Assembly (NCBI GenBank): GCA_030747125.1
Contig: JASLLI010000002.1
Location: forward strand, 1 to 43,577
DNA length: 43,577 nt
From: Fidelibacterota bacterium
GTDB lineage: Bacteria > Fidelibacterota > Marinisomatia > SCGC-AAA003-L08 > D37C17
Direction of reading: 5' to 3'
Positions 1 through 43,577 of the stretch are shown in pieces; position 1 is the first letter of the stretch, and the number at the start of each line of letters is the position of its first letter. The notes under the pieces were generated by a model. That model saw only the letters and a list, made by a program, of their open reading frames with translations, did no database searches and was not told where the DNA came from. The position numbers and the translations under genes are program-made.

Positions 1-18
1 TATCGGAGTACAAAATTA

Positions 19-915
19 ATGAAACTATCACTCATACCCTTAATTTTCAGTTTCTCCTTATTTAGTCAAACCGTTTCAGACTTTGCCTATACTGGTGCCA
101 GAGCAGGAGCGCTGGCCGGAGCGGCAACTTCTATAAAAGGCAATGAAATGAGTATATATCACAACCCTGCTGCTATTGCCGAAACGGAAGGAAACTTTAT
201 TTCTGCAGGAGGAGGTCATTTATACGGTTTTACCTGGCTGCCTACCTATCAACTATCCCTCCTAATGCAAAATCCATTATTTGGGAAAATCGCAATTGGA
301 ATTCAAAAATTGGAAGCCAAATACAATGGAACTTCCCTCTCAAATGAAACTGCAATTTCTTTGGCATCAGGCATTGACTTACAGCATGACAGGAACTCCC
401 GTTTATCTGTGGGAGGAACAGTGAATTACCTTACATGGGAGTTAGGAAAATCTGCCGGTGTCAGCGGTGACGGTTCTGATGGAATTGATGGAGGAGAATT
501 GCAGGCTGTTTCTTTGGATTTAGGAGCCTTAGCTTCTCTTCGGGGGAAGTACCGCTTTGGTGTTTTTTTAAAAAATGCGAGTAATTCTCAAATTGGGAAA
601 AACTTATCTGCCCATTCACTTCCTCGCAGAATGAACGCAGGTATCAGTTACACACCCATTCCACACCTTACTACAACCATAGTCTCTGAGCAGTTTCTGG
701 GTAGAGATGACCTCCAGATTAAGGGAGGTGTTTCTTACCAATTCAAAAAAGGTATAGAGTTAAATATCGGGGCACAATCCAATCCAAACCGTATAGGTGC
801 AGGGGTTAGCATAGACCAGGAAATGGGGAGACAAACCATTCGAATGATATATGGTCTGCTGAGCCATCCCGTCCTGCCCCTCACCCATCAATATCAGATA
901 GGCATCACCTTTTGA
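19..915 (+). CDS. PorV/PorQ-like outer-membrane beta-barrel protein
   Basis: Predicted 298-residue outer-membrane protein. The first ~17 residues form a signal peptide (Lys at 2, then a Leu/Ile/Phe-rich core ending FSLFSQ). The segment GARAGALAGA (about residues 26-35) followed by HNPAAIAETEG (about 48-58) is the typical N-terminal pattern of PorV/PorQ (FadL-like) proteins of FCB bacteria, which serve as type IX secretion components or shuttles. The rest is alternating hydrophobic/polar strand-like sequence, and the protein ends in Phe, as many barrels do. ATG start with a weak CGGAG 8-12 bases upstream. Its TGA overlaps the TTG start of the next gene, so the two are probably translationally coupled. 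The promoter is probably outside the window. Assignment to the family is fairly secure; the exact role (secretion versus transport) is not. Confidence 0.72.
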   Translation: MKLSLIPLIFSFSLFSQTVSDFAYTGARAGALAGAATSIKGNEMSIYHNPAAIAETEGNFISAGGGHLYGFTWLPTYQLSLLMQNPLFGKIAIGIQKLEAKYNGTSLSNETAISLASGIDLQHDRNSRLSVGGTVNYLTWELGKSAGVSGDGSDGIDGGELQAVSLDLGALASLRGKYRFGVFLKNASNSQIGKNLSAHSLPRRMNAGISYTPIPHLTTTIVSEQFLGRDDLQIKGGVSYQFKKGIELNIGAQSNPNRIGAGVSIDQEMGRQTIRMIYGLLSHPVLPLTHQYQIGITF

Positions 916-3383
916 AGCATTCCATACTACTTGTATTTTTTACTTTAGGATTAGCTTTTAGCGGAAAAATAAATCTGAATACAGCATCTGCTGATGAGTT
1001 GGCTGTTCTGCCTTTATCGGAAACCCAGATTTATTCCTTAATAGACTATCGGGAAAGCCAGGGTTACTTTAACTCTTTATATGAGCTTTCAAAAATATCC
1101 GGGTTTAACACTACTCACATTCATGCTATTCGTAAATCCGTTACGGTAGCACTCCCCTCTCAATCAACCTTTGAAAAGGATATGCAGCGTGCATCCTATA
1201 AACTTGGACAATGGATTTCAAACGAAGGCAGCACAGAAGGGCTGTCTGAAGTCTGGTTAGACAGGTTTTACGAACCGCAAAATGTAAATGAAATGAACTA
1301 TGACGATCTCATGCTGCTGCCAAATTTGAGCCCTGTAGATGTTACGGCGGTGCTCCTGCAAAAGGAACGAGGTTATATTAAAGGGACCTTTGAATTGAAA
1401 AACTCCCCAGGGATCAGTTATTGGGGATATAAAAATTTGGTGGACTTTGTCCGTTTTGAGAATAAACCAGCAGATGAATCTCCCTTTCATATTCGAATAA
1501 ATTCATTGGTGCGTACCATTCCTATCACTTCAAATCCTGATGATGAAGGAACTGTTTCAGCTTTTAAAGACAGCAGCCGGCCTGAGCAGTTTCATAAAGT
1601 CTCATTTACTACGGTGAATAATTTAAAAGGGGGATATTCATATCACAGATATATGGGACAGCCCCGGGATGTTTTTACGGAAAAACTTTTTCTCTCAACA
1701 GAAAAGATACCTTTAGGGAAGGGAATTCGCTTAGACAGAGCTGTACTCGGCAACTTTACCGCCTCTTTTGGGCAGGGTGTCATATTTGAGACTGGAGATG
1801 ACTTCAGCCCTCGCAGAACAGGTTATGGATTCACAAAAAGAGCAACGGGAATTCATGGTGATCTGACCCGCAGCTCACAATATGTGATGCGTGGAGGAGC
1901 CATTCAAATGTCATCCCCCTTTTTTAGGGGTGCAATGTTTCTCTCTCAACATCCCCGGGATGCAGTCATTAATAGTGACTCCAGTTTCACCTCGCTCATT
2001 GTGATGCAGCCACGCCTTCCTTACGGTGCAAATGGAGACAGTTCGAAAATTTTTCACTCTCTTACCGGTTCATTGAATGAGGTAACCTGGGGAGGTAATT
2101 TTCAACTGTCGCCTGTTACCGGTACCCATCTGGGATTTACCTTTTTTGAAGCCCTCTATGACAGGCCACATATTCCCCAGGTGATTAATTCTATAACAGG
2201 TGGCGATGATGACTTTGATGCAGAATTCAGCCCGGATGATTATGATGATTACTCCGGTGATGCCTTTTACCTCACTTACATCACTAACTCTGCAGATGCT
2301 GAAATTGCAGCAATGGATAGTTCCGAAGCGGAATCAGAACTTTGGGAGGAGGCACAATCTTTTTTCAGAGTAAGAGGTTTTGACTTTTCAACGGTTTTGG
2401 GGAATATTGCCATTGCTGGTGAATATGGTGAAATGATGAAAGACGATAATCTGATTGGGTTTGGGAGCAATCCTTCAGCCACGGTGGTAAATGCTTACAC
2501 CCAGTTCCCCAATTTGAATATTCTCCTTCTCTATCGAAATTATGATTTAGCTTACGATAATCCTTACCAGCGTTCTTATTCAAATTATCAGCGCTATAAA
2601 ACCACCATATTTGAAGATTCATATTGGCTGGAGGACCCCATTTTCAGCTATTTATATTCCGGTAACCCCCAACCCCAGGCGGAAGAAGGATTTTTTATTT
2701 CTTCCCGCTACCAGTTTCACCGATCCTTTGTTGGCGTATTAAACTGGGATACCTGGAACCGAAAGGCTGACAATGCTAAATACTTCCGCACTGTTGCCAC
2801 AATAGACTGGAGGCCCGCATTTAACTGCCGGATAAAATTGCGCCAAAAATGGCAGGGAAGGGGAGTATTTGACATTCAGCATCCCAGCCCATTTTATTCA
2901 CGGGAATCCCGCCTGCAGGCTCGGCTACGTATGTCCCGCTATAATCAATTCGAAATTTTATACTCAAAGGGATATACCACATTTTCACCAAGGCCCCGCT
3001 TAACAGACAACGCCCTTGGTGGAGATATGATGGTGGGAGATATAGGCTCTCCCGATGAGACTATGGGTGTCAGCATTACCCATCATGCCGATCACCACTT
3101 TACCATGAAGGGAGGAATTCTCTATATCAAAGGATTCTTGTGGTATTTCGAAGATACAGATTTTCGAGTGTTTAACTCAGATAATGGTGCAGTCCATTCA
3201 TGGGTGTCTGTAGATTTGAAACCTACTCCCCTGCTTCGAGTTATGTTTAAGGTGAGCCATTCATCTGAAGCAACTTCAACACGAGTGGTTGACGGAAAAG
3301 CTCCCGATGGAAGATGGATGTATAATCCCATTGTAACGGGAGAGGAAATGGACTACAGATTACAACTCAGTTATGCCCTTTAA
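912..3383 (+). CDS. Helix-hairpin-helix (ComEA-like) surface protein with large C-terminal barrel-like region
   Basis: 823 residues. After a short signal peptide (about 1-17) comes a ComEA-like helix-hairpin-helix unit (INLNTASADEL near 20-30, with GYFNSLYELSKISG following). A second HhH-like unit lies at about 123-182 (NVNEMNYDDLMLLPNL, then GTFELKNSPGIS). HhH motifs usually bind the DNA backbone. The remaining ~600 residues are rich in aromatic and alternating residues, as in outer-membrane barrels, with an acidic stretch near 430-450 (DDDFDAEFSPDDYDDY). The start is TTG at 912, overlapping the previous TGA by four bases; no upstream ATG fits, and a signal peptide begins right there. The protein overlaps the next gene by 11 bases. 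DNA binding at the surface is an inference; such HhH-barrel proteins are poorly characterised. Confidence 0.7.
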   Translation: MKHSILLVFFTLGLAFSGKINLNTASADELAVLPLSETQIYSLIDYRESQGYFNSLYELSKISGFNTTHIHAIRKSVTVALPSQSTFEKDMQRASYKLGQWISNEGSTEGLSEVWLDRFYEPQNVNEMNYDDLMLLPNLSPVDVTAVLLQKERGYIKGTFELKNSPGISYWGYKNLVDFVRFENKPADESPFHIRINSLVRTIPITSNPDDEGTVSAFKDSSRPEQFHKVSFTTVNNLKGGYSYHRYMGQPRDVFTEKLFLSTEKIPLGKGIRLDRAVLGNFTASFGQGVIFETGDDFSPRRTGYGFTKRATGIHGDLTRSSQYVMRGGAIQMSSPFFRGAMFLSQHPRDAVINSDSSFTSLIVMQPRLPYGANGDSSKIFHSLTGSLNEVTWGGNFQLSPVTGTHLGFTFFEALYDRPHIPQVINSITGGDDDFDAEFSPDDYDDYSGDAFYLTYITNSADAEIAAMDSSEAESELWEEAQSFFRVRGFDFSTVLGNIAIAGEYGEMMKDDNLIGFGSNPSATVVNAYTQFPNLNILLLYRNYDLAYDNPYQRSYSNYQRYKTTIFEDSYWLEDPIFSYLYSGNPQPQAEEGFFISSRYQFHRSFVGVLNWDTWNRKADNAKYFRTVATIDWRPAFNCRIKLRQKWQGRGVFDIQHPSPFYSRESRLQARLRMSRYNQFEILYSKGYTTFSPRPRLTDNALGGDMMVGDIGSPDETMGVSITHHADHHFTMKGGILYIKGFLWYFEDTDFRVFNSDNGAVHSWVSVDLKPTPLLRVMFKVSHSSEATSTRVVDGKAPDGRWMYNPIVTGEEMDYRLQLSYAL

Positions 3384-4749
3384 ATACAAAATGAATAGAA
3401 AATTGTTTACTCAAAAATCAACTCCATACACTAAAACAAACCTTCCTGGAAAATCCTTTTCAACTTTGTTGGTGTTATCATTACTGGTAACCCAATTTCT
3501 CATGGGGCAGTCCCTGTTTAACCGCTTTACCGGTGCTGACCTGTTTAACGGATCAGTTTCCTCCTCTGCTATGGGTGCAACACATCTGCTAAACTCGAAT
3601 GGCAGCTGGCAGAGCAGATACAATCCGGCATCACTAACTAAAGGAGGGGCAGTCATTGATCTGCAGCTATCCAGATTGAATGTATTTGAGCGTCGCAGTA
3701 TGCCGGTGCGTGATAGTTTTGATGAATTCCTCACTCATGCAGATTATGCAGCCAATACCTATAATACAAATTTCATTCATGCAGGAATTACTTATAAGCA
3801 ATTCATCACGGGATTGGGTGATGTTGGAGTTGGTATAAGCCTCTCCCCTCTGTCTCATTTTAATTATGATTATTCTGAAGAAGTGAGAGGGTCTTATCGT
3901 ACTGAAGATGGCGAATATGCAGGGAAAGACCCTGTAGTTGGTTTTCAGAAATTAAATACACAGGGAATGCAGCGGATGGTTTCTTTTGGAGCAGGCTGGC
4001 ATCTGCAAAACCTCTTTCAATTTAACGGAAGTGTTGGTCTTTCCTTTAATCAGGTTTTAGGGTCTGAAATCACAGAAACCGTTCAAGTGGACTCATTATA
4101 TGCAGATGTTATAAATTTATCCACATATCCTGATCTTGTTCAATCTGCTAAAATCCCTTCAGGAAATTTCATAACTGTATCGGCAGAATTCCCCTTACTT
4201 GCCTACATTAAATTAGCTGCAAGCTATGAATCTGCTGTCACTATAAAATCAGACAGTTTCTACTGGGAAAGGGACTCTGCCAATGGATTTTATCAATTTT
4301 GGACAGACAGTAGTACTTATGTCCCTTCCGGGATAAATTTTATTAAGCCTGAAAAATCCACTCTGGGCATTAGTTATACCGGAGGAGAAAATAAAAACAT
4401 TAGCATCCACCTTGAAGCTGATCTCCTCCAGTATGACAAACATCAGGACTTAAGAGATACAAAAAATGTAAAATTTGGGTTTGAGTATTTAACACAGAGA
4501 GGTACCCCGGTTAGGGGAGGACTGGTCTATACAGGAAGCCCACTTCCGGGGATGAATCCTGTCTCAATATTTACCTTCGGTTCAGGTAAAACCATAAATA
4601 ATATCCAGATTGATTTCGGTGGTAATTATGGAATTCAGTCCTATAATCATCCTGATTTATTTCCCGTCTCCGGCGATATCCGGCCTGATTATGACTTGGT
4701 GAGAGAATCACAATTACAACTCCACTTATCTGTACAGTATCTATGGTAA
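3373..4749 (+). CDS. Outer-membrane beta-barrel protein, PorV/FadL-like
   Basis: 458 residues. A long basic N-region precedes a hydrophobic core (STLLVLSLLVTQFLMGQ), consistent with a signal peptide cleaved near residue 46. The following SSAMGATHLL and RYNPASL segments resemble the N-terminus of PorV/PorQ/FadL-type barrels. The body is made of strand-like alternating sequence and the protein ends ...SVQYLW, an aromatic C-terminus typical of outer-membrane barrels. The start at 3373 keeps the overlapping arrangement of this operon; an alternative ATG at 3391 gives a shorter n-region and no overlap. It overlaps the next gene by 7 bases. Probably a partner of the two barrels upstream; the substrate is unknown. 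Confidence 0.62.
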   Translation: MPFKYKMNRKLFTQKSTPYTKTNLPGKSFSTLLVLSLLVTQFLMGQSLFNRFTGADLFNGSVSSSAMGATHLLNSNGSWQSRYNPASLTKGGAVIDLQLSRLNVFERRSMPVRDSFDEFLTHADYAANTYNTNFIHAGITYKQFITGLGDVGVGISLSPLSHFNYDYSEEVRGSYRTEDGEYAGKDPVVGFQKLNTQGMQRMVSFGAGWHLQNLFQFNGSVGLSFNQVLGSEITETVQVDSLYADVINLSTYPDLVQSAKIPSGNFITVSAEFPLLAYIKLAASYESAVTIKSDSFYWERDSANGFYQFWTDSSTYVPSGINFIKPEKSTLGISYTGGENKNISIHLEADLLQYDKHQDLRDTKNVKFGFEYLTQRGTPVRGGLVYTGSPLPGMNPVSIFTFGSGKTINNIQIDFGGNYGIQSYNHPDLFPVSGDIRPDYDLVRESQLQLHLSVQYLW

Positions 4750-6659
4750 AATCCCTTATTTTTTGGGGGTTTCTTGCCTCACATCTCGTTTCTTCAGAGC
4801 CTGTGAGAATAAATCTGGTAACCACTAATGATATTCACGGGGTGTTAGCAAGTCAAACTGCGAATTTTATGAACCCTAATTATCCGCCTACCATTGTAGG
4901 TGCAGCAGCTTTTTCAAAGTATGTGGATGAACTCCGTATTTCTGCCGAACAAAATGGAGAGGGGCTACTCATCTTAGACGGCGGCAATTTTTTCCAGGGG
5001 AATCCTCTGGGTACCGTTGATGGTGGAAGGACAATGATTCAATGGATGAATCGCGTCGGGTATCATGCATTGGTACCCGGCAGCTATGATTTTATTTTAG
5101 GAGCAGAGGTGCTCAATAATGCTGCCTCCACGGCTTCCTTCCCCTTCCTTTTTGCAAACTTAGAATGTCATAACTGTCCTCTCATTCATGAAAATATAAA
5201 GCCTTACTCCATCATGGAAATTTCAGGGATAAACATTGGTATTTTGGGAATTGTAAACTCTCGATTAACTGAACTTGTGCTGGCGGAAAATTTGGAGGGA
5301 ACAACAGCATCACTTGAAGTCCCGGCAGTAAATAGGTGGGTACCCCAAATGAAAAGTGAGGGGGCAGAAGTTATCATTATTCTCAATAGTTCAGGAGTGC
5401 CTTGGGACAGAGAAGAAGAATATGCCACATTTCTGAATAAAGTTAAGGAGGGAGAAATAAATGAGAATCACCCCTTAAATGCACTGGAATTGGGATATTT
5501 TCTGGAGGATGTGGACTTTCTTGTTGCAGGCGGAAATTCGAAGGGGTATCCACTCCCCTGGTATGATCCCCATAGTCATGTTTTTGTCATGCAGGGATAT
5601 GGCGGTGGTACAGAGTTCAGTCATATCCAACTCCTCATTGACAGAGACAGCCATACTTTTAACGGCTATGAAACCGTTGTTGACGGCAGAGCGAGTCAAA
5701 CTTTGCTGGCAGATGACTTTCAGGTAAAAAGGAAGGATGCAGCCTGGATTCAAGAAAAACAGGATATGGCAATGAAACAGTATTATTCGGATGGAATGAA
5801 TCATGCATTGACTTCCTCTCATATTAAAAAATTACACAGGGAAGATTGGAATATCCCCTCAATAAATCAGGAGCATAATCTTGATATTATATCCTGGAAT
5901 GTGGAGTTTTTTCCGCATGCAAATGATTCAACTATTCTTTCCCTGGCAGAAGCCGTACTGGATTTAGATGCAGATATTATTGCCTTCCAGGAAATCCGCA
6001 AAACAGGCTGGTTCAGTAAGCTCATGGCATACTTACCCGAATATGCCTTCGTTGTATCTACCCAGGCATCCTTTATGGATTTGGCTACCATTTATAAAAA
6101 AGATCAATTTGAACTCATCCGTCATATTGAGCCTTTTGCAGACAATGATTATAACTTTGCAGGAAGACCCCCTCTTCAGACAGATATGAGATATTTTTCA
6201 GACGGAATGGAGAGGACCCTAAGAGTGGTAAACCTGCACATGAAATGCTGTGACTCAGGGCTTGAAAGACGCAAAAAGGCTGCCGGAATGCTCCATGAAT
6301 ATTTAAGTGACCGTCATGATGAATTTCCCAATGTAATTGTATTAGGCGATTGGAATGACGATACTAAAGATGCTCCGGGTCAACATTGTTTTGATCCTTT
6401 TTTCAAAGATGAACGCTTTTATTTTACTACCGAGGGAATTGCCTATGACATAAGTCAGGCGACCTATCCTAAAGAGCCTTATGTGAGTTTTTTAGATCAT
6501 ATCATGGTTTCTGAAACATTACTTCCAACCCATTCAGATTATATAGTAAAAACGCTCATTATGGGTAACTACATGGGTGGATATGATATTTATGAAGCCT
6601 ATATATCAGATCATCGCCCCGTGCTTTTATCTTTTCCTCTTCAGGTAGAAATTAGATAA
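4743..6659 (+). CDS. Secreted protein: degenerate 5'-nucleotidase-like domain fused to EEP nuclease/phosphodiesterase domain
   Basis: 638 residues with a signal peptide (about 1-18). Residues ~21-310 follow the layout of 5'-nucleotidase/metallophosphatase domains: TNDIHG (28-33) keeps the first Asp-x-His metal pair. The other signature positions are altered: DGGNFFQG (79-86) where GD is expected, GSYD (113-116) in place of GNHE/D, NSSG (215-218) without its His, and GGNSKG (263-268) in place of GH.H. Residues ~378-635 form an endonuclease/exonuclease/phosphatase domain with its motifs intact: SWNVEFF (384-390), FQEI (415-418), VNLHMK (496-501), GDWND (535-539), LDHI (584-587) and SDHRP (622-626). 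The second domain should therefore be an active metal-dependent phosphodiesterase or nuclease in the periplasm or outside the cell. Last gene of a four-gene overlapping operon. Substrate (DNA, RNA, nucleotide, lipid) cannot be told from sequence. Confidence 0.8.
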   Translation: MVKSLIFWGFLASHLVSSEPVRINLVTTNDIHGVLASQTANFMNPNYPPTIVGAAAFSKYVDELRISAEQNGEGLLILDGGNFFQGNPLGTVDGGRTMIQWMNRVGYHALVPGSYDFILGAEVLNNAASTASFPFLFANLECHNCPLIHENIKPYSIMEISGINIGILGIVNSRLTELVLAENLEGTTASLEVPAVNRWVPQMKSEGAEVIIILNSSGVPWDREEEYATFLNKVKEGEINENHPLNALELGYFLEDVDFLVAGGNSKGYPLPWYDPHSHVFVMQGYGGGTEFSHIQLLIDRDSHTFNGYETVVDGRASQTLLADDFQVKRKDAAWIQEKQDMAMKQYYSDGMNHALTSSHIKKLHREDWNIPSINQEHNLDIISWNVEFFPHANDSTILSLAEAVLDLDADIIAFQEIRKTGWFSKLMAYLPEYAFVVSTQASFMDLATIYKKDQFELIRHIEPFADNDYNFAGRPPLQTDMRYFSDGMERTLRVVNLHMKCCDSGLERRKKAAGMLHEYLSDRHDEFPNVIVLGDWNDDTKDAPGQHCFDPFFKDERFYFTTEGIAYDISQATYPKEPYVSFLDHIMVSETLLPTHSDYIVKTLIMGNYMGGYDIYEAYISDHRPVLLSFPLQVEIR

Positions 6660-6954
6660 TTTCTACTTTTAATGTGTGCCTGAAAATGGCACGAATAGAT
6701 TATTATTGTTTCCTTCGTTTTAGTTTTAACCATCTGGAAGCATGTATTACCTTATCGCTCAACCAACATGGTTAAGATAAATTCTGACAACGAAAGTGTG
6801 AATTGCTCTAAGGGATGAGATAATAAATTTCATTGTTTTTTTCAACTTTTCAAGTAAAATTATGATAATTCGTGATTAATCCCCATTTATCTGTTACATT
6901 AAAATACAGTTTCCGTCACAAAATTGTATATTATACCCCGGTAAATTTGACTAT
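6660..6954 (+). other. Intergenic spacer, AT-rich
   Basis: 295 bases between two genes of the same strand. I find no convincing terminator; the only hairpin is a 5-bp GTGCC/GGCAC stem near 6676-6692. An AT-rich stretch (TATATTATAC, 6927-6936) just upstream of the ATG at 6955 could be a promoter -10 region, but no matching -35 is seen. The downstream gene has no Shine-Dalgarno sequence. Confidence 0.3.
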
Positions 6955-8571
6955 ATGCGCAGAATTGTAACTTATATAATTACCCCATCGCTAATGGGAT
7001 TCTTGCTGATACTTTTACACATCAATTTGGTATCTGCCCAAAGCTGTCCGCCGGAGGATACTCTTGCTGTCACTCCTGCTCAGAACAGTTATAATTTCCC
7101 CTTGGTGAATAACTGGCATGGTGTGGAGATCATGACATGGAACATAAAAGAATTTGCCCGGCACTCTACTACGGTTAATCTTGTAAATGAAATTATTGCA
7201 GATGGTCTCCCTGATGTTATCGCCATCCAGGAAATTGAGGATATGTCTGAGTTTACCCAGCTTTCTTCAAGTCTCCCAGCCTATGAATTTATTCATACCA
7301 ATTATAATAGTACCAATTTAGATTTAGGGTTAGCTGTCAGGAAAGATTGTGCCGAGATTCTATCCAGTCAGACTCTTTTCCCTGGGGATGGCTGGGCATT
7401 TGCCGGCCGTTATCCTTTACAAGCAGAAATTGATTGGCATTGTGGTTCCTCTTATTTGAATTTTGAAATCATAAATGTACATTATAAAGCCTATGATGAA
7501 GGATTTGATCAACGCTATGAAGCTTCTGAAATATTAGAAAATTATATTTCTGATAATCCCAATACCAATATTGTGGTAGCAGGAGATTTTAATGATCATA
7601 TTGATGATCCCCAAAATTTTAATTCTCTTTGGCCATTGGTAAATAGTAGCAATGCCTATTTTGTCACTACCTCCATTGCGGGAAACTCCTATCATAATTC
7701 CTTCCCCTGGGGTTCTTATGCAGGGTTAATAGACCATATACTAATTTCTGCCCCTCTATTTAACGAAAATGAGAATGGCAACACCTATACACTGAGACTA
7801 GATGACTATATGGGGTCCTCTTCCTATCAAAATTATATTTCTGACCACCGCCCTGTAGTATGGGAAATTCCCATAGAAGCTACTGATCTGAATCTGGGGT
7901 TGGTCATCAATGAAATCCATCAAAATCCGGCTGCTGTTTCCGATGCTGACGGCGAATGGGTTGAAATCACAAATACTTCTTCAGAAAATATTAACTTGAA
8001 TGGACTCATTCTCCGAGATAACGGTAATGAAACACATACTATTTCCACCAATGTATGGGTTGCTCCGGATGCCTTTATTATTTTAGGTGCTGAAGGAAAT
8101 ATAGAAGTGAATGGTGGAGTTTCCGTGGACTATGAATACTCAGACTTTAGTCTCTCCAACTTGTGGGATGAAGTTATCATTGAGCATCCCAGCGGAGTAA
8201 TATTGGATGAAGTACATTATGATAATGGTGTTACCTTCCCCGATGAGAGTGGCATTTCCATGATGCTCCTGTCACCCGAAATGGATAACAGTATCGGAGG
8301 AAACTGGATGGCAGCAACAACCCCATTCGGAGCAGGAGATTTAGGAACTCCGGGAGAAGCCAATTTTTCAGATGATGACTGTGAACCTTTGGGAGATATG
8401 AACGATGATGAAGGCTTCAATGTGTTAGATGTAGTCATCTTAGCAAACTGTGTTTTAGAAAATACCTGTGAATCAAATTGTGCCTCGGATATGAACCAGG
8501 ACGGTGTTGCAAATGTGTTGGATATTGTACAATTAGTGAATTGCATTTTGGCTAATTCCTGCGGAAATTAA
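6955..8571 (+). CDS. Secreted EEP-family nuclease with lamin-tail domain and dockerin-like C-terminus
   Basis: 538 residues. A signal peptide ends near SAQ (about residue 29). An endonuclease/exonuclease/phosphatase domain (about 50-305) has all the usual motifs: TWNIKEF, AIQEIED, NVHYKAYDEG, VVAGDFND, IDHILIS and SDHRPV. It is clearly paralogous to the C-terminal domain of the gene at 4743. Next comes a lamin-tail (LTD) domain (about 315-455; VINEIHQNP, GEWVEITNTS, LILRD). The last ~70 residues hold two Asp/Asn calcium-loop repeats (GDMNDDEGFNVLDVV, SDMNQDGVANVLDIV) with paired Cys, like dockerin type I repeats. EEP plus LTD is the architecture of known extracellular nucleases such as Shewanella ExeM, so an extracellular DNase is the best guess. 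The C-terminal module may anchor or sort the protein. Confidence 0.8.
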   Translation: MRRIVTYIITPSLMGFLLILLHINLVSAQSCPPEDTLAVTPAQNSYNFPLVNNWHGVEIMTWNIKEFARHSTTVNLVNEIIADGLPDVIAIQEIEDMSEFTQLSSSLPAYEFIHTNYNSTNLDLGLAVRKDCAEILSSQTLFPGDGWAFAGRYPLQAEIDWHCGSSYLNFEIINVHYKAYDEGFDQRYEASEILENYISDNPNTNIVVAGDFNDHIDDPQNFNSLWPLVNSSNAYFVTTSIAGNSYHNSFPWGSYAGLIDHILISAPLFNENENGNTYTLRLDDYMGSSSYQNYISDHRPVVWEIPIEATDLNLGLVINEIHQNPAAVSDADGEWVEITNTSSENINLNGLILRDNGNETHTISTNVWVAPDAFIILGAEGNIEVNGGVSVDYEYSDFSLSNLWDEVIIEHPSGVILDEVHYDNGVTFPDESGISMMLLSPEMDNSIGGNWMAATTPFGAGDLGTPGEANFSDDDCEPLGDMNDDEGFNVLDVVILANCVLENTCESNCASDMNQDGVANVLDIVQLVNCILANSCGN

Positions 8572-9131
8572 CCTTAGTTGATAGTTAATTTTGTCATTGG
8601 TCATTTGTCATTAGGCGTTCGTCATTTGGCATTAGTCAATCGGATATAGAGGATCGGGGAATCTGTAAAATTATTACATAGGTAACATATTGATCCTAAT
8701 CCTTAGTTCTTAAATCATCCTAAATCGTTCTAATTCTTCTTTCTTCAATTTAATATCTTTACAATTCATCCTTGATTCCAAACTTTCCTAGTTGTGGTAA
8801 TTTTCCATAACTACTACATATTGTAGTCTCTGCCGTACCATTCTAAATTAAAAAATTAAAAAACCAATTTTACCACAAAATTCGATTGTGATTACTTTCT
8901 ATACCCCATACAACATATAGGGGGCATAGGTTTAATAATCATTAGTATAATTAAAATAATTTTGCCTATATATTACTATATAACAGGTATTTATAAATTT
9001 TTTTACTTATATTACTTAAAGTAATACATTAAATGCTTGCATCTCATTTTTGAATACTGTTAATATTGAAAAGCAAGAAAAAATCCCCATGGGGGTTGGC
9101 TTGAAAAACTGAACTAAAAATGAGGTGTAAC
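8572..9131 (+). other. Long AT-rich intergenic region with degenerate simple repeats
   Basis: About 560 bases with no plausible gene. Positions 8593-8640 carry a degenerate GTCATT-type tandem repeat, annotated separately. A stretch around 8690-8760 has loosely repeated ATCCTAA/AATC words. The rest is very AT-rich. A palindrome CCCCATGGGG lies at 9085-9094, shortly before the next gene. GAGGTG at 9122-9127 is a likely ribosome-binding site for the ATG at 9132. Confidence 0.45.
8593..8640. repeat. Degenerate GTCATT(N) tandem repeat
   Basis: About six imperfect copies of a 7-8 base unit (GTCATTG, GTCATTT, GTCATTA, GCGTTC, GTCATTTG, GCATTA) follow one another. The same family recurs at 11311-11351. 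It has no coding potential in this position and looks like a simple-repeat family confined to spacers. Confidence 0.7.
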
Positions 9132-10259
9132 ATGAAAAAGATAATTCGCATAACAGGCATGTTTTTAAGTATCGTAAAACTTTCAACAGCTGCGATACCT
9201 GCTGAAACAGACCCTTACCTTTCAGATAATATCCTTGCTTCTGTTCAGGATATATCCATCAGCAAATTATTAGATTTCAAGAAAATTGCGGCAGCAATAG
9301 ATGACGGATTTGATATGGCTCGCTTTCATTATATTATAGCCTATGAAATTGATCAACGACTTCAGACTTTAGATCAGAAATTTGACGGTCATGAAGAAAA
9401 ATTTCTTAAAACTATCAGACGTTACGAGGATGAACTGGATATTACCCCATATAAGTATAGTAATGATCGGCCTCAATTTGACTATCACTATCAACCTGCT
9501 GAAATTTCTGATGAAACCATTGATGCAGACATCCACCGTATTCAGGCCGAACTGGCCCGAACCCAGTTTATTCAGGTATATAAATATTATCGCAAACGCC
9601 TGGATAATTATAAAAGCTATCTTGTAACTCTAAGAGATCTATATAAATGCAAAGTTATTGAAAATAAAGATAACCAAGTAGAATACTATACCAATTTTAG
9701 AGAGATGTATCAGGGTATCCGCCTTTTCCATGATGCTATGGATGATGCAGGTAAAATGCATGTAAAAAGGGATGTTTTAGGGAAAGTTCAATATATTGAC
9801 TGGAGTATTGAAAATGAACCCGATAACTACCGTCGCAGAGAATTCGAGTATGAAACCGACGGACTCCTTTCACGGCTGACAGATACCATCAATGAAGAAG
9901 TGGTATTTGAAACCTTGTTTGGCGAAAATAACACAGCTGAAGATTTTATAAATTATTTATTTTCTCCGGGATTCATTCCACGAGACTACAGTTATTTTAC
10001 CGAAATTTACTATTCTGATAACCTCCCCTCTGCTTTAAAATTCACTACCATGAGTGGTCATGTAATCGGTACAATCTATAAGGAATATGACGAAAAAGAT
10101 CATCTCATCAAAGAAGCCTGGTGTAAAGGAGAAACCAGTAAAATTCTACGGGAATTTACCAGTATATTTGACCCGGCGACTGGCGGTTATAAACTCATAG
10201 AAAGAGACCGTAATGGCAAAATTGTTCATCAGGAAGTCGTGTTAAGTAGTAACGATTAA
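9132..10259 (+). CDS. Secreted protein of unknown function
   Basis: 375 residues; not recognised. The first ~22 residues (MKKIIRITGMFL...) look like a signal peptide. I chose the ATG at 9132, which has GAGGTG four bases upstream, rather than the in-frame ATG at 9120, which would overlap that site. The N-terminal half is helical and rich in Tyr, Asp and Glu (about 80-200). The C-terminal half has short strand-turn repeats: DVLGKVQYIDW, RREFEYETDGLLSRLTD, IGTIYKEYDEKDHLIKEAW, ERDRNGKIVHQEV. These resemble YD/RHS- or MORN-like repeats, but the match is loose. It is probably co-transcribed with the barrel gene 17 bases downstream. Confidence 0.55.
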   Translation: MKKIIRITGMFLSIVKLSTAAIPAETDPYLSDNILASVQDISISKLLDFKKIAAAIDDGFDMARFHYIIAYEIDQRLQTLDQKFDGHEEKFLKTIRRYEDELDITPYKYSNDRPQFDYHYQPAEISDETIDADIHRIQAELARTQFIQVYKYYRKRLDNYKSYLVTLRDLYKCKVIENKDNQVEYYTNFREMYQGIRLFHDAMDDAGKMHVKRDVLGKVQYIDWSIENEPDNYRRREFEYETDGLLSRLTDTINEEVVFETLFGENNTAEDFINYLFSPGFIPRDYSYFTEIYYSDNLPSALKFTTMSGHVIGTIYKEYDEKDHLIKEAWCKGETSKILREFTSIFDPATGGYKLIERDRNGKIVHQEVVLSSND

Positions 10260-10276
10260 TTTAAATAAATACGGGA

Positions 10277-11095
10277 ATGATTCGGCAAACTCTTGAGAGA
10301 TTTTTAATCCTCTTTATCTGTATTATAAATTTTGTCCCTGCACAGGTTGAGCAACCATATCCCCCTTTAAGTTTAGTCAGCATTCCAACAGCCGGCACAT
10401 TACCCAGGGGGTCATTTACTCTGGAATCTCTGTTGACAAAAAGTGGAGGTGTAACTCCCCGCTTGTCTGTGGGATTTACAGATAATTTTTCCTTCGGTGT
10501 TTCTTTTGGTATGCAGAATCTTATTGGCGATAATAAGCCTGCTGTAAACAAAACCACTCCCGAGGTTCAAATTAAATATCGTGTCTTTGATGAATCTCAG
10601 ACTATGCCTGCATTGGTCTATGGATTGGATACTCAGGGTAGGGGGATTTACCACGAAACAGATTCCATTTTATTATCCGGAGAATTTGACAGTCTGAGAA
10701 CTATAAACCGATATGATCAGAAAGCTTGGGGAATGTACATGGTCATGAGCAAAAACTGGAATCTTTTTGGCAATCTGGGACTTCATTTAGGTTTTAATAA
10801 ATCCCTTTCTGAAAACGATGATGGAGACAATGACTTAAATGTATTTTTCGGCATTGATAAAGAACTGAACCGAACTTTTTCCCTCCTTGTTGAATATGAC
10901 AGCGCATTAAATGATAATGACTATGATCTGGATGAAATCACTTTTGGCCGTGGTAAAGGCTATTTAAACGCAGGACTCCGGTGGGCATTTAATGCGAACC
11001 TCATGGTGGAAATCAATTTTAATGATATCAATCAGAATACCAGCGCTAAATACACCAACCGTGAAATTAAGGTGATGTTCTCCGAATCCTTTTAG
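10277..11095 (+). CDS. Predicted small outer-membrane beta-barrel protein
   Basis: 272 residues with a signal peptide (about 1-23, ending VPAQ). The mature N-terminus reads SIPTAGTLPRGSF, a pattern seen in small barrels that begin with a proline/glycine turn before the first strand. The remainder is alternating strand-like sequence with Asp/Asn-rich turns (SENDDGDNDLN, DNDYDLDEI), and it ends ...FSESF with a C-terminal Phe. It lies 17 bases after the unknown secreted protein and is probably co-transcribed with it. Specific function unknown. Confidence 0.55.
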   Translation: MIRQTLERFLILFICIINFVPAQVEQPYPPLSLVSIPTAGTLPRGSFTLESLLTKSGGVTPRLSVGFTDNFSFGVSFGMQNLIGDNKPAVNKTTPEVQIKYRVFDESQTMPALVYGLDTQGRGIYHETDSILLSGEFDSLRTINRYDQKAWGMYMVMSKNWNLFGNLGLHLGFNKSLSENDDGDNDLNVFFGIDKELNRTFSLLVEYDSALNDNDYDLDEITFGRGKGYLNAGLRWAFNANLMVEINFNDINQNTSAKYTNREIKVMFSESF

Positions 11096-11480
11096 AATAA
11101 CCTTCGTAAAGATCTCTTGGCTTTAAGTCACAAGGTACAAGTTACATGTGACCGTGTTCCAAAGTGATTAAATGTCAATCTATTTCAGGACCCAACAATA
11201 ACTTCAAACTTCCTCGTTCAATATTCATTATTCGATATAAAAAAGTACCTGAGTGACAAAGTGACATAGAATCAAAGTGTAAACATGTTTCAGGGCGCTA
11301 CACAGCATCCGTCATTCGTCATCCGTAATTCATCATTCGCCATTCGTTGTTAGAAATTAACAATTTATAATTAACCATTAACAATTATAAACTCCTTCCT
11401 GATTTTCAAATAAAGCGGACTATTATAACTTTATTTTGTATTTTTCACCCTCAAGGAAATACCAATTATAAGGAATAATC
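11096..11480 (+). other. Intergenic region with several simple-repeat families
   Basis: 385 bases without a gene. It holds a GTGACAAAGTGACA-type repeat (11253-11280), a GTCATTCGTCATCC-type repeat (11311-11351) and an AT-rich AATTAACAATT-type repeat (11356-11390). AAGGA, about six bases before the ATG at 11481, is a fair ribosome-binding site. No clear terminator for the gene ending at 11095. Confidence 0.5.
11253..11390. repeat. Cluster of three degenerate simple repeats
   Basis: Three repeat types are stacked. GTGACAAAGTGACATAGAA (11253 onward) repeats the word GTGACA/AAAGTG. Positions 11311-11351 are imperfect copies of GTCATTC. Positions 11356-11390 are imperfect copies of ATTAACAATTTAT/ATTAACC. 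The second type also occurs at 8593-8640. The function is unknown; they look like decayed spacer repeats. Confidence 0.65.
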
Positions 11481-12245
11481 ATGAAAATACTACTATTACC
11501 AATCCTGTTTTTTGCCGCTTCATTATTATCGGGAGCATCAGATTTTGAAAAAGGAGCTGCCTATTACAAAAACAGACATGAAGGGGCACAAGGAATAAAA
11601 GCATCAACTGAAAATATTGATAAGGCAATCCATCATTTTCAAAAAGCAATAAAAGAACCTGCTTTTGAACTGGAGTCAGCCGTGTATTTATTACAATGCT
11701 ACTATTATAAGGCGGAGTTTGCCATACAGGATATTGCAGAAAAAAAACGCATATTTAATGATGGTAAGGCTTTAGGCTCACAGTATATAGAACTCTACCC
11801 CGAAAATGTAAAATTCCGCTATTGGTATTTGGTAAACCTGGGCAGCTGGGCACAGGTGTATGGTATTCTCACCGCTGCCAGAGAAGGTGTAGCAGATCAG
11901 ATGAAAACCCACTCAGAAAAAATTATAGAACTGGATGCAGCCTATCAGGATGGAGGCGGTTATTTCATGCTGGGAGCAGTTCACTATAAATCACCATATA
12001 TCCCTTTCATTTTATCCTGGCCTGATAATGATGATGCCATAAAATATTTACAAAAGGCACATGATACAGGCACGGCAACTCTGAATCAGAAAAATTATTT
12101 AGCACAGGCATTATATAAAGATGGTGAAAAAGACAAAGCGAAGCAGCTCCTTAATGAAGTTATCGGCTCGGATCCTCTTCCTGAAAATTTAGTGGAAGAA
12201 TTAGATGATATCCGTGAAGCCAAAGAAATTCTTGCCGGTTATTGA
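11481..12245 (+). CDS. Secreted TPR-type protein, possibly TatT-like
   Basis: 254 residues with a signal peptide (about 1-19, ending LLSGA). The body is built of TPR-like helical pairs: DKAIHHFQKAI near 48-58, AVYLLQCYYYKAEFA near 70, and DDAIKYLQKAHDTG plus LAQALYKDGEKDKAKQLL near the C-terminus (about 182-225). The order of helices, and the YWYLVNLGSWAQVYGI segment near 115-130, recall the periplasmic TRAP-associated TatT family, but no TRAP transporter gene is near, so this is tentative. ATG start with AAGGA six bases upstream. The gene ends 8 bases before queG and may be co-transcribed with it. Confidence 0.6.
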   Translation: MKILLLPILFFAASLLSGASDFEKGAAYYKNRHEGAQGIKASTENIDKAIHHFQKAIKEPAFELESAVYLLQCYYYKAEFAIQDIAEKKRIFNDGKALGSQYIELYPENVKFRYWYLVNLGSWAQVYGILTAAREGVADQMKTHSEKIIELDAAYQDGGGYFMLGAVHYKSPYIPFILSWPDNDDAIKYLQKAHDTGTATLNQKNYLAQALYKDGEKDKAKQLLNEVIGSDPLPENLVEELDDIREAKEILAGY

Positions 12246-12253
12246 AATAAGTT

Positions 12254-13201
12254 TTGACCTCCTCCCAACTGAGTTCCATTCTAAAAGAGACTGCATCCGA
12301 ACTGGGGTTTTCCAAAGTTGGTATAGCCCCGGCAGTTTCTGCCCCCCTCACAAAAGAGAGATTATACCTCTGGCTGGATAAAAACTACCACTCTGGCATG
12401 AAGTGGATGGCGAAACGCAAAGAGGAACGGGGGGACATCAAACAATACTACCCCCAGGTAAAATCAGTTATCTCTCTGGGAATGAACTATTTCACCGGCA
12501 ATCCTGAAGACGGAGAAGATGCCTGTAAAATCTCAAATTATGCCTGGGGGGATGACTATCATGAAGTAGTTAAAAACCGCATGTATGATCTGTACTCCAC
12601 CCTACAGGGCATTGAACCTGAAATTCGTGGAATCGTCGCAGTGGATACATCCCCAATCACTGAAAAAGACTGGGCACAAAAGGCGGGACTGGGATGGCTT
12701 GGGAAACATACAAATCTTATTACACGGGAGTTTGGTTCATGGCTATTTCTCGGTGAATTGCTTCTGAATGTGGAGTTGGAATATGATAAACCTTTCACGG
12801 AAGATCTTTGTGGAAGCTGTACAGCATGTCTGGATGCCTGCCCTACCAATGCCTTTCCTCAACCCTATGTTCTAGATTCTGAGAAATGTATCTCTTACCT
12901 CACTATTGAACACAGGGGTGATCTACCAGAGGAATTTGAGTCTGAGCTTCATAACTGGGTATATGGATGTGATATTTGTCAGGAGGTCTGCCCCTGGAAT
13001 ATCAGCTTTCAAAAGCTCTCAACAATTGAAGCATTTCAACCCCGAGAAGACTTACAATCAAGAAAATTAGAACAATGGAAAAACTTTACCAAAGATGATT
13101 TTCGATCTCTTTTTTCAAAATCCGCAGTGAAAAGAACGAAATTTGAAGGGCTTTCCAGAAATATAGAAGCAGTAAGAAAATCCATTGAAGTATCAAAATG
13201 A
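12254..13201 (+). CDS. queG: Epoxyqueuosine reductase QueG
   Basis: 315 residues. QueG carries out the last step of queuosine synthesis in tRNA, reducing epoxyqueuosine to queuosine with a cobalamin cofactor and two [4Fe-4S] clusters in the cytoplasm. The family Asp general acid is in VAVDTSP (Asp131), and GLGWLGKHTNLI (145-156) is a hallmark. Cluster ligands are CGSCTACLDACP (Cys186, 189, 192, 196) and Cys222 with YGCDICQEVCPWN (Cys239, 242, 246). Length fits short bacterial QueG proteins without C-terminal HEAT repeats. The start is TTG at 12254, 8 bases after the TPR gene; no ATG precedes the conserved N-terminus. High confidence. Confidence 0.95.
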   Translation: MTSSQLSSILKETASELGFSKVGIAPAVSAPLTKERLYLWLDKNYHSGMKWMAKRKEERGDIKQYYPQVKSVISLGMNYFTGNPEDGEDACKISNYAWGDDYHEVVKNRMYDLYSTLQGIEPEIRGIVAVDTSPITEKDWAQKAGLGWLGKHTNLITREFGSWLFLGELLLNVELEYDKPFTEDLCGSCTACLDACPTNAFPQPYVLDSEKCISYLTIEHRGDLPEEFESELHNWVYGCDICQEVCPWNISFQKLSTIEAFQPREDLQSRKLEQWKNFTKDDFRSLFSKSAVKRTKFEGLSRNIEAVRKSIEVSK

Positions 13202-13613
13202 AACCGAAAAGTTCAGAGGAGTATATCATTCTTTTTTTATGGACTTAATAATGACTAAAATTGATTTCCGTCTTTCAGACCACAAACATGAAGATGGCTT
13301 CAATGAGTCTAATTTTCCTCTAAACTAAGGGTGGAAACCATTCCCTGGAGAGAGCAGCAAAAATTATTGGAGCTTCCGGATATATCTTTAAGGCTGGAGG
13401 TGTTATGCCAATTAATTGAACGCGAAGTCGCTGCTGAAAGAGGAATAGACGAATTCAATCAATTACTTCCCATTGACCTAAAATTTAATTAGATGTTAGC
13501 CGTTGGTTTTCTGCCAATGAGTGTGGGCTTTGGGTTTCATACACTCGCAGTGAAGTAAATACTAAATTCTGTTTATATTATGCTACTTGCCGGGGAGGGT
13601 AGGCAGATCCATA
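13202..13613 (+). other. Spacer between convergent genes, holding a gene remnant
   Basis: About 410 bases between the stop of queG (+) and the stop of the lipoprotein gene (-). It contains the LON-domain remnant at 13331-13492 and a few ORFs of 16-25 codons (for example 13251 onward) without recognisable content. No strong intrinsic terminator is visible for either flanking gene. Confidence 0.45.
13331..13492 (+). pseudogene. Remnant of a LON substrate-binding-domain protein (C-terminal ~53 residues)
   Basis: A GTG-initiated frame of 53 codons reads ETIPWREQQKLLELPDISLR followed by LEVLCQLIERE, then a short tail and TAG. 'LLE.PD...RLE.L..L.ERE' is the pattern at the C-terminal end of LON N-terminal (substrate-binding) domains, which normally span about 200 residues. 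An in-frame TAA lies seven codons before the GTG, and nothing upstream resembles the N-terminal LON strands. A decayed fragment is therefore more likely than a functional small gene. The match is from memory of the family pattern and is moderate only. Confidence 0.4.
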
Positions 13614-15182
13614 TTACTGACTTAAAAGAGAGTCAATCCGCATTACTTCAAATTCCAGAGTCCGTGATGTCATTGCCCCGAATGCTCCCATCACCGTATT
13701 ACCAAAAGTATCCCGCAAATTACTACGGACAGGGTCAGCTAAATCGAGCTGATCTAAGAAATAATAATTTTTATATCCCTCAGAGAAGGTATATATCTCA
13801 TATTTAAAAAGAGAAGATTCAACTTCTCCATCCATATTTTTATATTGTTCAGAAACGACTGCTTCAATCCAGGTGATTAGTTTGTCATCAAATATATTTT
13901 CATCTGAAACGACAGCTGCAGGATGTCCATGTATATAAATCCATTCGTCAGTAATAGGGTTTTGAACATATTGCACTGCCTGAAACCAATCCGTTTCAAA
14001 CAATGCAGCATAACGAATTTTTGGAATAATTAATTCTTCAATACTGCTGTTTTGTATCATAGCAATAAATTCCAACACTATACCCTGCTTTGTTTCAGTA
14101 TCCAATTCTTCACAATTCAGACTGTCCATTGCTTCTTCTTCCATCATCCCTACTGCAAAATTCAACAATGCACAATTCACTGAATCATAATCAACGGTTC
14201 CTAATTCAAAATAAGTGGTATCGCTGAAATTAAATCCATCCATACAATTAAAGATGCTCTGGTTATCTCCCACATCCTTACACTGAATGAGACTATCTTC
14301 CATACTTTGGTGGTAAAACACCACAGGTCTTTTGGGGATATCTACCGCAGTTATTTTCCCGGTATTCTCAAACCCAGACTCATTGCTACAATCCACAGAT
14401 AAATGATAGGCAGAATCATAATTGTCAAACCGGATGGGGCAGTTGGTTGAATCAGGCACCCATGCACCATAACTCACCTGCTCTGCATCAAATATTGAAT
14501 GGCTTTTTTTGCGGTTCTCCTCATAAAATATTCCCCCATTTTCCTTATGAACAAAGTGACAGCTGTCTCCCTCATACATTATAGTCACATTGCAATTAGT
14601 GATATGTATCCCCGGCAAAATTTCATCAAATTCATCTACATTGGGTTCATTACAATCCGGAAGACCATTTCCTTCTCCCTTATCGGGAGGAATATCCCCC
14701 TGCAGACCCACATCTTTATAATCACCATCATTATTAGAATCATAAGCAGGCACTCCATCTTCCCCCACATCGTCAGTTTTGCAGTCTCCTTCTGTACAAT
14801 GAGATGTACAAGCATCCTGTGAAACAAAAGTGGTAGAATCGCTGTCACAGAAATATAAATGAAGGATGCATTCAGAGGCACATTCTACACTGCAATGGGA
14901 GCTATTATCATAAGCACTATCAACTTCCGTACAGTAATGAAATCCCCAGTCACCGTCATCATCTTTACAATTATAATATCCCTCTTCATTCAGCCCTTCA
15001 TCTAATCTGGCGGAGCGGTCAACACGAATTATGGCTGTATTTTCCGTAGGCAGCATGAGGGCTTCAATACGAATTTCGGGTTGATAGAAATTATAATCGC
15101 CGGTAAAGTCTGTAATACTTAACTGTTTTCTGCAGCCAAACACAAGAAGAAGGATGATCCAAAATAATTTTTGTTTAATCAT
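13614..15182 (-). CDS. Outer-membrane lipoprotein paired with TonB receptor (DUF4249-like, Cys-rich insert)
   Basis: 522 residues. A short signal peptide ends in a lipobox-like VFGC with Cys17. The early segment EIRIEALMLPTENTAIIRVDRSA (about 35-57) and the end GNTVMGAFGAMTSRTLEF match the general layout of DUF4249-type lipoproteins, which in Bacteroidetes sit next to TonB-dependent receptors. Residues ~70-190 hold a Cys- and Asp-rich insert (CSVECASEC, CTSHCTEGDC, DSNNDGDYKD) that could be disulfide-bonded or bind calcium. Its ATG overlaps the TGA of the receptor gene (ATGA), so both should be translated together. Likely a surface or periplasm-facing partner of the receptor; substrate unknown. 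Confidence 0.6.
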   Translation of the reverse strand: MIKQKLFWIILLLVFGCRKQLSITDFTGDYNFYQPEIRIEALMLPTENTAIIRVDRSARLDEGLNEEGYYNCKDDDGDWGFHYCTEVDSAYDNSSHCSVECASECILHLYFCDSDSTTFVSQDACTSHCTEGDCKTDDVGEDGVPAYDSNNDGDYKDVGLQGDIPPDKGEGNGLPDCNEPNVDEFDEILPGIHITNCNVTIMYEGDSCHFVHKENGGIFYEENRKKSHSIFDAEQVSYGAWVPDSTNCPIRFDNYDSAYHLSVDCSNESGFENTGKITAVDIPKRPVVFYHQSMEDSLIQCKDVGDNQSIFNCMDGFNFSDTTYFELGTVDYDSVNCALLNFAVGMMEEEAMDSLNCEELDTETKQGIVLEFIAMIQNSSIEELIIPKIRYAALFETDWFQAVQYVQNPITDEWIYIHGHPAAVVSDENIFDDKLITWIEAVVSEQYKNMDGEVESSLFKYEIYTFSEGYKNYYFLDQLDLADPVRSNLRDTFGNTVMGAFGAMTSRTLEFEVMRIDSLLSQ

Positions 15183-17551
15183 ATAGAGAACTCCCAGCCA
15201 AAGGTAATAACCCGGGGAAACATACTATAGGCTTCCACTTCAGATGGAGAGGCGGTATGGTTCCAGTTATAGAGGAGAACATTATAATAATCTAATATAT
15301 TGATCACCTGTATTTTGAATTTACCTGGCATATTTAAAAAATTAATTTTTCTGGCAAGGTTGAGATCTAATCGGAAATAGTTTGGGTAGGTAGACCCGTT
15401 GCGTCTCCCGTAAATATTGCCAAAATAATTATAGGGTTTTTCCAGACTGCCATAATTCTGCTGACCTGCCTGATATACTTTTCCAATGACTGCTGTATAA
15501 GTTTGCCCACTCTCATACACACAGCTGAGCCCCACCTCATTTCTGTCAGTCACTCGATAATTAAGAACTGAAATAAAAGACTGAGGTTTATTATACTTTG
15601 CAGGGTATTCTTCTTTATCCTCCCAGATTTCTCCGTCGGAATTCAAATCCACTTTTCTTAAAATATTTGAAAATGCATATCCCACCCAACCTGAAACTTT
15701 TTTATAATTAAGGCGGTAAAGAAGTTCAATTCCGTAGGATTCACCGGTTCCCGGCACAGCAAAGGTACCTTCAATATCTGTTGGGTCAATTACGGGATTC
15801 AAATCATACAAATGAAGGTATTTCTTAAAATAGGCTTCCAGAGAAAGAGTATTACCCTGGGAAATCCAGATTTCCGTACCAGCAATAAAATGCTCAGACT
15901 GCTGAGGTTTCTGATTTTTAGGGATAGGCTGCCAAAAGTCTACAATTCTGAGAAGTTCATCTTCCTGATTAATGGTATAAAGGAATTGAGAGAATCTTCC
16001 CCAACTGAATTTCAAAGCAATATCTGAATCGGGATTATACTTTAAAGCAATTCGAGGGTCATATAAATAGGCACTATACTGATTAAATTTTGAGATTCGC
16101 CCTCCCATACTCATGGAAAATAAAGGGTGAGGGCGATAGACAGAATTTAGGAAAAAGGATTGAATAAGAGGCTTGGAGTACAGACTGAGATATTCCTCTC
16201 CTGCAAAGGTTTCGCTATAGTCCATTTTCAGTTGTTTGTGCTGCCACCCCACCTTAAAGCGTAAATCTTCAGAAAGAATATAGGTGAGTACCTGTTCAAA
16301 GCTCACATCTTTCACCAGATTGTCAATATTCAATGAGAGGTCAGAGTCGTTTTCACTAAGGGTTTCGTCTGGGGTTGATTCTGTATCAGTAGAGTCAGTT
16401 ACGAAATCAATCTTAAAGTCCACATCGAAATCATAAATAGTTTGAGATAGCCGGGATTCTACATAATAGTTGCTGTTAGGAATGTACTTCCAGGTGAGGT
16501 TATTGGTATAGTTTCCCCAATCCCAGTTAAATTCAATTGCCGGGAAGCCCTCCCCCCCAACTGACATAAACAGATTATCATTCCCCGAAAACTGACTGTA
16601 GATGAATTGATGGTTTCTTGTTGGAGCAGTTTTTAATTTTATATGAGTATCCCAGAAGTAATATTTGAACGGCTCTGTTTCATCCTGCATTTTATAATAT
16701 GCGGTTACAAATTGGTCAAAATAGGTTCGTCTTCCGGAAATCATCCAGGAGCCTTTATATAAAGCTCCCTCTGCCAGAAGTTTGGAGGAAAGGAGACTTA
16801 CATCTCCTGAGGCTTTACTGAAATCCCAATACTTTTTCAGAGGATTCCCATTTTTCAGTCTGCCATTTTTTGAGTCACCGTCTCGTGCGGTAATACTGAG
16901 AACAGAGGAGAGACGACCCCCATATTCTGCAGGGAAACCTCCTGCTAAAAATTCCACATCAGATACCATATCAGCATTAAATGCTGAAAATACTCCCCCA
17001 ATATGGTAAGGGTTATATATTTCGGTGCCATCCAGTAAAATTAAGTTTTCGTCGGGACTACCACCCCTTACAATAAGTGCAGCATTGAAATCGTTACTGG
17101 CAGTCACTGAGGGTAAAAGCTGGATTGTCCTGAATACATCTGATTCCACAAAAGCCGGGGTTCTTCGAATTTCCCGGTTGGAAATATTTACTCTGCTCAC
17201 ATCCACTTTTTTCTCAAAACGCATTCTTTCTGCTGAAACTTTTACTTCATCAATGTCAATTATGTCAGGCTCTAATTCTAAATTTAATCTAATATTTTCA
17301 TTATTAATTATAATTTTATTCTCAGAGATTGAATAGCCAATCATCATTACCTTTACTATGTACTCTCCATTATCAATAGATGGAATTATATAATATCCAT
17401 TAATATCAGATGCTGTACCAATAGTTGTATTAGAAACAATGATATTTGCATAAGGAAGCGGCTCCCCTGTTTTGCTATCTTTTATTGTCCCTGATATAGA
17501 TAAACCAAAAACATATCCCACGAAAAGAAATGATATTAGTTGATTTTTCAT
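15179..17551 (-). CDS. TonB-dependent outer-membrane receptor with N-terminal carboxypeptidase-regulatory-like domain
   Basis: 790 residues with a signal peptide (about 1-19). A carboxypeptidase-D regulatory-like domain follows (about 20-95; SGTIKDSKTGEPLPYANI, GTASDINGYYIIPSI). The plug domain spans about 105-225 (RTIQLLPSV, AALIVRGGSPDENLILLDG, PAEYGGRLSSVLSI), and a C-terminal barrel ends ...VITFGWEFSI. Such receptors import bulky substrates using the TonB/ExbBD system. The architecture is that of FCB SusC-like/FecA-like receptors; the partner lipoprotein is the next gene, overlapping by four bases. No sigma/anti-sigma pair is adjacent. The substrate cannot be inferred. Confidence 0.88.
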   Translation of the reverse strand: MKNQLISFLFVGYVFGLSISGTIKDSKTGEPLPYANIIVSNTTIGTASDINGYYIIPSIDNGEYIVKVMMIGYSISENKIIINNENIRLNLELEPDIIDIDEVKVSAERMRFEKKVDVSRVNISNREIRRTPAFVESDVFRTIQLLPSVTASNDFNAALIVRGGSPDENLILLDGTEIYNPYHIGGVFSAFNADMVSDVEFLAGGFPAEYGGRLSSVLSITARDGDSKNGRLKNGNPLKKYWDFSKASGDVSLLSSKLLAEGALYKGSWMISGRRTYFDQFVTAYYKMQDETEPFKYYFWDTHIKLKTAPTRNHQFIYSQFSGNDNLFMSVGGEGFPAIEFNWDWGNYTNNLTWKYIPNSNYYVESRLSQTIYDFDVDFKIDFVTDSTDTESTPDETLSENDSDLSLNIDNLVKDVSFEQVLTYILSEDLRFKVGWQHKQLKMDYSETFAGEEYLSLYSKPLIQSFFLNSVYRPHPLFSMSMGGRISKFNQYSAYLYDPRIALKYNPDSDIALKFSWGRFSQFLYTINQEDELLRIVDFWQPIPKNQKPQQSEHFIAGTEIWISQGNTLSLEAYFKKYLHLYDLNPVIDPTDIEGTFAVPGTGESYGIELLYRLNYKKVSGWVGYAFSNILRKVDLNSDGEIWEDKEEYPAKYNKPQSFISVLNYRVTDRNEVGLSCVYESGQTYTAVIGKVYQAGQQNYGSLEKPYNYFGNIYGRRNGSTYPNYFRLDLNLARKINFLNMPGKFKIQVINILDYYNVLLYNWNHTASPSEVEAYSMFPRVITFGWEFSI

Positions 17552-17562
17552 TTAGATAAATT

Positions 17563-17594
17563 AAAAAAAAGGCTCACTAATTAATTAGTGAGCC
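17563..17594 (-). terminator. Intrinsic terminator of the rng-rplU-rpmA unit
   Basis: Positions 17571-17594 form a perfect 24-base palindrome (GGCTCACTAATT/AATTAGTGAGCC). On the minus strand it is followed directly by eight T residues (complement of the A run 17563-17570). It lies 28 bases after the rpmA stop and before the TonB receptor gene, insulating the two minus-strand units. Confidence 0.9.
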
Positions 17595-17622
17595 ATGTAA
17601 TAATAAGTAACATGAGATTATT

Positions 17623-17880
17623 TTAAGCTTCAGGTATAACGCTAACCTGTTTTTTATCTCTGCCTTTACGCTCAAATTTCACTCTTCCCGCCACCATGGC
17701 AAAGAGAGTATCATCACCACCAATTCCCACATTGGTTCCGGGATGAATTCTTGTACCACGCTGGCGCACCAGAATACAGCCGGAATTCACCAGCTGGCCA
17801 TCGGCACGCTTGGCACCTAGGCGTTTGGAGTGGCTGTCTCTTCCGTTTTTAGAACTTCCTACACCTTTTTTATGAGCCAT
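17623..17880 (-). CDS. rpmA: 50S ribosomal protein L27
   Basis: 85 residues, the usual size. The N-terminus [16 protein letters not shown] and the segments [20 protein letters not shown] and [14 protein letters not shown] identify L27, which reaches the peptidyl-transferase centre of the large subunit. There is no N-terminal cleavable extension of the Firmicutes type; the Ala-His-Lys-Lys start is directly encoded. It starts 3 bases after rplU stops, with AGGAG located at the end of rplU. Followed by a strong terminator. Confidence 0.98.
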
Positions 17881-17883
17881 TAC

Positions 17884-18363
17884 TTACTCCTTTTCTTTAG
17901 TTTCAACTTTTTTTGCAGCCGTTTTTTTAGGAGCAGACTTTTTAGGAGCTGCTTTCTTAGCTGCAGGTTTAGCCTTAGCTGCTGTTTTCTTTGGTGCAGG
18001 CTTTTTATTATCTGCATCCTCCTTTTTCGCCTTTTTTGGAGCAGCTTTTTTAGCAGCGCTTAATTTATTTACTTTAACTATACTGTAATCTTGGCGATGG
18101 GAATTTTTTCGCTGATAACCTTTTCTTCTTTTAAATTTAAACACCACCACCTTTTTATCCTTACCATGGGAAACAATTTCACCGTTAATTTTAGCACCGG
18201 AAACAGTAGGCGAACCAACGGTCACTTTTTTTCCGTCATCGAGAAATAGCACTTTATCAAAGGTTACTTTACTACCCTCTTTTTCGTCAATATGGGGTAC
18301 CTTCAGAGAGCTGCCTTCCTCTATTTTAAATTGTTTTCCTGCAAATTCTATTACTGCGTACAT
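17884..18363 (-). CDS. rplU: 50S ribosomal protein L21 with a lysine/alanine/proline-rich C-terminal tail
   Basis: 159 residues, whereas L21 is normally about 100-105. Residues 1-101 are a standard L21 (MYAVIEFAGKQFKIEEG at the start, FKFKRRKGYQRKNSHRQ at 76-91). Residues 102-159 are a low-complexity tail of Lys, Ala and Pro, with repeated APKK/AAKK words and a short acidic patch (EDADNKK), resembling histone H1 or other basic nucleic-acid-binding tails. The stop is followed after 3 bases by rpmA, so the tail is part of the real reading frame. First ribosomal gene after rng. The tail could add rRNA contacts or bind nucleic acid; that is inference. Confidence 0.95.
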   Translation of the reverse strand: MYAVIEFAGKQFKIEEGSSLKVPHIDEKEGSKVTFDKVLFLDDGKKVTVGSPTVSGAKINGEIVSHGKDKKVVVFKFKRRKGYQRKNSHRQDYSIVKVNKLSAAKKAAPKKAKKEDADNKKPAPKKTAAKAKPAAKKAAPKKSAPKKTAAKKVETKEKE

Positions 18364-18423
18364 TCTTATTTTACCTGATTATTTAGCCGGGAAATTTATC
18401 TTATTATTTCTTATACCGGCAAG

Positions 18424-19968
18424 CTAAACTTCTTCTGTTACATCTTCACGACGCTTTTTAGAATAGACCTTAAATTCATCCGGCGACAAATGCATATCTT
18501 TCTGAATTTCTATGAGCATCCAATTATCCCACATAAAGCCTGAAATCACTTTGGATTTGGTTTCATTTATATAATCCACCATTTCGGGGTGCAATGAAAT
18601 GCGTAATCGGCGGTCGCGCGCTTTTGCTCTAAATCTTTTGAGCCAATTTTCCAGGCGAGTGAGCGTGGTTTCATGTGAACCTATTCTGCCAAGGCCATTA
18701 CAAGTGGGGCATTCTACGGAAACGGTGTGCAAAAGGTTGAGACCAATTCGCTGGCGGGTCATCTCCAGCAGACCAAAATTAGAAAACTCGGTGAGAGATA
18801 CTTTAGCTCTGTCTTTCAGCAAATTGGAACGGAGTTCGTCAAATACTTTCTTTCTGTTAGAAGCTTCCTGCAGATCAATAAAGTCAATGACAATTAGTCC
18901 TCCAATATCCCTAAGACGCAACTGACGGGCAACTTCCCGTGCTGCTTCTAGATTAATTTTTAGTGAATTGGATTCATGATCTTTCTTGCCAATAAAACGA
19001 CCGCTGTTCACATCAATCACCACCATGGCTTCAGTATGTTCAATGACCAGGTGTGCTCCTGACTTCATCCACACTTTCCGCTTCAGTGATTTTTCAATCT
19101 GCTCTTCAATATTATTCCGATGGAATATGGAGCCCTTACCCCGCATTAATTCCAGCTTCTTTACCTGATCGGGGCTCACGTCCTTCATGTATGCAGAAAT
19201 GCGCTTATACAGGAGCTTATCATCCACTACCAGACGTTTGACCTGAGGGGTAAATAAATCTCGGATGACCTGATCTGAAGTGGTAAAATCTCTAAATACC
19301 AGAATGGGAGCAGATTTCTTTTTTACTTTATGATCTAAATCTTTCCACTTTTCCCAGACCCGTTTAAAGTCAGATTCTAACAGAGCAGCGTCTTTCCCTT
19401 GAGCAATGGTGCGTACAATGAGACCAAAGCCTTCCGGTTTAAACTCTTTTACAGTTCTGCGCAAGCGGCGCTTTTCATATTTGTCTGCAATTTTTCTGGA
19501 TATTCCAATATAATTGGCATTGGGTACTAAGACCATTAAACTTCCGGGAATGGAAAATTCTGTAGTGACACGGGGACCTTTACCGCTAAATGGTTCCTTG
19601 ATTACCTGTACCAGAATATCATCCCCGATAGACATATCCTTTTCAGGATTAAAATCTTTCTGCGGGGTTTTGCGGCTCTTCTTGCCGTTATCCTCATCAT
19701 CGTCATCATCAAATGAGAGGTTTTTTAGATTTTCAGGGCTGGCAATTTCTGAGAAGGGCAGGAACGCATTAGATTCATATCCGATATCTATAAAAGCTGC
19801 CTGCATGCCGGGAATGACATTCTGCACTTTGCCTTTATAAATATTGCCCACCATGCGGTCATAGTCCGCTCGTTCAATGTGTAATTCAACCAGATTTCCA
19901 TTATCCGTAAGGGCGATACGGGTGGAGCCGGCAGAAACATTGATAAACATTTCTTTATCTGTTTTCAT
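18424..19968 (-). CDS. rng: Ribonuclease G/E family endoribonuclease
   Basis: 514 residues, close to RNase G length and lacking the long RNase E C-terminal scaffold. RNase G/E cleaves single-stranded RNA in rRNA maturation and mRNA decay. The S1 domain (about 36-130) contains GNIYKGKVQNVIPGMQAAF and is interrupted by an acidic insert (SFDDDDDEDNGKK, about 85-97). The catalytic DNase I-like subdomain carries the metal-binding Asp residues in VVIDVNSGRF and IVIDFID. The Zn-link-like Cys pair is CPTCNGLG. SD-like AGGAAGAG lies before the ATG. rng-rplU-rpmA is a conserved gene order. A 5' leader of about 115 bases may be used for regulation. Confidence 0.95.
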   Translation of the reverse strand: MKTDKEMFINVSAGSTRIALTDNGNLVELHIERADYDRMVGNIYKGKVQNVIPGMQAAFIDIGYESNAFLPFSEIASPENLKNLSFDDDDDEDNGKKSRKTPQKDFNPEKDMSIGDDILVQVIKEPFSGKGPRVTTEFSIPGSLMVLVPNANYIGISRKIADKYEKRRLRRTVKEFKPEGFGLIVRTIAQGKDAALLESDFKRVWEKWKDLDHKVKKKSAPILVFRDFTTSDQVIRDLFTPQVKRLVVDDKLLYKRISAYMKDVSPDQVKKLELMRGKGSIFHRNNIEEQIEKSLKRKVWMKSGAHLVIEHTEAMVVIDVNSGRFIGKKDHESNSLKINLEAAREVARQLRLRDIGGLIVIDFIDLQEASNRKKVFDELRSNLLKDRAKVSLTEFSNFGLLEMTRQRIGLNLLHTVSVECPTCNGLGRIGSHETTLTRLENWLKRFRAKARDRRLRISLHPEMVDYINETKSKVISGFMWDNWMLIEIQKDMHLSPDEFKVYSKKRREDVTEEV

Positions 19969-20360
19969 CGTCTCTTCCTGTTAGAGGTGTTCGCAGGTAA
20001 ACAGATGGATTGCACCTAAGGTGCCGGGTTTAGTAATGAGAATCAGTTTTGCGGAGAGAGGACTTAAATGGTAAAGTTGGTAAATAAAAAATTATATATC
20101 AGGAAAATTACATGGCTTCCTGATGCTATCTTCTTTTAATGAATAAAATTAAGATACAATGTATAAAAGCCGCACATAAACTGATCTGATTATCAAGTAA
20201 ACACCAAATCAATATCTGTTGTATAATTTAAAATTTAAGCCAATTTATCAACGGTAACCAATGGTTAAATGAATCTTCACGAAAGATTAGATTTTGAATT
20301 TAAAAAACAGACCCACCATCAGTATATCCCTTTTCTTATTGGGGAGAGCACCAGGGGAAG
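19969..20360 (-). other. Intergenic region upstream of rng
   Basis: 392 bases between the stop of the MFS gene and the start of rng. It contains a candidate promoter with an inverted repeat (20091-20124) and a small GCACCT-T-AGGTGC palindrome around 20014-20026 in the presumed rng leader. The part nearest the MFS stop (20130-20360) is AT-rich and I see no clear terminator or gene in it. Confidence 0.45.
20091..20124 (-). promoter_or_regulatory. Candidate rng promoter with overlapping inverted repeat
   Basis: Read on the minus strand, the inverted repeat ATCAGGAA-N11-TTCCTGAT (20124 to 20098) is followed two bases later by a perfect TATAAT (20096 to 20091). That places a start site near 20084 and a ~115-base leader before rng. 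No good -35 hexamer is seen; the inverted repeat occupies the spacer and -35 area, as an operator or activator site would. It could instead be a weak terminator of the MFS gene, since TTTTTT follows the TATAAT. Confidence 0.4.
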
Positions 20361-21584
20361 TTAGAATTGATCAGATTTCTTCGCTAAATAGGTTAAAATA
20401 TCCCTGTGAATTCCTATAAATACCGTTCCTGCTGCCCCAACGCCAATAATGAGATACAACACATTGGCGGTGATATATTCTAAGGTTAACCCTGTAAGTC
20501 CAACTGACAGGGCAGTAGTTCCCATAACAGCCATATATACCATGGAAAATATCCTTCCCCTGAAATGGTCCGGAACTGATCTCTGTATAATAGTGGTTCT
20601 GGAAACGGTTATTAATGGAATGCCAATTCCATGTATGAATAGTACCAGAATGCCGGCAAGGCTGTTTTCCACCAAATAAAGAAAGGAATAGGTGATTCCG
20701 TCCAATACAATTCCAAAGAGAAGAATTTTCACGGGATTCCATTTTTTTATAGCTTTCCAGAAAATGAAAGACCCTGCAATCATTCCTCCGGCCATGGCAG
20801 CTTCCAGTTGGGCCAAAACGGTAAAATCAGCTCTTAGTACTTCTTTAACAAAGACGGGTAATCCGATAATAGCGGGACCCATAATAAAAATGTTGTTCAC
20901 GAAGGTGAGGAGCAGAAGCCTTCTTAATCCCCGCTGTTCATGCACAAAGGACAGTCCTTTTTTAATACCTTCCCATTGAGAAACCTGATGATGGGGATGA
21001 GGTTTCTGTGATGGTGCTTTCACCAAACTGATCATCAACACTGAAAAGAGAAAGCTAACTGCATCTGCAGTGAAGAGGTGTGTTAGCCCTAATATTGAAA
21101 TTCCAACTCCTGCAAAAAGCGGACCTAACAGATGGGACATCTGCCCAGAAACTGATATAGCAGAATTTGCTGCCGGCAGTTCTTCCTGGGTGACAATATG
21201 GGGTATGAGACTGTCACGGGCAGGATAAAAGAAAGTGGAAAATGCCGATAAAGAAAAGGTGATTACCCCTATCAACAACGGGGAAACAAATCCGTATATA
21301 AGGGAAATGGGAACAACAATGACCAGAACTGACCTGATAATATCAGACCAAATCATTATCCATTTGCGATTATATAGGTCAACGATTGACCCCGCCAACA
21401 GACCGAAAATAATAGCAGGGAGATAAGCGCTCATGGAAACCAAAGCGGTTTGAGTTTTAGAACCGGTGAGCTCCAGCATGAGCCAGGGGAGAGCGATAGC
21501 ATAGACGGCATCTCCTGCATGTGAAATGAGATGCCCTGCCCAGAGGAGGGCAAAATTTGAATTCCTGATTAAACTGCGTGCCAC
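20361..21584 (-). CDS. MFS transporter (EntS/MFS_3-like exporter)
   Basis: 407 residues with about 12 hydrophobic helices. The start FALLWAGHLISHAGDAVYAIALPW is typical of the MFS_3/EntS-like group. The loop 2-3 motif reads GSIVDLYNRKW, matching the MFS GxxxDR..R signature. Members export siderophores, drugs or other small molecules by proton antiport. The start is GTG at 21584, placed right before the conserved N-terminus; no Shine-Dalgarno is visible. Divergently transcribed from the ferredoxin gene, 120 bases away. The substrate is unknown. Confidence 0.85.
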   Translation of the reverse strand: MARSLIRNSNFALLWAGHLISHAGDAVYAIALPWLMLELTGSKTQTALVSMSAYLPAIIFGLLAGSIVDLYNRKWIMIWSDIIRSVLVIVVPISLIYGFVSPLLIGVITFSLSAFSTFFYPARDSLIPHIVTQEELPAANSAISVSGQMSHLLGPLFAGVGISILGLTHLFTADAVSFLFSVLMISLVKAPSQKPHPHHQVSQWEGIKKGLSFVHEQRGLRRLLLLTFVNNIFIMGPAIIGLPVFVKEVLRADFTVLAQLEAAMAGGMIAGSFIFWKAIKKWNPVKILLFGIVLDGITYSFLYLVENSLAGILVLFIHGIGIPLITVSRTTIIQRSVPDHFRGRIFSMVYMAVMGTTALSVGLTGLTLEYITANVLYLIIGVGAAGTVFIGIHRDILTYLAKKSDQF

Positions 21585-21704
21585 GAGGGAGAAAAGTTAA
21601 AGAAATTCTAACATTATTATTTGCCGGGATTTTTTATAACTCTGTAAATTTCCTGCCTGTTTTAAGATAAAAGAATTACTAATTAAAATAAGGGAGAATT
21701 ATTC

Positions 21705-22007
21705 ATGGCATATATTATTGCCGATCCATGTGTAGGAACTTGCGACACGGCCTGCGTTGAGGTGTGTCCTGTGGATTGTATCCACGGTCCTGAAGATAAG
21801 GAAGGTGCCGGTGCTGAAGCTAAAGAGCCGGGCTTTGACCCTACAGATAAAATGCTCTACATTGATCCTGAAGAATGTATTGACTGTGGGGCCTGTGAAC
21901 CTGAATGTCCGGTTGAAGCTATTTTTGAAGAAGATGCAGTTCCTGAAGAATGGAAGCATTTTATCAAAATAAATTATGACTGGTTCGGTAGAGATTACGA
22001 CGGTTAA
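21705..22007 (+). CDS. fdxA: Ferredoxin, 7Fe ([3Fe-4S][4Fe-4S]) FdxA type
   Basis: 100 residues, a small cytoplasmic electron carrier. Cys9, Cys17 and Cys21 are spaced as in Azotobacter ferredoxin I ([17 protein letters not shown]), giving the ligands for a [3Fe-4S] cluster plus one for the [4Fe-4S] cluster. [12 protein letters not shown] supplies the rest. The C-terminal helix ([13 protein letters not shown]) resembles the FdxA extension. A charged loop of about 15 extra residues separates the cluster motifs ([19 protein letters not shown]). Good ribosome-binding site AAGGGAG about ten bases before the ATG. Followed by a hairpin and then the Mrp/ApbC iron-sulfur carrier gene, which fits a shared iron-sulfur theme. 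Confidence 0.9.
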
Positions 22008-22030
22008 CCTATAATTAAACTTAATCAATG

Positions 22031-22063
22031 CAAACGGCTGTTTGACTTTCAGACAGCCGTTTG
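22031..22063 (+). terminator. Hairpin between fdxA and mrp, possible terminator or attenuator
   Basis: CAAACGGCTGT (22031-22041) pairs perfectly with ACAGCCGTTTG (22053-22063) around an 11-base loop. No long T-run follows (TACTTATTAC), so termination may be partial. The hairpin rules out the TTG at 22042 as the start of the next gene, because that codon lies in the loop. Confidence 0.6.
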
Positions 22064-22077
22064 TACTTATTACACCT

Positions 22078-23127
22078 ATGCAAAAATCAAAACAACTTAC
22101 CACAGAAGATATCCAGAATATTTTAAAAGGAATAAACTATCCGGGGTTCAGCAGGGACATTGTCTCTTTTGGCATGGTGAAATCTATTTCCCTGACTGAA
22201 ACGGGAGCAGACCTTACCCTTCATATCAATACGGAAAACGCTGAAACTCTGAATCAGTTAGAATCAACCATTCGGGAAAAATTATCTTCTGCGGGAATCG
22301 CTTCGATTAATTTAAATATCACTAAACCTGCAGCACAGCCAGCGCAGCAGCAGGCAGTGCAACCTAAACCAATTCCTCAGGTGAAACATGTTATCGCCAT
22401 CGCCAGTGGTAAGGGCGGCGTAGGTAAATCTACGGTTTCCATCAACATTGCTGCAGCCCTGAGTAAAAAGTACAAAACAGGCATTCTTGATCTGGATATT
22501 TATGGTCCCAGTCTGCCCATGTTGGTGGGAGATACCCGCCAGCCTGATATGACATCAGATAAAAAATTAGTTCCTCTTGAAAAATTCAATATGCAGCTCA
22601 TGTCATTTGGATTTATCAATAATGAGAATGCTCCTGCTGTCTGGCGTGGTCCTATGGTGAGTCGTATGACACAGCAGTTTTTTGAGGATGTTGAGTGGGG
22701 TGAGCTGGACTATCTCATATTAGACCTTCCTCCGGGAACAGGTGATATTCAGCTTACTCTCGTTCAGAAATTAGCCCTTACCGGAGCAGTCATGGTCACC
22801 ACTCCCCAGGAATTGGCACTACTGGATGTAAAGAAAGGGGCTGATATGTTTGCCAAGGTAAATACGCCGGTTTTAGGAGTTATCGAAAATATGACCCATT
22901 ATCTCTGTCCCCATTGTCATGAGACAAGCCGAATATTCCCCGGCAGCGGGGGTGCTGAAGAAAGCAAACGGCTGGAAGTGCCATTGTTGGGGCATGTGTA
23001 TCTTAGCCCTGAACTGGCGCAGTCTGCAGATAGTGGAACTCCTTATGTGCTGAAATATGAAGAATCTCCCATAACTGCCGAATTTCATAAAATTGCAGAA
23101 GAGTTGGTGAATTTAGCCGAGGCTTAA
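22078..23127 (+). CDS. apbC: Mrp/ApbC/NBP35-family iron-sulfur cluster carrier ATPase
   Basis: 349 residues. This P-loop ATPase binds and transfers [4Fe-4S] clusters to apoproteins in the cytoplasm. Residues ~8-85 form an N-terminal MIP18/DUF59-like domain. An Ala/Gln/Pro linker (about 93-107) follows, then the deviant Walker A GKGGVGKST (111-119), the DLPPGTGD motif (217-224) and the cluster-binding CPHC (Cys277, Cys280). I take ATG 22078 as the start; the longer frame from TTG 22042 begins inside a hairpin loop. Genes of this family are often called mrp or apbC. Confidence 0.93.
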   Translation: MQKSKQLTTEDIQNILKGINYPGFSRDIVSFGMVKSISLTETGADLTLHINTENAETLNQLESTIREKLSSAGIASINLNITKPAAQPAQQQAVQPKPIPQVKHVIAIASGKGGVGKSTVSINIAAALSKKYKTGILDLDIYGPSLPMLVGDTRQPDMTSDKKLVPLEKFNMQLMSFGFINNENAPAVWRGPMVSRMTQQFFEDVEWGELDYLILDLPPGTGDIQLTLVQKLALTGAVMVTTPQELALLDVKKGADMFAKVNTPVLGVIENMTHYLCPHCHETSRIFPGSGGAEESKRLEVPLLGHVYLSPELAQSADSGTPYVLKYEESPITAEFHKIAEELVNLAEA

Positions 23128-23188
23128 CTCTTTATTATTTTTTTTTTAGTAAGTCCAGTTTAGCCTTCGGATAAATATATCAATAGTT

Positions 23189-23258
23189 AACAACTTGGAA
23201 AAGTTGTTGCAATGAAAAGTTCAACATGCTTTCCAGCTTGTTGGCGGATTGACTTTTC
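23189..23258. repeat. Pair of adjacent inverted repeats (hairpins)
   Basis: First hairpin: AACAACTT (23189-23196), loop GGAA, AAGTTGTT (23201-23208), a perfect 8-bp stem with a GNRA-type tetraloop. Second: GAAAAGTTCAACATGC (23214-23229) pairs imperfectly with GCTTGTT...TTGACTTTTC (23236-23258), with a one-base bulge, one mismatch and a six-base internal asymmetry. They may act as an RNA element in the leader of the envelope operon or be a dispersed palindromic repeat. Confidence 0.55.
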
Positions 23259-23271
23259 TTCCAATCCCCAG

Positions 23272-23299
23272 TCCACAATCCCATATCCACAATCCCAAA
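23272..23299. repeat. 14-base tandem repeat, TCCACAATCCCA(T/A)A
   Basis: Two near-identical 14-base units lie in tandem, with a weaker unit on each side (CCAATCCCCAG before, TCTAAAATTTT after). It resembles the other decayed simple repeats of the window's spacers, though with a different unit. Confidence 0.55.
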
Positions 23300-23398
23300 T
23301 CTAAAATTTTCTCTCTCTCTTTCCGTTGTTGGTTTTTCTGAATTATCCCGGTAATTTATCCGGCTGTATTCAAGGCTGATTTTACTGGAAATATCTCC

Positions 23399-24139
23399 AT
23401 AGAACTAAATACTCAAAATATACCGGGGCATATTGCCATTATTATGGATGGCAACGGTCGCTGGGCAAATACACGAGGACTCCCCCGCATTGCCGGTCAC
23501 AGGGAAGGAGTTCGTGCTGTCCGCCGGGTAACCGAACTCTGCGGCGAGTTGGATGTTAATATCCTTACCTTATACACCTTTTCCTCTGAAAACTGGAAGC
23601 GTCCAGCCACAGAAGTGTCTGCTCTTATGAAACTCCTGGTAAATTCTCTTCGAAAAGAAGTAAAAGATCTCATGAAAAACAATGTGCGTTTCACTGTTAT
23701 CGGCAATATTGAGGAACTGGAACAAAATGTGCGCCGCGAGCTGGAAGATGCCATTGAAAAAACAGCCCGCAATACAGGATTAAATCTAAACCTTGCCCTC
23801 AGTTATGGCAGCCGTCAGGAAATCATCAGAGCTGCCCGGTATTTGGCAGAGATATCTGCCAATGGGGAAATGTCACCTGGCGATATTACAGAAGAATTGT
23901 TTTCAAAACACCTCTACACCAATGCAATTCCAGACCCTGATTTACTTATCCGCACAGGAGGAGAATTCCGTATCAGTAATTTTCTCCTCTGGCAAATCGC
24001 CTATACAGAAATATATGTTACTGACACTTTTTGGCCTGAGTTCGGAAAAACAGAATTAGATGCAGCCATTTTGGAGTATCAATCCCGAGAGCGTCGGTTT
24101 GGAAAAATCAGTGAACAATTGCAGGCAAATAACCGTTAG
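23399..24139 (+). CDS. uppS: Undecaprenyl diphosphate synthase (isoprenyl transferase), non-canonical start
   Basis: Cis-prenyltransferase making undecaprenyl diphosphate, the lipid carrier for cell-wall and LPS sugars, from farnesyl diphosphate and IPP. Hallmarks: NIPGHIAIIMDGNGRW with the catalytic Asp, RIAGHREGVRAVRR, TFSSENWKRP, and LLIRTGGEFRISNFLLWQ. The first ATG (23444) falls inside the catalytic motif and would delete the conserved strand before MDGNGRW. That strand is present in frame upstream, but the frame back to the stop near 23338 has no ATG, GTG or TTG. I place the start tentatively at ATA 23399, with GGAAA a few bases before it; ATC 23393 or ATT codons are also possible. From ATG 23444 the protein would have 231 residues. 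First gene of the envelope operon; bamA follows within 7 bases. Confidence 0.9.
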   Translation: MELNTQNIPGHIAIIMDGNGRWANTRGLPRIAGHREGVRAVRRVTELCGELDVNILTLYTFSSENWKRPATEVSALMKLLVNSLRKEVKDLMKNNVRFTVIGNIEELEQNVRRELEDAIEKTARNTGLNLNLALSYGSRQEIIRAARYLAEISANGEMSPGDITEELFSKHLYTNAIPDPDLLIRTGGEFRISNFLLWQIAYTEIYVTDTFWPEFGKTELDAAILEYQSRERRFGKISEQLQANNR

Positions 24140-24145
24140 GTATTG

Positions 24146-26605
24146 ATGAAATTTTACCGCTTATTGTTTTGTATTTTATTTTCTGCCTCTTTCCACCTTC
24201 AGGCTCAATCAGAAGATATCCTCATATTAGGCATCGAGGTGGAAGGTAACCAACGCATCACAGACCAGGATGTACAGCGCAACGCCCGACTCTATAAGGG
24301 AATGACTCTGAAAGGGAACGAATTCCAACAGGCTATCAAACGCTTATGGAATTTGAAACGCTTTGGGAATATCCAGATAAACCTGCTGGAAGAGACTGAA
24401 GAAGGTGTCTATCTTCAAATTTATGTGGAAGAATATCCAATACTTGGTGAGGTGAGTTACGAGGGCAATAAGAAAAAGTCAAAAAGAGCTCTCAATGAAG
24501 AGTTAAATTTGAACGCAGGGCAGATACTTTCTGATTATGCTATCTTTGAAGCCATGCAGACTATACAATCCCTCTATGCTGAAAAACATTATCACAATAT
24601 TGAAATTGATACAGTATTCAGCCCCGGTGAATTGGAGTACAGCCAAAACCTGAAATTCATCATTACAGAGGGCAGGAAGACTAAAATTAAGAAAATAGAT
24701 TTTATTGGCAATGCTGTGTATTCTGACTGGAAGCTAAGGGGAAAATTCAAAGAAAATAAAGCCAAAACCTGGTATTTTCCATGGCGAGGAGCCTGGAAGG
24801 AAGACCAGTTTGATGCAGATAAAGACCTTCTTATTAAATTCTACAAAGACAATGGATACCGTGATTTTTATATCGTCAATGAATCGGTGGATTTAAATGA
24901 AAAAGGAAACGGCTACGAAATCACTCTTGAAGTGTATGAAGGACCACAATACAAAGTACGCAATTTTACCTGGGATGGTAATTTTGTACATAGCAATGAA
25001 GAGTTGGAAGCCCGCCTGGGCTTTGAAAAGGGTGATATTTTCCGGGAGGAAAATTTTAATATGGCAGTCTCTGAACGGGTAAGCCCACTTTATTCCGATA
25101 AGGGGTATTTTTATTTTCAGATAAATCCCATCTTCACTCCGGTTGATGAAGATTCTCTGGACATTCACTTTGAGATTACGGAAAATCAAATTGTTCAAGT
25201 GCGAAAAATTCATATCAAGGGTAATCAAAGAACACATGAAAATGTGATCCGTAGAGAATTGCGGGTATATCCGGGAGATTTATTCAGCAGAAAAAAACTC
25301 ATGGATAGCTACCGAGATGTTTTTATGTTAAATTTCTTTGAGAATGTGATTCCCGATGTGATTCCTGTGAGTGATAATGAAATTGACATTCAGTTGGAAG
25401 TATTCGAAAAAAGTACAGGTCAGGCAAACTTTTCCATGGGTTACAATGGGGTTTACGGTTTCACCGGTGGAGGAGGATTCGAATTTCCTAACTTCCGCGG
25501 CAGGGGTCAGACCCTTTCCATATCTTACCAGAGGGGACTCAATGCAAATTCAGGGGCATCCAGCGGAACGGGACAATTCTATAATCCTTCATATACCAGT
25601 CAAAATACTGCTGCCTACCAATCCTTTTCCATAAGCTTTACAGAGCCATGGCTTTTTGATACACCCAATATGGTTGGAGGAAGTTACTATTACACTGAAA
25701 GAGGGCAGGGGCAGGGAAGCTACCTCCCATTCGATATCAAACAGCATGGCGGTTCTTTGCGTTGGGGAAGAAGATTTAAATGGCCTGACTTCTTTTTCAG
25801 AGGATCATGGATGTTTCGCTTTGGCAATAAATCCTACCTTTCAGATACGCCAATTCCTCTCAGCAGCCTCAGTTATTATTTAGGTAATGATGTGCAGCAC
25901 ATGGTTGCGTTGGATACCACCTACAACTATCCCGACGGCAATGTAGTTTCCGGAACACTGCCGGAGTCAGGAATTAAATCCTCGGGGATTTCCCTCACTC
26001 AAATCATTACCAGAGACAGCCGAAATCATCCCGAATTCCCCACTTCCGGATCGAAATCAATCTGGACCAGTACTCTTTCAGGATCCTTCCTGGGAGGAGA
26101 TGAGAACTATCATAAACATATTCTGGATTTCAACTGGTTTATTCCCCTCCACAAAAGGGTAACCATTTCTCAAATATTCAAAGGAGGCATGCTGAAACAG
26201 CTCCCATCCTCCAAAAAATATTCTATCCGCACACCCAACGAATCCTTTATTATTGGCGGTACCGGATTTCAGTATGGTGAAATGCTGCGGGGGTATCCAG
26301 ACCCTTCCAGTGGCGGAAACAATGTCATAGGAAATTACATGATGAAGTATTCCATGGAACTGCGACTTTCTTTGTCAGAAAATCCAGCCCTTTACACCTT
26401 GGCTTTTGCAGAAATGGGAAATGCCTGGCTGGAGTCTAACCTATTGGATCCTTTCGATATGAAGCGGTCTGCCGGAGTAGGTGTACGCGTGTTTATTCCC
26501 ATGCTGGGCATGTTAGGATACGATATAGGCTACGGATTTGACGAATGGGGTACCAATGAGCCATTTGGCTGGAAACATCACCTCATTTTTGGAATGCCAT
26601 TTTAA
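24146..26605 (+). CDS. bamA: Outer-membrane protein assembly factor BamA
   Basis: About 819 residues. BamA folds and inserts beta-barrel proteins into the outer membrane. A signal peptide (about 1-21, ending LQAQ) is followed by five POTRA-like units spanning about 25-425. Starts of these are seen at EVEGNQRITDQDVQ, VSYEGNKKKSKRAL, IDFIGNAVYSDWKL, FTWDGNFVHSNEEL and IHIKGNQRTHENVI. The Omp85 barrel begins near GQANFSMGYNGVYG, and the conserved loop reads LRGYPD in place of the commoner VRGF/Y. The last residue is Phe (FGMPF). I prefer ATG 24146 to the TTG one codon before it. It lies directly after uppS and before the Skp-like chaperone, the classic order. Confidence 0.95.
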   Translation: MKFYRLLFCILFSASFHLQAQSEDILILGIEVEGNQRITDQDVQRNARLYKGMTLKGNEFQQAIKRLWNLKRFGNIQINLLEETEEGVYLQIYVEEYPILGEVSYEGNKKKSKRALNEELNLNAGQILSDYAIFEAMQTIQSLYAEKHYHNIEIDTVFSPGELEYSQNLKFIITEGRKTKIKKIDFIGNAVYSDWKLRGKFKENKAKTWYFPWRGAWKEDQFDADKDLLIKFYKDNGYRDFYIVNESVDLNEKGNGYEITLEVYEGPQYKVRNFTWDGNFVHSNEELEARLGFEKGDIFREENFNMAVSERVSPLYSDKGYFYFQINPIFTPVDEDSLDIHFEITENQIVQVRKIHIKGNQRTHENVIRRELRVYPGDLFSRKKLMDSYRDVFMLNFFENVIPDVIPVSDNEIDIQLEVFEKSTGQANFSMGYNGVYGFTGGGGFEFPNFRGRGQTLSISYQRGLNANSGASSGTGQFYNPSYTSQNTAAYQSFSISFTEPWLFDTPNMVGGSYYYTERGQGQGSYLPFDIKQHGGSLRWGRRFKWPDFFFRGSWMFRFGNKSYLSDTPIPLSSLSYYLGNDVQHMVALDTTYNYPDGNVVSGTLPESGIKSSGISLTQIITRDSRNHPEFPTSGSKSIWTSTLSGSFLGGDENYHKHILDFNWFIPLHKRVTISQIFKGGMLKQLPSSKKYSIRTPNESFIIGGTGFQYGEMLRGYPDPSSGGNNVIGNYMMKYSMELRLSLSENPALYTLAFAEMGNAWLESNLLDPFDMKRSAGVGVRVFIPMLGMLGYDIGYGFDEWGTNEPFGWKHHLIFGMPF

Positions 26606-26632
26606 AATTTTAATAAGGAGATAAAAACGATA

Positions 26633-27160
26633 ATGAAACCAATATACAAACTTATTCTGCTAAGCCTATGTATGGGCTTTTCTTTTGCAGATGTAAAAAT
26701 CGGTTATGTGGACTCAAACGAAATCATGAATAATTTTGAGGAAGTCCGTCAGGTACAGGTGGATCTGGAAAAAGAACAGAGGCGGCTGGAGGGTGAAATG
26801 AATGAACTCGTTGCCCGCTTAGACAGTCTGAAACAGGACTATGACCGTCAACGGCTGCTCATGAGTGATACCCGTCGAACAGAAAAGGAAAATGAAATGC
26901 TGAATATGGAAAAATCCATTCAGAAATTTCAATTGGAAAAGTTCGGCCCGGAAGGAGAAATTTACCGTAAGCAAAACCAACTGCTTAAGCCGGTTCTGGC
27001 AAAAATAGATGAGGCAATTCAAAAAGTCGGCAGTGAAAGAGGGTACGATTTCATCTTGGACGCAATGTCTGGAGCCCTTCTTTATGCTCTGGATTCCCAT
27101 AATCTAACAGAAGATGTCATGGATGAACTTGCAAAATCCACAGGATCAGTAACTGATTAA
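26633..27160 (+). CDS. skp: OmpH/Skp-family periplasmic chaperone
   Basis: 175 residues with a signal peptide (about 1-19, ending SFA). The mature start DVKIGYVDSNEIMNNFEE is the family signature, followed by a long charged coiled coil (about 40-115) and the C-terminal segment GYDFILDAMSGALLYALD. Skp trimers hold unfolded outer-membrane proteins in their coiled-coil tentacles and hand them to the BAM complex, matching its position right after bamA. An AAGGAG site lies 12 bases before the ATG, one of the clearer ribosome-binding sites in the window. Confidence 0.9.
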   Translation: MKPIYKLILLSLCMGFSFADVKIGYVDSNEIMNNFEEVRQVQVDLEKEQRRLEGEMNELVARLDSLKQDYDRQRLLMSDTRRTEKENEMLNMEKSIQKFQLEKFGPEGEIYRKQNQLLKPVLAKIDEAIQKVGSERGYDFILDAMSGALLYALDSHNLTEDVMDELAKSTGSVTD

Positions 27161-27161
27161 T

Positions 27162-28187
27162 TTGGCTTCCATATCCCAAATTGCAGAAACTATTGGGGGT
27201 GAGATTATTGGAAATCCCCAATTAGAAATTCAGGGAGTTTGTGATGTAAAATCAGGGAAAGCCCGGCATATCACCTTTATTGGTTCCCGGGAATATGAAC
27301 AATATTTTGATAGTTGCAATGCTGATGCCTTTGTGGTAAATCTTAAATTTTCCTTAGAAAACAGAAATAAAACCCTGATAAAGGTTGATGACCCCACCTA
27401 TCATTTTGTTAAAGTTGTGGATATGTTTTATCCTGCCCCTGTGTTTAAAAGCGGGGTCCATGAAACAGCAATCATTGATGACTCTGTAACTCTTGGTGAG
27501 AATGTCTCCCTAGGTCCCTATGTGGTGATTGAAGGTGGGAGCACTTTGGGAAACAATGTAGTGATCGGTGCAGGGACATTTATTGGTGCAAATGTGACCA
27601 TTGGAGAGGGAACAATTATTAGACCTAATGTATCTGTGTACCATGACAGTGTAATCGGAAAACACTGCATCATTGATTCTGGCACCTCTATTGGTGCTGA
27701 TGGTTTCGGCTTGCTCACCCATAAAGGAATCCGCCATAAAATGCCCCATGTAGGCAGAGCCATTTTAGAAGATAATGTACTCATTGGGGCAAACTGTTGT
27801 GTTGACAGAGGAACGTTGAACGATACAGTTGTAGGCGAAGGTTCAAAATTTGATAATTTCATACAGGTGGCACACAATGTTCAAATTGGAAAAAACTGCG
27901 TCATCTCAGGGCAGACAGCAATAGGAGGTAGCACAGTATTGGGTGACAATATCACCATTGCCGGTCAGGTGGGCATTATTGATCACCTCACCATAGGTTC
28001 AGGCTCTGTTATTGCTGGAAAATCAGGGGTTTTTCAGTCCATTGAAGAAAACTCATTTGTATCGGGGACTCCTGCAAGACCCCACAAGGAAAGACTGCGC
28101 CAGGATGCAGCAACCAATAAACTCCCCGACCTGCTGAAAAAAGTACGGAAACTTGAACAGGAAGCCCTCCAACCGGAAAACCGATAA
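27162..28187 (+). CDS. lpxD: UDP-3-O-acylglucosamine N-acyltransferase LpxD
   Basis: 341 residues. LpxD adds the second acyl chain to the lipid A precursor using acyl-ACP. The N-terminal uridine-binding domain (about 1-98) contains the GVCDVKSGKARHITFI region. From about 100 on there are left-handed beta-helix hexapeptide repeats (AIIDDSVTLGENVSLGPYVV...). The catalytic His is in FIQVAHNVQIG. A C-terminal helix ends the protein. The start is TTG, one base after the skp stop; no ATG fits the conserved N-terminus. It is followed after one base by the LpxC-FabZ gene. Confidence 0.96.
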   Translation: MASISQIAETIGGEIIGNPQLEIQGVCDVKSGKARHITFIGSREYEQYFDSCNADAFVVNLKFSLENRNKTLIKVDDPTYHFVKVVDMFYPAPVFKSGVHETAIIDDSVTLGENVSLGPYVVIEGGSTLGNNVVIGAGTFIGANVTIGEGTIIRPNVSVYHDSVIGKHCIIDSGTSIGADGFGLLTHKGIRHKMPHVGRAILEDNVLIGANCCVDRGTLNDTVVGEGSKFDNFIQVAHNVQIGKNCVISGQTAIGGSTVLGDNITIAGQVGIIDHLTIGSGSVIAGKSGVFQSIEENSFVSGTPARPHKERLRQDAATNKLPDLLKKVRKLEQEALQPENR

Positions 28188-28188
28188 C

Positions 28189-29601
28189 ATGGCAGTAAAC
28201 CATAATCCACGCTATCAGAGAACTATTAAAGAGGAAGTATCCATCAAGGGAATTGGCCTCCATACAGGGGTTGAAACTACTGCCATATTTAAACCAGCTC
28301 CTGAAAATTTTGGCATCCGTTTCAAACGCCTTGATCTTAAAGACTGCCCAGAAATTATTGCGGATATTGATCATGTAATTGATATTTCCCGGGGAACCAC
28401 AATCGGGCAGAATGATTTCCGTATTCATACCGTTGAACATATTCTGGCTGCAGTGGTTGGGCTTCATATTGATAATATTCACATTGAGTTGACAGAAAAA
28501 GAACCACCTGTAATGGATGGATCTGCGCAGCCCTTTGTAGATATTTTATTACAGGCAGGAATTGAAAAGCAAAAAGCTCCAAAACATGAATTAATCATTG
28601 ACAAAACCATCACCTATTCTGAGCCTGAACGGGGTGTGGATATTCATGTGCTTCCTTCGGACTGTTTCAGAATCACTTTCATGACGGATTACCAACAGCC
28701 TTCCCTGGGGACTCAATATACTGCCATGTATTCTCTGGATGAAGATTTTGTGGAAGAATTCGCTCCCTCCCGTACATTCTGCTTTTTCTCAGAAATCATG
28801 GCATTGAAAGAGCAGGGACTTATCAAAGGTGGAAACCTAGATAACGCCGTAGTATTTATGGATCGGGATGTAAATGAAGGTGAAATTGAACATCTTCAAG
28901 ATATGTTTGGAATAGATTCAAAAATACTTCCCGGGAAAAACGGAACCCTGAATGGTACCAGTCTGCGCTTTCAAAATGAGCCTGTACGCCACAAGGTATT
29001 GGATTTAATTGGTGATGTTGCCCTTCTGGGAATGCCCATTCGCGGCCACATCATCGCCGCCCGAAGTGGTCATGCAGCCAATGTGGAATTGGTGAAAAAA
29101 ATCAAACAAACTTATTCAAAAAAACTTGCTATTAAAAAACCAGAACAGGAACATGATCAAGTGAAATTTAATATCCAGGAAATTCTGCAGATACTCCCCC
29201 ACCGCTACCCCTTCCTTCTCATAGACCGCATTATCAGTCTTGAACCTGGTAAGGTAGTGAATGCCATAAAAAATGTATCCATGAACGAACCATTTTTCCA
29301 AGGGCATTTCCCCGGACAGCCGGTAATGCCGGGAGTACTCATTCTTGAAGCCATGGCTCAGGCAGGGGGCTTTCTCGTTCTCCATTCCATTGATAACCCT
29401 GAAACCAAACTCATGTATTTTACAGGTATCAATAAGAGCCGCTTTAAACGCATCGTCACTCCGGGAGATCAGGTACATTTTGAGGTGACATTGGAAAAAT
29501 TCAGAATGGGCACCTGTAAAATACATGGCAGGGCAAAAGTCAATGATGAGTTTGTTGCGGAAGCAGAAATGCTTGCATCAGTGGTTGACAGGGAGAATTG
29601 A
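28189..29601 (+). CDS. lpxC: Bifunctional LpxC deacetylase / FabZ dehydratase fusion
   Basis: 470 residues. The N-terminal LpxC (about 1-310) is the zinc UDP-3-O-acyl-GlcNAc deacetylase that commits the cell to lipid A synthesis. Zinc ligands are in TVEHILAA (His84) and HKVLDLIGD; a catalytic His is in GHIIAARSGHAAN. The C-terminal FabZ (about 325-468) is the 3-hydroxyacyl-ACP dehydratase, with LPHRYPFLLIDRI and the active-site GHFPGQPVMPGVLILEAMAQ. This fusion is known from Bacteroidetes and relatives and supports the FCB assignment. I chose ATG 28189, one base after the lpxD stop; a longer frame from 28153 overlaps lpxD and adds a poor N-terminus. Confidence 0.96.
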   Translation: MAVNHNPRYQRTIKEEVSIKGIGLHTGVETTAIFKPAPENFGIRFKRLDLKDCPEIIADIDHVIDISRGTTIGQNDFRIHTVEHILAAVVGLHIDNIHIELTEKEPPVMDGSAQPFVDILLQAGIEKQKAPKHELIIDKTITYSEPERGVDIHVLPSDCFRITFMTDYQQPSLGTQYTAMYSLDEDFVEEFAPSRTFCFFSEIMALKEQGLIKGGNLDNAVVFMDRDVNEGEIEHLQDMFGIDSKILPGKNGTLNGTSLRFQNEPVRHKVLDLIGDVALLGMPIRGHIIAARSGHAANVELVKKIKQTYSKKLAIKKPEQEHDQVKFNIQEILQILPHRYPFLLIDRIISLEPGKVVNAIKNVSMNEPFFQGHFPGQPVMPGVLILEAMAQAGGFLVLHSIDNPETKLMYFTGINKSRFKRIVTPGDQVHFEVTLEKFRMGTCKIHGRAKVNDEFVAEAEMLASVVDREN

Positions 29602-30376
29602 AATCTCTGATCTGGTATCCAACTATGCAGTTATTGACCCTGGTGCTAAATTAGGGAAAGAGGTATCCGTAGGTCCCTTTGCAATCATTGAAGGAGATGT
29701 GGTCATTGGAGACGGCACCCATATCCATGCCAATGCTCAGATTAAACAATTTTCCCGCATTGGGAAAAACAGTAAGATTTTCGCAGGTTCCATCATTGGG
29801 GAAATTCCACAGGACTTAAAATATTCCGGGGAAGATACAGAGCTCATCATCGGAGACAACACTACAGTAAGAGAATTTTGCACCTTAAACCGCGGAACTT
29901 CAGACAGTGGGAAAACTGTCATCGGTTCAAACTGCCTCCTTATGGCGTATGTGCATATCGCTCACGATTGTATAGTGGGCAATAATACTATTCTGGCAAA
30001 TGGAGTGCAATTAGGGGGACATGTAGAAATCGGTAATCATGTTACCATCGGCGGCATGACTCCCGTACACCAGTTCTGTAAAGTTGGTGATTATGCTTTT
30101 GTTGGCGGCGGGTATAGAATTGTGCAGGATGTTCCCCCTTTTATCATGGCAATGGGAGAACCTCTGCGCTTTAGCGGATTAAATTCGGTAGGACTTCGAA
30201 GGAAAAATTTTTCTGCAGAAACTAGAACAGCATTGAAACGCGCCTATAAACTGATTTACCAATCTGACTTAAATCGCTCTCAGGCTGTTGAAAAAATTGA
30301 ATCAGATTTAAATTCTATGCCTGAGATGAAAACTGTATTAAGCTTTATTGAGCTCAGCAGCAGGGGATTAATTTAA
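29585..30376 (+). CDS. lpxA: UDP-N-acetylglucosamine acyltransferase LpxA
   Basis: About 263 residues. LpxA catalyses the first step of lipid A synthesis, transferring a hydroxyacyl chain to UDP-GlcNAc. The left-handed helix starts at NYAVIDPGAKLGKEVSVGPF. The catalytic His is in YVHIAHDCIVGNN. The HQFCKVGDYAFVGGG segment and the C-terminal helices are typical. The start is uncertain. TTG 29585 gives a normal length with a 17-base overlap on the fabZ part. ATT 29597, which overlaps the fabZ stop as ATTGA, would also fit. ATGs at 29525-29546 add an atypical N-terminus. Confidence 0.93.
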   Translation: MTGRIEISDLVSNYAVIDPGAKLGKEVSVGPFAIIEGDVVIGDGTHIHANAQIKQFSRIGKNSKIFAGSIIGEIPQDLKYSGEDTELIIGDNTTVREFCTLNRGTSDSGKTVIGSNCLLMAYVHIAHDCIVGNNTILANGVQLGGHVEIGNHVTIGGMTPVHQFCKVGDYAFVGGGYRIVQDVPPFIMAMGEPLRFSGLNSVGLRRKNFSAETRTALKRAYKLIYQSDLNRSQAVEKIESDLNSMPEMKTVLSFIELSSRGLI

Positions 30377-30377
30377 T

Positions 30378-30965
30378 ATCAGACTTTTCATCCTCATCTT
30401 ACTTTTTTCCTCTGCATTTCTGAGGGCAAACTCTGGGGCATCAATTGCTGCTGAAATAAGTTACCTCCCTTTTTTACTTTCACCCGATTCACAACCGGTA
30501 TTACATGTAGGCGGCTTACAGGGAAATTCCGGTAACAGATCTCTGGCAGGGTTTCAGTTTCAACCCTCAGATAACCTGATTTTGGGAGGAATATACTCTC
30601 CCCATTCTAAAACAGAAGATTTATCCCTTTATTATCATATAATGGCAGCGTACCTTCCTGAATGGAAATTAACCAGGTTTTCTACCAATATGTTTCAATT
30701 GGGCATGCACCGCAATCGTTTTGGAACTGAAGGGGATACGCGCTGGTTTAGTTTCTCATGGATGGAATCCTTTAAAATTTTTGACTTCTTTCATCTGAAT
30801 CTAACCTGGAACCGGCTATTCACCCAGAAATGGGAACGCAATACCATAGCAGCAGGTGCTGATTTCTCAATTTGGAATACCTATACATTCCGCTCAGGTG
30901 CATTAACAAAATTTACTCCTGATTTTGGGATTTCACCATTTATACAATTGAGTATCATCCTGTGA
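30378..30965 (+). CDS. Predicted exported barrel-like protein between lpxA and dxr, non-canonical start
   Basis: About 195 residues; family not recognised. The reading frame is open from directly after the lpxA stop and begins with a good signal-peptide-like sequence (RLFILILLFSSAFLRANSGA), then strand-like sequence rich in aromatic residues (for example WFSFSWMESFKIFDFFHLN), ending FIQLSIIL. The frame before residue ~69 contains no ATG, GTG or TTG. The first usable codon is ATC at 30378, one base after the lpxA TAA, the same spacing as the lpxD and lpxC starts. A start at the internal TTG 30582 would remove the signal peptide (127 residues left). Its TGA overlaps the GTG of dxr. It sits where lpxB often lies but is not LpxB. 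Confidence 0.55.
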   Translation: MRLFILILLFSSAFLRANSGASIAAEISYLPFLLSPDSQPVLHVGGLQGNSGNRSLAGFQFQPSDNLILGGIYSPHSKTEDLSLYYHIMAAYLPEWKLTRFSTNMFQLGMHRNRFGTEGDTRWFSFSWMESFKIFDFFHLNLTWNRLFTQKWERNTIAAGADFSIWNTYTFRSGALTKFTPDFGISPFIQLSIIL

Positions 30966-32119
30966 AAAATATTGGTATATTAGGATCAACGGGGTCTATC
31001 GGGACCCAGACCCTTGAGGTCATCCGTCGTTTTCCTGAGGAGTATTCCCTTACCTACCTCACTACCAACGGCAATATTGAACTGCTGGTAAAACAGATTG
31101 AAATATTCAAACCCGAATATGTTTGTATTGCCCGTGAAGAGCTTGAACCTGATTTGCGTGATGCATTGGGAAACACAGCAGTTCACATCAGCAGCGGTAG
31201 AAATGCACTCCTTGATTTAGCAGCCAACAATGAGGTTGACTTGGTAATGAATGGACTGGTCGGTGGTGCAGGTATGGAGCCTACCATTAAGGCAATTTCT
31301 GCCGGAGTGGATGTTGCCCTCTCCAATAAGGAGTCTTTGGTAATGGCTGGAGGAATTATTAACAACCTGCTCCAAATCCATGGTACTCAACTCTTTCCTG
31401 TTGACTCTGAGCATTCAGCTATTTGGCAATGCCTGACAGGAGAGGATCATGCTGATATTAAAAAAATAATACTTACCGGATCTGGCGGTCCGTTCAGAAC
31501 AAAACCCATAGAAACCTTTGAACATATCACAAAAGAAGAAGCATTGAAACATCCCAACTGGGATATGGGCGCTAAAATAACCATTGACTCTGCCACAATG
31601 ATGAATAAGGGACTTGAAGTCATTGAAGCGCACTGGCTCTTTCATCTTCCTGCTTCTGCTATTGAAATTGTAGTGCATCCCCAATCCATCATTCATTCCA
31701 TGGTGGAGTTCGCAGACGGGTCGGTGAAAGCTCAGCTGGGATTACCTGATATGAAAATTCCTATTCAATATGCCCTTACCTACCCCCATCATTTACCGGC
31801 AGATTGGGAAAGACTTGACCTCACTCAAATCGGTGAGCTTACCTTTGAATCACCGGACTTGAATAAATTCCACTGTATCCAATTAGCTTATGAAGCTCTG
31901 GAAAAAGGTGGCACCGCACCGGCAGCGTTGAACAGTGCAAATGATGAGGCAGTGGCAGCCTTCCTTAATGGAGCTATCCCTTTTCATCAAATACCCAATA
32001 TTCTTGAAGAAGCAATAAACAATCATGAATTTGATTCTGATCCTGATATATTGGCGATTCAGGAAGTGAGTACTCAGATCAGCAAATTTATTCAAGATAA
32101 ACTATCTGTTACCGCTTAG
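30962..32119 (+). CDS. dxr: 1-deoxy-D-xylulose 5-phosphate reductoisomerase Dxr
   Basis: 385 residues. Dxr converts DXP to MEP, the committed step of the non-mevalonate isoprenoid pathway, using NADPH and a divalent metal. It feeds IPP to UppS, encoded in the same operon. Motifs: NADPH loop GSTGSIGTQTLEVI near the start, LSNKESLVMAG, PVDSEHSAIWQCL, LTGSGGPFR, TMMNKGLEVIEAHWLF and HPQSIIHSMVEF. GTG start overlapping the TGA of the previous gene by four bases. Eight to thirteen bases separate it from rseP. Confidence 0.96.
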   Translation: MKNIGILGSTGSIGTQTLEVIRRFPEEYSLTYLTTNGNIELLVKQIEIFKPEYVCIAREELEPDLRDALGNTAVHISSGRNALLDLAANNEVDLVMNGLVGGAGMEPTIKAISAGVDVALSNKESLVMAGGIINNLLQIHGTQLFPVDSEHSAIWQCLTGEDHADIKKIILTGSGGPFRTKPIETFEHITKEEALKHPNWDMGAKITIDSATMMNKGLEVIEAHWLFHLPASAIEIVVHPQSIIHSMVEFADGSVKAQLGLPDMKIPIQYALTYPHHLPADWERLDLTQIGELTFESPDLNKFHCIQLAYEALEKGGTAPAALNSANDEAVAAFLNGAIPFHQIPNILEEAINNHEFDSDPDILAIQEVSTQISKFIQDKLSVTA

Positions 32120-32132
32120 CATTTAATTGTAT

Positions 32133-33197
32133 ATGATAACTGTTTTCCTTTCCTTTATTTTTGTTATTTCAATTTTGGTTTTCTTCCATGAATTAGGGCA
32201 TTTTCTTGCAGCTAAATCAGTAGGGGTCAGGGTAGAAAAATTTTATTTGGGGTTCAATTTTTTTGGCTTAGGATGGAAGAAAGTCTATAAAGGAACGGAA
32301 TATGGAATAGGTCTATTTCCCTTAGGAGGATATGTAAAAGTTGCCGGGATCATTGATGAGTCCATGGATGCTGATTATACAGGGGCTCCCGATGAGTTTA
32401 GATCAAAAAACACTTTGCAAAAAATCTGGATCATGTCTGCAGGGGTCATTATGAATTTTCTGTTGGCAATTTTAATTTTTGCCCATCTCACCTATTATCA
32501 TGGAATTGATGACCCTGATCCCAATGCCATAGTGGGTAAAGTTTATCCTGAATACCCTGCAGAAATTTTAGGATTAGAAGAAGGTGATCTTATTTTAACG
32601 GTGAACGGTTTACCGGTAAATTCCTGGGATGAAATGACGAAAGAAATACACACCCGCCCTGATGAAATGATTCAACTCACCTGGCAGCGGAATCAATCCC
32701 GTATTGAAGGGAGTATAAAAACCAGATCAACGACAAAATTTCCGGGAGAACCACCGGTGGGGATGATTGGTATCATGCCGGTACTGCACCACAGGGATGC
32801 AGGATTCATGGAATCCCTTGAAATGGGAGTAAAACGAACCGGTTCTGTTTTACATCTCACTTACAGTAGTCTGTTAGCTCTCATTGGAGGAAAGGTTTCC
32901 ATAAAAGAAATGGCTGGCCCCATAATGATTGCCAAAATTGCAGGGGAAACTGCAACAGCAGGATTTAGTGCATTATTAGGTTTAATGGCATTTCTCAGTG
33001 TAAACCTGGGACTTATCAACATACTGCCTGTTCCCGGGTTAGATGGTGGTCATGTCATCATTGCCTTAGTTGAGGGTGTTATTCGCCGTGATCTTCCCCT
33101 GAAAGTTAAATTAGCTATTCAACAGGTTGGGTTACTGCTATTACTCATGCTGTTTATTACCATCATGGTAAATGATATCCAACGACTAATTCAATAA
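32133..33197 (+). CDS. rseP: Site-2 membrane metalloprotease RseP
   Basis: About 354 residues. This intramembrane zinc protease cleaves anti-sigma factors or signal-peptide remnants in the inner membrane. The first helix carries FFHELGHFLAAK (zinc His residues and catalytic Glu). A single PDZ-like domain lies near 125-215 (GKVYPEYPAEILGLEEGDLI, VNGLPVNSWDEM); E. coli RseP has two. The third zinc ligand is in NILPVPGLDGGHV. About four transmembrane segments. The start is taken as ATG 32133; the TTG two codons upstream (32127) is possible. Last gene of the envelope operon and part of the usual rseP/bamA neighbourhood, though cdsA is absent. Confidence 0.92.
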   Translation: MITVFLSFIFVISILVFFHELGHFLAAKSVGVRVEKFYLGFNFFGLGWKKVYKGTEYGIGLFPLGGYVKVAGIIDESMDADYTGAPDEFRSKNTLQKIWIMSAGVIMNFLLAILIFAHLTYYHGIDDPDPNAIVGKVYPEYPAEILGLEEGDLILTVNGLPVNSWDEMTKEIHTRPDEMIQLTWQRNQSRIEGSIKTRSTTKFPGEPPVGMIGIMPVLHHRDAGFMESLEMGVKRTGSVLHLTYSSLLALIGGKVSIKEMAGPIMIAKIAGETATAGFSALLGLMAFLSVNLGLINILPVPGLDGGHVIIALVEGVIRRDLPLKVKLAIQQVGLLLLLMLFITIMVNDIQRLIQ

Positions 33198-33215
33198 TAA
33201 CCCCAGGAGAGCCGA

Positions 33216-34121
33216 ATGAGTATAGAAAAATTCCTTAAATCTGATTTCACCCCTGATGAAAACACCCGCAATGAGATTGAGAAACTACATCAGGAAGGAA
33301 AATCACTCACTGGTGTCCAGTTGAAAAAGGCGGATATGCGAGGTGCTAAACTGGTAAATGCTGACCTGCAAAATGCAGACTTAACCAGAGCTGATTTTTC
33401 CGGTGCCAGTATGTATGGTGTGAATCTGGAAGGGGCAAATCTATTCAAGGCGAATTTTGAAGGGGCAAATCTGAAAGCTGCTAACCTTAAAAACTGTGAT
33501 TGTTTGGGAACGGATTTCAGTGGGACTAAACTGAATAATGCTGAATGGGGCGCTGAGCACAAAGTTATTAACGAAAAAGATGCAGAAAAAGCCTTTGCAG
33601 AAGGAAACAGAGAAAAAGCATTAGAAAAATATAAAGAAGCAGAGGATATCTACAGAGCATTGAAAATTTCAATGCAGGCACAGACCTTGGGGGAAGATGT
33701 GGGTAAAATGTTCATTCGTGAAATGATAGTAAAACGAAAGCAAATGCCAAAATTTTCTCCAATCAGGTTTGTATCAAAATTGGCGCATATTACTACAGGT
33801 TACGGTGAGAAAATTGGTAATATTCTTTACTCTGTCATTACCGTATTAATTTTCTGTGCATTGATTTACGGCATTAATGGTGTTGTATACCAAGACCGCA
33901 TTTTAGGATTTTTTGTTGAAGATGTAGCAGAATACGGATACTTGCGCACCTTCGGCAATTTGTTCTACTTTTCTGTGGTAGTTTTTTCCACCGTTGGCTT
34001 TGGTGAAATTGTACCATTGGGTTTTCTAAACAAAATGGTTATGATTTTCGAAGGAATGACGGGGGGACTTATACTCTCCATCTTTATTATTGCAGTCTAT
34101 AAACAGCTTATGGACAGATAA
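33216..34121 (+). CDS. Pentapeptide-repeat protein fused to a two-helix potassium-channel pore
   Basis: 301 residues. Residues ~31-112 are pentapeptide repeats (A(D/N)LxxADL pattern: ADMRGAKLVNADLQNADL, GANLFKANFEGANL). A charged helical segment (about 118-160; KDAEKAFAEGNREKALEKY) looks like one TPR unit. Then come TM1 (about 211-230), a pore loop with selectivity-filter sequence TVGFG (259-263), and TM2 (about 273-296). The pore is therefore potassium-channel-like with a soluble quadrilateral-helix domain at the N-terminus. A ribosome-binding site CCAGGAGA precedes the ATG. It begins 18 bases after rseP, so it may be read through from the envelope operon. The ligand or role of the N-terminal domain is unknown. 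Confidence 0.82.
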   Translation: MSIEKFLKSDFTPDENTRNEIEKLHQEGKSLTGVQLKKADMRGAKLVNADLQNADLTRADFSGASMYGVNLEGANLFKANFEGANLKAANLKNCDCLGTDFSGTKLNNAEWGAEHKVINEKDAEKAFAEGNREKALEKYKEAEDIYRALKISMQAQTLGEDVGKMFIREMIVKRKQMPKFSPIRFVSKLAHITTGYGEKIGNILYSVITVLIFCALIYGINGVVYQDRILGFFVEDVAEYGYLRTFGNLFYFSVVVFSTVGFGEIVPLGFLNKMVMIFEGMTGGLILSIFIIAVYKQLMDR

Positions 34122-34235
34122 TATTTATCCCATCCTCACACCATAAAATTACCAATGAAGGGTGTGTGAAACAGCTGTAAATTTAGGGCTGCTCTTATCA
34201 AGGCAAAATCTACATTCAAATAAGGATTATGTAAA

Positions 34236-36164
34236 ATGAAACTATCAATTTTAAGAATCTTACTGCTTAGTTCAGTACTGATTCTCTTTTTCAATTGTGG
34301 GGGTGGTAACGAAGCGAAGACCCAAACCCAGGCTGCTGCAAAAACCGTTGAAAGAGCCAATTTAAAAGTCCCTGCTGAACTTGGTGGTGAAGGATTTGAA
34401 AAGCTGGCAGAGAAAATGGGATATCAGACTTATGTCATTCAGCCCGGGGAAGAAATCATTTTTGGTGATCCCCGTGCAAAAAAGGGAGGAACTCTCCGCT
34501 ACATCCATACCCTGTTCCCCCGTACCATGCGGATTTACGGACAAAACTCCGGTCAAGTCTTAAACAGAAGAACCATTCAGGAGCTTTGCTATGAGCCTCT
34601 GATAAGTTTGCATCCGGTAACGCTGGAGTTCATTCCCGGATTAGCATCTCATTGGAAAATTTCTGAAGACAAGATGCAGTTCTGGTTCCGTATTAACCCT
34701 GATGCCCGCTGGTCTGACGGAATGCCCGTCACTTCAGCAGATGTAATTGCCACCTGGGACCTGCTCATGGATGAGACTATTTTAGAACCTTCACAACAAA
34801 TAATATACGGGAAATATGAAAGACCGGTAGCCGTTAGTGACTATATTGTTTCTGTAAAAGCAAATACCCTAAACTGGCGAAATCTCTTGTATTTTGGCAG
34901 TTCAATGTATTTACTCCCTGCTCATATTTTAGCAGATCTGGACGGTACTGCCTATTTGGAAGAATACCTCTTTAAGGTCATGCCCGGTACCGGACCTTAC
35001 ACCATCCACGATAAAGATATCATTAATCAGGAATCTTTTACCCTAACCCGCAGAGATGACTATTGGGCAAAAGACGATCCTTTCACTAAACACATGTTTA
35101 ATTTTGATAAAGTAAAAGTATCAGTAGTGAAAGACAATGATGCTTTGAAATATGAGAAATTGAAGAAGGGGGAAACAGATTTTATGGAAATCAGTCGCTC
35201 CCGCCGATGGGTGGAAGAAACAGATTTCGAAGCGACCCAAAAAGGTTGGCTTAAAAAACAAAAAGTGTATTCCGACAAGCCCAGAGGAACCAGCGGTTAT
35301 TTTTTTAATATGCGGAAATGGCCCTTTGATGATAAACGGGTACGGTATGCCTTCAGCCATTTATATAACCGCGAACAGATGAACCGGGAAATGTATTACA
35401 GCGAATACGGCATGATGAATTCCCTGTACTCGGGGACCATTTATGAGAACCCTGATAACCCTACCTTCCCTTACGATCCGGAAAAAGCAGTACAGCTTCT
35501 CAAAGAGGCTGGTTACACAAAACGCAATGAAGATGGATGGCTGGTACACGAGCCAACAGGCAGGGTATTAGCATTTGAACTCCAGTTACCAAAAAACTAT
35601 GAATACATGGCGACACCTGTCCAGCAGATGCTGAAGGAATATGGCATGGATATGCAGATAAAATTTGTGGACTACAATACCATGATTAAAAATGTAAATG
35701 AGCGGAACTTCTCTATTAGTATGCTTGCTTATTCAGGGGTGTCTTTTCCTAACCCTGAAACTTCTCTGAAATCTGATTTAGCTGACAAAAATGATAATAA
35801 TAATGTCTGGGGTTTCAAATCAGAAAGGGTGGATGACTTATGTGAGGAATATGATATTGCTTTTGATATTAACCGCAGAGCAGAAATAGTAAGAGAAATT
35901 GATGGCATCTTCAATGAGGTGCATCCTACCTCTTACTCAATTGTCCGTTATTTCATCCGGATGATGTGGTGGGATAAATTCGGATATCCTGAATGGATAT
36001 TAGAACTCCACCAGGGGGACCGTTGGAGTGTCTTTAAATACTGGTGGTTAGATACTGAAAAAGAAGCAGTATTAAAACAGGCTATGGAAAATGATGAATC
36101 CCTGCCCCTTCTGGAATTAGAGAACAAATACTGGCCTAAATATAAGGAACAGCTGGGAATTTAA
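34236..36164 (+). CDS. Peptide/oligopeptide ABC transporter substrate-binding lipoprotein (YejA-like, family 5)
   Basis: 642 residues. The N-terminus has a hydrophobic core ending FFNCGGG, a non-classical lipobox with Cys21, so it is probably a lipoprotein. The family 5 binding domain follows, with GDPRAKKGGTLRY, YEPLISLHP, WRI-like FWFRINPDARWSDG, VMPGTGPYTI and the late RKWPFDDKRVRYAFSHLYNR. The overall layout (...KKGGTL..., long domain, RVRYAF) resembles YejA/microcin C-type binding proteins as well as OppA. It captures substrate in the periplasm for the permeases encoded next. AAGGA lies about 11 bases before the ATG. First gene of a five-gene transporter operon. Confidence 0.88.
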   Translation: MKLSILRILLLSSVLILFFNCGGGNEAKTQTQAAAKTVERANLKVPAELGGEGFEKLAEKMGYQTYVIQPGEEIIFGDPRAKKGGTLRYIHTLFPRTMRIYGQNSGQVLNRRTIQELCYEPLISLHPVTLEFIPGLASHWKISEDKMQFWFRINPDARWSDGMPVTSADVIATWDLLMDETILEPSQQIIYGKYERPVAVSDYIVSVKANTLNWRNLLYFGSSMYLLPAHILADLDGTAYLEEYLFKVMPGTGPYTIHDKDIINQESFTLTRRDDYWAKDDPFTKHMFNFDKVKVSVVKDNDALKYEKLKKGETDFMEISRSRRWVEETDFEATQKGWLKKQKVYSDKPRGTSGYFFNMRKWPFDDKRVRYAFSHLYNREQMNREMYYSEYGMMNSLYSGTIYENPDNPTFPYDPEKAVQLLKEAGYTKRNEDGWLVHEPTGRVLAFELQLPKNYEYMATPVQQMLKEYGMDMQIKFVDYNTMIKNVNERNFSISMLAYSGVSFPNPETSLKSDLADKNDNNNVWGFKSERVDDLCEEYDIAFDINRRAEIVREIDGIFNEVHPTSYSIVRYFIRMMWWDKFGYPEWILELHQGDRWSVFKYWWLDTEKEAVLKQAMENDESLPLLELENKYWPKYKEQLGI

Positions 36165-36183
36165 CTTCCTTCCCCTCTTTTAA

Positions 36184-37470
36184 ATGGCAACCTATTTTCT
36201 CCGGCGACTGCTGCTGATAATCCCTACCTTTTTAGGTAGTACAATTTTGGTGTTTACCATTTTGCAGCTTGCCCCCGGTGGTCCCCTGGAAAGGACCATC
36301 CAACAACTGCAGTCTGGAGGAATGGGAGAAATGGCAGTAGAAGGCGGCGGAGGTTCCGGTTCCATAACTGGTGGTTCGATACTTCCTGAGTCCGCCATGA
36401 AGGAACTGAAACGCTTCTATGGATTTGACAAGCCTATCTGGCAGCGTTATCTCGCCTGGCTGGGTGTTTGGCCCAGAGGAATTAAACACAGGGATTTCTC
36501 CTTTGATTCAGAAGAATATCAGATTGAAAAGCGGGTTGGTAAACGATCGGGACAAATCTGGCGGGTTGATATCCACAGGGATGGTGAAGATTTTACCGTT
36601 TATGAAAAGGACGGTACAATCTCAGAAGTATGGGAAGCCAAATTAGAGGAAAAAAATGAGGATGGCAGCATTGACGGTGTCATTTTTCAAACAGAATTTT
36701 CTGGGGTGTTAACCGGCAATTTAGGTAAATCTTACACCTTTGCCAAACCGGTAACGGAAATCATGAAACCCCGCTTTAGAATTTCCTTATTTTTTGGTCT
36801 CATCGGATATTTTCTCACCTATGCAATCTGTATTCCTTTAGGCATTCGAAAAGCCTTAAATCATGGTTCCCCATTTGATTTTATTTCCAGTGTCATCATA
36901 TTCATCGCCTATTCCATTCCCGGCTGGGCATTAGGTGGTGTTTTTCTGGTACTCCTGGGCGGGGGTTCTTTTTGGGATATTTTTCCATTAGGAGGATTTC
37001 ACGCACCTACGGAAATCTGGGAGCAAATGACATTATGGGAAAAAATTGTGAACCAAGCTCACCACGCTGTGCTCCCTATTATATCATGGTTTATAACCAG
37101 TTTCGCCACCCTTACCGTATTAATGAAGAACAGCCTCCTGGAAAATCTATCACAGGACTATATCCGTACAGCCTTCGCAAAAGGTATTGCTGAAAAACGC
37201 GTTGTTTGGGTACATGCCTTTAGAAATTCCATAATCCCCATTGCATCAGGCATTGGTCATATCATTGCGATTGTCATTACCGGTTCCTATCTCATAGAGA
37301 GGGTATTCAATATTGATGGATTCGGTCGCATGGGTTTCCAGGCAATTTTAGACAGAGACTACCCCGTCACTATGGGCTTTCTGGTGATTGTGGTTCTTAT
37401 CCGGTTATTAGGAAATATCATTTCAGATTTCGCCCTTGCCACCGTTGACCCCAGAATTAGATTTAAATAA
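36184..37470 (+). CDS. ABC transporter permease, YejB/OppB-like, with a large periplasmic insert
   Basis: 428 residues against about 310-370 for usual relatives. TM1 (about 8-30) is followed by LAPGGPLERTIQQLQ and a Gly-rich linker (about 44-65), like YejB. Then comes YGFDKPIWQRYLAWLG (79-94), an insert of about 75 residues (about 100-175) with strand-like charged sequence (QIWRVDIHRDGEDFTVYEKDG), and GNLGKSYTFAKPV. The C-terminal five helices contain the EAA-like ATPase-coupling loop near YIRTAFAKGIAEKRVVWVHAFRNS. It forms the membrane channel with the next gene's product, and its stop codon shares one base with that gene's start (TAATG). Confidence 0.88.
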   Translation: MATYFLRRLLLIIPTFLGSTILVFTILQLAPGGPLERTIQQLQSGGMGEMAVEGGGGSGSITGGSILPESAMKELKRFYGFDKPIWQRYLAWLGVWPRGIKHRDFSFDSEEYQIEKRVGKRSGQIWRVDIHRDGEDFTVYEKDGTISEVWEAKLEEKNEDGSIDGVIFQTEFSGVLTGNLGKSYTFAKPVTEIMKPRFRISLFFGLIGYFLTYAICIPLGIRKALNHGSPFDFISSVIIFIAYSIPGWALGGVFLVLLGGGSFWDIFPLGGFHAPTEIWEQMTLWEKIVNQAHHAVLPIISWFITSFATLTVLMKNSLLENLSQDYIRTAFAKGIAEKRVVWVHAFRNSIIPIASGIGHIIAIVITGSYLIERVFNIDGFGRMGFQAILDRDYPVTMGFLVIVVLIRLLGNIISDFALATVDPRIRFK

Positions 37471-38558
37471 TGGCAGAGAATCAACAGAATTTAAATAATG
37501 AAATTTCTGTATCCATCTATAAAAAAAGGTGGATGAAATTCAAGTCAATGAAACGGGGATATTATTCTTTTATCATCATTGTTTCATTGTATCTGCTGTC
37601 TTTTTTCTTTCCTGTTTTAATTAACAGCAAGGCTATTGTTGTTTCTTATAATAATGAGCTTTATTTTCCTGCAGTTTTGGATATTATCCCGGGTGTGTCT
37701 TCTTATTATCCCGGAGAACGCTTTGGTCAGAATATCCCCGGTGAGGCTGATTATCGGAAACTGAACAAGGCATGGCAAGAGGAAAATTCTGATAATTGGC
37801 TTCTCATGCCTCTCTATCAGTCAGACCCCTACGAAGATATTACTTCAGAAAACAATAAAATGTATGAGTCTCCCTCCGCCAATCATTGGTTAGGAACGGA
37901 TAATACAGGCAGAGATGTATTTGCCCGCCTCTGTTATGCCTTTAATATTTCAATATCTTTTGCACTTTTATTAACGGTTATCAATTATATCATTGGCATC
38001 AGCATTGGCGGTGCTATGGGCTATTTTGGCGGGAAGTTCGATTTGATCCTTCAGAGAATTATTGAAGTCTGGGCAAATCTTCCTATGCTTTTTGTAATTA
38101 TAATTCTCAGTTCTATACTTCGTCCATCCTTTACTTTACTTGTAGCAATTTACACTCTGATAAATTGGATATTTCTAACCTATTATATGCGGGCAGAGTT
38201 TTACCGGGAAAAAGCTAAGGACTATGTAGCGGCTTCCATTTCTATGGGGCAGTCAAACAGAACCATAATTTTCCGTCATATCCTTCCAAATTCTTTGGTT
38301 CCCGTTATCACATATTTCCCTTTTTCTATCGTGGCAGGAATAGCTGCTTTAGTCAGTCTGGATTTCTTAGGGTTTGGACTTCCTCCTCCAACCCCTTCCT
38401 GGGGCCAAATGTTAGAAATAGGTCTGCAGGATATTAACAAATGGTGGATGGTATTTTCACCCATTACTGCTCAATTTATGACATTGCTTCTCATTGTTTT
38501 TGTTGGAGAAGCCATTAGAGAAGCCTTTGATCCCAAAGTCTATTCGAGGTTACGATGA
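37470..38558 (+). CDS. ABC transporter permease, YejE/OppC-like
   Basis: 362 residues. After TM1 (about 30-50) a periplasmic region of about 95 residues follows (NNELYFPAVLDIIPG, GEADYRKLNKAWQEENSDNW, PLYQSDPYED). Then come HWLGTDNTGRDVFARLCYAF and the membrane domain with the coupling-loop sequence YVAASISMGQSNRTIIFRHI. The periplasmic section with PGEADYR and the GTDNTGRDV order matches YejE of the microcin C/peptide importers rather than plain OppC. Start shares a base with the upstream stop, and its own stop overlaps the ATPase gene as ATGA, so the complex is made in fixed ratio. Confidence 0.88.
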   Translation: MAENQQNLNNEISVSIYKKRWMKFKSMKRGYYSFIIIVSLYLLSFFFPVLINSKAIVVSYNNELYFPAVLDIIPGVSSYYPGERFGQNIPGEADYRKLNKAWQEENSDNWLLMPLYQSDPYEDITSENNKMYESPSANHWLGTDNTGRDVFARLCYAFNISISFALLLTVINYIIGISIGGAMGYFGGKFDLILQRIIEVWANLPMLFVIIILSSILRPSFTLLVAIYTLINWIFLTYYMRAEFYREKAKDYVAASISMGQSNRTIIFRHILPNSLVPVITYFPFSIVAGIAALVSLDFLGFGLPPPTPSWGQMLEIGLQDINKWWMVFSPITAQFMTLLLIVFVGEAIREAFDPKVYSRLR

Positions 38559-40030
38559 GCAGAGAAAAACTCGTTGAAATCAAAGGATTGAAAACCCGCT
38601 TCAAAGCAGGTGACAAATGGGCGCAGGCTGTAAACGGTGTTGATTTAGATATCTTCAAAGGGGAAACCCTTGGTATTGTGGGAGAGTCTGGCTCAGGGAA
38701 ATCCGTTTCGGTGCTATCGCTTATTCAGCTTATTCCCAATCCTCCGGGAGAAGTATCAGAAGGAGAAATCTACTTTAAGGGTGAAAAGATTTTTGACGGT
38801 CATGAGTTGGATGCAGTTAAAAACATTCCTAAATACCGTTTCTTTAACTCCTCTTCGGAAAACCTGCATAAATCGGTAGCTCTCACCTTCTTATTAGGAT
38901 GGATGGCAATTACAGTTAAATTTTTCTCACCGGGGTTTTGGGGATTTTCCCTCTCTTTAATACTAAGTGGTTTGTTAACGAATTTCTTATTTTTTGACTC
39001 TCCCAGAAAGAAGGCGATGCAGAAATTCCGGGAGAAAATGTTCAAGCGTATGCGGGATTTACGAGGTGATGAAATTGCCATGATCTTTCAGGAACCTATG
39101 ACATCCCTGAACCCGGTATTTACAGTAGGTATGCAGATGGTTGAGTCTCTGCACCCAAAATCATTTGGTGAATACCTAAAGGACTGGTTCATAAGCACCG
39201 CCCGGAATCTAAAGAGCATGACATGGAACATAAGAGCAAAAGCATCTTTGGTGGTTGGGATTATTCTTCTCGTCTTTTCCCAGCTTGCTCAGGGCTGGAC
39301 ATTTCACCCCGGGAGTATGCTGCTCTATTTTATCATTGGTATGGTCATTCCCATGTTGACTACCTTGTTTGTTCTTGTAACCGATCATTTTATTTCTGCA
39401 GAATATCATGCTGAATATGACCGATTGAATGCTGAAGCAGCAGATTTGCTCCGCAGGGTGGGCATACCAGATCCTTCTGCCAGAATGGATGACTATCCAC
39501 ATCAGTTTTCCGGTGGAATGCGTCAGCGGGCAATGATTGCAATGGCGTTAGCAAAAAATCCATCCCTTCTTATTGCAGATGAACCTACAACGGCATTGGA
39601 TGTTACTATTCAGGCACAGATTTTGGATCTCATGTCAGACCTCAAAAAGAAACAGCTTGATGCAGCGGTGGTACTCATTACCCACGATCTTGCAGTAATT
39701 GCAGAAACCTGCGAAAGAGTGGTCGTCATGTATGGCGGAATGATTCAGGAAGTTGCCCCCATCAGTGAAATTTTTGAAAATCCACAACATCCCTATACTC
39801 ATGGTCTGCTGGCATCCATCCCAAGGCCAGATAAGGAAGCCCCAAAAACCCGCTTGGAAACTATTCAGGGGATGGTGCCAAATATTTTGAATATGCCTGT
39901 GGGTTGTAAATTCTGTACCCGTTGTGAAATAAAAACAGATATCTGTGAAACGGATGAACCACCTCTCCTTGAAATATCTCCGGGGCATTTTGTCCGCTGT
40001 CATGAGGTTAAACCGGGGGCATCTGCATGA
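38555..40030 (+). CDS. ABC transporter ATPase (OppD/YejF N-half-like) with two inserted membrane hairpins
   Basis: 491 residues versus about 330 for OppD. The nucleotide-binding core is intact: Walker A GESGSGKS (43-50), Q-loop IFQEPMTSLNPVFTVG (177-192), signature FSGGMRQR (318-325), Walker B LLIADEP (338-344), H-loop THD (His377) and a C-terminal oligopeptide-type region with Cys residues (CKFCTRCEIKTDIC). Two inserts break the core. Residues ~88-166 lie between Walker A and the Q-loop, with hydrophobic helices at ~107-123 and ~128-147. Residues ~203-283 lie between the Q-loop and the signature, with helices at ~229-244 and ~254-276. Basic flanks (RKKAMQKFREKMFKRMR) fit cytoplasmic ends. 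Overlaps neighbours on both sides by four bases. Such inserts in an NBD are exceptional in my knowledge. Confidence 0.88.
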   Translation: MSREKLVEIKGLKTRFKAGDKWAQAVNGVDLDIFKGETLGIVGESGSGKSVSVLSLIQLIPNPPGEVSEGEIYFKGEKIFDGHELDAVKNIPKYRFFNSSSENLHKSVALTFLLGWMAITVKFFSPGFWGFSLSLILSGLLTNFLFFDSPRKKAMQKFREKMFKRMRDLRGDEIAMIFQEPMTSLNPVFTVGMQMVESLHPKSFGEYLKDWFISTARNLKSMTWNIRAKASLVVGIILLVFSQLAQGWTFHPGSMLLYFIIGMVIPMLTTLFVLVTDHFISAEYHAEYDRLNAEAADLLRRVGIPDPSARMDDYPHQFSGGMRQRAMIAMALAKNPSLLIADEPTTALDVTIQAQILDLMSDLKKKQLDAAVVLITHDLAVIAETCERVVVMYGGMIQEVAPISEIFENPQHPYTHGLLASIPRPDKEAPKTRLETIQGMVPNILNMPVGCKFCTRCEIKTDICETDEPPLLEISPGHFVRCHEVKPGASA

Positions 40031-41040
40031 AGAACTCCTCCTTGGTTGATGTAAAAAATCTCCATGTACATTTCCCGGTTTTCGGTGGTGTGTTTTCTCG
40101 TAAGATAAACTCTGTGAAGGCGGTGGATGGCATTACCTTTTCCATTGGTAAAAACCAGACCATCGGTATGGTTGGGGAGTCAGGGTGTGGTAAAACCACC
40201 GTAGGAAGAGCCATGATTAATATTCTCCATCATGTTGCACCTGATGTAGAAATCGGCGGTGAGATAAATTATCATTTTGATGAAGGTGAGGTTGACTTTA
40301 CAAAACTGAATCCGAAAAAAATGCAACATTACCGCTCGAAGGTTCAAATGATTTTTCAGGATCCTTTTGCTTCATTAAATCCCCGCATGACAGTGAGCCA
40401 GATAATTTCTGAACCTTTGCAAATTCACACTCAAATGAGTAAAAAGGAAATGCTGGACAGAGTAGGTTGGCTCTTGGATAAAGTTGGGTTGCAGCCAGAA
40501 CAGGCACAGCGCTTTCCTCATGAATTTTCAGGAGGTCAGCGCCAACGGGTGGGCATTGCCAGAGCATTGGCAACGAATCCTGATCTAATCATTTGTGACG
40601 AGCCAGTCTCTGCATTAGATGTATCCATTCAGGCACAGGTGATAAACCTCATGATGGATCTGCAGGATGAATTTAATCTGTCCTATCTTTTTATCGCTCA
40701 TGATCTTTCCGTAGTGGAGCATATATCAGACAAAATTGTAGTCATGTATTTGGGGAATATTGTTGAAATGGGAGATTCTGCAGAAGTGTATCACCAGCCC
40801 CGCCATCCTTACAGTCGTGCTCTACTCTCATCTGTACCATTACCCGACCCAACCCAAAAAGACAGAAACCGGGTGGTATTGGAAGGTGACATTCCCACCC
40901 CCTTAAATAAACCTTCAGGTTGTGCATTCAGAACACGCTGCCCATTAGCCAAACCGGACTGTGCCGAAGATATACCTCCCTTATCTGATACAGGCAATGA
41001 TCATTTTGTTGCCTGCCCCTACTGGGAAGAGAAGTTTTAG
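40027..41040 (+). CDS. ABC transporter ATPase, OppF/YejF C-half-like
   Basis: 337 residues, normal for OppF. Walker A GESGCGKTT, Q-loop IFQDPFASLNPRMTV, signature FSGGQRQR, Walker B LIICDEPVSALD and H-loop AHD are all intact. The C-terminal oligopeptide/dipeptide extension reads CAFRTRCPLAKPDC. It should pair with the preceding ATPase to drive peptide import; together they correspond to the two halves of YejF. ATG start overlapping the previous TGA (ATGA). Unlike its partner it carries no hydrophobic inserts. Last gene of the operon; a bidirectional terminator follows after ~37 bases. Confidence 0.93.
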   Translation: MKNSSLVDVKNLHVHFPVFGGVFSRKINSVKAVDGITFSIGKNQTIGMVGESGCGKTTVGRAMINILHHVAPDVEIGGEINYHFDEGEVDFTKLNPKKMQHYRSKVQMIFQDPFASLNPRMTVSQIISEPLQIHTQMSKKEMLDRVGWLLDKVGLQPEQAQRFPHEFSGGQRQRVGIARALATNPDLIICDEPVSALDVSIQAQVINLMMDLQDEFNLSYLFIAHDLSVVEHISDKIVVMYLGNIVEMGDSAEVYHQPRHPYSRALLSSVPLPDPTQKDRNRVVLEGDIPTPLNKPSGCAFRTRCPLAKPDCAEDIPPLSDTGNDHFVACPYWEEKF

Positions 41041-41077
41041 TTGTAGTAACTGCAACACATTCGAAATTTTAGCAACA

Positions 41078-41107
41078 AAAAACCCCCGGCAATTACCGGG
41101 GGTTTTT
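41078..41107. terminator. Bidirectional intrinsic terminator between convergent genes
   Basis: AAAAACCCCCGG (41078-41089), loop CAATTA, CCGGGGGTTTTT (41096-41107). A perfect 12-bp stem with its own A/T runs on both sides would terminate the ABC operon on the plus strand and the large secreted-protein gene on the minus strand. Confidence 0.93.
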
Positions 41108-41137
41108 CTTTGATTGTTTTTCTGAGGAAGAAAAATC

Positions 41138-43577
41138 TTATTTCATCATCACCATTTTCTTAGTGATGGATACTTCTTCACCCTGCAGAGAGTAGATATA
41201 CATTCCGGAAGAAACGGCATTTCCATTTTCATCCATACCATCCCAAACCAGATTATGATATCCCTGTTCCATAATACCGTCAACCAATGTACGAACCAGG
41301 CGACCTGACATGTCATAAATGTTCAGACTCAGGTTGGCTTCCACAGGCACAGTAAAGGATAGTGTAGTTGAAGGATTAAATGGATTTGGATAAGCATCAC
41401 TGAGATTATACTCTACCGGTGTTGGCAGAGAAACTCGGCTTAGTCCAAATGGTTTGAATCCGTCACCAATAATCATATCCGGAGTGAATTCAATGGTTTC
41501 ATTAAAGGAGGTGATTTCACCAGATTCAGCATTATAGTACTTGAAGTTCAGGTATTCACCTTCTTCAATATCACCATACACCATTGCAATGTAAATTCCT
41601 GATTCTTCATTGTCAAAGGGAAAATCTCTCCATTGAGCCACACCACGGCATTCATCACCATAGAAGATTCCAATATAATCACCCATATAATCTTCCTTGT
41701 TGTCAACACTAAAGGTGATACTACCGTTATACTCATAGGCATGAGGATTCACAGCCCAATGATTGATTACAGTAGGGAGTTCCTCAGCAACTTTTGCTGT
41801 ACGCACCAGATTATCACCAAAGTCAGGATAGATGAGTTCTGCTTCACCATTGGTCTGCAGCATATATCCGTCACCGGGAGCCATATCATTCAAACTACCA
41901 TACCAACCGAAGTCATCATAGTAGTTAGAAGATGCATCCAGGTTTTTAATGAAGATACCACTGCCGTCTATGGTAGCCAATGCAGCATCAATGGATCCTG
42001 CATTTTGCGGTATATAGCCAATCCAGTTCCAGCCATCACCAAGATTGATGGGTGTAGCTGCTGGATCAGCAGGATAACCGGTAAATTCAATGGAATTCTC
42101 AGCCAGCATTTGCAATTTATACATCTGGGTAATGTCCACCAATTCCAATGAACCATACCATCCAAAATCAGAATAATAATTTGAGGATGCATTTAAACTC
42201 TTTATAAAGACACCATCATCACCCAGAGAGGCTAAGACTGCATCGGGAGTCATATCATCATCAGTGGCATTGATTGAGAACCAGTTCCAACCCATGCCCA
42301 GACCGATGGATAAGTCCACAGTGGTGCTTATAGATAGTTCGTATGGATTAATGACATCGCCTATGATGTCATTGATAACAAAGGAATACCCTTCACTGAT
42401 ATCATAGACCATATCTTCAGAGGCATCATAGTATCTGAAGCTAATACCATCGCCATCATCGTTACTGCGAATCTGCATTTCAAATAAAGTTGTGCCTTCG
42501 TTTGGTCCAAATGGTGGATTCAGTTTCACTGCAATTCCACGCACATTTCCGTCACCGTCAAATCCACCCAGCAGGTCACCTGCATCGCCCATTTGCATTT
42601 CATCCATATAAACGATGGAGGTCATAGTTGCCGTATGCTCGTAGGCACCTGGTGTGTCCACCCAATCTGGATAGTTTGGTGGAGTATCCGGGCAATCTTC
42701 TGCAGAACAGGCTGTAGATTCATCCCAACAGTCATAGTCACCACCGTCACCTCCGCATTCGCCGCATTCATCATATACATTGCCGTCACAATCACATTCA
42801 TCATCACCGATTCCGTCACCACCACAAACACCGCATTCATCTAATACATTGCCATCACAGTCACAATCTCCGTCTGGTATGTCAGCACACCCACATTCAA
42901 AAATATCGCCAGGACCACCACAGACACCGCATTCATCTAATACATTGCCGTCGCAGTCACAATCACCGTCTGGCATATCAGCACATCCACAGTCGTATAT
43001 GGCACCAGGTCCGTTACAGACACCACATTCATCTACTTCTGCACCTTCTCCATCATCACAGGAGCAGCCATCACTGGCAAACCAGCAGGTACCATTATCA
43101 ACAGTTGCTTCATCATCAAAGTTACAAGCTGACTCAATGGTACAGCCCGGAATGTCTGTCATTTCATCTGTAGTAGCACAGGCTTCATTGGAATGATGAG
43201 ATTCCATTCCATCCATATTGTTCACATAGGTTACCGTATAGCAATGAGATTCTGCATAGCCTAATCCACCATCAACATATCCGGCATTTTCTAAACTGCT
43301 GGCATGAAGCTGACCATCTCTGTACACATTATAAGTGTATTCAGGATCATCACCGGGGCAGTCAGCAGGATCACATTCATAACTACCGTCCCAGCACATG
43401 GTACCATAGTCACAGTCACCGTCTTCCATGAAGTTACAGGCATCAGGATCTTCACATTGAAGTACGATACCGCCAAAACAGGCGCCGTCACTGAGATCAA
43501 CATCCAGAGCATTTCCGTTTGAATCAGACAGAACTGCATTTTCTATGCATGCTTCTCCTGAAAGATCAGCAAAGGAT
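41138..43577 (-). CDS. Large secreted Cys-rich protein with C-terminal (type IX-like) sorting domain; N-terminus beyond window
   Basis: The frame is open to the window edge, so the N-terminus is missing; ~813 residues are visible. From the N-terminal side: Cys-rich sequence (CEDPDACNF, MCWDGSYECDP); a fibronectin III-like segment (YTYNVYRDGQLHASSLENAG); then 3-4 copies of a Cys/Asp repeat (DGDCDCDGNVLDECGVCGG). Two strand-rich domains follow with duplicated GWNW...SSNYY.DFGWYGSL modules. The C-terminal ~90 residues match the FCB secretion/sorting domain (YNLSDAYPNPFNPSTTLSF, SGRLVRTLVDG, GMYIYSLQ, ending KKMVMMK). It is probably exported by the type IX system and displayed or released; the function is unknown. 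The terminator shared with the ABC operon lies downstream. Confidence 0.85.
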   Translation of the reverse strand, partial: SFADLSGEACIENAVLSDSNGNALDVDLSDGACFGGIVLQCEDPDACNFMEDGDCDYGTMCWDGSYECDPADCPGDDPEYTYNVYRDGQLHASSLENAGYVDGGLGYAESHCYTVTYVNNMDGMESHHSNEACATTDEMTDIPGCTIESACNFDDEATVDNGTCWFASDGCSCDDGEGAEVDECGVCNGPGAIYDCGCADMPDGDCDCDGNVLDECGVCGGPGDIFECGCADIPDGDCDCDGNVLDECGVCGGDGIGDDECDCDGNVYDECGECGGDGGDYDCWDESTACSAEDCPDTPPNYPDWVDTPGAYEHTATMTSIVYMDEMQMGDAGDLLGGFDGDGNVRGIAVKLNPPFGPNEGTTLFEMQIRSNDDGDGISFRYYDASEDMVYDISEGYSFVINDIIGDVINPYELSISTTVDLSIGLGMGWNWFSINATDDDMTPDAVLASLGDDGVFIKSLNASSNYYSDFGWYGSLELVDITQMYKLQMLAENSIEFTGYPADPAATPINLGDGWNWIGYIPQNAGSIDAALATIDGSGIFIKNLDASSNYYDDFGWYGSLNDMAPGDGYMLQTNGEAELIYPDFGDNLVRTAKVAEELPTVINHWAVNPHAYEYNGSITFSVDNKEDYMGDYIGIFYGDECRGVAQWRDFPFDNEESGIYIAMVYGDIEEGEYLNFKYYNAESGEITSFNETIEFTPDMIIGDGFKPFGLSRVSLPTPVEYNLSDAYPNPFNPSTTLSFTVPVEANLSLNIYDMSGRLVRTLVDGIMEQGYHNLVWDGMDENGNAVSSGMYIYSLQGEEVSITKKMVMMK
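42760..43040 (-). repeat. In-gene tandem repeats, 96-base unit, encoding Cys/Asp-rich 'DECGVCGG' modules
   Basis: The word CCGCATTCATCTAATACATT occurs at 42831 and again at 42927, a spacing of 96 bases or 32 residues, within a longer near-identical stretch. Shorter, more divergent units flank it (around 42762 and 43020). Each unit encodes a CDCDGNVxDECGxCGG core with the spacer xxxxCGCADxPDGD. The high DNA identity implies recent duplication, so copy number probably varies between strains. Confidence 0.85.

Follow-up and report, generated by a model that had tools for sequence, protein, structure and literature searches.

What is encoded by a tightly packed set of genes for outer-membrane barrels, an HhH protein and secreted EEP enzymes, which lies at the very beginning of a 43,577-nucleotide stretch of DNA from a Fidelibacterota (Marinimicrobia) bacterium? 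This whole stretch (the window) forms the start of contig C30 in a 1.7 Mb genome. The first-pass annotation, made from the sequence alone, had read the set as a system for acquiring extracellular nucleic acid. Marinimicrobia are widespread uncultured ocean bacteria, and little is known about how they exploit extracellular DNA and dissolved organic phosphorus. The features considered here are the following:

19..915, + strand: PorV/PorQ-type outer-membrane barrel, operon gene 3 (NF033709 below cut-off; position in 66/69 loci)
912..3383, + strand: HhH protein on a large beta-barrel (HHH_3; profile matches; AF2 model)
969..1151, + strand: HhH unit 1, non-canonical hairpin (LP-LS, not PGhG)
1272..1457, + strand: HhH unit 2, non-canonical (PNLSPVD; D143 at the ComEA K164 position)
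3373..4749, + strand: FadL-like outer-membrane barrel (family profile; position in 64/69 loci)
4743..6659, + strand: secreted fusion of a degenerate 5'-nucleotidase domain and an EEP hydrolase
4803..5777, + strand: pseudo-5'-nucleotidase domain, aa ~21-345 (PDB profile match, motif comparison)
5877..6638, + strand: EEP domain, aa ~379-632 (Exo_endo_phos 7e-9; intact motifs)
6955..8571, + strand: another secreted EEP protein, which has an LTD and ends in a dockerin (domain search; EEP neighbour in many relatives)
9120..10259, + strand: family F8, conserved 3' neighbour, operon membership uncertain
10277..11095, + strand: outer-membrane barrel (OMP_b-brl, weak), conserved 3' neighbour, operon membership uncertain
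11481..12245, + strand: TPR protein, conserved 3' neighbour, operon membership uncertain

As had been described, the + strand genes at 19-915, 912-3383, 3373-4749 and 4743-6659 each run into the next, with overlaps of 4, 11 and 7 bases; the second of them starts with TTG. Because the window begins at a contig end, the operon is truncated on its 5' side, and two further genes, found directly before PorV in relatives, are off-contig here. The domain content given in the first-pass annotation was borne out by profile searches: two PorV/FadL-like barrels, HhH units on a barrel-like body (HHH_3 3.4e-10, ~24 predicted strands), a secreted EEP protein at 4743-6659 (Exo_endo_phos 7e-9) and a second one with an LTD at 6955-8571 (Exo_endo_phos 1e-9, LTD 3e-12). 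Two domains were missing from that annotation, a dockerin type I domain at the C-terminus of 6955-8571 (8.5e-6, above cut-off) and a 5'-nucleotidase-like domain making up approximately the N-terminal half of 4743-6659.

The PorV assignment came from NF033709 (PorV_fam), which matched 19-915 with 28.9 bits (E=8e-7) and did not reach its cut-off of 90 bits. The protein is related to PorV/PorQ, but is not a certified member of the family. For 3373-4749 a single-sequence Pfam search gave no FadL-family match; the family profile searched against the PDB found FadL/TodX/TbuX at 1.5e-9, which places the protein in the FadL family. Channels of this family are known for hydrophobic substrates.

Conservation of the gene order was determined in 80 loci, from Fidelibacterota/Marinimicrobia, Calditrichota and other groups, that a scan of GTDB genomes had yielded. 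PorV was located immediately 5' of the HhH barrel gene in 66 of 69 usable loci and FadL immediately 3' of it in 64 of 69; an LTD-family gene was found upstream in 53/54 loci and a nucleotidase-type gene downstream in 54/60. The gene overlaps were often identical among related loci. The recurrence of the order in 64-66 of 69 related loci shows that the grouping is not due to chance, and the conserved linkage on which the first-pass annotation had staked its reading proved very strong. The order LTD-LTD-PorV-HhH barrel-FadL-nucleotidase/EEP is kept in Fidelibacterota and Calditrichota and partly in KSB1 and Zixibacteria records; most exceptions came from KSB1-like or Calditrichota records (L152, L155, L158, L160, L163). 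The operon therefore spans several FCB-group phyla, mostly marine Marinimicrobia, and as a fixed arrangement over several phyla it is a concrete, testable candidate. In the window's phylum 66 of 175 genomes (counted by eye) had a long HhH-barrel match with E below 1e-30, the remaining matches being mostly short and of the ComEA type. The second EEP protein (6955-8571 type) was often, not always, conserved beside the operon. Two records titled Flavobacteriales (L090, L097) carry an operon like that of the Marinimicrobia records and are probably mislabelled MAGs.

The 912-3383 protein consists of a signal peptide, HhH units at aa ~20-80 and ~121-182, and ~24 strands at aa 192-822. HHH_3 scored above its cut-off, and the family profile searched against the PDB matched EEPD1 (1e-11, the top match) and ComEA (4e-7), indicating a ComEA-type HhH fold. 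The AF2 prediction had a pLDDT of 73 and a pTM of 0.71; Foldseek with the barrel returned generic TonB receptors and ushers as best matches (TM ~0.3), which gave no functional clue.

According to the first-pass annotation the HhH units bind DNA. The residues on which this would depend are mostly missing: the GhG motif was present at hairpins 1-4 in 0/72, 2/75, 0/75 and 0/75 homologs, respectively. In B. subtilis ComEA lysine K164 is required for DNA binding (PMC9747964). The corresponding residue is Q39 in unit 1 (Q in 40/75 homologs, K in 14/75) and D143 in unit 2, where all 75 of 75 homologs have Asp. With GhG almost absent and the ComEA lysine replaced by an invariant Asp, the claim is unsupported; since EEPD1 itself has hairpins in which the second glycine is missing, we regard DNA binding by these units, judged from their residues, as doubtful and no worse than that. 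Net charge was tried as a further indicator and dropped: the HhH region had a median of -10, and the control, B. subtilis ComEA, was also negative (-2). A ComEA-type HhH unit fused to EEP has a precedent in a Thioalkalivibrio DNase (PMC4777378). The window proteins share ComEA-type HhH units with ComEA, EEPD1 and this DNase, the latter two having EEP as well, but differ in that the HhH units are carried on a barrel, EEP is on a separate protein and the hairpins lack GhG.

The first half of the 4743-6659 protein matched PRK09420 (9e-17) and, as family profile, PDB entry 3ivd (4e-34); the predicted model (pLDDT 90) had 5'-nucleotidases as best Foldseek matches. The last slot of the operon is nearly always occupied by a protein of 5'-nucleotidase type, either PF00149 plus PF02872 or an EEP fusion. 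In the window fusion the metal-site motifs read GGN, GSYDF, NSSG and GGNSKG instead of GD, GNHD/E, H and GHxH, and of the metal-ligand motifs DxH alone is kept. The protein is thus no active UshA-type 5'-nucleotidase, the ligands being gone and PF02872 replaced by EEP, although it shares the fold of UshA/CD73 in its N-terminal domain and intact relatives hold the same operon slot. The EEP motifs WN, QE, H, GDxND, DH and SDH are intact in 4743-6659, kept in the aligned fusions and backed by invariant alignment columns, which together with the Exo_endo_phos match assigns the domain to the EEP hydrolase superfamily. Among its best PDB relatives were 4c1r, a mannosyl-6-phosphatase, and EEP proteins that are uncharacterised; nucleases were matched only weakly.

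All four scored metal-site motifs were present in 0 of 39 EEP-fused copies and in 15 of 23 copies scored as unfused (Fisher p=5e-9, a value calculated from related rows, which are not a count of independent events). The 23 include three fusions interrupted by a contig end or a split frame (L099, L105, L106) and one copy cut by a contig end (L151). The tree first gave four changes of the EEP label, involving among others these three rows without EEP; when they were left out of the count (the tree was computed with them), the no-EEP rows formed one clade with 99/95 support. Reading the three as truncations is our own interpretation. The pattern would fit a single fusion followed by decay of the old active site. 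The direction of the swap, from nucleotidase to fusion, is suggested by the intact PF00149+PF02872 form being the usual 5'-nucleotidase. In four Calditrichota copies (L148, L154, L156, L159) the nucleotidase is not fused and still partly degenerate, which shows that it also decayed without fusion. Such a swap would be a clean case of a pseudoenzyme retained as scaffold after a new domain had taken over catalysis. Elsewhere in the same genome there are another nucleotidase-like protein with the degenerate motif SPGSKDF (L170, G000:C33) and a third EEP protein with a lipoprotein-like start (L171, G000:C14), whose KCCGDG motif is common to the stand-alone EEP enzyme of L119.

The two genes preceding PorV in relatives code for proteins with LTD, PKD, DUF5689 or OB modules, many of them ending in Por_Secre_tail, the sorting tail of type IX secretion (T9SS), or in dockerin. 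One of these upstream homologues matched the ExeM/NucH DNase family NF033681 at 2.7e-5 with 23 bits (cut-off 300 bits); in the window the profile gave 17 bits for 4743 and nothing for 6955, so that neither can be assigned to ExeM/NucH. In ExeM, nuclease activity depends on the region that bears putative OB folds (PMC6085458). The likeness to ExeM/NucH (Xds) lies in secreted LTD, OB-fold and EEP modules, EEP and LTD in 6955-8571 and LTD/OB in the upstream proteins. Here, however, the modules are spread over several proteins, EEP sits on a dead 5'-nucleotidase, and there are T9SS tails and dedicated barrels. An e(P4)-type acid phosphatase (PF03767) was found inside the operon in several relatives, a separate EEP enzyme in or beside it in relatives, and a PNP_UDP_1 protein in or beside it in a single one (L114). 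In a Marinimicrobia record Endonuclease I (PF04231, 2e-40; L135:12490-15134) is encoded immediately 3' of the operon. No nucleoside transporter was regularly linked among the relatives' loci; an SSF symporter occurred in two of them. In DNA degraders from marine sediment, genes for LTD proteins, nucleases and nucleotidases lie near one another (PMC8289736). These Ca. Izemoplasmatales loci resemble ours in clustering genes for extracellular nucleases, nucleotide processing and LTD/nucleic-acid-binding proteins; they differ by lacking an outer membrane, barrels and the HhH barrel, and by having other transporters.

A connection to type IX secretion, missed by the first-pass annotation because of the contig edge, was seen in relatives. 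In G015, G017, G019, G021 and G023 the genes for SprA, an M28 peptidase, PrmA, a further protein, a propeller with a PorZ-like tail, a PorV/PorQ-like protein and a second barrel are followed by LTD-family, LTD-family, PorV and HhH barrel, all on one strand. This M28 peptidase, encoded next to sprA, may correspond to the glutaminyl cyclase that T9SS-bearing species are known to have. In G026 three extra genes are interposed, and in G057 sprA lies ~5 kb from the operon's other end. T9SS-type genes including sprA are upstream on the same strand in loci L172 and L174-L178 (G017, G026, G021, G019, G023 and G015, respectively). SprA was present in the window's genome and in 59 of 60 relatives, and the HhH barrel gene in about 23 of 60. 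Co-occurrence with T9SS was uninformative as a test of linkage, SprA being near-universal. The same counts show that the HhH barrel is not a core T9SS part, which would be present wherever T9SS is. The operon shares with type IX secretion (PorV/PorQ) a PorV-like barrel, T9SS-tailed neighbours and, in relatives, an adjacent sprA; it differs in that the window protein stays under the PorV_fam cut-off and the operon is missing from many T9SS-bearing relatives.

The explanation that we favour, and to which we give about an even chance, is that the window holds the 3' portion of a conserved operon for surface nutrition, which codes for a T9SS-linked surface phosphoester system, with nucleic acids as the probable substrate. 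The upstream T9SS-type exported LTD/PKD/OB proteins would probably hold a polymer at the surface. Phosphodiesters outside the cell, most likely those of DNA or RNA, would be cleaved to small products by secreted phosphoesterases; in the window these are the EEP domain on its dead 5'-nucleotidase scaffold and the second EEP-LTD-dockerin enzyme. A role in delivering or holding secreted proteins is probable for the PorV-like protein, and the products would probably cross the outer membrane through the HhH-headed and FadL-like barrels. Substrate, surface location and passage through the barrels are what we infer from the gene content. Our preference for nucleic acid rests on the 5'-nucleotidase found in the slot, the ExeM-type LTD/OB modules, Endonuclease I, PNP_UDP_1 and the e(P4)-type phosphatase; these lend the nucleic-acid system of the first-pass annotation indirect backing as regards substrate, while its DNA-binding HhH units found no support. 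Against nucleic acid speak the mixed PDB neighbours of EEP, the hydrophobic substrates of FadL channels, the non-canonical HhH hairpins and the lack of a regular nucleoside transporter. More tentatively, we consider it possible that an outer-membrane machine coupled to T9SS, composed of the HhH-headed ~24-strand channel, the PorV/FadL barrels and surface hydrolases, processes and imports an extracellular polymer, and that in Marinimicrobia its hydrolase was rebuilt from a working 5'-nucleotidase into a dead scaffold plus EEP. The operon ties together T9SS, surface phosphoesterases and large HhH barrels with no close solved barrel relative; no published description of the combination was found in the open-access literature searched.

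Three other readings were weighed. The PorV paralogue, the HhH barrel and the FadL-like protein might make up a complex that serves as an alternative means of exporting or attaching LTD surface proteins, the phosphoesterases being cargo or processing the surface anchor. Such a T9SS accessory module would account for the sprA, PorV/PorQ-like, PorZ-like and M28 genes directly upstream in five genomes and nearby in G026, for sprA beyond the other end in G057 and for the Por_Secre_tail of the LTD proteins; HhH units as protein binders also have a precedent (PMC2601033). We regard it as rather unlikely: T9SS is found in 59/60 relatives but the HhH barrel in about 23/60, and the module would not explain why a secreted hydrolase is conserved at the end of the operon. 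The substrate could also be phospholipids, phosphosugars or other non-nucleic phosphoesters, cleaved by a sphingomyelinase- or sugar-phosphatase-like EEP whose hydrophobic product is imported by FadL. The FadL-like channel, the mannosyl-6-phosphatase match and the inclusion of sphingomyelinases in the EEP superfamily are all consistent with this; we judge it unlikely in view of the 5'-nucleotidase-family enzyme otherwise occupying the slot, the OB modules and ExeM similarity upstream, and the Endonuclease I gene adjoining the operon in L135.

An apparatus for natural transformation, taking up DNA for recombination, is very improbable. It would draw on the ComEA-type HhH units and on the genome's having ComEC and a separate ComEA. 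But this ComEA is canonical, with GVG and GIG hairpins, many relatives have ComEA-type matches but no operon, the operon's own HhH hairpins are non-canonical, and conserved secreted nucleotidase/EEP enzymes would be needless for such a function.

Apart from the operon, the window contains at 28153-29601, inside a BamA-OmpH-LpxD cluster, a single ORF in which LpxC and FabA/Z-like domains are fused.
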